From the NCBI RefSeq assembly GCF_001854805.1, contig NZ_MBLO01000206.1:1-39824 (forward strand): a stretch of DNA of 39,824 nucleotides, read 5' to 3'. Below are positions 1-39,824 of the stretch, piece by piece. Both the position numbers and the translations under genes were made by a program. Each line of letters opens with the position of its first letter. Positions within the stretch are counted from its first letter, which is position 1. The notes beneath the pieces were generated by a model. The model was not told where the DNA came from. It saw only the letters and a list, made by a program, of their open reading frames with translations, and ran no database searches. This stretch comes from Pseudofrankia coriaricola. Its GTDB lineage: Bacteria > Actinomycetota > Actinomycetes > Frankiales > Frankiaceae.

Positions 1-300
1 CACGGCCGGCTCGGCTTCGACGGCGACCTCGCCACCCTGCGCGACCGCCTCGGCGGCGAGCGGACGCTCATCGTCGACCTGGCCTCGCCGATGCCCCCGA
101 TCGCCGTCACCACACCCGGCGCACACGTCACCCGCGTCGACGGCGCCCGCCAGTGGCTGGCCTTCCCGGCGACGGACAGCGCCGCCCCGCTCGTCGCCGA
201 GGTCGCCGCCCGCTACCCGCTGGTCGACCTCTCCCTGCGCGAGCCGCCCATCGAGGACGTCATCGCCCGCCTCTACACCACCGGCACGGCTCCAGTCTGA
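1..300 (+). CDS. ABC transporter ATP-binding protein, C-terminal end (partial)
   Basis: The reading frame is open from the first base and ends at the TGA at 298-300, giving about 99 residues. The sequence has the form of the region after the nucleotide-binding core in ABC-2 type (drug or daunorubicin exporter-like) ATPases: a 'G.L..LR' segment, then the Ala/Val-rich appended domain and a terminal 'PPIEDVIARLY' stretch, which is typical where this family aligns its last helix. The Walker and signature motifs must lie upstream, outside the window. It would energise an ABC-2 permease. A second, middle fragment of the same kind of ATPase lies at 5484-5735 on the same strand. The family call rests on the C-terminal signature only. 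Confidence 0.7.
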   Translation, partial: HGRLGFDGDLATLRDRLGGERTLIVDLASPMPPIAVTTPGAHVTRVDGARQWLAFPATDSAAPLVAEVAARYPLVDLSLREPPIEDVIARLYTTGTAPV

Positions 301-446
301 CGCAGCGGACGGCACGGGCTCGCCGAAGGGGCGGGGGCCCCTCGCGCAGTCGCGCACCCATCGCCCGATGACGGCGATGCGACAGCGATCGGCACGAGTG
401 CGCCCAGGCAGGCGCGGCCGCGCGCGATGCCGGCCCCGAGTGCCTG

Positions 447-1361
447 CTACGTCTCGGACCGGCGGCGTGCCTGCTCCTCGATCCGCCGGATCGACCGGGC
501 TTCCTCGAGACGTCCGAGCCGTTCGAGCGCGAGGGCCTTCACCTGGTAGTTCAACGCCGAGTCGGGACCGGAGTCGATGGAGATGTCGACCGCGGCGAGG
601 CACTCCTCGTTGCGCCCGAGGTTCACCAGGATCATTGCCTTCGTCCCGAACAGCCTCGACCGCGCGTAGTTGACCGTGCCGACGTACCGTTTTCTCTGCT
701 CGATCGCAATGGCCTGGTCGACCGCCCGAAGGGCTTCCTCATACCGTCCGAGGGTATTGAGAACCGTGGCCCTCACAAGCTGTGCCAGCAGGAACCGCGG
801 TTCGACGGCCATCGCCATCTCGTAGGCGGCCAGAGCCTGCACCGGCTGCTGTTGGCCGAAGGTCCAGCCCTTCTCCGCCATCGCTTCAATGTTCAGTGGA
901 TCGACCGAGATTGCCATGTCGAAGGCCGCGACCGCGTCCGGGTGGCGGCCCAGGTCCCGCAGTGCCAGACCCTTCAGCGTGTACGCCGCGGCAAATCCCG
1001 GGCGAAGGGCGATGGCCTTGTCGAGCGCGGCCACCGCGCGCCCGTTGTCTCCGTCGTTCCGGTGCTTCGCCGCCTCGTTGTACCGCAGGACGGCCTCCGG
1101 ATAGCGCGATTTTCCGCTCCGCTCCCACTCCTGGCCGTCGACGAGTTCGCCGGTGCACTTGCGGCACCTGACCGCTCCCCGGGGCTTGTCCCGCGCCGCC
1201 GGTGCGCAGCGGTCGCAGAAATGGGCCTTGCAGTCCACGCACACCGAGTAGACGACGGAGAAGTCCTCCGGGTTCTCCAGCGCGTACGGATTGCCGCCCG
1301 GGATGGCAGAGACGGAGATCGACCTCGGGCAGCCGTAGCCTGCGCAGTACAGCACTGCCAT
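447..1361 (-). CDS. TPR-repeat protein with cysteine-rich N-terminus
   Basis: 304 residues. The first 70 residues carry eight cysteines in pairs (C6/C11, C41/C44, C49/C52, C66/C69), which suggests two zinc-binding knuckles. The rest (about 85-300) is a run of tetratricopeptide repeats, recognised by repeated 'A...G.A..LGR..EA..A.D.AI...P' units. TPRs are protein-binding scaffolds. There is no signal peptide or membrane segment, so it should be cytosolic. It lies 78 bp downstream of the kinase-WD40 gene on the same strand and is probably cotranscribed with it, which would make it an adaptor or substrate of that kinase. No catalytic domain is visible. The function is inferred from context only. 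Confidence 0.8.
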   Translation of the reverse strand: MAVLYCAGYGCPRSISVSAIPGGNPYALENPEDFSVVYSVCVDCKAHFCDRCAPAARDKPRGAVRCRKCTGELVDGQEWERSGKSRYPEAVLRYNEAAKHRNDGDNGRAVAALDKAIALRPGFAAAYTLKGLALRDLGRHPDAVAAFDMAISVDPLNIEAMAEKGWTFGQQQPVQALAAYEMAMAVEPRFLLAQLVRATVLNTLGRYEEALRAVDQAIAIEQRKRYVGTVNYARSRLFGTKAMILVNLGRNEECLAAVDISIDSGPDSALNYQVKALALERLGRLEEARSIRRIEEQARRRSET

Positions 1362-1439
1362 GTCTCGTCCTCTCGATACGTTGTCCCGGCTGAGCGGGCG
1401 AGGATCGGAGTAGTTCCGATCGCTCCGCGGTACTAGTCG

Positions 1440-4400
1440 TCAGAAGACCGGCCACGCACCGCGTTCTTCCGCGCGTTCGAATGTCCGGCCACTGTTATCC
1501 GAATCGTGGCCCGGCACGCCTGGACCGCCCGCTGACAGGCTCGGTACACCGGCGTTCCTCGTGGCGGCCGCCCGCGCAAGCTCCGCACGGACGCCGTCAG
1601 GACGCAGCCAGCCCAGACCCGCGTCCCGCAGGACGTCCAGCAGACCCTCGACGTCGTCGTCCGTCCAGGCCGCGTCGACCCACCGGCGACGCGCCAGGAA
1701 GGCATCCACATACGGGCGCGCGTCCTGGTCCCAGTCAGCCGGCTGTGGGAACTCGTAGTCCCACGCCAGCTGCCACACCTTCGCTTTCTTGTCCTGCCCG
1801 AGGGACAACACCGTGCGCGCGTCGGAGCTGCATCGCACCGACAGCACGCTGCCGGTGTGCGCGGCCAGGGTACGCAGGCAGCGTCCAGCCGCCAGGTCCC
1901 AGACCCGGACGGACCCGTCAGCCCCGCCGGTCAGGGCGAACCGGCCGTCCGGCGTCAGCACCAGCGAGGTCACCTCGCCGGTGTGGCCGGTGAGCACCCG
2001 CATCGGACGGCTCGCTGCGGACAGGTCCCAGACCATCAGCGCGCCTTCGCTGCCCGCCGTGCATCCGAGCCGCCCGTCCGGCGTCATGGCGACCCTGCTG
2101 AGCTTCCCCGGTCCTGACAACAACATGGTCTCGAGACGGCCGGTAAGCGGGTCGAAAACGCGCAGGCTGTTCTGGAGGCTGCTGATACTCAGCCCGATCC
2201 GGCCGTCATCGCTGATCCTGGTCGAGTCGGCACTGACCACCCAACAGGGCGTGGTCTGCAGCAGGCGTCCTTGTTCCAGATCCCACACCTGCGCGAAGTG
2301 GAGATTGTGGTAGTCGCTGGTCAGCTCGAACTCGTGCGAGATCAGAATGCGGCAGTCGGGGCTGACCGTCAGCGCGGTGACGAACCTGTCGGCCTTCTTG
2401 AGCGTGCGCAGGCACCGCCCGGCGGCCAGGTCCCACACCTTGATCGTGCCATCCAGGCAGCCGGCCACCGCGAGCCGTCCGTCGACGCTCATGACGACCG
2501 CCTCCACCGAGTCAGGGTGGTCGCCGAGGGTGACCCGGCATTCGCCTGACTGGACGTCCCACACCTGGAGGTAGTAGTCGCTGTTCCCGGTCAGCACCGA
2601 CCGGCTGTCCGGGCTGAACACCGCGCACCGGAACTCGGGTCCGTACGTGGACAGCGTCTGGTGGACCTCGCCTGTCGCAGTGTCCTGGATCCGTAGGCCG
2701 GAGCGGTGCCGGGTCAGCGCGAACCGGCCGTCCGGGCTCAGCGCGAACCCGTTCTCCAGCAGCGGGGCGAAGCCCCTCGTGTTGCCGATCGGTATGGACA
2801 GCCCGTCCCTCAGGTCATCCGGGGCCGAGGCCAGGTCTCGAAGATGCCAGGTGCTGAGCAGCCCGACCCGCCGACCGCGTCCGCCTACCTTGGCCCACTG
2901 GTCGAGGATGTCGAGGTCGTGCTCGTATCCGGGCCTGTCGCGGGCCCTGCGCAGCTCCTGGGCGGCCGCGCCCCACTGCCCCTGGCGAGCGAGCTGCCGC
3001 GACCTCGCGATGGCTGTGCTGACGACGTCGGCGTCGCGGGACATCTCGGTGGCCGGCCTCGGCCGCGCGTAGCTCCACGGCGACGGTGGCCCGGCGGCGC
3101 CCGCCGTCCAGAGGCGCAGATCCGCGTTCGCCAGGGAGATGCCGGACCGGCCGTCCGCGCTCAGCGCAGTCTGGTGGCTGCTGAACGGCATCGTCCTGAG
3201 GCATCGGGGCGTCGTCAGCTCCCACACCTCCGTCCCGGCCGCGCCGCCGCCCACCGCATGACGGCCGTCAGCGCTGAGCGCGCCGAATTCGCGGCCCAGC
3301 TCGAACTCGCGTTCCACCCGCATGGTCTCGGTGTTCCAGACCTGTGCCTTGCCCTCGCCGGTCACCAGCGCGTGACGCCCTCCGGTGCCGACCACGACGC
3401 CGTAGTGGCGGAACTGCCTCGAATGTTCGAGGTGACCGGTGCGCAGGGCCCAGACCCGCAGCCGCCGGGTGGGGTAGTCCCAGTGGACGACCCGGCGGCC
3501 CCCGTCGGTGACCGTGACCGACTCGCCGAAACTCGACACCGAGGTGCGTTCCTGCCGCAGCGTCCGCACGAGCCGCCCCGTGGCGACCTCCCACGAGAGG
3601 ATCCGGCCGTCGTCCGCCAGCGACACCAGCGTCGCGCCGTCCGGGCTGACGGACACCGACCTGACCGAACCCGTGTGACCGGTCAGCCGCCGCAGCAGCC
3701 GGCCGGACGGAACATCCCAGACCAGGACGGCCTGGTCGACTCCCCCGGATGCGAGCAGTCGGCCGTCCCTGCTTAGCGCCACCGTCTCGACGCCGCGGTC
3801 GTGGCCTCGCAGGACCTGCAGGCAGCGCCCGGTGGCGACATCCCACACCCTGATGTCGATGGGAGCGCCGTCCGGCCGGGGCGGAATGGACGCATCCCGG
3901 TCGGCGGACGCGGCGATCCGGCCGTCCCCGCTCATCGCGACCGCTGCCACCGGGTTGGCATGACCGGTGAGCGTGTCGGGCTGGCGTGGCCTGGGCATCT
4001 GCCGTGCGCGCGCCAGCGCGGCGTCCACATCCGCGAAGCCCGCCGCGAACCCGGCCGCGGATCCCACGCCGTCACCGTCACCGGCCCTCGTGGCCGCCAT
4101 CTCGAGCAGCGGGATCGCGCTGTCCGGATCGCCACGCTCCAGGTGCACGAGCGCGAGCAGGTAGTCGTCGACCCAGTCCTGCTGCCGGTGACCGGCCCGC
4201 ACCCCCTCGAGCTCGGCGACGAGCTGTGCGTCGGAGCCCCGGCCCGTGCGCCACCGGTTCAGGCCTCGGTTGTAGACCGCGGGGGTGTGGTGCGGGTCGG
4301 CTTGCAGGGCCCGCGCCCACAGCGCCTCGGCCCGCTCGGGATGGCCGAGGTCGAGCATCGACAACGCCTGGTTGGACAGGCCGTCGGCGAGCAGCCGCAC

Positions 4401-5387
4401 ACCGGATGGGCGGGCTCGCGGGTAGGTCCCGCCGATGACCCGCTGGTAGATGCCGATCAGCTCGTCGGCGAGCTGATCCATCCTTGACGGGCGGGCCGCG
4501 GGTTGTTCCTGGAAGCAGCGCCGCAGCAGGCTGACGATCTCCGAGGGAAGCGCGGGCAGCTCCGGGTCCGCCGGTGGCCGCTGGACAAATGCCTCGAACA
4601 CCTCCCGCGCGACCTGGCCGAACGACGTCGGGGGCTCGCCAGCGAACAGTTCGAGCACGCTCACCGCCCACGACCAGACGTCGGTCGCACGGCTCAGCCG
4701 GACGTGCCCGCCCGCCGCCGCGTCCGCCTGCTCCGGCGAGCAGTAGGCCGGGGTGCGGCCGGCGAACGTGGCCAGCACCGTTGCGCCAGCCAGGACCGGC
4801 CGTCCGGCCGCGCCTGCCGGCTCGCCGGCCAGATCGGGTCCCTTGGCCAGACCGAAGTCGGTGACCTTGACGGTTCCGTCCCGGGCCAGCATCACGTTGG
4901 CCGGCTTCACGTCCTGGTGCACCAGCCCGTGCTGGTGGGCGTGGGCGAGCCCCCACGCGAACTGGATCGCGACGTCGAGGATGCGGCGCAGGGCCGCCGC
5001 CGGTCCACCCCGGTAGATCCGCCGGTCCCGTACCGCGTCGGCGAGGCTGCCGCCGTCCACCCACTCGGCGAACACATGCGGCACGCCGTCGATCCGACGG
5101 ATGTAGGCGCAGCTGACGACGTGCGGATGCAGGCCGAGGCCGACCCACGCCTCGGCCTCGGTCTCGAAGGCGACCCGGCCACGTTCCGAGACGGCGAACT
5201 CCATGCGCGGCGTCTTGACCGCAAGGTCGATGTTCCAGCCATGATGCCGGACCTTGTACACCAGGCCCATCCCGCCGGTCTGGATGACATCGAGAACGTC
5301 GTAGAGATCGAGCACAAACTCGCCGACGCCCCATATGCGGGCTGACCTGCCGGCTGTGACGTTCTGAATGCGTCGCGCGTCAGCCAC
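1440..5387 (-). CDS. Ser/Thr protein kinase with TPR linker and two WD40 propellers
   Basis: 1315 residues. Residues about 30-310 form a Hanks-type kinase: Gly-rich loop TGGMGLVY near 37-44, ATP-binding lysine K58 (AVKTP), catalytic loop HQDVKPAN at 157-164 (D159) and DFG at 177-179. HQD replaces the usual HRD, so it is a non-RD kinase, but the catalytic residues are present. A TPR-like stretch follows at about 340-440. The C-terminal two thirds contains about 14 WD40 blades in two groups separated by a helical linker, recognised by repeated 'GH...V..V..S.DGR...S...D..V.VWD' units. There is no transmembrane helix, unlike PknB. It heads a minus-strand pair with the Cys/TPR gene and is divergent from the EAD1-KAP gene. 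Kinase-WD40 proteins occur in actinobacterial and cyanobacterial signalling and in proposed conflict systems. Confidence 0.9.
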   Translation of the reverse strand: MADARRIQNVTAGRSARIWGVGEFVLDLYDVLDVIQTGGMGLVYKVRHHGWNIDLAVKTPRMEFAVSERGRVAFETEAEAWVGLGLHPHVVSCAYIRRIDGVPHVFAEWVDGGSLADAVRDRRIYRGGPAAALRRILDVAIQFAWGLAHAHQHGLVHQDVKPANVMLARDGTVKVTDFGLAKGPDLAGEPAGAAGRPVLAGATVLATFAGRTPAYCSPEQADAAAGGHVRLSRATDVWSWAVSVLELFAGEPPTSFGQVAREVFEAFVQRPPADPELPALPSEIVSLLRRCFQEQPAARPSRMDQLADELIGIYQRVIGGTYPRARPSGVRLLADGLSNQALSMLDLGHPERAEALWARALQADPHHTPAVYNRGLNRWRTGRGSDAQLVAELEGVRAGHRQQDWVDDYLLALVHLERGDPDSAIPLLEMAATRAGDGDGVGSAAGFAAGFADVDAALARARQMPRPRQPDTLTGHANPVAAVAMSGDGRIAASADRDASIPPRPDGAPIDIRVWDVATGRCLQVLRGHDRGVETVALSRDGRLLASGGVDQAVLVWDVPSGRLLRRLTGHTGSVRSVSVSPDGATLVSLADDGRILSWEVATGRLVRTLRQERTSVSSFGESVTVTDGGRRVVHWDYPTRRLRVWALRTGHLEHSRQFRHYGVVVGTGGRHALVTGEGKAQVWNTETMRVEREFELGREFGALSADGRHAVGGGAAGTEVWELTTPRCLRTMPFSSHQTALSADGRSGISLANADLRLWTAGAAGPPSPWSYARPRPATEMSRDADVVSTAIARSRQLARQGQWGAAAQELRRARDRPGYEHDLDILDQWAKVGGRGRRVGLLSTWHLRDLASAPDDLRDGLSIPIGNTRGFAPLLENGFALSPDGRFALTRHRSGLRIQDTATGEVHQTLSTYGPEFRCAVFSPDSRSVLTGNSDYYLQVWDVQSGECRVTLGDHPDSVEAVVMSVDGRLAVAGCLDGTIKVWDLAAGRCLRTLKKADRFVTALTVSPDCRILISHEFELTSDYHNLHFAQVWDLEQGRLLQTTPCWVVSADSTRISDDGRIGLSISSLQNSLRVFDPLTGRLETMLLSGPGKLSRVAMTPDGRLGCTAGSEGALMVWDLSAASRPMRVLTGHTGEVTSLVLTPDGRFALTGGADGSVRVWDLAAGRCLRTLAAHTGSVLSVRCSSDARTVLSLGQDKKAKVWQLAWDYEFPQPADWDQDARPYVDAFLARRRWVDAAWTDDDVEGLLDVLRDAGLGWLRPDGVRAELARAAATRNAGVPSLSAGGPGVPGHDSDNSGRTFERAEERGAWPVF

Positions 5388-5483
5388 GCGCGAATTCTGT
5401 CACGAACAGTCCGACTTGACTCTCCCCGATGAAGTCTGGAGGACGACACCGCGCATCCCTCAGATCGACGCAGGCGCCATGCC

Positions 5484-5735
5484 CAGCCGGGCGGTCCAGC
5501 GACGCGGGCGATGCGGCTGGCACAGCGTCTGGGGGTGGTGTTCGGGCAGCGTTCGACGCTGTGGTGGGACCTGCCGCTGCGTGACAGCTTCGAGCTGGTC
5601 CGCCATCTCTACCGGGTGCCGCCCGGCCAGTTCCACGCCAACCTCGCCCGGTTCGTCGAGATGCTCGACCTCGGCCCGTTCCTGGACACCCCGGTGCGCC
5701 AGCTGTCCCTCGGCCAATCGCGGCCGTCGGCCTGA
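5484..5735 (+). pseudogene. ABC-ATPase middle fragment (remnant)
   Basis: In the frame of an ATG at 5511, this stretch encodes the segment between the Walker A and signature motifs of an ABC-2 type drug-exporter ATPase. Landmarks are GVVFGQRSTLWWDLPL (Q-loop region), RDSF, 'LLDLGPFLDTPVRQLSLGQ' (written here as the family pattern) and then an abrupt, unrelated tail and stop at 5735. The family normally continues after LSLGQ with R-rich helical sequence and Walker B. Walker A is missing at the other end. It lies within the otherwise gene-free divergent region 5388-5790, which also must hold the promoters of the kinase gene (minus) and the KAP gene (plus). It is probably a duplicate of the gene whose end is at 1-300. 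Confidence 0.75.
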
Positions 5736-5790
5736 AGCATGGTTGGCCCGACGATCAGGCCGCGTATTGTTCCTCGCCGGGGGTGTAACC

Positions 5791-8622
5791 ATGGCCGCGC
5801 CGCGTAGTGAGCTGACGCGCGAGGAAGTCCAGGCGTTGGCGAGCGCCTTTTCCGCCCAGTCGGCGGCGAGGCTGGTCCTCGAGCGAGCAGGCCTTCCGCG
5901 CGAACGTCAGCCGAGCTGGCAGGCGGGTGATGCCATCGCCTTCTGGACGGAGGTGGCCCGTCTGCTCGCCCTCGGCGCTGTCGTCGATGGTCGTCAGAAG
6001 GTGCTGGCGGCGGCGCTGGAGGAGTTTCCCTACAACCAGGTCCTAAGAGCGGGATACGACGGGGAGCCGCGAGGGGGACGCGAGCCGCTCGATGAACGGG
6101 CGAGCTCATCCTCCGGGGTTCGGCCCGAGGCCCGCCGGTCGGCGAGTCCGCCGTCGCGGGCCGAGGCTCCCGAAGAGACGGTGGCGCCCAGGCCTTCCGC
6201 GGCCACCGAAGCTCCGGTACCCGAGGATGAGCCGTCGTCACGGGTCGACCGTCCGGGACCGGCGGGCGACGGCGATTCGGCCGCCAGGAACCGTCGGTTT
6301 CCCGCATCAGCATCTCGGTCACAGTGGACGCGGTACGCGGCGGACGCGGTGCTGCCAGCACCCGCGAGTGACGCGCCCACGGCGACGGACGCGCTCGACA
6401 TTGCCGGCGACGTGGCCACGCTCGCGAAACTGGTCGTGGCCCGGACCCCACCGCCCCCGCTGGCGATCGCGCTTCTCGGCAGGTGGGGCTCCGGCAAGTC
6501 GAGCTTCATGCTGCAAATGCGCTACAAGGCCCAGAAACTTGCCGAGATTGCGGCGGAGCGGTCAGACCCCCAGAAGAGCGCCTTTGTCGGCCGCGTCCTC
6601 CAGATCGAGTTCAATGCGTGGCACTACAGCGACGACCGGGTGTGGACCGGCCTGGTCGACCGCCTGTTCCGGGAACTGGCCACCGCCTATGCCACCAACG
6701 CCCCACCCGCGGGCTCGGCCGGCGAGGTGCGGGCGGAGCGCAAGCGGTTGCACGCGCGGAGGGAGGAGGAGGCGAAGCGGCGCGACCGCCTGGCGGCCGA
6801 CCTGAGGACGATCGACGGCTCGCCCACCGGCCAGGGCAGGTTCGCGCGGCATCGCGCGCTCTGGTGGTTCGTGCTCTCCGCCAAGGCCTGGGCGCGGGAC
6901 GTGTGGGCGGACCTGGCCGCCAGCTGGCGGATACTGGCGCAGGTCGTCGCGCTGGTCGTCGTCGTGGGCCTGGCGTGGTGGTACGGCGCCGACGTCGCCA
7001 CCCGGGCGCATGCCCACGCGCTGGCCCGCTTCGGGCCGCCGGTCGTGACCGCGCTCGCCGTCCTCTACCCCGGCTGGCGTTTCTACCGGACGCTACGTTC
7101 CCGGGCGGAGCAGGTACACGCCGAGCTCAGCGCCACGCTGGCCGGCGTCGACGAGACGATCGGCGAGCTGGACCGCCAACTGGTCGTCGTCGACGCGGCG
7201 GCGGGGCTGGCGTCGTTCGTGGCCGACCGTTCCGCCGACTCTGCCTATGCCGACTACCGCGGCCTCGTCGGCCGGGTCCGTGACGACCTCGCCCAGCTCC
7301 AGGACAGGCTCGACACGGCGCTCGCCGAGTGGAACGCCGACCGGGAGGCCGCGGCCGAGGCGGCGGTGGCCACGGGAGAGGCGCCCGGCGGCACGGGCAC
7401 GGAGCAGGCCACCGCGGGCACGAGGAGTGCCAGGCGGAAGGCCGCGAGGAAGGCGAAGACCGCGGCCGAGGACCGGGAGGCGAAGGAGCTTGGCGCGGCG
7501 GGCTCGAGCCGGCCGTTGGAGCGGATCGTGCTCTACGTCGACGACCTCGACCGGTGCCCGCCGAAGGTCGTCGTCGAGGTACTGGCCGCGGTCCACCTGC
7601 TGCTCGCGTTGCGGCTGTTCGTCGTCGTGGTCGCGGTTGACCCGGACTGGCTTCACGGCGCGGTGAACACCTACCGGGACGGGCTTTTCGCCGACGAGGA
7701 GAGTCCCGACGGGGCGTTCTGGACGACGGCCGACTACCTGGAGAAGATCTTCCAGATCCCGTTCGCGCTCGCCTCCATGGACGACATGGGCGACTCCGGC
7801 CGGGACTACCTGCGCGGCCTGATGCGCCCGGCGGAGGAGACGAAGGCGAGCGCCCGCCCGGCGGTGGGGCCAACCGGCCCCGCGCCAGCCGACACCGCGC
7901 CAGCCGACACCGCGCCAGCCGACACCGCGCCAGCCGACACCGCGCCAGCCGACACCGCGCCAGCCGACACCGCGCCAGCCGGCGCGGAGCAGCCGACCGA
8001 CGGCGGCCCGGCGCCCGACGACCCAGGCCTCCTGCTGTTCTCCACCGCCGAGGAGGCGTTCCTGCCTGAGCTTCATGGCCTGGTGCGGACACCACGCGCC
8101 GGAAAGCGGCTCGTCAACCTTTACCGGCTGGTCCGGATCGGGGTGTCCGAGGCCGACCGGCCGAGCTTTATCGCGGACCCGGACGACGCCGGGTCCGGCG
8201 GCGAGTACCAGGTGGTGGCGATCCTGCTGGCCGCGCTGGTCCGCGACGCGGTCGCCGCCGGGCAGCTGTTCGAGCGGCTGGCCGCGCTCGACGGCACCGA
8301 CCCTGACATCCTCACGACCCTGCGTGCGCACGGCTCGACCACGGCGACCACGGCGACCACCGCGACCGGCGTGGCCCGCGCGTCCACCGCGGTCCACGCA
8401 TCCGACGAGGAGACGCGGGCGCTGAGGGTGCTGTGCCTTGAGCTCGCTGGCCTGGTCGAGAGCCTCGGCGCGAGGGACAGCGCGACGGAGAACGTGATGG
8501 AGAAGGCGACCGTGCGCCAGGCGGCGCTCTACCAGAAGTGGCAGGCCCGCGTGAGCCGCTTCAGCTTCCACACCGCCGTGCGCAGGCCGCCGACCGCGGC
8601 CAGGACGCCGCCCGGCGGCTGA
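5791..8622 (+). CDS. EAD1-KAP P-loop NTPase (predicted conflict-system ATPase)
   Basis: 943 residues from the ATG at 5791, chosen because GGGGGT precedes it and the N-terminal domain begins at once; an open frame further upstream runs through ABC remnant DNA. Residues about 5-80 match effector-associated domain 1 (ELTREEVQALASAF...ARLVLERAGLP...FWTEVARLLALG...LAAALEEFP), a small adaptor of bacterial conflict and signalling systems. A Pro/Glu-rich linker follows. The KAP NTPase has Walker A GRWGSGKSS at 230-238, the KAP-typical 'EFNAWHYSDD' just after it, two membrane helices inserted at about 379-401 and 415-430, a charged coiled region, and Walker B with KAP signature VDDLDRCPP at 583-591. 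A PADTA repeat occupies about 700-730. KAP proteins are membrane-anchored, with the NTPase facing the cytoplasm. It is divergent from the kinase gene. Confidence 0.88.
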   Translation: MAAPRSELTREEVQALASAFSAQSAARLVLERAGLPRERQPSWQAGDAIAFWTEVARLLALGAVVDGRQKVLAAALEEFPYNQVLRAGYDGEPRGGREPLDERASSSSGVRPEARRSASPPSRAEAPEETVAPRPSAATEAPVPEDEPSSRVDRPGPAGDGDSAARNRRFPASASRSQWTRYAADAVLPAPASDAPTATDALDIAGDVATLAKLVVARTPPPPLAIALLGRWGSGKSSFMLQMRYKAQKLAEIAAERSDPQKSAFVGRVLQIEFNAWHYSDDRVWTGLVDRLFRELATAYATNAPPAGSAGEVRAERKRLHARREEEAKRRDRLAADLRTIDGSPTGQGRFARHRALWWFVLSAKAWARDVWADLAASWRILAQVVALVVVVGLAWWYGADVATRAHAHALARFGPPVVTALAVLYPGWRFYRTLRSRAEQVHAELSATLAGVDETIGELDRQLVVVDAAAGLASFVADRSADSAYADYRGLVGRVRDDLAQLQDRLDTALAEWNADREAAAEAAVATGEAPGGTGTEQATAGTRSARRKAARKAKTAAEDREAKELGAAGSSRPLERIVLYVDDLDRCPPKVVVEVLAAVHLLLALRLFVVVVAVDPDWLHGAVNTYRDGLFADEESPDGAFWTTADYLEKIFQIPFALASMDDMGDSGRDYLRGLMRPAEETKASARPAVGPTGPAPADTAPADTAPADTAPADTAPADTAPADTAPAGAEQPTDGGPAPDDPGLLLFSTAEEAFLPELHGLVRTPRAGKRLVNLYRLVRIGVSEADRPSFIADPDDAGSGGEYQVVAILLAALVRDAVAAGQLFERLAALDGTDPDILTTLRAHGSTTATTATTATGVARASTAVHASDEETRALRVLCLELAGLVESLGARDSATENVMEKATVRQAALYQKWQARVSRFSFHTAVRRPPTAARTPPGG
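7881..7980 (+). repeat. 15-bp coding minisatellite (PADTA repeats)
   Basis: Six identical copies of the 15-bp unit GACACCGCGCCAGCC run from 7891 to 7980, preceded by 10 bp of a seventh. The repeat is in frame in the KAP gene and encodes tandem ADTAP pentapeptides in the loop after Walker B. Exact identity of all copies implies recent expansion or copy-number change; every change of one unit keeps the frame. Confidence 0.95.
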
Positions 8623-8730
8623 GCCATCCGCGATCCAGCGACCACGTCGTCGGCACTCGGCACCCGTCCGTGGGCCTGGTTCGGGTGGTGTCACGCTGTG
8701 GTCCTGGCAGCGAGACGGTGAAGGATCATC

Positions 8731-9747
8731 ATGGCGACGTTTTCCACGGGGGACGAGCAGGCATTGCGGATCGGTGTGCTCGGGGCGGCGCGGATCGCGC
8801 CGGCGGCACTGATCCGTCCGGCGGCGGCTGTGGACGGGGCCGAGGTCGTCGCGGTCGCCGCCCGGGACGTGGCGCGGGCGCGGCGGTTTGCGAGCCGGCA
8901 CGGCGTTCCGCGCGTCCTGGCGGACTATGACGCGGTCATCGACGACGATGAGGTCGACGCCGTCTACATCCCGCTGATCCCCTCCGCGCACGCCCGCTGG
9001 ACGATCCGGGCCATCGAGGCGGGCAAGCACGTGCTGTGCGAGAAGCCGTTCACCGCGAACGCCGACGAGGCGCTCGCGGTGAAGGAGGCGGCGGACCGCG
9101 GCGGCGTGGTCGTGATGGAGGCGTTCCACTGGCGCTACCACCCCCTCGCCGAACGCCTGCTGGAGATCGTGTCGAGCGGTGAGATCGGGCCGGTGCGACA
9201 CGTCGCGGCCCGCCTCGTCATCCCCATCCCGAACCGGCGCGACATCCGCTGGCAGCTCGCCCTCGGCGGCGGAAGCCTGATGGACATCGGCAGCTACGGG
9301 GTCCACATGATGAGGACGGTCGTCGGCTCCGAGCCCGCCGTCGTCTCGGCGGCCGCGCGGACCCGGCTGCCTGATGTCGACCGCCACCTGACGGCGGACC
9401 TGCGGTTCGACGGCGGTGTCACGGGCCGCCTGGAGACTGGCATGTGGGCGTGGCCGGGGCTCGCGCTGAGCCTCGTCATCACGGGGGAGCGGGGCGAGGC
9501 CCGGGTCCTCAACCCCCTCGCGCCGCACGTGTTCCACCGCCTGACAGTGAGAACCAGCCGGCGGCGGCGCGAGAAGGTGACCGGCGAGAGCACCTACACC
9601 CTGCAGCTGCGGGCATTCCAGGCCGCCGTCCGGCGCGGTTCACCGGTGCTCACCCCGCCCGCGGACGCGCTCGCGAACATGCGGGTGATCGACGACATCT
9701 ACCGCGCCGCCGGCCTGTCGCCCCGTCCGTCCGCCCCGACGACCTGA
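8731..9747 (+). CDS. Gfo/Idh/MocA family NAD(P)-dependent oxidoreductase
   Basis: 338 residues, starting at an ATG preceded by GAAGGA. The N-terminal Rossmann fold starts with IGVLGAARIAP (residues 14-24) in place of the strict GxGxxG, as in many family members. The family signature CEKPF lies at 103-107, and its lysine (K105) is the usual catalytic or substrate-binding residue. The C-terminal alpha/beta domain contains 'EAFHWRYHP' and 'GGGSLMDIGSYGVHMMR', which line the substrate pocket. The length fits the family. Members oxidise or reduce sugars, inositols and related dihydrodiols or pseudosugars, and the substrate cannot be told here. It is transcribed alone: the upstream gene ends 108 bp before it and the downstream gene is convergent. 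Confidence 0.9.
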   Translation: MATFSTGDEQALRIGVLGAARIAPAALIRPAAAVDGAEVVAVAARDVARARRFASRHGVPRVLADYDAVIDDDEVDAVYIPLIPSAHARWTIRAIEAGKHVLCEKPFTANADEALAVKEAADRGGVVVMEAFHWRYHPLAERLLEIVSSGEIGPVRHVAARLVIPIPNRRDIRWQLALGGGSLMDIGSYGVHMMRTVVGSEPAVVSAAARTRLPDVDRHLTADLRFDGGVTGRLETGMWAWPGLALSLVITGERGEARVLNPLAPHVFHRLTVRTSRRRREKVTGESTYTLQLRAFQAAVRRGSPVLTPPADALANMRVIDDIYRAAGLSPRPSAPTT

Positions 9748-9807
9748 GCACCGCCACTCGTCGCCCGGCGCAGGCAGCCGCCGACGGCAGCAGATCGCTG
9801 TCTGCGT

Positions 9808-9850
9808 CCTCCGGTGGTCGTCACCCGACCCCGTCTACGACCACCGGAGG
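9808..9850. terminator. Bidirectional terminator hairpin
   Basis: A perfect 14-bp inverted repeat (9808-9821 with 9837-9850, arms CCTCCGGTGGTCGT) with a 15-nt loop lies between the convergent oxidoreductase and hydrolase genes. There is no T tract, as is common for actinobacterial stem terminators. Confidence 0.65.
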
Positions 9851-9873
9851 GCACAAACCGCGATCATCCGCGA

Positions 9874-10818
9874 TCAGGCGGGGAAGGTGAAGTCCCTGAT
9901 CAGCGCGGTGAGGGCGAGGGGCTGGTCGCTCTGGACGGCGTGGCCGGCGGCGGGGACGACCTCGTAGCGGGCCGACGGGAGGCGGCGGCGGAACTCGTCG
10001 GCGTCGGCGTCGGCGACGAACTTCGACTCGCCGCCGCGGACCAGCATCGTCGGCACGGTGATCGCGTCGACGTCGGCCCACAGCCGGCCGAAGTCGTTCC
10101 AGTTCTCACCGCCCGCGGGTGGCGGGCCGAACAGGTCGTAGCGCCAGGTCCACAGCCCGTCGGGGCGGCGGTAGGCGTTGTGCCGGACGCCGCGGCGCAC
10201 CCCGGAGGCCGCCCGGTAGGGGCTCAGCGCGATCGCCGTGTCGGCCATCTCCTCGAACGACGCGTAGGTTGGCTGGCCGCCGACGAGGGCGACGGTGCCC
10301 TGCTCGGCCCGCGTCAGCCGCTGGCGCGTGTCATTCACATGCGGCGTCACGTCGATGATGACGGCGCGCCGGCACAGGTCGGGGCGCTTGGCCGCCAGGT
10401 GGATGAGGGTCGCGCCGCCCAGCGACATGCCGACGACGGTGACGGCGCTCGGCGCGAGCGCTGGCAGCGCCGCCTCCAGCGCCTCGACGTTGCGCCACGG
10501 CCCGTAGTTGCGGTCCGGACGCCGGTAGGAGTGGCCGTGGCCGGGCAGGTCGACGGCGATGGCCGGGCGGCCGAGCGCGAGCGCGACGTAGTCCCAGGTG
10601 TGCGCGTTCTGCCCACCGCCGTGCAGGAACACGATCTCGGGCTTGGCCGTGCCCCAGCGGATGTAGCTGAGCTTCCGGCCGGGCTCGACCTCCAGGAACC
10701 CCCGGCCGACCTCGGGCCGCCCGGGGAACGGGATCCCGATCTCCGCCGCGTTCTCGTGCAGATACCCGAACTCGTCGTAGTCGTCCGCCGCGAGCCCGTC
10801 GTCCGGCGCGACGCTCAT
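9874..10818 (-). CDS. Alpha/beta-fold hydrolase
   Basis: 314 residues from the ATG at 10818. This start is preferred to an in-frame upstream start at 10923 because GGAGGAG lies 9-10 nt before it. The fold is recognised by the oxyanion-hole motif HGGG (in VFLHGGGQNAHTWD), the nucleophile elbow GMSLGG (catalytic Ser) and the terminal AAGHAVQ (catalytic His), with the acid expected in the VPTMLVRGGESKFV strand region. It is a cytosolic serine hydrolase of the epoxide hydrolase/lipase/C-C hydrolase group, and the substrate is unknown. It is divergent from the P450 gene across about 197 bp, which may hold a shared promoter region, so the two could act in one oxidation-then-hydrolysis pathway. That link is inference. 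Confidence 0.9.
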   Translation of the reverse strand: MSVAPDDGLAADDYDEFGYLHENAAEIGIPFPGRPEVGRGFLEVEPGRKLSYIRWGTAKPEIVFLHGGGQNAHTWDYVALALGRPAIAVDLPGHGHSYRRPDRNYGPWRNVEALEAALPALAPSAVTVVGMSLGGATLIHLAAKRPDLCRRAVIIDVTPHVNDTRQRLTRAEQGTVALVGGQPTYASFEEMADTAIALSPYRAASGVRRGVRHNAYRRPDGLWTWRYDLFGPPPAGGENWNDFGRLWADVDAITVPTMLVRGGESKFVADADADEFRRRLPSARYEVVPAAGHAVQSDQPLALTALIRDFTFPA

Positions 10819-11015
10819 CCCACACCACTCCTCCGCGCACGGGCGCGCACGCCGCTGGTCTGGCTCGAAATCTCCGTCTGTGGCAACGAGGGGCGCCGAG
10901 GAAATGTTGCCCGCGTCCAGCACTGGTTCACGCGGGCCATCGTGCGCGGACCCAAGGTGAGCGATATTGGCAGTGCGGCACGCGTCACATCAGCAGGCGG
11001 TCGGGAGGTCCAGCG

Positions 11016-12269
11016 GTGACAGTCACGAACCAGGACTCGGGCTCGGATCCGGACGCGGCGACCGGCCCCGGGGCCGACGCGTCGGCCGGCCGGGGCGAGC
11101 TCTCCTACGACCCCTATGACGCCGTCATCGACGCCGACCCGTACCCGGTCTGGCGGCGGCTGCGCGACGAGGCACCGCTCTACTACAACGAGAAGTTCGA
11201 CTTCTACGCGCTGAGCCGGTTCGACGACGTCGAGGCCGGGCTCGCCGACTGGCAGACCTACCGCTCGGGGCGCGGCTCGGTGCTGGAGTTCATCAAGGCG
11301 GACCTGGACCTGCCTCCGGGCCTCATCCTGTTCGAGGACCCGCCGGCGCACACCGTGCACCGCGGCATCCTGTCCCGGGTCTTCACCCCGAAGAAGATGG
11401 TGGCGTTGGAGGCGCGGGTCCGGGAGTTCTGCGCCCGCAGCCTCGACCCGCTGGTCGGCTCGGGGCGGTTCGACTTCGTCCGGGACCTGGGCGCGCCGAT
11501 GCCGATGCGCACCATCGGCTACCTGCTCGGCATCCCCGAGGACGACCAGGAGACGATCCGCGACCGGATCGACGAGGGCCTGCGGCTCACCGGCGACGGC
11601 ACCGACCTGGACCCCACGGTCAGCGATGGTGCCCAGTACGCCGAGTACATCGACTGGCGGGCCCGCCACCCGTCGGACGACCTGATGACCGAGCTGCTGA
11701 CCACCGAGTTCGAGGACGAGACGGGGACGACCCGCACGCTCACCCGGTCCGAGATCCTCGTCTACGTGAACCTGCTGGCGGCGGCGGGCAACGAGACGAC
11801 CACGAGGCTGATCGGCTGGGCCGGGAAGGTGCTCGCCGAGAATCCCGGCCAGCGCGCCGAGCTCGTCGCCGACCCGACGCTGATCCCGAACGCCGTCGAG
11901 GAGCTGCTGCGCTACGAGGCGCCGGCACCCGCGCATGCCCGGTACGTCGCCCGTGACGTCGCGCACCACGGCCAGACCGTCCCCGAGGGCAGCGTGGTCG
12001 TCTTCCTCGTCGGTTCGGGGAACCGGGACGAACGCCGCTACCCCGCCCCGGACCGGTTCGACATCCACCGCGACGTCGGCCGCCACCTCACGTTCGGCTA
12101 CGGCATCCACCACTGCCTCGGCGCGGCGCTGGCCCGTCTCGAGGGCCGGGTCGCCCTCGAGGAGGTGCTGCGCCGCTTCCCCACCTGGGAGGTCGACTGG
12201 CCGGGGGCCGTCCGCGCCCGCACGTCAACGGTCCGTGGCTGGGAATCGCTCCCGGTCATCACCGGCTGA
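11016..12269 (+). CDS. Cytochrome P450 monooxygenase
   Basis: 417 residues from a GTG start preceded by GGGAGG. All bacterial class I P450 landmarks are present: I-helix oxygen-activation motif AAGNETTTR (about 256-264), K-helix ExxR in EELLR, and the haem loop FGYGIHHCLGAALAR with the iron-ligating cysteine at C367. There is no membrane anchor, so it is soluble and needs a ferredoxin and reductase supplied from elsewhere, as none is encoded nearby. Asn follows Gly in the I-helix (AGNET), a variant common in actinobacterial steroid and lipid-oxidising families. The substrate cannot be deduced. It is divergent from the alpha/beta hydrolase gene. Confidence 0.95.
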   Translation: MTVTNQDSGSDPDAATGPGADASAGRGELSYDPYDAVIDADPYPVWRRLRDEAPLYYNEKFDFYALSRFDDVEAGLADWQTYRSGRGSVLEFIKADLDLPPGLILFEDPPAHTVHRGILSRVFTPKKMVALEARVREFCARSLDPLVGSGRFDFVRDLGAPMPMRTIGYLLGIPEDDQETIRDRIDEGLRLTGDGTDLDPTVSDGAQYAEYIDWRARHPSDDLMTELLTTEFEDETGTTRTLTRSEILVYVNLLAAAGNETTTRLIGWAGKVLAENPGQRAELVADPTLIPNAVEELLRYEAPAPAHARYVARDVAHHGQTVPEGSVVVFLVGSGNRDERRYPAPDRFDIHRDVGRHLTFGYGIHHCLGAALARLEGRVALEEVLRRFPTWEVDWPGAVRARTSTVRGWESLPVITG

Positions 12270-12295
12270 GTGGCGCGTCTCGCGCTCCGCAATGG

Positions 12296-12559
12296 GTGCG
12301 GGGCGGCAGGCCGGGCGCGTCAGGTCGTGTCGCACAGCGCGAGGCCGCCGAGCTCAAGGTCTGGCGCGAGGGCCGGCCCAACCCGCTGAAGCAGGGGTTC
12401 AAACAGCTCGACCGCTACCTAGACCGCTTCGATCTGGCCACTGGCACGCTGATCGTCTTCGACCAGCGTCCCGACGCCCCCGCCATCACCGAACGCACCG
12501 CCATCACCACCGCGACCAGCCCGTTCTCGGGCCGTGTCATCACCGTCATGAACTGCTAA
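12296..12559 (+). pseudogene. C-terminal remnant of an AAA-ATPase-like/PD-(D/E)XK nuclease protein
   Basis: The frame ending at the TAA at 12557-12559 encodes about 75 recognisable residues: 'ELKVWREGRPNPLKQGFKQ', then 'LDRYLDRFDLATGTLIVFD' and a terminal 'ERTAITTATSP...GRVITVM'. This matches the last strand-helix region of the DUF1703-type nuclease domain that follows an AAA-ATPase-like domain. The ExK-type motif (ELKVW) is present but the ATPase and the first half of the nuclease are absent. It fills the gap between the P450 gene and the convergent dioxygenase gene. The GC3 is lower than in neighbouring genes, and I see no good start. It is probably the residue of a deleted accessory gene. 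Confidence 0.6.
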
Positions 12560-12599
12560 CGTCGAGGCGGCGAAGATCCGCCCCGCGCCGGTTTCGGTG

Positions 12600-13547
12600 T
12601 CAGGCGAAGGAGCCTCCCTCGTGGGACTTGGACGGCTTGCCGCCGACGCCGACGGGGACGTCGCCGGCGATGGTGATGCGGTGCATCGCCCGGTCGAAGC
12701 CCGCGTAGTCGGTCGGGGCGAGATGCGCGGTGGCGCGGTTGTCCCAGAAGGCGATGCTGTCGGGCTGCCAGCGGAAGCGGACGGTGAACTCCGGGGTGGC
12801 GAGGTGCTCGTAGAGGAGGCCGAGAACGCGGTCGCTCTCGGTGTTCGAGAGCTCGACGATCCGGGTGGTGAAGTTCGGGTTGACGAACAGGGCGCGCTCG
12901 CCGGTCTCCGGGTGGACGCGGACCACCGGGTGGATGGTCTCGTAGGGCGTCTTGGCGAACAGAGCGGAGAGCTTGCTGCTGTCGCCGCGTTCCAGGTGGA
13001 TCTGGTTGACGTGGACGGCGTGCAGGCCGTCGAGGAAGTCACGTAGGGACGGCGAGAGCCGTTCGTAGGCGGTGACGAGGTTGGTCCACTGGGTGTCGCC
13101 GCCGTACGGCGGGATGACCAGCCCGTGCAGGATGGAGCCCATGGGTGGGTTCAGCACGAACGTGACGTCGGTGTGCCAGAGGCTCCTGACCCGGAAGTCG
13201 CTTTTTCCTTCTCCCAGGTAGGTGCGGGTGTCCAGCGGAAGGATCTCCGGGTGGCCCTCGAGCGTCGGCAGGGTCGGGTGGCCCGGTGTCACCTCGCCGA
13301 ACTGCCGGCCGAAGGCGATCTGCTGTGCCGGGGTGACGTGCTGGTCGCGGAAGAAGACGACCTTCCACCTGAGCAGGGTGGCGCGGATCTCGGCGATGGC
13401 GGCGGGTTCCAGCGGCTGTGTCAGGTCGACGCCGAAGATCTCGGCGCCGATGTGCCCCGACATCGGCCGGACATCGAGTCCGACCGTCGACTCGGCCGTC
13501 GTCACCAGCGGGGCCGGGGTGGTCGCGGCATCGTCTGTCGTCGTCAT
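12600..13547 (-). CDS. Fe(II)/2-oxoglutarate dioxygenase, TauD/TfdA family (AtsK-like alkylsulfatase), copy 1
   Basis: 315 residues. The TauD fold has the iron triad H125, D127 (WHTDVTF) and H275 (NRATAH), with R286 or R290 downstream as the 2-oxoglutarate-binding arginine. Local sequence (DVRPMSGHIGAEIFGVDL, RVHPETGERAL, FWDNRATAH) is closest to what I know of AtsK, which oxidatively cleaves alkyl sulfate esters to sulfite and an aldehyde; taurine or sulfonate use is the alternative. It is a close paralogue of the gene at 16677-17603 over nearly its whole length. It stands alone behind its own copy of the operon promoter element. A broken 3' end of the binding-protein gene overlaps its start, so it is a duplicate with the transporter gene deleted. 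Confidence 0.9.
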   Translation of the reverse strand: MTTTDDAATTPAPLVTTAESTVGLDVRPMSGHIGAEIFGVDLTQPLEPAAIAEIRATLLRWKVVFFRDQHVTPAQQIAFGRQFGEVTPGHPTLPTLEGHPEILPLDTRTYLGEGKSDFRVRSLWHTDVTFVLNPPMGSILHGLVIPPYGGDTQWTNLVTAYERLSPSLRDFLDGLHAVHVNQIHLERGDSSKLSALFAKTPYETIHPVVRVHPETGERALFVNPNFTTRIVELSNTESDRVLGLLYEHLATPEFTVRFRWQPDSIAFWDNRATAHLAPTDYAGFDRAMHRITIAGDVPVGVGGKPSKSHEGGSFA

Positions 13548-13598
13548 TCCTGGGCCTCCTTGACCGCCGAGTCATGGCGGGGGCGTCGAAAATCTGGC
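13544..13598 (-). pseudogene. 3' remnant of a sulfonate/sulfate-ester binding-protein gene
   Basis: The bases just before dioxygenase copy 1 match the last codons of the intact binding-protein gene (17600-17652). Shared blocks include TGGGCCTCCTTGACCGC and GGCGTCGAAAA as read on the plus strand. Translated with one 2-nt shift it reads IFDA, then RHDSAVKEAQE-stop, against VFDARYNSAVKEAQQ-stop in the intact gene. The stop overlaps the dioxygenase ATG just as in the intact operon. Everything upstream of about 13598 in that gene is gone. Confidence 0.8.
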
Positions 13599-13792
13599 CG
13601 CCGGAGTGTGGTCTCGCGGCGCCGTCGAGATATCAACCGTTTGGTGAATGCTGCTGACCGATTTCGGGCAGCACTGAAGAGAAGCCGGCCCGCGTCATTC
13701 CAAGTGGTATTCGGCCGACGCGCCTCATGGGCATCGCTCGGCGAGGAGCGGAGGCGATTTGGTCGAATGCCCGGTGGTGTTCCGCCACCTTC

Positions 13793-13822
13793 ACTGAACA
13801 GTTAAGTCAGCTGTTTGTCAAC
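13793..13822 (-). promoter_or_regulatory. Promoter/operator element A of dioxygenase copy 1
   Basis: This 30-bp block is nearly identical to element B upstream of the transporter operon (18797-18827), with two substitutions and one 1-nt gap. On the minus strand it begins GTTGACAAAC, so it contains a perfect -35 hexamer TTGACA, followed 17 nt later by TTCAGT as a poor -10. It also contains AACAG...CTGTT half-sites. It could be a promoter, an operator or both. The rest of the gap 13548-13901 shows no gene beyond the binding-protein remnant. Confidence 0.7.
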
Positions 13823-13901
13823 CCGGTGGATGGGAATGTCGCCGCGTTCCCTCACGGCGCTGGCCCGCCGGTGACCGGCCGCTCGCCGAGCGCGCGCGGC
13901 T

Positions 13902-14630
13902 TCAGTCGGGACCAGGCCCGGCATGGCTTTCCGCCGACAGGGGCGCGGTGAGCGCCGCCGCGGCCATGTCGAACAGGTCGGTGACGTACAGCTCGTAGGA
14001 GATCTCGCCGCCGGTGCCCGGGTACGGACCGTCCGGTTTTCCCGCTGGGATCCGGTCGTATCCGGCCAGGGCGGCCAGGCAGAGGCGGACCATGTGCGAC
14101 AGCCGCAGTGCGCGCAACGGCCTGGGAACCTCGGCCAGGAGGTCGAGGATCGCCAGGGACACCTCGTGGCCTACCTCGCCCGCCGGCCTGCCGCCGGCCC
14201 ACCATGGGTGGTCCTCCAGCGGATGAGCGCCGAACCTGCCGAGAAAGCCCACGTAGTAGCTGTCCGGCCGGCGTGCCTCCTCGGCAAGGGGGCGCATCAG
14301 GACGTCGAACAGCCCACGTACCGTCTGGTCCCGGCCGTGGGTTCGGCCCGTCGCCAGCAGCTCGGCACGGCGCTGGTCCAGCGGCGGGACCCGGTGGGCG
14401 ACGATCGCCGCGAGCAGGCCCCGCTCGCCGCCGAAGTGGTACTGCACCGCGTTGTTGTTGCCGTTGCCGGCCGCCCGGCAGATCTGCCGCAGCGACACCG
14501 CCTCCAGGCCGTGCTCGGCGTACAGCCGCTCGGCGGTGAGCAACAGCCGCAGCCGGGCGTCGTGCGAGCGCGGCGCCCAGGTGAGCGGCTCGGCTGTGTT
14601 CGTCGACTCGGTCACGGTCTGCTGGCTCAT
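13902..14630 (-). CDS. TetR-family transcriptional regulator
   Basis: 242 residues. The N-terminal helix-turn-helix (about 25-75) has the family pattern: 'LLLTAERLYAEHGLEAVSLRQICRAAG' in outline, then 'NAVQYHFGGERGLLAAIV'. The C-terminal two thirds is a helical ligand-binding domain with a dimer-interface-like end. It lies between the transporter operon (ending 14774) and dioxygenase copy 1, all on the same strand, and 80 bp from promoter element A. A role in controlling elements A and B is plausible but not shown. It is unlike the LysR-type Cbl/CysB control of enteric sulfonate genes. Confidence 0.9.
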   Translation of the reverse strand: MSQQTVTESTNTAEPLTWAPRSHDARLRLLLTAERLYAEHGLEAVSLRQICRAAGNGNNNAVQYHFGGERGLLAAIVAHRVPPLDQRRAELLATGRTHGRDQTVRGLFDVLMRPLAEEARRPDSYYVGFLGRFGAHPLEDHPWWAGGRPAGEVGHEVSLAILDLLAEVPRPLRALRLSHMVRLCLAALAGYDRIPAGKPDGPYPGTGGEISYELYVTDLFDMAAAALTAPLSAESHAGPGPD

Positions 14631-14773
14631 CCTGCTCGCTCATCCCGCTGACTCGGGCTGGCTGACTGGCCTTCAGGCTTACCCGAGACCGCCGGGCCCC
14701 GCGCGATCGCGTGCCCTGAACCGCGGGGCCGCCGCGGCCTCGGGCAAGGTGCCCGATCCGTCACTCTCGCAGC

Positions 14774-15763
14774 CTACGGCTCCCCGGCGGCGTCTTTCGC
14801 GGCGGCGACCGGGGCGTCACGGCCGGTCGTGCCACTCGCCTCGCCGCCCCGCGCACCCGCCGCACCGCTCGCCTCGTCGTCGGTGACGCCGAGCTCGGCG
14901 AGCAGCCGGGTGCGCAGGGTGGCGAACCCGGGGTCGGAGCGGTGGCGGGCGCCGCCGAGCCCCACCCGCTCGTCCAGCGAGAGCCGGCCGTCGGTGAGCA
15001 CGGCGACCCGGTCGGCCAGCAGGATCGCCTCGTCGACGTCATGCGTCACCAGCAGCACCGCCGGCTGGTGACGCCGGCACAGATCGCGCAGCAGGCTGTG
15101 CATCCGGATGCGGGTGAGCGCGTCGAGCGCGCCGAACGGCTCGTCGAGCAGCAGCAGACCGGGGGAGCGGACCAGCGCCCGGGCGAGCGCCGCCCGCTGC
15201 GCCTCGCCGCCGGACAGCGTCCCCGGCCAGGCGCGCTCCTTCCCGCCGAGCCCCACCTCGGCCAGCGCGACGGCCGCCTGGGCACGGGCCTGCCGGCCCT
15301 TCAGGCCCAGCAGCACGTTGTCCAGCACCCGGGTCCACGGCAGCAGCCGTGGGTCCTGGAAGACGACCGCGCCCCGCGCGGGGACGGTCGCCTTCCCGGT
15401 GGCGTCCGCGTCGAGGCCGGCGAGGATGCGCAGCAGCGTGCTCTTGCCCGAGCCGGACCGGCCGAGCAGCGCGACGAACTCGCCGGGGGCGATGTCCAGG
15501 TCGATCCCGGCGAGCACCGCGCGGCCGGCGAACTCGCGGCGCACCTCGCGGACCCGGACCGCGGGCCCGGGCGCGCCGCCGCCCTGCCGCGCGGCCCAGC
15601 CAGCCACGGCCGGGCCACCCTCGACGGCCGGCGCCGGGACCGCCGGCGCCGGGACCGCCGGCGCCGGGACAGCTGGCACCGGGACGACGGGTGCTGGGAC
15701 GGCTGGCGCTGACACCTGCGTCGCGCCGGGAGCCGGCGGCGGGGACGTCGTCCGCGTGGTCAT
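14774..15763 (-). CDS. ABC transporter ATP-binding protein, SsuB/TauB type
   Basis: 329 residues from the ATG at 15763, whose first base is the last base of the permease stop (TGATG), so translation should be coupled. An unusual N-terminal extension of about 70 residues is rich in Pro-Ala-Val repeats. The ATPase then shows Walker A GRSGSGKST, Q-loop VFQDPRLLPW, signature LSGGEAQR, Walker B LLLLDEPFGALD and H-loop THD. The Gln-Asp-Pro and 'LLPW' features are typical of the nitrate/sulfonate/taurine importer group. It ends the four-gene operon and powers uptake through the adjacent permease. The Ala/Gly-rich C-terminal tail is not conserved in the family. Confidence 0.92.
   Translation of the reverse strand: MTTRTTSPPPAPGATQVSAPAVPAPVVPVPAVPAPAVPAPAVPAPAVEGGPAVAGWAARQGGGAPGPAVRVREVRREFAGRAVLAGIDLDIAPGEFVALLGRSGSGKSTLLRILAGLDADATGKATVPARGAVVFQDPRLLPWTRVLDNVLLGLKGRQARAQAAVALAEVGLGGKERAWPGTLSGGEAQRAALARALVRSPGLLLLDEPFGALDALTRIRMHSLLRDLCRRHQPAVLLVTHDVDEAILLADRVAVLTDGRLSLDERVGLGGARHRSDPGFATLRTRLLAELGVTDDEASGAAGARGGEASGTTGRDAPVAAAKDAAGEP
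15627..15716 (-). repeat. Degenerate 15-bp coding repeat (PAVPA)
   Basis: About six 15-bp units occur. Read on the plus strand, the first three are nearly exact copies of GCCGGCGCCGGGACC, and the rest have diverged by several bases. They encode the Pro-Ala-Val pentapeptides in the N-terminal extension of the ABC ATPase. The gradient from exact to diverged copies suggests ongoing expansion at one end. Confidence 0.8.
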
Positions 15764-16680
15764 CAGGAAGCCTCCAGGCCCCGGCGCCAGGCCAGGGCGC
15801 GGCGTTCGAGCAGGCGGACGAGAGCGTCGGAGAGCAGGCCGAGAACGCCGTAGACCGCGAGGCCGACGACGATGACGTCGGTCTGGCCGAACGTGCGGGC
15901 CTGGTCCATCAGGTAGCCGATCCCGCTGGACGCGTTGATCTGCTCGCTGACGACGAGGACCAGCCACGAGATCGTGAACGCGAACCGCAGGCCGACCAGG
16001 AACCCCGGCAGGGCGCCGGGCAGGACCACCCGGCGGATCAGCCCGAGGCGGCCGAGCCGGACCGTGCGGGCCAGCTCCACGAACCGGCCGTCGACGCCGC
16101 GGATCGCCGCGAAGGTGTTGATGTACACCGGGAAGGCGGTGCCCAGGGCGACCAGGAAGATCTTCACCTGCTCGCCGATGCCGAACCACAGGATGGCCAG
16201 CGGCACCAGGCCGAGGATCGGGACGGCGCGCAGGATCTGCACGGGCGCGTCCACGAGGTCCTCGCCGATCTGGAACAGCCCGGCCACCAGCGACAGCACC
16301 AGGGCGGCGAGCACGCCGATCGTGAGCCCCAGGGCGACACGGCGCAGCGAGATGACAAGGTTGTGCCCCAGCGTGCCGTCCGCGGCCAGCGTGTAGCCGG
16401 TATGCAGCACGGTCCACGGCCCGGCGAGGATGTCGGCCTGGATCAGCCCCGCGGACGAGCCGACCTGCCAGAACGAGACCAGCAGCACCGGCCCCAGCAG
16501 CCGGCGCAGCCACTTCGGCACCGGCCGGCGGCGCGGCCGGTCCGGGTCCGCGAGCGCGACCGGAACGCTGCCGGGCCCGGCTGCCTCCGGAGTCTCCGGA
16601 ACGGGGCCGAGGGCCCGGGTGGCACCGACGGTACCGGCGGTGCCGGCGCCGCCCGGGCTTTCGAGGAGGAGCGAGGTCAC
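15763..16680 (-). CDS. ABC transporter permease, SsuC/TauC type
   Basis: 305 residues. After a Pro/Ala-rich N-terminal tail of about 55 residues come about six hydrophobic helices. The binding-protein-dependent permease signature for coupling to the ATPase lies near the middle, in the stretch 'ELARTVRLGRLGLIRRVVLPGALPG' (given as its pattern EA/ELA...G...I..V.LP.A.P). The segment VPILGLVPLAILWFGIG is characteristic of SsuC/TauC-like permeases. It is an integral membrane protein forming a homodimeric channel. The start overlaps the dioxygenase stop by 4 nt (ATGA) and its stop overlaps the ATPase start by 1 nt. Confidence 0.92.
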   Translation of the reverse strand: MTSLLLESPGGAGTAGTVGATRALGPVPETPEAAGPGSVPVALADPDRPRRRPVPKWLRRLLGPVLLVSFWQVGSSAGLIQADILAGPWTVLHTGYTLAADGTLGHNLVISLRRVALGLTIGVLAALVLSLVAGLFQIGEDLVDAPVQILRAVPILGLVPLAILWFGIGEQVKIFLVALGTAFPVYINTFAAIRGVDGRFVELARTVRLGRLGLIRRVVLPGALPGFLVGLRFAFTISWLVLVVSEQINASSGIGYLMDQARTFGQTDVIVVGLAVYGVLGLLSDALVRLLERRALAWRRGLEAS

Positions 16681-17603
16681 GCGAACGACCCGCCTTCGCG
16701 GGACTCGGACTGGTTGCCGTCGACGCCGACCGGGACGTCGCCGGCGATTGTGATCCGGTGCATCACCCGGTCGAAGCCCAGATGGCCGTAGTCGGTCGGG
16801 ATCAGGTGGGCGGTGGCGCGGTTGTCCCAGAAGGCGATGCTGTCGGGCTGCCAGCGGAAGCGGACGGTGAACGCCGGTGTGGCCAGGTGGTCGTAGAGCA
16901 GGCCCAGAAGCTGCCGGCTCTCGGTGTTGGTGAGCTCGACGATCCGCTGGGTGAAGTTCGGGCTGACGTACAGGACCCGCTCGCCGGTCTCCGGGTGGAC
17001 GCGCACCACCGGGTGGACGGTCTCGTAGGAGGTGCTGGCGAACATCTTCTGCAGCTTGGAGCTGTCACCGCGCTCCAGGTGGATCTGGTTGACGTGGACG
17101 GCGTGCAGGCCGTCGATGAGGTCCCGGATCGGCTTGGACAGCGTGTCGTAGGCCACGACCAGGTTCGTCCACTGGGTGTCCCCGCCATAGGGCGGGATGA
17201 TCACGCCGCGCAGGATCGAGCCCATCGGCGGGTTGTGCACGAACGTCACGTCCGTGTGCCACAGGCTGCGGACCTGGTAGGTGTCATCCTTGATGGCCGC
17301 GTAGGCGCGGGAGTCCAGCGGGAAGATCTCGGGGTGGCCCTCGAGTGTCGGCAGGGTCGGGTGGCCCGGGGTCACCTCGCCGAACTGCCGGCCGAAGGCG
17401 ATCTGCTGTGCCGGGGTGACGTGCTGGTCGCGGAAGAAGACGACCTTCCACCTGAGCAGGGTCGCCCGGATCTCGGCGACGACGGCCGGCTCGAGCGGCT
17501 GTGTCAGGTCGACGCCGAAGATCTCCGCGCCGATGTACCCGGACAGCGGCCGGACGTCCAGCCCGACCGCGGACCGGGTCTCGCTCTCGTTGGTGATCGT
17601 CAC
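16677..17603 (-). CDS. Fe(II)/2-oxoglutarate dioxygenase, TauD/TfdA family (AtsK-like), copy 2
   Basis: 308 residues from a GTG that overlaps the binding-protein stop (GTGA). Iron ligands are H116 and D118 (WHTDVTF), plus the histidine in NRATAH near 266. The residues LDVRPLSGYIGAEIFG, RVHPETGERVL and 'IAGDVPVGVDG' are shared with AtsK-like alkylsulfatases. It would cleave the imported sulfate ester or sulfonate to release sulfite in the cytoplasm. It is the in-operon member of a duplicated pair; copy 1 lies at 12600-13547 with very high identity except in the N-terminal residues and around residues 98-112. Those differing segments border the active-site lid in this fold and could give different substrate preferences. 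Confidence 0.92.
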   Translation of the reverse strand: MTITNESETRSAVGLDVRPLSGYIGAEIFGVDLTQPLEPAVVAEIRATLLRWKVVFFRDQHVTPAQQIAFGRQFGEVTPGHPTLPTLEGHPEIFPLDSRAYAAIKDDTYQVRSLWHTDVTFVHNPPMGSILRGVIIPPYGGDTQWTNLVVAYDTLSKPIRDLIDGLHAVHVNQIHLERGDSSKLQKMFASTSYETVHPVVRVHPETGERVLYVSPNFTQRIVELTNTESRQLLGLLYDHLATPAFTVRFRWQPDSIAFWDNRATAHLIPTDYGHLGFDRVMHRITIAGDVPVGVDGNQSESREGGSFA

Positions 17604-18667
17604 TGCTGGGCCTCCTTGACCGCGGAGTTGTATCGGGCGTCGAAAACCTTGGAGATGTCGACCTTCTCGGGCAGGACACCGCTGCTGAAGAAAAGATCGG
17701 CCAACTTCTGGGCGTCGCCGATGCTGGTTGTGTCGATGGGGACGAAGACCGACGGGACGCCCGTGCCCACCAGCACCTTCGCGGTGGCCACGGGCACCTT
17801 CAGCTGGTCGACGTAGTACTTGTTGATGTAGTCGTCGCTGTGGCCGTCCCGCCAGCCGACGGCCTTCACCCAGCGCTTCACGAAGTCGCCGAGCGCGGCC
17901 TGCCTGGCTGGGTCGGACAGCACCTTGTGGGTCGTGATCAGGTACTGCACGATCGGCGACCCGTCGGCGCCGTCGACCTTGTGCGCGGTCGGGTTGGCCT
18001 GCAGGTAGGTCGTGGCGAGCGGCTGGACCGTCACGCCGGCGTCCACGTCGCCGCGGGCCAGCGCGTTCGGGATGTCGGTGATCGCCAGGTTGACGACGTC
18101 GACGTCCTTCTGGGCCAGGTTCACGGAGTCCAGGGAACGCAGCAGGTATGCCTGCAGGATGGTGCCGGTCGAGATCGCGACCTTCTTGCCCTTCAGGTCC
18201 GCGACCGTGCGGATGGAGCTGCCCGGCCTGGTCGCGAGGACGAGCTGCCCCGGCGGGTTGTGCCAGGCGGCGATCACCGCGAGGTCCTGCCCGGAGGCGG
18301 CGGCGAGCACCGGCGGGGTGTCGGCGACGTAGCCGACGTCGACCGCGCTCGCCCGGAACGCCTCCAGCAGCAGCGGGCCGGACGCGAACGTCGACCAGTC
18401 GACCGCGTACGGCGTGCCGGTGCTCTGGCCGGACAGGTCGAGCGCGGGCTTGAGTGACCCCTGGTCGCCGACGCGCAGCTTCGTGCCGGCCGGGATCGTC
18501 GTCGGGTAGCTGGTCACCGCGGTCGCCGGCTTCTCCGCCGAGCTACCGGAGCCGGAGCCCGAACTACAGGCGGCCAGCGCGGTGACGGCGAGAAGGGCGG
18601 ACAAAGCTGCCAGAACAGCCGCGCGGCGTGGCCGACCTCGACCGGCCCGGAGGGCAGGCGTGAACAC
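17600..18667 (-). CDS. Sulfonate/sulfate-ester ABC transporter substrate-binding lipoprotein
   Basis: 355 residues from a GTG start. The N-terminus has arginines, a hydrophobic stretch and the lipobox VTALAAC with modifiable C34, followed by a Ser/Gly spacer, so it is a lipid-anchored extracytoplasmic protein. The rest is an SsuA/TauA-like (NMT1/OpuAC group) fold: 'LRVGDQGSLKPAL', 'VDVGYVADTPPVLAAA', 'VADLKGKKVAISTGT', and 'ALARGDVDAGVTVQP'. It binds the sulfur compound and delivers it to the permease. It is the first gene of the operon and lies behind promoter element B. Its 3' end is the source of the remnant at 13544-13598. Confidence 0.92.
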   Translation of the reverse strand: MFTPALRAGRGRPRRAAVLAALSALLAVTALAACSSGSGSGSSAEKPATAVTSYPTTIPAGTKLRVGDQGSLKPALDLSGQSTGTPYAVDWSTFASGPLLLEAFRASAVDVGYVADTPPVLAAASGQDLAVIAAWHNPPGQLVLATRPGSSIRTVADLKGKKVAISTGTILQAYLLRSLDSVNLAQKDVDVVNLAITDIPNALARGDVDAGVTVQPLATTYLQANPTAHKVDGADGSPIVQYLITTHKVLSDPARQAALGDFVKRWVKAVGWRDGHSDDYINKYYVDQLKVPVATAKVLVGTGVPSVFVPIDTTSIGDAQKLADLFFSSGVLPEKVDISKVFDARYNSAVKEAQQ

Positions 18668-18796
18668 GGGACTCCTCGGGAATGTGGATTGCCGCGCGGC
18701 GCCCTGCGCGGTCGGGGTGTGTGGCCAGGCTGTACGGCTGGGCTGCGTGGCTAGAAAATGCGCCCGAGGGGACCGGGCTGACGCCTTGGCCTGCTT

Positions 18797-18827
18797 ACTG
18801 AAGCAGTTAAGTCATTTGTTTGTCAAC
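18797..18827 (-). promoter_or_regulatory. Promoter/operator element B of the transporter operon
   Basis: This is the partner of element A (13793-13822). On the minus strand it begins GTTGACAAAC and contains TTGACA, with TTCAGT 18 nt downstream. The shared core reads AGTTAAGTCA on the plus strand. It lies about 130 bp before the binding-protein start. The rest of the gap 18668-19057 is locally AT-rich around 18800-18860 and contains no gene. Confidence 0.7.
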
Positions 18828-19057
18828 ATAGTTGGTAGGAATACTGCTAAATTGTTTCAACCTGATCTTGCCGGCTGGTGGTGGCTGGCAGTGACCGGCG
18901 GGGGAGCCGCGCACCCGCGGGCCGGGAAGAACTGATCCGGCTGCGCGCCGGGATACTCGGACGTTGCGTTGGCATGGCCGTCACGTGACGATGACGTACT
19001 GATACGTGCGGGCCCTCACACCGGTGGGCGCGAGGGACGCGAGGGAGAGGACCAACT

Positions 19058-20143
19058 GTGAGCCGTCAGGTCAAGGGCGTCGTGTCGATGAGGAAGGGTG
19101 CGCCGGTGGAGCTGCGCACCGTCGTCGTGCCGGACCCGGGGCCCGGCGAGGTCACCGTGGACATCAAGGCCTGCGGGGTCTGCCATACGGACTTCCACTA
19201 CCGCGAGGGCGGGATCAACGACGACTTCCCGTTCCTGCTGGGCCACGAGGCCGCCGGCGTCGTCGCCCAGACCGGCCCGGGCGTCACCCACGTCGCCCCT
19301 GGCGACTACGTCGTCCTCAACTGGCGGGCCGTCTGTGGCCAGTGCCGCGCCTGCAGGCGCGGGCGGCCCTGGTACTGCTTCAGCACGGCGAACGCGACGC
19401 AGAAGATGACGCTGGAGGACGGCACCGAGCTCTCGCCCGCGCTCGGGATCGGCGCGTTCCTGGAGACGACGCTCGTGGCCGCGGGGCAGTGCACCAAGGT
19501 CGACCCGGCGGCGCCACCGGAGATCGCCGGGCTGCTCGGCTGCGGCGTGATGGCCGGGCTCGGCGCGGCGATGAACACCGGCGAGGTCGGCCGGGGTGAC
19601 AGCGTCGCGGTGATCGGCTGCGGCGGCGTCGGCGGCGCGGCCGTCGCGGGTTCCCGGCTCGCCGGCGCCGCGAAGATCATCGCGGTCGACGTCGACGAGC
19701 GCAAGCTCGCGCTCGCCACGACCCTGGGCGCCACCCACACCGTCAACGCGCGCGACACCGACCCTGTCGCCGCCATCCAGGGACTCACCGGCGGATTCGG
19801 CGCGGACGTCGTCATCGACGCGGTCGGCCGGCCGGAGACCTGGAAGCAGGCGTTCTACGCCCGCGACCTCGCCGGCACCGTCGTCCTCGTCGGCGTCCCC
19901 ACCCCGGACATGACGCTCGAGGTCCCGCTGCTGGACGTGTTCGGCCGCGGCGGGAAGCTGAAGTCGTCCTGGTACGGCGACTGCCTGCCCGAACGCGACT
20001 TCCCGATGCTCATCGACCTCTACCTGCAGGGCCGGCTGCCGCTGGAGAAGTTCGTCTCCGAGAAGATCGCCCTCACCGACATCGAGGCGGCCTTCGACGC
20101 GATGAAGCGGGGCGACGTGCTGCGTTCGGTCGTGATGATCTGA
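19058..20143 (+). CDS. mscR: S-(hydroxymethyl)mycothiol dehydrogenase / mycothiol-dependent formaldehyde dehydrogenase
   Basis: 361 residues from a GTG preceded by GGGAGAGG. It is a zinc-dependent medium-chain dehydrogenase: catalytic zinc ligands C42 (CGVCHTD) and H63 (LGHEAAG), structural zinc cysteines C93, C96, C99 and C107, and NAD-binding GCGGVGG. The length and the segments NWRAVCGQC, 'LGCGVMAG' and '[15 protein letters not shown]' fit the mycothiol-dependent class, which oxidises the formaldehyde-mycothiol adduct and reduces S-nitrosomycothiol. The next gene is a metallo-beta-lactamase-fold hydrolase starting in TGATG overlap. The same pair is found in mycobacteria (Rv2259/Rv2260), which strengthens the call. 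Confidence 0.92.
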
Positions 20144-21000
20144 TGTGCGCCCCGGTCGAGGGCGCCGCCGGCGGCGCCAGAGGCGCCACGGACGCGGATG
20201 GCGTGGAGACGGGCGCGGCGGGCGCGAATGGCGCTGGCGGCGCGTCCAACGCGTCCGACGGGTCGAGTGCGGGCGGAGAGGTGGGCTGGGCGGGTTCGGC
20301 CCGTTCGGCGCCGGCCCCGGGCGCGTTCGCGGGAGACGGCGCGGCCGGGGGCTCCGGCGGGCGGGTGCGGATCGACCACCTCGTCACGTCGGGAACCTTC
20401 TCGCTCGACGGCGGATGCTGGCACGTCGACAACAACGTGTGGATCATCGGTGACGACGAGGAGTGCGTCGTGCTCGACGCCCCGCACGACGCGGCGGCGA
20501 TCGTCGCCGCCGTCGGCGATCGACACCTTGCCGCGATCCTGTGCACTCACGCGCACGACGACCACATCGACGCGGCTCTCGGTGTCGCCGCCGCCACGGG
20601 CGCGGGGATCTGGCTCCACCCGGCCGACCGGGAACTGTGGGACCGCACCCATCCGAACCACGCCCCCGACCGGGAGATCGAACCAGGCCGGCGGTTCACC
20701 ATCGGCACCGGCGACGACGCGGTGGCCCTGACCGCCCTGCACACTCCCGGCCACACCTGGGGAAGCGTCTCGTTCCACGCCCCCGCGCTGAGCACGGTCT
20801 TCACCGGCGACACCCTGTTCCAGGGCGGCCCAGGCGCGACCGGCCGGTCCTTCTCCGACTTCCCCACGATCATCGAGTCGATCACGACCCAGCTCCTGGG
20901 CCTCCCGCCCGAGACCGTCGTCCGCACCGGCCACGGCGCCTCCACGACGATCGGCCGGGAAGCCCCTGCCCGCCAGTCCTGGCTCGACCGCGGCCACTGA
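20143..21000 (+). CDS. Metallo-beta-lactamase-fold hydrolase (mscR partner)
   Basis: 285 residues. The ATG overlaps the mscR stop by one base (TGATG), so the two are translationally coupled. The zinc-binding motif THAHDDH lies at 135-141, with further ligands in HTPGH and GDTLF, the standard order for a glyoxalase II-like hydrolase. Given its partner, hydrolysis of a mycothiol thioester such as formyl-mycothiol is likely, but this is inference. Residues 1-75 are a low-complexity Ala/Gly/Ser stretch absent from ordinary members. The true start could be internal (GTG at about residue 75), though the overlap argues for the long form. Confidence 0.88.
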   Translation: MCAPVEGAAGGARGATDADGVETGAAGANGAGGASNASDGSSAGGEVGWAGSARSAPAPGAFAGDGAAGGSGGRVRIDHLVTSGTFSLDGGCWHVDNNVWIIGDDEECVVLDAPHDAAAIVAAVGDRHLAAILCTHAHDDHIDAALGVAAATGAGIWLHPADRELWDRTHPNHAPDREIEPGRRFTIGTGDDAVALTALHTPGHTWGSVSFHAPALSTVFTGDTLFQGGPGATGRSFSDFPTIIESITTQLLGLPPETVVRTGHGASTTIGREAPARQSWLDRGH

Positions 21001-21098
21001 CCTCGGCCCTGCGCGCCGGTGATCGTCTGGTGGGCGCGTCGGAAATGAGAAAATGTGGGCCCCGCGCCCGTGTGGGCGCGTAGTTCTCGCGGAGAAAC

Positions 21099-21127
21099 TT
21101 GACATTCCTGCCATTGTGGACAAAAAT
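21099..21127 (+). promoter_or_regulatory. Candidate sigma-70-type promoter
   Basis: TTGACA at 21099-21104, a 17-nt spacer, then AAAAAT at 21122-21127, within a locally AT-rich stretch just before the MazG-like gene. The -35 is perfect and the -10 is weak. Confidence 0.45.
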
Positions 21128-21185
21128 TTGGGGAAAGAGACCCGATGGGCGGCTATATGTAAAGTCGCCTCGCCGCGGTGCGGTC

Positions 21186-21554
21186 ATGGTAGGTGATGGC
21201 GTGGAAATGAATACCTCGACGTCCGGGGCGGCGAATGAGGGTCTGGGGCCCTTTCAGGCTCTTTGGGATGCGTGGGAGGAGTCGCATCGGGAGATAGTGA
21301 ACAAGCCGCTGTCCCATTTTCGTCGGGTAATGGATATTCAGTTCGACGAGATAGAGGCGCACCTGGAATCGTCCAATCGCAGGGGCGCCGAGTGTGAAGT
21401 CATCGACATGATAAGTGTCGCTATCAACCTGATGCGGTGGCTCGGTAACGGTCCGGAGGGTATCGGCGAGCTTGCGCGCTCCCGTGCGGAGCACAGGATG
21501 AAGAACCGTACGGCATCCATCCTGGAGAAATATCAGTCTCTTTACGGTGTGTAG
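21186..21554 (+). CDS. Small MazG-like all-alpha protein
   Basis: 122 residues from the ATG at 21186; an ATG at 21207 with AGGTGA 10 nt before it is an equally good start. It is all helical, with acidic pairs 'FDEIEAHLE' and, about 20 residues on, 'ECEVIDMISVAINLMRWLG'. These resemble the ExxE...ExxD metal-binding pattern of MazG/dUTPase-type nucleotide pyrophosphohydrolases, where the second helix binds Mg2+. If so, it would remove non-canonical nucleotides, but the match is by eye and the domain is short. Codon use is clearly less GC-rich than in the neighbours, suggesting transfer. It has its own candidate promoter. Confidence 0.65.
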   Translation: MVGDGVEMNTSTSGAANEGLGPFQALWDAWEESHREIVNKPLSHFRRVMDIQFDEIEAHLESSNRRGAECEVIDMISVAINLMRWLGNGPEGIGELARSRAEHRMKNRTASILEKYQSLYGV

Positions 21555-21590
21555 GTCTGTGGCCGTCGACCATGTCGAGCCCAACGACGG

Positions 21591-21627
21591 CCACGGGTGC
21601 GGCCTTGCCCGTAGGCCGCACCCGTGG
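21591..21627. terminator. Bidirectional terminator hairpin
   Basis: A perfect 14-bp inverted repeat (21591-21604 with 21614-21627, arm CCACGGGTGCGGCC) with a 9-nt loop sits between the convergent MazG-like and ABC exporter genes. Confidence 0.75.
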
Positions 21628-21640
21628 GGCTCATGGTCCG

Positions 21641-23920
21641 TCAGTCGTTGACGAGCATCTCGCCGGACTGTTGCTGCCAGAGGCGGTAGTAGTGGCCTTC
21701 GGTGTCGAGGAGCTGCTGGTGGCTGCCCTGCTCGACGATCCGGCCGCCGTCCAGGACGACGATGCGGTCCATCCGCAGCAGGGTGGACAGGCGGTGGGCG
21801 ACCGCGATGACGGTGCGCTCGCTCCACAGCTCCTCCAGGGCGTGCTGGACGAGCAGCTCGCTCTCGCTGTCCAGCGCACTGGTGGCCTCGTCGAGCACCA
21901 GCAGCGGCTTGTGGTCGAGGAACGCGCGGGCGATCGCGATCCGCTGCCGCTGCCCGGTGGACAGCTTGATGCCGCGCTCGCCGACGAGGGTGTCGTAGCC
22001 GTTCACGGCGCGAACGATGAACTCGTGGGCGTGCGCCCGCCGGGCCGCCTGCTCGATCTCGGCGTCGCCGACCCCGTCCGGCGCGCCGTAGGTGATGTTG
22101 TCGCGGATCGAGCGGTGAAACAGCGAGATGTCCTGCGGGACGTAGGAGATCGCGCGGGCGAGCCGGCGGTTCGGCACCAGTCGCCCGTCCAGCGCGACCG
22201 CCTCGAGCGGCAGGGCGTAGTAGCCGAGCAGCAGCTTGAGCAGCGTCGTCTTGCCACTGCCGCTGCGCCCGACGATCCCGACCTTCTCGTGCCGCTCGAT
22301 CGTCAGCGCCACCCCGTCGAGGACGTGCGACCCCGGGTTGTCCGGGTAGGCGAACGTCACACCGCGCAGCTCGAGCCGTCCGAGCGTGGTGGCGAGGTCG
22401 CTCGTGTTTGCCCAGCCCGCGTCCGCCCCGGCTCGGGCCGGTCCGGCCAGGCCTGCCCCAGCGGCGAACCCGAGCGAGACCTCGTCCGCCGCGGCCGTCT
22501 CCGGGTCGGGGAACGCGGCGTCGTCGAGGACGTCGCGCTCGTCGAACAGGTAGCCGTAGGCCTCCTCGACCCGTGCCAGCCGCAGGTTCAGCTGGGAGAT
22601 CTCCCAGATCGTCCCCCAGATGAAGTCCGAGAAGATGACCAGCGCCGCCAGGAACGTGGTGAGCTGGCCGATCGTCAGCTCGCCGCGCAGGTACAGCCAG
22701 AGGTTCAGCAGGATCGCGCCCGGCCAGACCAGGTAACGCACGACGAGGCTCATCGAGCCCCAGAACACGATGGCCCAGAGCATCGACCGGTTGGCCTGCC
22801 TCACGACATCCCGGCGGCGCTCCACCACCAGCGCGTGCTCCGCCTCCTCACGGCGGAACGACTTCACGCTGACGAAGTTGGAGACGACGTCGAGGATGTA
22901 GCTCTCCATGTCGGCGTTGACGTCGGTCCAGTTCTTCTCCTCGCGGGCGGACCGGGCCGCCGTCTTGCGCCCGACGACGAACAGCACCGCGATCGAGCCG
23001 GTGAACAACAGGCCCGTCGGCAGGTTCACGGTGAACATGATCAGCACGAGTGACGGGAGCTTCACGAGCAGGTCGACGTAGTTGAAGCAGACGTTGTCGA
23101 GGAACTCGCGGAACTCCTGGCCAAGTGTGCGCACGTACCCGCTGATCTTGCCGGTCGCCCGGCTGGAGAAGTAGGGGTACTCCTGGTTGATGACCCGGCG
23201 GAACAGCAGGTTCTGATAGTCGTAGGGGCGCGAGTTGAGCAGCCGCATGTAGAGGAGCTCGGCGCCGCGCCAGAACAGGTCGTGTCCGATGCTGCAACCG
23301 ATCAGCGCGATCGTGAAGGCGAGCACGTGGCCATGCGGGGTCGCGGTGAGCGCCGAGACGAACCGTCCGATGAAGAGCGGGATGACGGCCAGGAAGATGT
23401 CCGCGAGGACGAAGACGGCGATGACACCCGACATCGGCCGGCGGAATGTGCCGATGAACCGCAGGTATGAGCGGATCCCGGCGTGCCGGCGCTTCGGCGG
23501 CGCCTGTTCGCTCTTGTCCCCGGTCGCTGTCGCCGTCGCGGTGCCCGGCGTGACAGACGTTCTTCCACCAGAGTCCGGCCCGGCCCGCTGAGCCCATTCC
23601 AGAAGGGCTTCCTGTTGGCTGGAAAGACCGGTCGCTGCTGCCGGCGGATGCGTCCGCGAACGCCGCCGACGCGCCCTGGCGCGTTTACGCCAGGGACTGG
23701 GCGCGCGGCGCCCCGTGTATTCCGCTCCGTCGTCCACCGACCCAGGATCACCCGCCGTCCCCCGGGTCCGCACCTCATTTTCGGCGCCGCCGACCGTCCC
23801 GCACCGTTGTCCACGCCGTTGACGACCGGCCGGCACCGCCTGAGGATCATCACCGAACCGGGGCAGGGAAACGCTCCGCCCGTCCGTCGCCGCGAGCCTG
23901 GCGACGGACGGGCGAGCCAT
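21641..23920 (-). CDS. ABC exporter with fused membrane and ATPase domains
   Basis: 759 residues if started at the ATG at 23920, which overlaps the amidase stop (TAATG). Residues 1-145 are Arg/Pro-rich with weaker codon bias, so a later start is possible. The six-helix exporter domain spans about 155-450, and the ATPase domain follows at about 510-755 with Walker A GRSGSGKTT, Q-loop SYVPQDISLF, signature LSTGQRQR, Walker B LLVLDEATSALD and H-loop AHRLS. It is a type IV half-transporter (MsbA/LmrA-like) that works as a dimer. The signature has Thr in place of one Gly, which is common in such exporters. No partner half-transporter is nearby, so a homodimer is likely. The cargo is unknown. Confidence 0.9.
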   Translation of the reverse strand: MARPSVARLAATDGRSVSLPRFGDDPQAVPAGRQRRGQRCGTVGGAENEVRTRGTAGDPGSVDDGAEYTGRRAPSPWRKRARARRRRSRTHPPAAATGLSSQQEALLEWAQRAGPDSGGRTSVTPGTATATATGDKSEQAPPKRRHAGIRSYLRFIGTFRRPMSGVIAVFVLADIFLAVIPLFIGRFVSALTATPHGHVLAFTIALIGCSIGHDLFWRGAELLYMRLLNSRPYDYQNLLFRRVINQEYPYFSSRATGKISGYVRTLGQEFREFLDNVCFNYVDLLVKLPSLVLIMFTVNLPTGLLFTGSIAVLFVVGRKTAARSAREEKNWTDVNADMESYILDVVSNFVSVKSFRREEAEHALVVERRRDVVRQANRSMLWAIVFWGSMSLVVRYLVWPGAILLNLWLYLRGELTIGQLTTFLAALVIFSDFIWGTIWEISQLNLRLARVEEAYGYLFDERDVLDDAAFPDPETAAADEVSLGFAAGAGLAGPARAGADAGWANTSDLATTLGRLELRGVTFAYPDNPGSHVLDGVALTIERHEKVGIVGRSGSGKTTLLKLLLGYYALPLEAVALDGRLVPNRRLARAISYVPQDISLFHRSIRDNITYGAPDGVGDAEIEQAARRAHAHEFIVRAVNGYDTLVGERGIKLSTGQRQRIAIARAFLDHKPLLVLDEATSALDSESELLVQHALEELWSERTVIAVAHRLSTLLRMDRIVVLDGGRIVEQGSHQQLLDTEGHYYRLWQQQSGEMLVND

Positions 23921-25419
23921 TACGACCCGGTGGTGAGTGCCGCCTCCGGTGGGTGGCGGTCGAACCAGGGGCGGGCGGACTCCAGCTGCGCGGCCAGGCG
24001 CAGCAGGGTGCCCTCGCCGCCCAGTGTCGCCACGAACTGGACGCCGAGCGGCAGCCCACCGGCCGTCCAGTGCAGCGGGACGCTCATGGAGGGCCGTCCG
24101 GTCATGTTCGACAGCTGCGTGTAGGGCACCCAGCCCAGGTTGGCCAGTACGGCCTTCTCGACCAGGCCGAGCCGGCGCAGCAGCGCTCCGCCGCGCAGCC
24201 GCACCATGAGCGTCCCCGCGGCGCGCTCCCGCGCCGCGGTGGCTATCTCGCCGATCCGCAGCGGCTCGCGGGCGAGCGTGGGCGTGAGCAGGAGGTCGTA
24301 GGAGCGGTGGAAGTCGACGAGCGCCCTGGTGTAGCCGTGCCAGCGCTCCACGGCCCGCGCCACCGCCACCGCGCTGGTCGAACGGCCCATCTCCGCGGTG
24401 ATCAGCGTGTCCGTCTCGAAGCCGTCGTCACCGGGCCGCACCTCGCGGGCCTCGGCGACCAGCCGGGCCGACTTGACGAACCAGTAGGTCAGGAAGTCGG
24501 TCGCGAGTGCTCGCTCGTCGACGACCGGCTCCACCCGTTCGACCTCGTGCCCGAGCTCGGCGAGCAGCGCGGACGCGTCCTCGACAGCGGCGACCGCGTC
24601 GGGCGACGGCGTCGGGTTCAGCGCCGAGGTCACCCGCACGCCGATGCGCAGCCGTCCCGGAGCGCGGCCGGTCTCCGCCAGGTAGTGGCCGGGAGGCTGC
24701 TCGGCTGGCAGGTAGGGCGCGTACGGGTCGGCGCCGGCCAGGAGGTCGAGCATCGCGGCGGTGTCGCGCACCGAGCGGGACACGACCCCGTGCGTGGACA
24801 GGCCGGTGCCGCCCTCCGCGTCGGCCGGGCCGTGCGGGACGACGCCGCGCCCGGCCTTCAGCCCGAACAGCCCGCAGCAGGCGGCGGGGATGCGGATCGA
24901 GCCGCCGCCGTCGTTCGCCCCGGCGACGGGCACGATCCCGGCGGCGACGGCCGCCGCCGAGCCGCCCGAGGACCCTCCGGGGGTGTGTGCGGGGTTCCAC
25001 GGGTTGCGCGCCGGTCCCCACAACGCGGGCTCCGTGATCGCCTTGGAGCCGAACTCGGGGGTGTTGGTCTTGCCGAAGATGACCAGGCCCGCGTCCAGCC
25101 AGCGTTGCACGACGGTCGAGTGCTCGGTGGCCGTCCTGTCGGCGAGTGCCCGGCAGCCGGCTGACGTCGGCACGCCGGCGTAGTCCTGGCCGAGGTCCTT
25201 GAGCAGGAACGGCACCCCGGCGAACGGGCCGGTCAGTTCCTCGTTGAGCCTCCGGTCGGCGATGTCGTCCATCGGACGGACAATCGCGTTGATCTTCGGG
25301 TTGACGGCCGCGGCGCGCTCGCGGGCGGCGGCGAGCAGTTCCGCCGGCTTCACCTCGCCGCTGGCCACCAGCTCCGCCATCGCCAGCCCGTCCAGTGTCC
25401 GGTACCGCGCGAAGTCCAT
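23920..25419 (-). CDS. Amidase signature family amidohydrolase
   Basis: 499 residues from the ATG at 25419, which has GGAGGG at the right spacing; the longer open frame to 25635 has no such signal. The Ser-cisSer-Lys triad is present: K74 (FLLKD), cis-Ser in GGSSGGS (148-154), and nucleophile S174 in NDGGGSIRIPA. The length matches the family. It hydrolyses amides in the cytoplasm; substrates in this family range from aryl-acetamides to 6-aminohexanoate cyclic dimer, whose hydrolases have a similar overall layout. The stop overlaps the ABC exporter start, so the two may be coexpressed. It is not GatA: no gatB or gatC is nearby. Confidence 0.92.
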   Translation of the reverse strand: MDFARYRTLDGLAMAELVASGEVKPAELLAAARERAAAVNPKINAIVRPMDDIADRRLNEELTGPFAGVPFLLKDLGQDYAGVPTSAGCRALADRTATEHSTVVQRWLDAGLVIFGKTNTPEFGSKAITEPALWGPARNPWNPAHTPGGSSGGSAAAVAAGIVPVAGANDGGGSIRIPAACCGLFGLKAGRGVVPHGPADAEGGTGLSTHGVVSRSVRDTAAMLDLLAGADPYAPYLPAEQPPGHYLAETGRAPGRLRIGVRVTSALNPTPSPDAVAAVEDASALLAELGHEVERVEPVVDERALATDFLTYWFVKSARLVAEAREVRPGDDGFETDTLITAEMGRSTSAVAVARAVERWHGYTRALVDFHRSYDLLLTPTLAREPLRIGEIATAARERAAGTLMVRLRGGALLRRLGLVEKAVLANLGWVPYTQLSNMTGRPSMSVPLHWTAGGLPLGVQFVATLGGEGTLLRLAAQLESARPWFDRHPPEAALTTGS

Positions 25420-25631
25420 CGACCCTCCACCGTGACGTCGGCCGTCCGTCGTGCCCGCCCGGCCAGGCAAGTCTGCCGCGCTGCCGGCCTGCCCGGGTAC
25501 CCGCCCGCATACCCGTGTACCGGGGCGCGCGAGTCGCGACGATCGTGTCACCTCGGCGAGGGGGAAGCTCCCGCTCCCGAGGGCTCCGGCGTGTCGGGGA
25601 TTTGACCGGTTAAGACTGTTGGCGCCGTTGC

Positions 25632-25686
25632 TCATGATCTGGTGGGATTGCGGAAGGTATAGCCCAGGGATTCCACCAGATCATGA
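25632..25686. repeat. Perfect 14-bp inverted repeat
   Basis: TCATGATCTGGTGG at 25632-25645 pairs exactly with 25673-25686 across a 27-nt loop. No T tract follows. It lies in a gap of almost 700 bp (25420-26107) between divergent genes that otherwise contains no gene I recognise, so it may be an operator or a relic of a mobile element. Confidence 0.8.
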
Positions 25687-25879
25687 ACGGCTCGGGTGCT
25701 CGGGCGCTCGGGTTGGGTGTTCGGGGTCAAGGTGCGTGACGCGGCGCGGTCGTCCGGCCGGTCGTCCCAGGCCAGGGCACAGAACATGTCGGAGCTGGCT
25801 CGCGCCCCGGCCCGTATCCTCGTCGCGCCGTGGCCCATGGCCGTGCCGAAGTCGGGACCTTGGTGCCTTGTGGGCAGCC

Positions 25880-26041
25880 GTGAAGACCCGCGCGTTCGCG
25901 GCACGCGCAGCGCTGAGCATCCTGGCGTCGGCGGTCGGTGTACTCGCGCCCTCGGCTGACCGGACGGGTGTGCCGGTGTCGGCGATCCGGAGTGCCGATT
26001 CTCATCTTGGTGATTATTCGGAAACGGGCTCGATGATCTGA
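25880..26041 (+). CDS. Possible small secreted peptide
   Basis: A 53-residue frame begins with GTG. It opens with Lys/Arg followed by a hydrophobic run ending in 'APSA' before a polar tail, which resembles a signal peptide. There is no strong ribosome binding site and no family I recognise. It is the best coding candidate in the 25420-26107 gap but may well be chance. Confidence 0.2.
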   Translation: MKTRAFAARAALSILASAVGVLAPSADRTGVPVSAIRSADSHLGDYSETGSMI

Positions 26042-26107
26042 TCGGCACAGTACGGTTCTGCCAGGCAGTCATCTGCTATCCCTGTATGCCCGGAGCAGGG
26101 CCGGGCG

Positions 26108-26929
26108 GTGCGCGGACGCACTTCCGCGAGATTGGACGACCACGTGACGCTGGCGCCGTCACCGAGTGCGCAAGAACTCGGCAACGTGCATTACCTCGAC
26201 CTGATGAAGCGAATCCTGACCAACACGATCTACCGTGATCCGCCTATCGCGAGCCGGATGCAGCCGGGCTCGACGTTCGACGACGCTCGTCGCGCCACCG
26301 GCCAGGACTGGCCGAGTGTCGCGCACACCATGGTCGGGCGCGCCCGGCTGGACAACGTGCAAGAATGTGTCGCCGCGGTGATCGCGGACGGTATTCCAGG
26401 TGACCTGGTGGAGACGGGCGTGTGGCGCGGCGGCACGGCCATCTTCATGCGCGCGATCCTGCGCGCGTACGGAGTGACCGACCGTCTGGTGTGGGCGGCC
26501 GACTCCTTCGAGGGAATGCCGGTCAGCGGCCCGGACAGCCATCCCAGTGACCAAACCACCCCGCTGCACCTGGCCAACAAGGTACTGGCCGTCTCGCTCG
26601 ACACCGTGCGGGCCAACTTCGACGCCTACGGGCTGCTCGACGACCAGGTCCGTTTCCTGCCGGGGTGGTTCCGCGACACGCTGCCCACGGCGCCGATCGA
26701 GCGGATCGCGGTGCTCAGGCTGGACGGCGACCTGTACGAGTCGACCATGGACGCGCTGGCGAACCTGTACCCGAAGGTCTCGGCGGGCGGTTTCGTGATC
26801 ATCGATGACTACATGATCGCCGCCTGCCGCGAGGCGGTGCACGACTTCCGCACCGCGCACGGCGTCACCGCGCCCCTGATCAAGATCGATCAGGATGCGG
26901 TGTTCTGGCGCCTTCCGGGGGCCGGGTAG
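26108..26929 (+). CDS. TylF/macrocin O-methyltransferase family protein
   Basis: 273 residues from a GTG at 26108; a GTG at 26144 is the alternative start. Family landmarks: 'GDLVETGVWRGG' (SAM-binding strand and loop), 'WAADSFEGMP', 'VRFLPGWFRDTLP', 'IAVLRLDGDLYESTMDAL' and 'GGFVIIDDY', whose aspartates bind the metal needed by TylF-type sugar methyltransferases. TylF methylates a deoxysugar of tylosin; relatives occur in macrolide, nucleoside and polysaccharide clusters. No other biosynthetic genes lie nearby, so the acceptor is unknown and it could act on cell-surface sugars. It is transcribed alone. Confidence 0.92.
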   Translation: MRGRTSARLDDHVTLAPSPSAQELGNVHYLDLMKRILTNTIYRDPPIASRMQPGSTFDDARRATGQDWPSVAHTMVGRARLDNVQECVAAVIADGIPGDLVETGVWRGGTAIFMRAILRAYGVTDRLVWAADSFEGMPVSGPDSHPSDQTTPLHLANKVLAVSLDTVRANFDAYGLLDDQVRFLPGWFRDTLPTAPIERIAVLRLDGDLYESTMDALANLYPKVSAGGFVIIDDYMIAACREAVHDFRTAHGVTAPLIKIDQDAVFWRLPGAG

Positions 26930-27057
26930 CCAGTCGCCGACGTCGCCTGAGCTGGCGTCGGGCCTGGATCACCGACCCGCGCCGGCTCAGGCGATCTGGC
27001 TGACGCCGGCCGCCGACCCGACCCGAGGCTGGGCGGGCCGGGTCGACGGCCCGTCGG

Positions 27058-27193
27058 TCACGCGACCACGCCCTGGTCCGCGGGGCGCGGGTCGCCGGTG
27101 ACCTGCCTGGGCGTGCCGGCCGCCGTCGTGAACTCGAGCAGGCAGGTCAGCTTCGCGCGGTTCGCGAGGAAGGTTCCCGTCGGCGTCGGCCGG
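27058..27193 (-). pseudogene. C-terminal remnant of a septum-formation-type protein
   Basis: Directly after the AraC stop codon, in the same frame, about 45 codons read through LTCLLEFTTAAGTPRQVTGD to a TGA at 27058-27060. This aligns with the C-terminus of the intact protein at 28952-30214 (VSCLVSYFTDAGEPRAVTGD). No start or upstream part is present. Codon use is still strongly GC3. It appears that the body of a gene was deleted and araC was joined to its last codons. 26930-27057 shows nothing else. Confidence 0.75.
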
Positions 27194-27195
27194 GA

Positions 27196-28200
27196 TCAGG
27201 CGACGCCGGACAGGCGGGCGCGATGTTCGGTGGGGCTCACGCCGCGGACCCGTTTGAACGCGCTGCTCAGGGCGAAGGCGCTCCCGTAGCCGACCCGCCG
27301 GGCGACGGCCTCCAGCGTCACGCCCCGCTCGTCGCGCAACAGGGTGGCGGCGAGATCCAGACGCAGCCCGGTCAGGTACGTCATCGGCGGCTCGCCGACC
27401 AGTTCGGTGAACCGGCGGGCGAGCGCGGCGCGGGAGACCCCGGTGTGGGCGGCGAGCGTCGCGACGGTCCACGGATGGCCCGGGTTGTTGTGCAGCAGCC
27501 GCATGGCCCGCCCGACGACCGGGTCGGTGTGCGCCCGCAGCCACGACGGCTCACGTTCCGTCCTGCCGCCGCTGCCCCCGCCGTCGTCGTCTCCTCCTCC
27601 TCGACCGTTGTCGCCGCCGCCGGTGAACCAGGCTCGCAGCACGTCGATGAGCAGGAGGTCGAGCAACCGGTCGAGGACCGCGTCCTGGCCGGGCCGGTCC
27701 CGGGGGATCTCGTCGGCGAGCAGCGGCAGGACGGGGCTGTCCCAGCTGTCGCCCGCCAGCACGAGCAGCCGCGGCAACGCGTCGAGCAGTCGCCGGCTCA
27801 CCTCCCCGGCGATCTGGTAAGTGCCCACCAGCATCACCGTCTCGCCGTCGAGGGCGTCGCCCCAGGTCCGCACGCCGAGACCCATGACGTCGTGCAGGTC
27901 GACGCCGTCGGGCGTGGTGCACCGCTGGCCCGGGTGGATCACGACTCGCGGCGGGGTCGACGGATGGTCAGCCACGGTGTACGGATCCGGGCCGCGCACG
28001 ACCGCCACGTCGCCCGGCCCGAGCCGCGTCGGCGGCCCGGCGTCGTCGAGGGAGAACCAGGCCTCGCCGCGCCACTGCGCGACGACCGTCAGCGGCGCCC
28101 GGTCCTGGATCCGCAGCGACCAGGGCGAGGTGAGCATCGCCCGCAGCAGGAAGGCCCCGCGTGCCCGGGCACCGTCCAACAGGCCGGCGAGCGCGTCCAC
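27196..28200 (-). CDS. AraC-family transcriptional regulator with cupin domain
   Basis: 334 residues from a GTG. The N-terminal half (about 5-170) is a cupin-type sensor of the AraC-binding 'Cupin_6' group (APLTVVAQWRGEAWF, LGPGDVAVVRGPDPY, VMLVGTYQI). A Gly/Asp-rich linker lies at about 200-220. The C-terminal domain has both helix-turn-helices: 'WTVATLAAHTGVSRAALARRF' in outline, and 'VTLEAVARRVGYGSAFALSSAFKRVRGVSPTEHR'-type spacing with the family's P..YR-like end. Regulators of this subgroup usually control the adjacent divergent gene, here the DUF1772 membrane protein 167 bp away. The effector is unknown. Confidence 0.92.
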   Translation of the reverse strand: MDALAGLLDGARARGAFLLRAMLTSPWSLRIQDRAPLTVVAQWRGEAWFSLDDAGPPTRLGPGDVAVVRGPDPYTVADHPSTPPRVVIHPGQRCTTPDGVDLHDVMGLGVRTWGDALDGETVMLVGTYQIAGEVSRRLLDALPRLLVLAGDSWDSPVLPLLADEIPRDRPGQDAVLDRLLDLLLIDVLRAWFTGGGDNGRGGGDDDGGGSGGRTEREPSWLRAHTDPVVGRAMRLLHNNPGHPWTVATLAAHTGVSRAALARRFTELVGEPPMTYLTGLRLDLAATLLRDERGVTLEAVARRVGYGSAFALSSAFKRVRGVSPTEHRARLSGVA

Positions 28201-28367
28201 ACCCGGCAGTCTAGATCGACCGCCCGCGTGGACGACGGCATATGCACGGGAGCCTCTCGGCGATGGTCACGCCCGCCCGGCCGCGGCCAAATGGAGGTGT
28301 ACCTGGCGCGTCGGCCTCCCCCGACCGCGATCCGGGCCAGGCCCACCGGACCAGAGGAGAGACAACC

Positions 28368-28865
28368 GTGAATGGCGCGCGGATCGGGACGCTGCTGGCG
28401 GCGACCCTGACGACGGGGCTGATGGCGGGCATCTACTACGCGTACGCCTGCTCGGTGATGCCCGGGCTGCGGGCCACCGACGCCCGCACGTTCGTGAGCA
28501 CCATGCAGTCCATCAACATCGCGATCATCAATGGCTGGTTCCTGCTGGCATTCGTCGGCGCCCCGCTGCTCACGCTCGCCGCCGGGGCCGCGCACCTGCC
28601 GGCCGGTGGCCGCTCCGCGCTGCCGTGGGTGGCCGCCGGGCTCGCGCTCAACGTCGTCGCCTTCGCGGTCACCGTCGCGGCGAACGTCCCGCTGAACGAC
28701 GCCCTCGACGCCGCCGGGCCGGTCGACCAGATCACCGACCTGGCGGCCGTCCGAGCCCACTTCGAGGACGCGTGGATCCGCTGGAACATCGTCCGCACAG
28801 CCGCGACCACGGCCGCCTTCGGCTGCCTCGGGTACGCCCTCGTGCTCACCCACCGCCCGCGTTAG
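28368..28865 (+). CDS. DUF1772 (anthrone oxygenase-like) membrane protein
   Basis: 165 residues from a GTG with AGAGGAGAG just upstream; an open frame further upstream has no ribosome binding site. There are four hydrophobic helices: 'IGTLLAATLTTGLMAGIYYAY', 'NIAIINGWFLLAFVGAPLLTL', 'VAAGLALNVVAFAVTVAANVPLN' and 'TAATTAAFGCLGYALVL' (each approximate). The motif 'VPLND' after helix 3 and 'FMRAMQ/F-STMQSIN' after helix 1 are typical of DUF1772. Relatives include fungal anthrone oxygenases; most bacterial members are uncharacterised, often next to AraC regulators as here. Confidence 0.88.
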   Translation: MNGARIGTLLAATLTTGLMAGIYYAYACSVMPGLRATDARTFVSTMQSINIAIINGWFLLAFVGAPLLTLAAGAAHLPAGGRSALPWVAAGLALNVVAFAVTVAANVPLNDALDAAGPVDQITDLAAVRAHFEDAWIRWNIVRTAATTAAFGCLGYALVLTHRPR

Positions 28866-28875
28866 CGACGGCGGA

Positions 28876-28932
28876 CGGCCGATCGGTCCCGCCCGCGACC
28901 TGGTACCGGGCTGGGGCTGGACCGATCGGCCG
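28876..28932. terminator. Bidirectional terminator hairpin
   Basis: A perfect 14-bp inverted repeat (28876-28889 with 28919-28932, core GGCCGATCGGTCC) with a 29-nt loop lies between the convergent DUF1772 and septum-formation-type genes. Confidence 0.6.
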
Positions 28933-28951
28933 CCGCGGGCGGGACGCATGG

Positions 28952-30214
28952 TCAGGCCGGGACCGGGTTGCGGGCGTCGCCGGTCACCGCGCGGGGCTCG
29001 CCCGCGTCGGTGAAGTAGCTGACGAGGCAGCTGACCGACCGGCTGCCGGCCTGCCAGCTTTCCGGAGCGATGTTGAACCAGCTGATGTTGACCGTGGAGG
29101 TCTGCTGGAAGGATGGGCCGAAGAACGCCCGCGCGACCGCGGCGCACTGCTGGCCGGCCCGCTCGGCGAACGCGGCGTCGGACGGCGGCGCGGCGCCCGG
29201 AGGGTCGGTGAAACGGATGTCGCCGATCGCCACGTGCTGGTGCGGGGTGGAGCAGGCCACCGGCCCGGTGCCGGTCGTGTCCTTCGCCAGGCAGGTGCCG
29301 ACCGGGTAGACCCTCGACTGGTCGGCACCCTTCGCGGAGCCGGCGGACAGGTCGTTGTCGGGTTTCTCGGGTGTGGGGGCGTAGGCGCCAATGCCACAGC
29401 GGATCTTCCGGTCGCCTTGGATCCAGCCCGCCACGCTCGGCACAATCGCGAGGATGGAGAACCGGCCGTGGGGATCGAGCGGATATCCCAGGTACGCCTC
29501 GACCAGCGTCCGGCAGTACCGGTCGTAGATGCTCGACCACTCGTCGTCGGCCAGCGGGCGGGCGGCAGTGGCCGGGAACTCGGCGCTGAGGTCGGCGGGA
29601 TCGTCGCTGACCGACTCGAACAGGTGCGGCCTGTCGCAGGAGACGTCGTCGACCGTTGTCGAGGATCCGCCGCGGTCCCAGAGGTAGCAGTGGCCGAGCT
29701 GGTAGCGGCGCCCGGTGAGCTCGGGTTCGGCGGTCGGACTCGGCGACGCGGTGCCGGACGGCCCCGCGGTGGACGCGGCCACGTCCCTCTCGTCGTCCCC
29801 GCCGCCGCCCACGGCCACCCCGATGGCCACCAGCAGCACGACCAGGACAACGACACCGCCGACCACGCAGGCCACGAAGCGCCCGCGGGTCCAGCGCGGC
29901 GGCCGTGGTGCCTGCGGCGTCAGTATCCGCATCGGCGGCCCGTCCGCGGGAGCCGGCGGCGCACCCGCGCCCGGGGTCATGTTCTGGGCCGATGGCCCAC
30001 CGGGCGGGCCTGGCTGGGCGGGCGGGTAGGGCGGGTTCGCATCGGGTGCGCCGTGGACCGGGCTTTCCGCCGGCGCTGGCCAACTGGCTGGCGCCGGCGT
30101 GCCGCCCGTGGCTCCCGGGCCGGGCAGGCCCGGCCGGCGGCGCCACAGTAGCCTGCCCGACTGGCCAGTCTGCGCGGGCCAGGGTCCCGGCGTCGGCGGG
30201 GTCTCGTCGGCCAC
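28952..30214 (-). CDS. Septum-formation-type single-pass membrane protein
   Basis: 420 residues from the GTG at 30214, preceded by GGAACGAG; the longer frame to 30394 is unlikely. The N-terminal 110 residues are a Pro/Gly/Ala-rich cytoplasmic tail. One membrane helix (FVACVVGGVVVLVVLLVAIG) lies near 120-140. The extracytoplasmic part holds two copies of a Cys-containing domain like that of the actinobacterial 'septum formation' family: 'GHCYLWD...VSCDRPHLFE' and 'GTCLAKD...VACSTPHQHVAIG', each with H/C pairs around a substrate-like cleft. The family's exact role is unknown. A broken copy of its C-terminus lies at 27058-27193. It is probably transcribed alone. Confidence 0.8.
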   Translation of the reverse strand: MADETPPTPGPWPAQTGQSGRLLWRRRPGLPGPGATGGTPAPASWPAPAESPVHGAPDANPPYPPAQPGPPGGPSAQNMTPGAGAPPAPADGPPMRILTPQAPRPPRWTRGRFVACVVGGVVVLVVLLVAIGVAVGGGGDDERDVAASTAGPSGTASPSPTAEPELTGRRYQLGHCYLWDRGGSSTTVDDVSCDRPHLFESVSDDPADLSAEFPATAARPLADDEWSSIYDRYCRTLVEAYLGYPLDPHGRFSILAIVPSVAGWIQGDRKIRCGIGAYAPTPEKPDNDLSAGSAKGADQSRVYPVGTCLAKDTTGTGPVACSTPHQHVAIGDIRFTDPPGAAPPSDAAFAERAGQQCAAVARAFFGPSFQQTSTVNISWFNIAPESWQAGSRSVSCLVSYFTDAGEPRAVTGDARNPVPA

Positions 30215-30421
30215 GGTTGTCTCGTTCCACCCATCGGGTCGGGCGCGTCGACCGCCGGCGGGCGGACCGGGGAGCGGGCGAGGCTGCGCCGACGCCGCTC
30301 CGCTCGGCCCGCCGACGGTCGCGGTGCGCGGACTGTGGCGCGGACGATATCGGCTATTAACACCGATTCGCGCGATAGGTCCCCTGTTTGACACTTTTGG
30401 GGATCCGTCGTCACTGTCGGT

Positions 30422-30441
30422 ACTCTGACTCTGACTCTGAC
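30422..30441. repeat. Short 6-bp tandem repeat
   Basis: Three copies of ACTCTG and part of a fourth lie in the 548-bp divergent region 30215-30762. That region otherwise holds no gene I can support, only the promoters of the flanking genes, which I cannot place with confidence. Confidence 0.6.
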
Positions 30442-30762
30442 GCGAGGAGGGTGCCCCGGCGCCGTCGTCCCGCGGCGCGCGTTGAGGCGCGCAGATTACC
30501 GGTGGTCTGCGACGGTTTGGTACGCAGTGGTCCCGCGCTCCCGGTGTCCACAGCCCCGCTCGGCTGGCCGTTGTGCCGCGCTTGACCCGGTAGCGTCCGC
30601 GGTGGAACGGCCGGGCGCCAGGCAGTTTCGTCGGAGGCGGCCCTTACGCTGATCCAGAGGCGAGGACGGCCGGCCTCCGCGACTGGTCCGGCCCTGGTGA
30701 GGGCCGCGGCGGCGACGGCGGGGAGGCGCGGCCGCGGGTGACGGCGAGGGAGGGTCCCAGCG

Positions 30763-33105
30763 GTGACCATTGAGGCGACTGCGCGCAGTCAGCCCGAGCG
30801 TGGCCAGCTCGCCGGGCGCGGCCGGTCGCCGGCGTCGGCCCCCGGCTCCGGTGAGCCGGTCCGATGGTCGCTGCTGGACGCCGTGCTGGAGCGGATCACC
30901 TTCGCCAACGAGGAGACCGGGTACACGGTCGCCAAGGTCGACACCGGGCGCGGCGGGGAGCTGGTGACCGTCGTCGGCTCGCTGCTCGGCGCGCAGCCGG
31001 GGGAGTTCCTGCGGATGCGGGGCCGGTGGGGGAGCCACCCCCAGCACGGCCGGCAGTTCCAGGTCGAGGACTACACCCAGGTCCTGCCGGCCACGGTCCA
31101 GGGCATCCGCCGCTACCTCGGCTCCGGGCTGATCAAGGGGATCGGGCCGCGGCTGGCCGAGAACATCGTCGACCACTTCGGCGTCGACGCGCTGGACGTC
31201 ATCGACACGGAGCCCGAACGGCTCATCGAGGTGCCGAAGCTCGGCCCGAAGCGGACGAAGGCGATCGCCGCCGCCTGGGAGGAACAGCGCTCGATCAAGG
31301 AGGTGATGGTCTTCCTGCAGAGCGTCGGCGTCTCCACCTCGCTCGCGGTGAAGATCTACAAGAAGTTCAAGGACGAGTCCGTCGACGTCGTGCGCCGCGA
31401 GCCGTACCGGCTGGCCAGCGACGTGTGGGGGATCGGCTTTCGCACCGCGGACACGATCGCCCAGGCCGTCGGCATCCCGCACGACGCTCCTGAGCGGATC
31501 AAGGCCGGCCTGCAGTACACCCTGTCCGAGTCGACGGGCGACGGGCACTGCTACCTGCCCGAGCAGCGCCTGCTCGCCGACGCCGCGAAGATCCTCGAGG
31601 TAGCGCTGCCAGGGGTGATCGACGCGCTGGCGGAGCTGGTCACCGAGGGCGGCGTCGAGCGCGAGGAGATCCCCGGCGACGACCCGGAGCAGCCGGTGGC
31701 CGCGATCTACCTGGTGCCGTTCCACCGGGCCGAGGTGTCACTGGCCAACCAGCTGCTGCGGCTGCTGGCGGCGGACGACGACCGGCTGGCGGCGTTCGGA
31801 TCGGTCGACTGGGACGCGGCGCGGCGCTGGCTGCGCGGCCGGACCGGTGCCGACCTCGCCCCGGCGCAGGACGAGGCGGTGCGCCTCGCGCTCACCCGGA
31901 AGGTCGCGGTGCTGACCGGCGGCCCGGGCTGCGGGAAGAGCTTCACCGTCCGCTCGATCGTCGAGATGGCGACGGCGAAGGGCGCCAAGGTCGTGCTCGC
32001 GGCGCCGACCGGCCGGGCGGCCAAGCGCCTCACCGAGCTGACCGGCCACTCGGCGGCGACCGTGCACCGGCTGCTGGAGCTGCGCCCCGGCGGCGACGCC
32101 GCCTACGACCGGGACCGCCCACTCGAGGCCGACCTGGTCGTCGTCGACGAGGCGAGCATGCTCGACCTGCTGCTCGCGAACAAGCTCGCCCGGGCGGTCG
32201 CGCCCGGCGCGCACCTGCTGCTCGTCGGCGACGTCGACCAGCTCCCGTCGGTCGGCGCCGGCCAGGTGCTGCGCGACCTGCTCGCCGCCGGCACGCCGGT
32301 GCCTCATGTGCGGCTGACCCACGTGTTCCGCCAGGCCGCCCAGTCCGGCGTCGTCAGCAACGCGCACCGGATCAACGCCGGCGAGTTCCCCCAGGTGCAG
32401 GGCCTGGCGGACTTCTTCCTGTTCGCCTGCGACGAGGCCGAGGACGCAGCGAAGATCACCGTGGACGTGGTCGCGAACCGGATCCCGCGTCGCTTCGGCC
32501 TGGACCCGCGGGTCGACGTGCAGGTGCTCGCCCCGATGCACCGTGGCCCCGCCGGCGCGGGCGCCCTCAACGGCGCGCTGCAGGAGGCGCTCACCCCGAG
32601 CCGGCCGGGAACGCCGGAACGCCGCTTCGGCGGGCGAGTGTTCCGCGTCGGCGACAAGGTCAGCCAGATCCGCAACAACTACGACAAGGGCGCGAACGGC
32701 GTCTTCAACGGCACCCTCGGCATCGTCACCGCCCTCGACCCGGTCGAGCAGACGCTGACGGTGAGTACCGACGAGGGCGAGACCGTCTCCTACGACTTCG
32801 CCGAGCTCGACGAGCTGACCCACGCCTACGCCCTGACGATTCACCGTTCCCAGGGCAGCGAGTATCCGGCCGTCGTCGTCCCGGTGACGATGAGCGCCTG
32901 GATGATGCTGCAGCGCAACCTGCTCTACACCGCCGTCACCCGCGCGAAGAAGCTCGTCGTCCTCGTCGGCTCCAAGAAGGCCATCGGCCGCGCCGTCCGC
33001 GCCGCCTCCGCCGGGCGCCGCCACACTGGCCTCGCCCACCGTCTCCGCGAGGGCCGCATCGTCTCCCTCGCGCCCCCGCCTCCGGAACCGCCGCCAGAGG
33101 AGTAG
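30763..33105 (+). CDS. recD2: RecD2-type ATP-dependent DNA helicase (SF1B)
   Basis: 780 residues from a GTG preceded by GGGAGGG. The N-terminal domain (residues about 30-110) is OB-like, with FANEETGYTVAKV and 'GEFLRMRGRWGSHPQHGRQF' as in RecD2. Helix-hairpin-helix units follow (YLGSGLIKGIGPRLAENIV; LGPKRTKAIAAAW). The motor has Walker A LTGGPGCGKS (384-393), Walker B VVDEASMLD, motif III GDVDQLPSVGAGQVL, and motifs V/VI 'ALTIHRSQGSEYP' and 'LLYTAVTRAKK'. It is a 5'-3' helicase acting without RecBC, linked to genome stability and oxidative-damage resistance. It directly precedes the Y RNA array and the Ro homologue on the same strand. Confidence 0.93.
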   Translation: MTIEATARSQPERGQLAGRGRSPASAPGSGEPVRWSLLDAVLERITFANEETGYTVAKVDTGRGGELVTVVGSLLGAQPGEFLRMRGRWGSHPQHGRQFQVEDYTQVLPATVQGIRRYLGSGLIKGIGPRLAENIVDHFGVDALDVIDTEPERLIEVPKLGPKRTKAIAAAWEEQRSIKEVMVFLQSVGVSTSLAVKIYKKFKDESVDVVRREPYRLASDVWGIGFRTADTIAQAVGIPHDAPERIKAGLQYTLSESTGDGHCYLPEQRLLADAAKILEVALPGVIDALAELVTEGGVEREEIPGDDPEQPVAAIYLVPFHRAEVSLANQLLRLLAADDDRLAAFGSVDWDAARRWLRGRTGADLAPAQDEAVRLALTRKVAVLTGGPGCGKSFTVRSIVEMATAKGAKVVLAAPTGRAAKRLTELTGHSAATVHRLLELRPGGDAAYDRDRPLEADLVVVDEASMLDLLLANKLARAVAPGAHLLLVGDVDQLPSVGAGQVLRDLLAAGTPVPHVRLTHVFRQAAQSGVVSNAHRINAGEFPQVQGLADFFLFACDEAEDAAKITVDVVANRIPRRFGLDPRVDVQVLAPMHRGPAGAGALNGALQEALTPSRPGTPERRFGGRVFRVGDKVSQIRNNYDKGANGVFNGTLGIVTALDPVEQTLTVSTDEGETVSYDFAELDELTHAYALTIHRSQGSEYPAVVVPVTMSAWMMLQRNLLYTAVTRAKKLVVLVGSKKAIGRAVRAASAGRRHTGLAHRLREGRIVSLAPPPPEPPPEE

Positions 33106-33147
33106 GCGGGCATCGAGCGGCGCGTCCCGGGGCGAAGCAAAAACCAG

Positions 33148-33176
33148 TTTCGAGAAGAGTGGCCGGGTCGTACTCT
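33148..33176 (+). promoter_or_regulatory. Candidate promoter of the Y RNA array
   Basis: TTTCGA at 33148-33153, a 17-nt spacer and TACTCT at 33171-33176 (TAnnnT form). A start 7-8 nt after the -10 falls at 33183-33184, exactly where the terminal helix of unit 1 begins. The same bases form an AAGAGT/ACTCTT hairpin (33155-33177) that could instead end recD2 transcripts. Confidence 0.5.
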
Positions 33177-33183
33177 TTGTCTT

Positions 33184-33253
33184 GTCCGAAGTGAAGGCCG
33201 AGGGTTACTTCCTCTCAAGAAGATCCCACCTTCGGCCGTACTGGTTCTCGGAC
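33184..33253 (+). ncRNA. Y RNA-like unit 1 (short form, no tRNA module)
   Basis: A terminal helix GTCCGA (33184-33189) pairs with TCGGAC (33248-33253). It carries the array's conserved strands CCGAAGTG and CTGGTTCTCGG. An inner helix GGCCGA/TCGGCC follows, then a hairpin with GGG...CCC and CTTC/GAAG pairing. At 70 nt it consists of the putative Ro-binding helix and a simple loop only. Calling it a Y RNA rests on the shared helix and on position upstream of a Ro gene. Confidence 0.7.
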
Positions 33254-33271
33254 GCCACCGCTGGATATTGG

Positions 33272-33407
33272 GTGCCGAAGTGAACGGGTAGGCTTACTTC
33301 TAATCTACGGGTCGCGGGTTCGAGTCCCGCCTCGGCGGTCGCTGGCCGTCGGGTAGCTCAGAAGGCAGAGCAGTAGACAACAGCTTCCCGGACCTGGTTC
33401 TCGGCAT
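33272..33407 (+). ncRNA. Y RNA (YrlA-like) unit 2 with permuted tRNA module
   Basis: The terminal helix is TGCCGA (33273-33278) with TCGGCA (33401-33406), extended by a G-U pair, plus CGGG/CCCG. The insert folds as a circularly permuted tRNA. The 3' half of the anticodon stem, TCTAC (33304-33308), is followed by variable loop GGGTC. The T arm is GCGGG-TTCGAGT-CCCGC (33314-33330). Acceptor strand CTCGGCG (33331-33337) is joined by a 9-nt loop to CGTCGGG (33347-33353), all seven positions pairing with two wobbles. Then come TA and the D arm GCTC-AGAAGGCA-GAGC (33356-33371). The 5' half of the anticodon stem is GTAGA (33373-33377). The open anticodon end runs into the Ro-binding helix, as in bacterial YrlA. 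Confidence 0.88.
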
Positions 33408-33420
33408 CTTCATCCGGGGC

Positions 33421-33529
33421 GGTGTCGAAGTGCTTGGCTGGCGTACTTCTGGGTTCGACTCCTTGTAGCCCCACCCCTGGGGCTATGCCCTTCTGGGGGC
33501 AGACGCCGTCCGACCTGGTCCTCGACACC
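33421..33529 (+). ncRNA. Y RNA (YrlA-like) unit 3 with permuted tRNA module
   Basis: The terminal helix has eight perfect pairs: GGTGTCGA (33421-33428) with TCGACACC (33522-33529). In this unit the usual CCGA/TCGG has become TCGA/TCGA, a compensated change. The insert contains anticodon-stem halves GGCGT (33440-33444) and ACGCC (33503-33507), five pairs. The T loop TTCGACT lies on a weaker stem. The acceptor TAGCCCC (33466-33472)/GGGGCTA (33479-33485) has seven perfect pairs closed by a 6-nt loop. The D arm is GCCC-TTCTGG-GGGC (33487-33500). Confidence 0.87.
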
Positions 33530-33540
33530 GTCACGCGCCA

Positions 33541-33683
33541 CGGCGGTACCGAAGTGCAGGGTGGGGTTCCTTCCGCTGCGGACGGGGTAACGCGGGTTCG
33601 AATCCCGCCGGGACTTTCGGGTCTCGTCGTCTAGTGGACCAGGACGCCTTGGTCCTCGCCCGATCTGGTTCTCGGTACCGCCG
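33541..33683 (+). ncRNA. Y RNA (YrlA-like) unit 4 with permuted tRNA module and UUCG cap
   Basis: The terminal helix has 12 perfect pairs: CGGCGGTACCGA (33541-33552) with 33672-33683. The T arm is GCGGG-TTCGAAT-CCCGC (33592-33608). Acceptor strand CGGGACT (33609-33615) pairs at seven positions (two wobbles) with GGTCTCG (33620-33626) across a TTCG tetraloop. Then come TC and a tRNA-Glu-like D arm with stem GTCT/GGAC and GG in the loop (33629-33645). The anticodon-stem halves are CGGGG (33583-33587) and CCTTG (33647-33651), five pairs with two wobbles. An extra GCAG/CTGC hairpin lies at about 33556-33579. It ends 42 nt before the Ro gene. Confidence 0.87.
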
Positions 33684-33725
33684 CGGCGAATTCCGGCGTG
33701 GCGTTCCCGTGGGAAAGGGGACACT

Positions 33726-35327
33726 GTGGGAAAGCTCGTGAAGGCCGCCGCGCGGTTCGGCGCCACCGGCCCGGTCCGCACGACCGGCGAGCGCACCGCG
33801 ACCGCCGAGGGCGGCGCCGGCTGGGCGCGTGATGTCAAGAGTGAGCTCTTCACGCTCGCGATCACCAACCTCGTCTCGGAGGACACCATCTACGAGGCCG
33901 GCCGCGACCGGGACAGCCGGTTCGTCAGCCTGCTCTGGGAGGCCGTCGCCCAGGACGCCGCGTGGGTGGCCCGGCTCATCCCCTGGCTGCGCGACGGCGC
34001 GAACCTGCGCACCGCGTCGGTCATCGCCGCGGCCGAGTACGCCCGGGCGCTCGCGGCCCTGCCCGACGCCGCCCGCGCGGCCGCGCCGACCGTCCGCTCG
34101 GTCATCGCGGGCGCGCTGCGACGCGCGGACGAGCCTGGCGAGTTCGCCGCCTACTGGCTCGCCGGGCGCCGTCCCGGCCGCAACAGCCTGCCGGGCGGTG
34201 TGCAGCGCGGTGTCGCCGACGCGGCGACGCGGCTGTTCACCGAGCGCGCGGCGCTGAAGTACGACGGCCACCGGCAGGCGTTCCGCCTCGGCGACGTGGT
34301 GGAGCTCGCCCGGCCGACCCCGTCGGCCCCCTGGCAGGACGACCTGTTCCGCTACCTGCTCGACCGCCGTCACCACGACGACGCCGTCGCGACCGAGAAC
34401 CTTCCGATGCTGCGCGCCCGCGTGGCGCTGGAGGAGATCGCCGCGGCGGACCGTGCCGACACGCTGCGGTCGTGGGGCGCCGACGCGCCGGACCGGCTCG
34501 CGCGAGCCGGGATGACGTGGGAGGCGCTGGCCGGTTGGCTCGGCGGTCCGATGGACGCCACCGCCTGGTCGGCCATGATCCCGTCGATGGGCCTCATGGC
34601 ACAGATCCGCAACCTGCGGAACTTCGACGAGGCCGGGGTCTCGGACGAGGTCGCGGGCCAGGTCGCGGCGCGGCTCGCCGATGCCGAGCAGGTCCGCGCG
34701 TCGCGGATGTTCCCGCTGCGGTTCCTCGCGGCGTACAAGACGGCGCCGTCGGCCCGCTGGGCGTGGCCGCTGGAGCAGGCGGTCAGCCACTCGCTGGCGA
34801 ACGTCCCGTCGCTGCCGGGCCGCACGCTGGTGCTCGTCGACCAGTCCGGCTCGATGGCCGCGCCGCTCTCGGCCCGCTCCGCGCTGACCCGCGCGGAGGC
34901 TGCGGCGCTGTTCGGCTTCGCGGTCGGCCTGCGCGCCGAGAAGGCGGACGTCTACGTCTACGGCGCGGAGGGCGGCTGGAACGACCTGAAGCCGAAGCAC
35001 CAGCGGGTGCGGCTGCCGAAGGGTGGCTCGCTGCTCCCGCTCGTCGACAAGCACGGGCAGGCGGACCTGGGTGGCACGCTGACCTGGACGACGCTGCGGC
35101 ACACCTACGCGGGCCACGCGCGGGTGGTGATCGTGACCGACGAGCAGGCGCACGACAGCCCGGACAACCTGCCCGACGTCCCGATCGTCACGTTCAACGT
35201 GGCCGGCTACCGCGCCGCCCACGTGGCGGCGGCGCCGAACCGGGTGACCGTCGGCGGTCTTTCTGACGCCGGCTTCACCATGCTCGGCCACCTCGACAGC
35301 CGCCGCCGGGGCGACTGGCCGTTCTGA
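33726..35327 (+). CDS. rsr: TROVE-domain/vWA protein, Ro60 (Rsr) homologue
   Basis: 533 residues from a GTG with GGGAAAGGGG upstream. The N-terminal two thirds is the helical-repeat TROVE ring that binds Y RNAs and misfolded RNA ends ('ELFTLAITNLVSEDTIYEAG', 'RDGANLRTASVIAAAEYARA', 'MPSMGLMAQIRNLRNFDEAGV'-type segments). The C-terminal von Willebrand A domain has an intact MIDAS: D372-Q-S374-G-S376, and the TDEQ loop near residue 477. Ro proteins act in RNA quality control and stress survival. With Y RNA they can gate access of exoribonucleases such as PNPase. Four Y RNA-like units lie directly upstream, and no rtcB ligase is nearby. The terminator follows the stop by 14 bp. Confidence 0.95.
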   Translation: MGKLVKAAARFGATGPVRTTGERTATAEGGAGWARDVKSELFTLAITNLVSEDTIYEAGRDRDSRFVSLLWEAVAQDAAWVARLIPWLRDGANLRTASVIAAAEYARALAALPDAARAAAPTVRSVIAGALRRADEPGEFAAYWLAGRRPGRNSLPGGVQRGVADAATRLFTERAALKYDGHRQAFRLGDVVELARPTPSAPWQDDLFRYLLDRRHHDDAVATENLPMLRARVALEEIAAADRADTLRSWGADAPDRLARAGMTWEALAGWLGGPMDATAWSAMIPSMGLMAQIRNLRNFDEAGVSDEVAGQVAARLADAEQVRASRMFPLRFLAAYKTAPSARWAWPLEQAVSHSLANVPSLPGRTLVLVDQSGSMAAPLSARSALTRAEAAALFGFAVGLRAEKADVYVYGAEGGWNDLKPKHQRVRLPKGGSLLPLVDKHGQADLGGTLTWTTLRHTYAGHARVVIVTDEQAHDSPDNLPDVPIVTFNVAGYRAAHVAAAPNRVTVGGLSDAGFTMLGHLDSRRRGDWPF

Positions 35328-35340
35328 CGGCCAGACCCGT

Positions 35341-35384
35341 GCCGGGGCCGGCGCGGCGGATCCGTCCGCCGCGCCGGCCCCGGC
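35341..35384 (+). terminator. Strong hairpin terminator after the Ro gene
   Basis: A perfect 20-bp inverted repeat (35341-35360 with 35365-35384) with the 4-nt loop TCCG begins 14 bp after the Ro stop. It has no T tract. 35385-35600 shows nothing else. Confidence 0.8.
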
Positions 35385-35600
35385 GTCGGCTCCGGCCCAC
35401 CGCCGGTCAGGCTGCCGTGCGTCGCCACGCGAGTGGCTGTGCGGCGGTCGGCTGACGGGCCGGAGTAGCTCGCCGCCTGCCGCTCGATGACCGGGTGGGA
35501 GGCGGGTCCGGCCCGGGCGCAGTCAGCCTGGCCGTTTGAGCATGATTCGCGACCGAACGTGCAGAGACGGACACGTTCGCGAAGCGGTACACCTCAGAGT

Positions 35601-36437
35601 ATGAGCGAAACCTCCGGTGCCGGCACAGGCGACGCCGCGCACGAGCCCACCTCCGACCACGAGCCCGCCTCCGCCCACGACGCCACTGTGCGGCGGTCCT
35701 TCGGCCAGCAGACCCGGCTGTTCAGCGGCGAGACCGCGGTCTTCGCCGCTCCTCAGGCGGCACCGCCGCCGCCGTGGCTCGGCCCGTTACACTCCGACAT
35801 GATCGTTCTCGACCTGGCCTGCGGGGCGGGCCATCTCGCCGAACAGGTCGCCCCACATGTGCGGCAGGTCGTCGGCATCGACCTGACCGGCCCGCTGCTG
35901 CGCCTCGCCGCCGAGCGGCTGGCCGTGGCGGGCATCACGAACGTGCTCCTGCAGGAGGGCAACGCCAGCGCGCTCCCGTTCCTGGACGGCTCCTTCGACC
36001 TGGTTCTGTCCCGGGCGGCGCTGCACCACTTCCCGCGGCCCGGCGCGCCGGTCGCCGAGATGGTCCGGGTGTGCCGGCCGGGCGGGGCTGTGGCGATCTC
36101 CGACATGATCGCGCCCAGCGCCGAGCTGCGCGAGCCGTTCGACGCGCTGCACCGCAAGATGGACCCGTCGCACGCCAGCGCACTGCTCTACCCGGAGCTG
36201 GCGGAACTGCTGCGGTCGGAGCTCGGCGAGCTGGAGCACGACGAGGTCGTGGGCCCCGGGAGCCTTCCCCTCGAACGGATCCTCACCGACGTGGCCGACC
36301 GGGACGCCGTCTACGCCGACCTGCGCGCCGAGCTCGCCGGCGGCTCGCCCACCGGTTTCGGCCCGACCCTCACGGACGGCCAGATCCAGGTCTCCTTCAC
36401 GACCGCGACGTTCAGGGCGACCAAGGCGGCGGCGTAG
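35601..36437 (+). CDS. SAM-dependent class I methyltransferase
   Basis: 278 residues from the ATG at 35601; the frame is open upstream but without a start signal. Motif I is VLDLACGAGHLAEQ, followed by the acidic end of strand 2 in VVGIDLTG. Motif II/III is SFDLVLSRAALHHFPRP and then 'EMVRVCRPGGAVAISD'. This is the UbiE/COQ5 or Methyltransf_11 pattern, so a small-molecule acceptor is likely. The His/Glu/Pro-rich N-terminal 30 residues are probably disordered. A weak ribosome binding site suggests leaderless or low-level translation. No pathway partner is nearby. Confidence 0.9.
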   Translation: MSETSGAGTGDAAHEPTSDHEPASAHDATVRRSFGQQTRLFSGETAVFAAPQAAPPPPWLGPLHSDMIVLDLACGAGHLAEQVAPHVRQVVGIDLTGPLLRLAAERLAVAGITNVLLQEGNASALPFLDGSFDLVLSRAALHHFPRPGAPVAEMVRVCRPGGAVAISDMIAPSAELREPFDALHRKMDPSHASALLYPELAELLRSELGELEHDEVVGPGSLPLERILTDVADRDAVYADLRAELAGGSPTGFGPTLTDGQIQVSFTTATFRATKAAA

Positions 36438-36517
36438 CGGGCGGCCCAGCGGGTCCCGGTGGGCTCAGTCATGTACATGACACTCGACCACTCCGACATT
36501 GATGGATTATCGCTGTC

Positions 36518-36781
36518 GTGGAAGATGATCGTACCTCGGTGCCGGACGAGTTGTTCGAGGCGCTCAGCCGCGCGGACGCGTGGCCGCAGTGGGAGGAGCA
36601 GGCTCCCGAGGTTCGGTCGATGTACATCCGCTGGGTAGCCAAGCCGAGAAGAGCCAGCGAGCGACGCTCGCGAGCTGACGTGACGGCCTACCACGCATTC
36701 CATGGAACACTCGACAAGGCGATCCAGCGGCCGCGCGTGTGGAAGGCCCTGCTCGAGTTCGTCGGGGATGCGGTTTCCTGA
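36518..36781 (+). CDS. YdeI/OmpD-associated-type small protein
   Basis: 87 residues from a GTG. The segment VPDELFEALSRADAW, then 'EVRSMYIRWVAKPRRASERRSRA', resembles the C-terminal helical domain of YdeI/OmpD-associated proteins (ALxxxPxAxxxFxxLxPSxRxxYxxWIxxAKRxETRxxRI). The N-terminal half found in longer members is missing, so it is either a single-domain member or a relic. The YdeI family has been linked to peptide resistance, but the role here is unknown. It lies 80 bp after the methyltransferase gene on the same strand. Confidence 0.65.
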   Translation: MEDDRTSVPDELFEALSRADAWPQWEEQAPEVRSMYIRWVAKPRRASERRSRADVTAYHAFHGTLDKAIQRPRVWKALLEFVGDAVS

Positions 36782-36840
36782 CCGGTGCCCTCGTCCGGCA
36801 CCACGAATGCCGCGGTCCGGCGGGCCGGCGCTCGTCGCGG

Positions 36841-37308
36841 TCAACGAGCGCGGTCGACGCGGGTCGCCCAGCAGCCACGGCTCGCGTTGTGCACGTGGAC
36901 GTGGTCGCACGCCTCCTGGGCGAAGAAGCGATCGAGTGTCGCGGCGAGGTCGGTGCCCGCGATCACGGCCGCGTCGGTCATCATCGCGTCTCCGTCGAAG
37001 GCGCGGACAGACAGTTGCCGGCCGGTGAGCTGCGTCGGGAGGGCGTGCGGGTCCTGCGGGGGATCGCAGGGGGCGCGGTGCAGAAAGATGGGGCTCGCCG
37101 AGCGGTACGGGCTGTCGGCCGTGAACGGGTCGTGCGACACGAGGACCACCTCCTCGCCGAGGGCCGCGTCCCGCAGGCACTGCCGGCACGGGTAGCCCGG
37201 ATAGGCGTCGACGGTGTACACCGGCGCGTCCGGGTTGGTGGCACGCAGCCGGTCGGCCTCGCCGGGATCGATCGGCTGGAGGCGGTAGGCGGTGGTGATC
37301 GTGGTCAT
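36841..37308 (-). CDS. DUF1203 protein
   Basis: 155 residues. It matches the DUF1203 pattern: 'PGYPCRQCLRDAALGEEVVLVSHDPF', 'SASPIFLHRAPC' and a C-terminal 'DHVHVHNASRGCWATRVDRA', where the conserved Cys and His residues could bind a metal. There is no signal peptide. The function of the family is unknown. It is divergent from the phosphotransferase gene, with 194 bp between them. The start is supported by a modest GAGG-like element. Confidence 0.85.
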   Translation of the reverse strand: MTTITTAYRLQPIDPGEADRLRATNPDAPVYTVDAYPGYPCRQCLRDAALGEEVVLVSHDPFTADSPYRSASPIFLHRAPCDPPQDPHALPTQLTGRQLSVRAFDGDAMMTDAAVIAGTDLAATLDRFFAQEACDHVHVHNASRGCWATRVDRAR

Positions 37309-37502
37309 GCCTCGATGATTCGGTCGACGGCCCGGCGTGTCTGGCGGGTTTTCGCCATCTCGCTTCCGAGCGGGTCACGTCACGGTTCCGGTGCCTGCCA
37401 GCCACGGCTACACCGGGGTTACGAGAGTGCGTCCGATCTTGTGGCAGTTCGGTTGGCCGGGTCACAGGGCGTCTTGGCGGTGCGCCGCCCCCACTCGCCA
37501 GG

Positions 37503-38546
37503 ATGGGGTCCATGTGGTTGGCGTCGCCGTTGCCGGTGGGGGAGAGGCTGTGGGCCGAGCTGGGCTCGCCTCGGCGGGCCCGCCGGCTGGGTAGCAGCCC
37601 GCGATCGCGGGTGTGGCGGGTGGAACTGTCCGGCACACCCGTAGTGGTCAAGCAGCTCATCGACGCGCCGGAGGCCACCGAGAGATACGCCCGCGAGGTG
37701 GCCGCGCTGAAGCTCGCGGCCCGCGCTGACCCGCCCGTGGCGCCGATGCTGCTCGGTACCGATCCGGACGAGCGAGTCCTGGTCCTGGAATATCTGGAAC
37801 ATCGGCGCCCGCGCGAGGACTGGGTGGTCGACTACGCCGAAGCGTTGGCCCGGCTGCACGCTTCGACAGGAGCCGAGGACACGGGCGCCCTGCCGGCCTG
37901 GTCCGGCCCGACCCATGACGACGTCGACTCCTTCCTCCGGCTTGCCGAGGCGCTCGGCGTCACCGTGCCCGCCGGAGTTCGCACCGAGCTGGACGACGTC
38001 GTGAACCGTCTGGCCCGCTCGCCGGGCAGTGCCCTGCTGCACGGCGACCCCTGCCCGGGCAATGACATGCACACCAGCGGCGGTGTCAGGTTCATCGATT
38101 TCGAACAGGCGGCGCTGGGCGACGGGCTCATCGAGCTCGCCTACCTGCGCATCGGGTTCCCGACCTGCTGGTGCGTCACCGCCCCGCCGCGGCCATCGCT
38201 AGAAGCGGCGGAGGCCGCCTACCGCGCGGCATGGCGCCAGGAGACCGGTCTCGATCTCTCCGGCGATCTCGTCGACGCGTGTGCCGGCTGGCTGCTACGA
38301 GGCGATGCGCTGGTCGAGCGGGCCCGGCGTGGGACCGCTGACCACCTGGCCAGGATCCCAGGCCGTGACTGGCGTTGGGGCACGGCGACGGCCCGCCAGC
38401 GGCTCACCCATCGCCTCGGAGTCCTCAGCCAGTTGGCCGCTCACGGTGGCGAGCTGGAAGGACTGGGACAGCTCGCCGCGACCATGCGCGACACCATCCT
38501 CACTCGCTGGCCCGCGCTGCGACCGCTGCCCACGCGACGACCATGA
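37503..38546 (+). CDS. Aminoglycoside phosphotransferase-fold small-molecule kinase
   Basis: 347 residues from 37503; an ATG at 37512 with GGATGGGG before it may be the true start. It has the kinase-like APH fold: a nucleotide-loop lysine in VVVKQLI, catalytic loop HGDPCPGND (H180-D188, with D182 and N187 as the expected base and metal ligand) and metal-binding DFE at 199-201. The family phosphorylates aminoglycosides, choline, homoserine, sugars and others. The 'Cys-Pro-Gly-Asn' variant is more like the choline/ethanolamine kinase and APH group. Sequence alone does not show antibiotic resistance. It is transcribed alone. Confidence 0.85.
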   Translation: MGSMWLASPLPVGERLWAELGSPRRARRLGSSPRSRVWRVELSGTPVVVKQLIDAPEATERYAREVAALKLAARADPPVAPMLLGTDPDERVLVLEYLEHRRPREDWVVDYAEALARLHASTGAEDTGALPAWSGPTHDDVDSFLRLAEALGVTVPAGVRTELDDVVNRLARSPGSALLHGDPCPGNDMHTSGGVRFIDFEQAALGDGLIELAYLRIGFPTCWCVTAPPRPSLEAAEAAYRAAWRQETGLDLSGDLVDACAGWLLRGDALVERARRGTADHLARIPGRDWRWGTATARQRLTHRLGVLSQLAAHGGELEGLGQLAATMRDTILTRWPALRPLPTRRP

Positions 38547-38625
38547 CGTGGCTGCCGGCTCGGCGGCGAGATAACGGGCGGAGGGGAGCGCCGGAGCGAT
38601 CCGTCGTCTCCCGTACCCACGACCG

Positions 38626-39003
38626 TCAGTCCTCGCCGGAGAACCGCTCCCAGGCCGCCTGCTTGGACACGCCGAGCGCCGCTCCGATCCGGGTCCAGCT
38701 GATTCCCCGGCCGCGTAGGACGTCCACGTAGTCATGGACGGCGGCATCGGCGTGGGCCACAACCGCCTGAACCTTGGCCAGGCCGGCCAGCAGGTCGTCG
38801 TCCGGCCGCTCGTCCCACGCGCCGAACGCGGGCGCGGGTTCGTCGGCGATGATCGTGTTGCACAGGTCCACACACTCGTTGCAGATGTAGACACCTGGGC
38901 CGGCCACCAGCTTGGTCACCACGGCCTTGTCCTTGCCGCAGAACGAGCAGCACAACTTCTCCAGCCGGCCCTCGCCTGGCACCGGGGTCCGTGTAGTCGC
39001 CAT
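38626..39003 (-). CDS. Free-standing ClpX-type zinc finger protein with helix-turn-helix
   Basis: 125 residues. Residues 15-55 match the C4 zinc-binding domain of ClpX: C19-x2-C22 and C41-x2-C44 in '[20 protein letters not shown]' and '[10 protein letters not shown]'. No AAA+ module follows. Instead residues 80-122 form a helix-turn-helix-like end ([26 protein letters not shown]), typical of small actinobacterial DNA-binding domains. In ClpX the finger dimerises and recruits substrates and adaptors, so this protein may use it as a docking or dimer module for a regulator. It lies convergent to the phosphotransferase gene. Confidence 0.9.
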
Positions 39004-39114
39004 GGCGTCAGGCTAATCTTGACGGCCAGCATCGTCAAGGTTGCCCTGACGGACCCGAACCGCCGCCGCGTCGCCCGACAACCGCTTCGCGGAGGATGTT
39101 CCGCAAACGAGATC

Positions 39115-39249
39115 ATGACTTGGACAATGGCCCTGGCAGCCGGCCTCGGCGGCAGCGTCATGGCCGACATGAGGCCGTCGCGGGCCGCGATCACGCTGCT
39201 GAACTACCACCTCGACCAGCTCATCCGCCCCGGGCCGCCCGCGTCCTGA
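39115..39249 (+). CDS. Small uncharacterised open reading frame
   Basis: 44 residues from an ATG, ending in LLNYHLDQLIRP. Nearly every codon ends in G or C, as in the real genes here, which is more than a random frame needs to show. There is no close ribosome binding site. No family recognised. It may be a fragment. The rest of 39004-39298 shows nothing. Confidence 0.3.
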   Translation: MTWTMALAAGLGGSVMADMRPSRAAITLLNYHLDQLIRPGPPAS

Positions 39250-39298
39250 GATCCGGAACCGAAGCCGAGCTCTCCATCGCCGGCGTCAGGAGTCGGTT

Positions 39299-39824
39299 TC
39301 AGGAGCCGACTGTGAGGAGGGTCTTGCCGACGGTGGCGCGGGCGGCGATGGCCGCGTGCGCGGCCGCGGCCTCCTCCAGGGGGAAACGCTGGCCGATCAG
39401 CGGGCGCAGCCGGCCGGCCGCGGCCGCGGCGAGCGCCGACCGGAGGTGGCGGTGGTTGTCCCGCGGGCCCGGCCGGTCGCGGACGACCGTGATGCCCCGC
39501 GCCGCGGCCGCCTCGTCGGGGACGCTTGCCCAGGAGCCGCTGGTCAACCCGTAGGAGATCATCCGGCCGCCGGGGACGAGCAGGTCGACGGCCGCGCGGC
39601 CGACCTCGCCGCCGACGCCGTCGAGGAGGACGTCGACGCCGCCGGTCTCGGCCCGGACCTGGTCCGGCCAGGCGGGGTCGAGGTAGTCGACACCGACCTG
39701 GGCGCCCAGCTCGCGGGCGAGCGCCACCTTGCGGGCGCCGCCCGCCGCGGCGACGACGGTCGCGCCGGCGGCGCGGGCGAGCTGGACGAGCATCGAGCCG
39801 ACCCCACCGGCGGCGCCGTCGACG
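39299..39824 (-). CDS. Quinone oxidoreductase/zinc-binding dehydrogenase, C-terminal part (partial)
   Basis: The frame is open to the window end, and 175 residues are visible. They begin in the NADPH-binding glycine loop AAGGVGSM, followed by 'LARAAGATVVAAAGG..K..LA.ELGA', 'VDVLLDGVGG' and 'GGRMISYGLTSG', and end with 'FPLEEAAAAHAAIAARATVGKTLL'. This is the medium-chain reductase pattern of the quinone oxidoreductase (QOR) group, which reduces quinones or enones with NADPH and lacks catalytic zinc. The N-terminal catalytic domain lies beyond 39824. Confidence 0.88.
   Translation of the reverse strand, partial: VDGAAGGVGSMLVQLARAAGATVVAAAGGARKVALARELGAQVGVDYLDPAWPDQVRAETGGVDVLLDGVGGEVGRAAVDLLVPGGRMISYGLTSGSWASVPDEAAAARGITVVRDRPGPRDNHRHLRSALAAAAAGRLRPLIGQRFPLEEAAAAHAAIAARATVGKTLLTVGS

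Follow-up and report, generated by a model that had tools for sequence, protein, structure and literature searches.

A conserved array of four predicted Y RNAs with differing heads upstream of a TROVE gene in Pseudofrankia coriaricola

In Deinococcus, Salmonella and M. smegmatis, Y RNAs were reported to be bound at their lower stem by the Ro60 protein Rsr; the Deinococcus Y RNA also serves as a tether between Rsr and PNPase and as a gate for its substrates (PMC4726728). The tRNA-like part of such RNAs is modified by DusA and TruB (PMC8394870), and YrlA has been proposed as a competitor of a tRNA-cutting nuclease (PMC7790460). The Salmonella operon rsr-yrlBA-rtcBA combines two Y RNAs with the Ro60 gene (PMC7790460); there, the Y RNAs lie after rsr and together with RNA-repair genes. 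In contrast, the window analyzed here (the whole stretch of 39,824 bases of P. coriaricola DNA) carries four Y RNA-like units before a TROVE gene, and no RtcA/RtcB domain was detected among the five nearby proteins scanned. Two of the units, B and D, are like YrlA (RF02553) in having a permuted tRNA-like domain (T-arm, acceptor, D-arm), a long stem and an adjoining Ro60 gene. They differ from YrlA in that both stay below the Rfam gathering score of 69, which is a curated threshold and no biological trait (B, 38.4 bits, E 2e-6; D, 20.5 bits, partial match), in belonging to an array of four, and in their heads, as one head of the window is tRNA-Glu-like and others are a half mimic or plain. By analogy, the principle is likely the same as in the Deinococcus RYPER, where the base binds Ro60 and the head tethers an enzyme (PMC4726728, PMC8394870).

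Locus layout, the four units and the TROVE protein

The four units were confirmed to lie upstream of the TROVE gene (Table 1), filling positions 33183-33683 downstream of recD2, which ends at 33105; the end of unit D is about 42 nt from the TROVE gene. Each has a long base stem built from its 5' and 3' ends, as seen by folding and covariation, and a UACUUC-type motif after the inner helix (UCCUUC in D). Folding z-scores were -3.1, -1.8, -3.3 and -3.5 for units A to D, with B weak by z-score alone. Three head architectures were found: a plain stem in A, a T-arm and an acceptor-like hairpin in C, and a permuted elbow of T-arm, acceptor and D-arm in B and D, the full tRNA-like domain being absent from A and C. 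The original prediction had counted two architectures, and it overlooked that B and D mimic different tRNAs and that the UACUUC-type motif is common to the units. Its closing triplets (GTC/GAC, TGC/GCA, TGT/ACA and TAC/GTA) are as claimed and all pair, whereas its common opening sequence fails for unit C, which opens TCGAAGTG instead of CCGAAGTG, and its spacers of 11-18 nt measure 16-19 nt by model bounds and are shorter when the helices are extended.

Table 1 Features of the array and its surroundings; unit bounds are approximate and given with the closing helices extended.
Feature	Positions	Strand	Description
Likely single promoter	33139-33176	+	by eye, upstream of unit A
Promoter parts	33139-33145; 33148-33153; 33171-33176		A-rich AAAAACC; -35-like TTTCGA; -10-like TACTCT
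Unit A	33183-33254	+	Y RNA-like; base stem and plain stem-loop head; UACUUC 33206-33211
Unit B	33270-33409	+	YrlA-type, permuted tRNA elbow; UACUUC 33295-33300
Unit B elbow	33314-33330; 33331-33337 / 33347-33353; 33356-33371		T-arm; acceptor-like strands; generic D-arm
Unit C	33418-33532	+	half mimic without D-arm; UACUUC 33444-33449
Unit C hairpins	33451-33463; 33466-33485; 33487-33500		T-arm-like; acceptor-like; GC hairpin
Unit D	33542-33683	+	tRNA-Glu-like permuted elbow; UCCUUC 33568-33573
Unit D elbow	33592-33608; 33609-33615 / 33620-33626; 33629-33645		T-arm; acceptor-like strands, UUCG-closed; D-arm
TROVE/Ro60-like protein	33726-35327	+	533 aa; vWA metal motif DxSxS, residues 372-376

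The units themselves were ruled out as tRNA genes, as the anticodon arm is absent and the arm order is permuted. A tRNA-Arg called by ARAGORN at 33545-33616 covers base and T-arm sequence of unit D and is most likely false.

The protein matched Pfam TROVE with 52.5 bits (cut-off, 23), and D372, S374 and S376 of its metal motif were invariant in 11 sequences. It matched no NCBIfam family, including the Rsr equivalog NF041674, and therefore represents a divergent TROVE subfamily. In a profile search against the PDB, its closest solved sequence relatives were the TROVE domain-containing protein of 9kop/9l5y (E 3e-53), which are only distantly alike, followed by Ro60 itself (9nen, E 5e-9; 1yvp, E 1e-8).

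Conservation of the units and their association with TROVE genes

Two covariance models were built: R1 from 41 tRNA-like units of TROVE loci, with B and D in its training set, and R2 from 28 such units, none of them from the window's family and none Glu-like. When run on the 39,824-base window, R2 still found B (77.9 bits, E 4.5e-16), D (70.7 bits, E 2e-14) and A (28.3 bits, E 8.4e-5), so that the Y RNA reading holds with the family left out, but gave no report of unit C up to E 10. Across all 11.2 Mb of the genome, B and D likewise took the top two ranks among R2 matches. R1 found all four units, including A (38.8 bits, E 1.9e-7) and C (25.6 bits, E 2.3e-4). The Rfam YrlA model produced 12 matches of 33.6-53.8 bits in eight relatives and stayed below gathering throughout the actinobacterial TROVE loci tested. 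It scored RNAs beside DUF7873 genes, described below, about as highly (31-38 bits at three of four loci), and a YrlA score alone is therefore no proof of a Ro60 partner. Judged from sequence, this is a real, conserved Y RNA array, with RNA production and Ro60 binding predicted.

Covariation in homologues, which the original prediction had named as the test of selected RNA structure, came out positive. Across 41 homologous units (alignment A4), 97.6% of pair cells were standard pairs, both sides had changed in 22 of 31 pairs, and the covariation score was 0.522 compared with 0.169 for shuffled alignments (0/500), with slid controls at or below 0.121. The acceptor-like helix was clearest (98.2% paired, up to six pair types per position), and covariation of the outer stem is inflated because the parser picked units by outer pairing. 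Restricting the alignment to the T, acceptor and D helices, and excluding the window's family and Glu-like units (A9), gave 0.549 compared with 0.158 shuffled (0/500); nine pairs had changed on both sides compared with 7.3 (32/500), and the four D-stem pairs were invariant. Short units like A (A6, n = 32) scored 0.454 compared with 0.165. For unit C, aligned with eight homologues of which seven lie outside the family (A5, n = 9), the signal was modest (0.235 compared with 0.113, 1/500; both-side changes, 108/500).

The units and TROVE genes occur together. At E 1e-10, the TROVE profile A2 matched 51 of the 393 class genomes searched, and among the R1 matches listed, scores of at least 60 bits were found in 48 of the 393, all of which hold a TROVE gene. 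Forty-six of these belong to the 51, and the other two (G321, G382) have a TROVE gene by Pfam beside the RNA. Five of the 51 (G023, G044, G168, G193 and G355) had no listed R1 match of at least 60 bits; this search applied strict filters, scored eight candidates per genome and can miss matches. The 60-bit cut-off was chosen after Streptomyces-type genomes had yielded R1 matches of 52 and 57 bits (L176, L173) that turned out to be tandem tRNA-Asn genes, for which reason weaker matches were left out of the tally. It excludes at least one genuine locus, G064, whose R1 match beside TROVE reached 55.6 bits. For some units of G349, G361 and G202, their contig holds no Pfam TROVE match within 500 kb. 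Y RNA-type units away from TROVE matches were also noted at L163, L164, L170 and L171 (G349, G356, G370 and G202); their D-arms, of the type GGCCGAGUGGUCCAAGGC, are similar to those of class II tRNAs.

Arrays are ordinary at TROVE loci of this actinobacterial subfamily. Sixty-six TROVE upstream regions were parsed (56 from 50 of the 51 TROVE genomes and 10 from named records; G168, with TROVE fragments only, lies outside them), no two of which were identical over their last 300 bases. At least one unit was present in 63, at least two in 57, at least three in 25, at least four in 12 and more than five in none. Each of four TROVE phages examined likewise had two or three R1 matches of at least 49 bits beside its TROVE gene, with more units visible by eye. 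The array of four had been predicted to be unusual, which these counts contradict. The three regions in which no unit was parsed belong to G355, G286 (its parsed locus) and L025, a Gallionellaceae MAG where a related motif was seen by eye. The parser dropped calls more than 700 nt upstream with a score below 6.2, except at L060 and L062, and its ends are wrong or doubtful for the last unit of L047 and for L022, L050 and L065. It placed UACUUC in 143 of 159 units, a count inflated because UACUUC-type motifs, like outer pairing, are part of its own search patterns.

The order stem, tRNA-like, T-arm-only, tRNA-like occurred at eight of the 66 loci (the window, G005, G006, G272, G376, G117 and Actinomadura L017 and L018), and the same order with an extra tRNA-like unit after the first at two (G175 and G087). 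The layout of the window is common to its own family (Frankia and Pseudofrankia by named records) and at least one other (f17). A generic scan revealed a split in the 5' pattern, which is CGAAGU/CG in the window's family and mostly GGUGCG followed by AG in other taxa, and the family was then parsed with a separate pattern; it looks as if the handle and the protein had changed together in this family. At L166 (G321), three tRNA-like Y RNA units, one of them Glu-like, lie at 2902-3354 upstream of a TROVE gene for which the NCBIfam Rsr model gave a match below its cut-off. Because this gene resembles Rsr, arrays are not confined to the TROVE subfamily of the window. At L004 (G006; reverse strand, about 640-1500), the array and the intact TROVE frame are separated by roughly 840 bp of inserted sequence, which carries a reading frame that resembles an HNH nuclease by eye.

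Isotype-diverse heads in actinobacteria and phages

When compared with the tRNAs of its own genome, the D-arm of unit D reached 40/52 with tRNA-Glu(CUC) and 28 with the best other isotype. Over the D-arm region, 20 of 22 bases are those of tRNA-Glu(CUC) (21 of 22 in a relative, G004), and the variable loop of unit D is short; a variable loop without base 47 is a trait of tRNA-Glu. The D-arm of unit B is generic and close to several isotypes. Alignment covered 150 of 161 R1 matches; the D and T regions were usable in 108 of them, and 107 were classified, by pattern and by alignment to the tRNAs of the window's genome only, into 73 generic, 11 Glu, 5 Leu, 4 Gln, 4 class-II-like, 1 fMet and 9 other units, with at least one unit counted twice (L045 and L160). 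Some assignments are weak, such as the Glu-like unit of G087 (13/22) and the Gln calls, which were made by small margins. Fifteen of 28 loci with at least two classified units had mixed D-arm classes, in a set that also contains units distant from TROVE and one duplicated array. The base before C48 was a non-pyrimidine in all 11 Glu-like units, which fits a variable loop lacking base 47, and a pyrimidine in 64 of the 73 generic ones (Fisher test for the V-loop, 9e-9, uncorrected for relatedness). A literature search outside the founding papers returned no description of isotype-specific heads or of actinobacterial Y RNA arrays. The graded, isotype-diverse tRNA mimicry looks new, while the arrays themselves are common.

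Relatives of the TROVE protein occur in 91 phage records, of which BRock, GiJojo, Atuin and VanLee were examined. The TROVE gene lies among tRNA genes in the first three. In VanLee, a single tRNA is annotated in the vicinity, and its position is that of an R1 match. In Atuin, the units are downstream of the TROVE gene. Annotated tRNA-Arg genes are R1 matches in GiJojo (57.1 bits) and VanLee (108.5 bits); the GiJojo score is no higher than that of a tandem tRNA pair, and a base stem and motif are visible there. Gln-like elbows were seen by eye in GiJojo and Atuin. This setting suggests, without proving, that heads were taken from neighbouring tRNAs. The window's own genome also contains a dense, phage-array-like cluster of 21 tRNA matches (G000:C11:2197-5143, L110).

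Permuted tRNA-like RNAs were also encountered beside a different gene. Within 900 nt after genes for DUF7873 (PF25283), such RNAs follow at 33 of 35 loci (L178-L212; own genome, G000:C240:23920-25072, L181 and L177), two of them at 24 loci and one at nine. DUF7873 was found in 73 phage records and in 36 of the 393 class genomes, three of which belong to the same genus and have no TROVE match (G001, G003 and G007), and no paper naming it was found in a literature search. The DUF7873 genes of phages Mimi, Phendrix and NiceHouse (L217, L218 and L219) adjoin tRNA clusters or are embedded in them, and similar tRNA-like RNAs follow immediately downstream, as judged by eye and by weak R1 matches (21-30 bits). 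This looks like a second tRNA-mimic RNA system independent of Ro60. A lone permuted tRNA-like RNA at G000:C88:20326-20388 (L221; R2, 42.9 bits, with the match limited to its tRNA part) is followed by a terminator-like hairpin and has no Y RNA base stem matched by the model.

Expression, function and meaning of the array

The -10-like TACTCT lies 7 nt before GTCCGAAG of unit A, and the form TANNNT is kept in four aligned genomes of the genus. A TANNNT box 2-10 nt upstream was present at 30 of 63 first units compared with 1 of 96 inner units, leaving 33 first units without one; this range was chosen after the offsets had been seen, and 0-12 nt gave 34/63 compared with 2/96. Spacers measured 10-24 nt in 83 of 96 cases (longest, 118), and the last unit lay 28-278 nt upstream of TROVE at the parsed loci. 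A sigma-70 consensus scan of 33000-35600 returned no promoter and no terminator. Because a -10-like box occurs at about half of the first units and almost never at inner ones, one transcript is likely, which points to a single precursor that would later be cut.

The explanation we favor, at a probability of roughly 0.8, is that the promoter before unit A would drive one transcript that comprises the four Y RNAs and probably also the mRNA for TROVE, in which each unit would fold independently before being cut out. The shared base (closing helix, asymmetric internal loop, inner helix and UACUUC-type loop) would bind the TROVE protein of the same locus, and the differing heads (none in A, T-arm and acceptor-like hairpin in C, generic elbow in B, tRNA-Glu-like elbow in D) would split the Ro60 pool into distinct RNPs, allowing one protein to serve several of them. 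The heads may gate the Ro60 cavity and tether different partners, such as PNPase and tRNA-handling enzymes. The position of the array directly before TROVE, with no terminator found, would also suit a cis-acting leader of the TROVE mRNA, by binding which Ro60 would control its own synthesis. We consider this unlikely as the sole role, since units also occur more than 500 kb from TROVE (G349, G361 and G202) and downstream of it in Atuin, and since a pure leader would not need heads that are tRNA-like and varied; leader function could be an added role. Decay of a tandem tRNA cluster, for example a phage tRNA array, is very improbable: tandem tRNA-Asn genes do reach 52 and 57 bits with R1 (two cases examined) and the TROVE genes of BRock, GiJojo and Atuin do lie in tRNA clusters, but the units have base stems of their own and motifs in common, none has an anticodon arm, unit A lacks any tRNA part, and B and D score 70-100 bits.

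Within the favored explanation of one transcript cut into four Ro60-binding RNAs, what the D-arm classes do is a separate question, and we put the odds at about even that they have no function, any elbow serving and heads being swapped neutrally with neighbouring tRNA genes. The class varies by relative and by position (the Glu-like unit is last in the window and second in G117), and phage arrays are surrounded by tRNA genes of many different isotypes. Against this, all four array-bearing genomes of the genus retain the Glu-like D-arm, and the D-arm class goes together with the base preceding C48; relatedness could explain both observations. Isotype-specific roles are thus possible but unproven, with neutral swapping explaining the diversity about as well. 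More tentatively still, Ro60 loci of actinobacteria and phages may display isotype-diverse tRNA elbows (generic, Glu, Gln, Leu, fMet and class-II-like) on one Ro60 handle. Such heads would have been picked up from tRNA genes nearby, plausibly within phage clusters of them, and each would act as bait, decoy or tether for tRNA-specific enzymes, e.g., tRNA-cleaving toxins.

RNAs of this kind can be mistaken for tRNAs, as by ARAGORN here and in the records of two phages, or can be missed because the Rfam model fails to reach its threshold. Overall, the occurrence of no mimic, a half mimic and two different full mimics on one base provides a natural comparison set for head function, and isotype-specific elbows, if true, would point to tRNA-specific enzymes as the partners of these RNAs.
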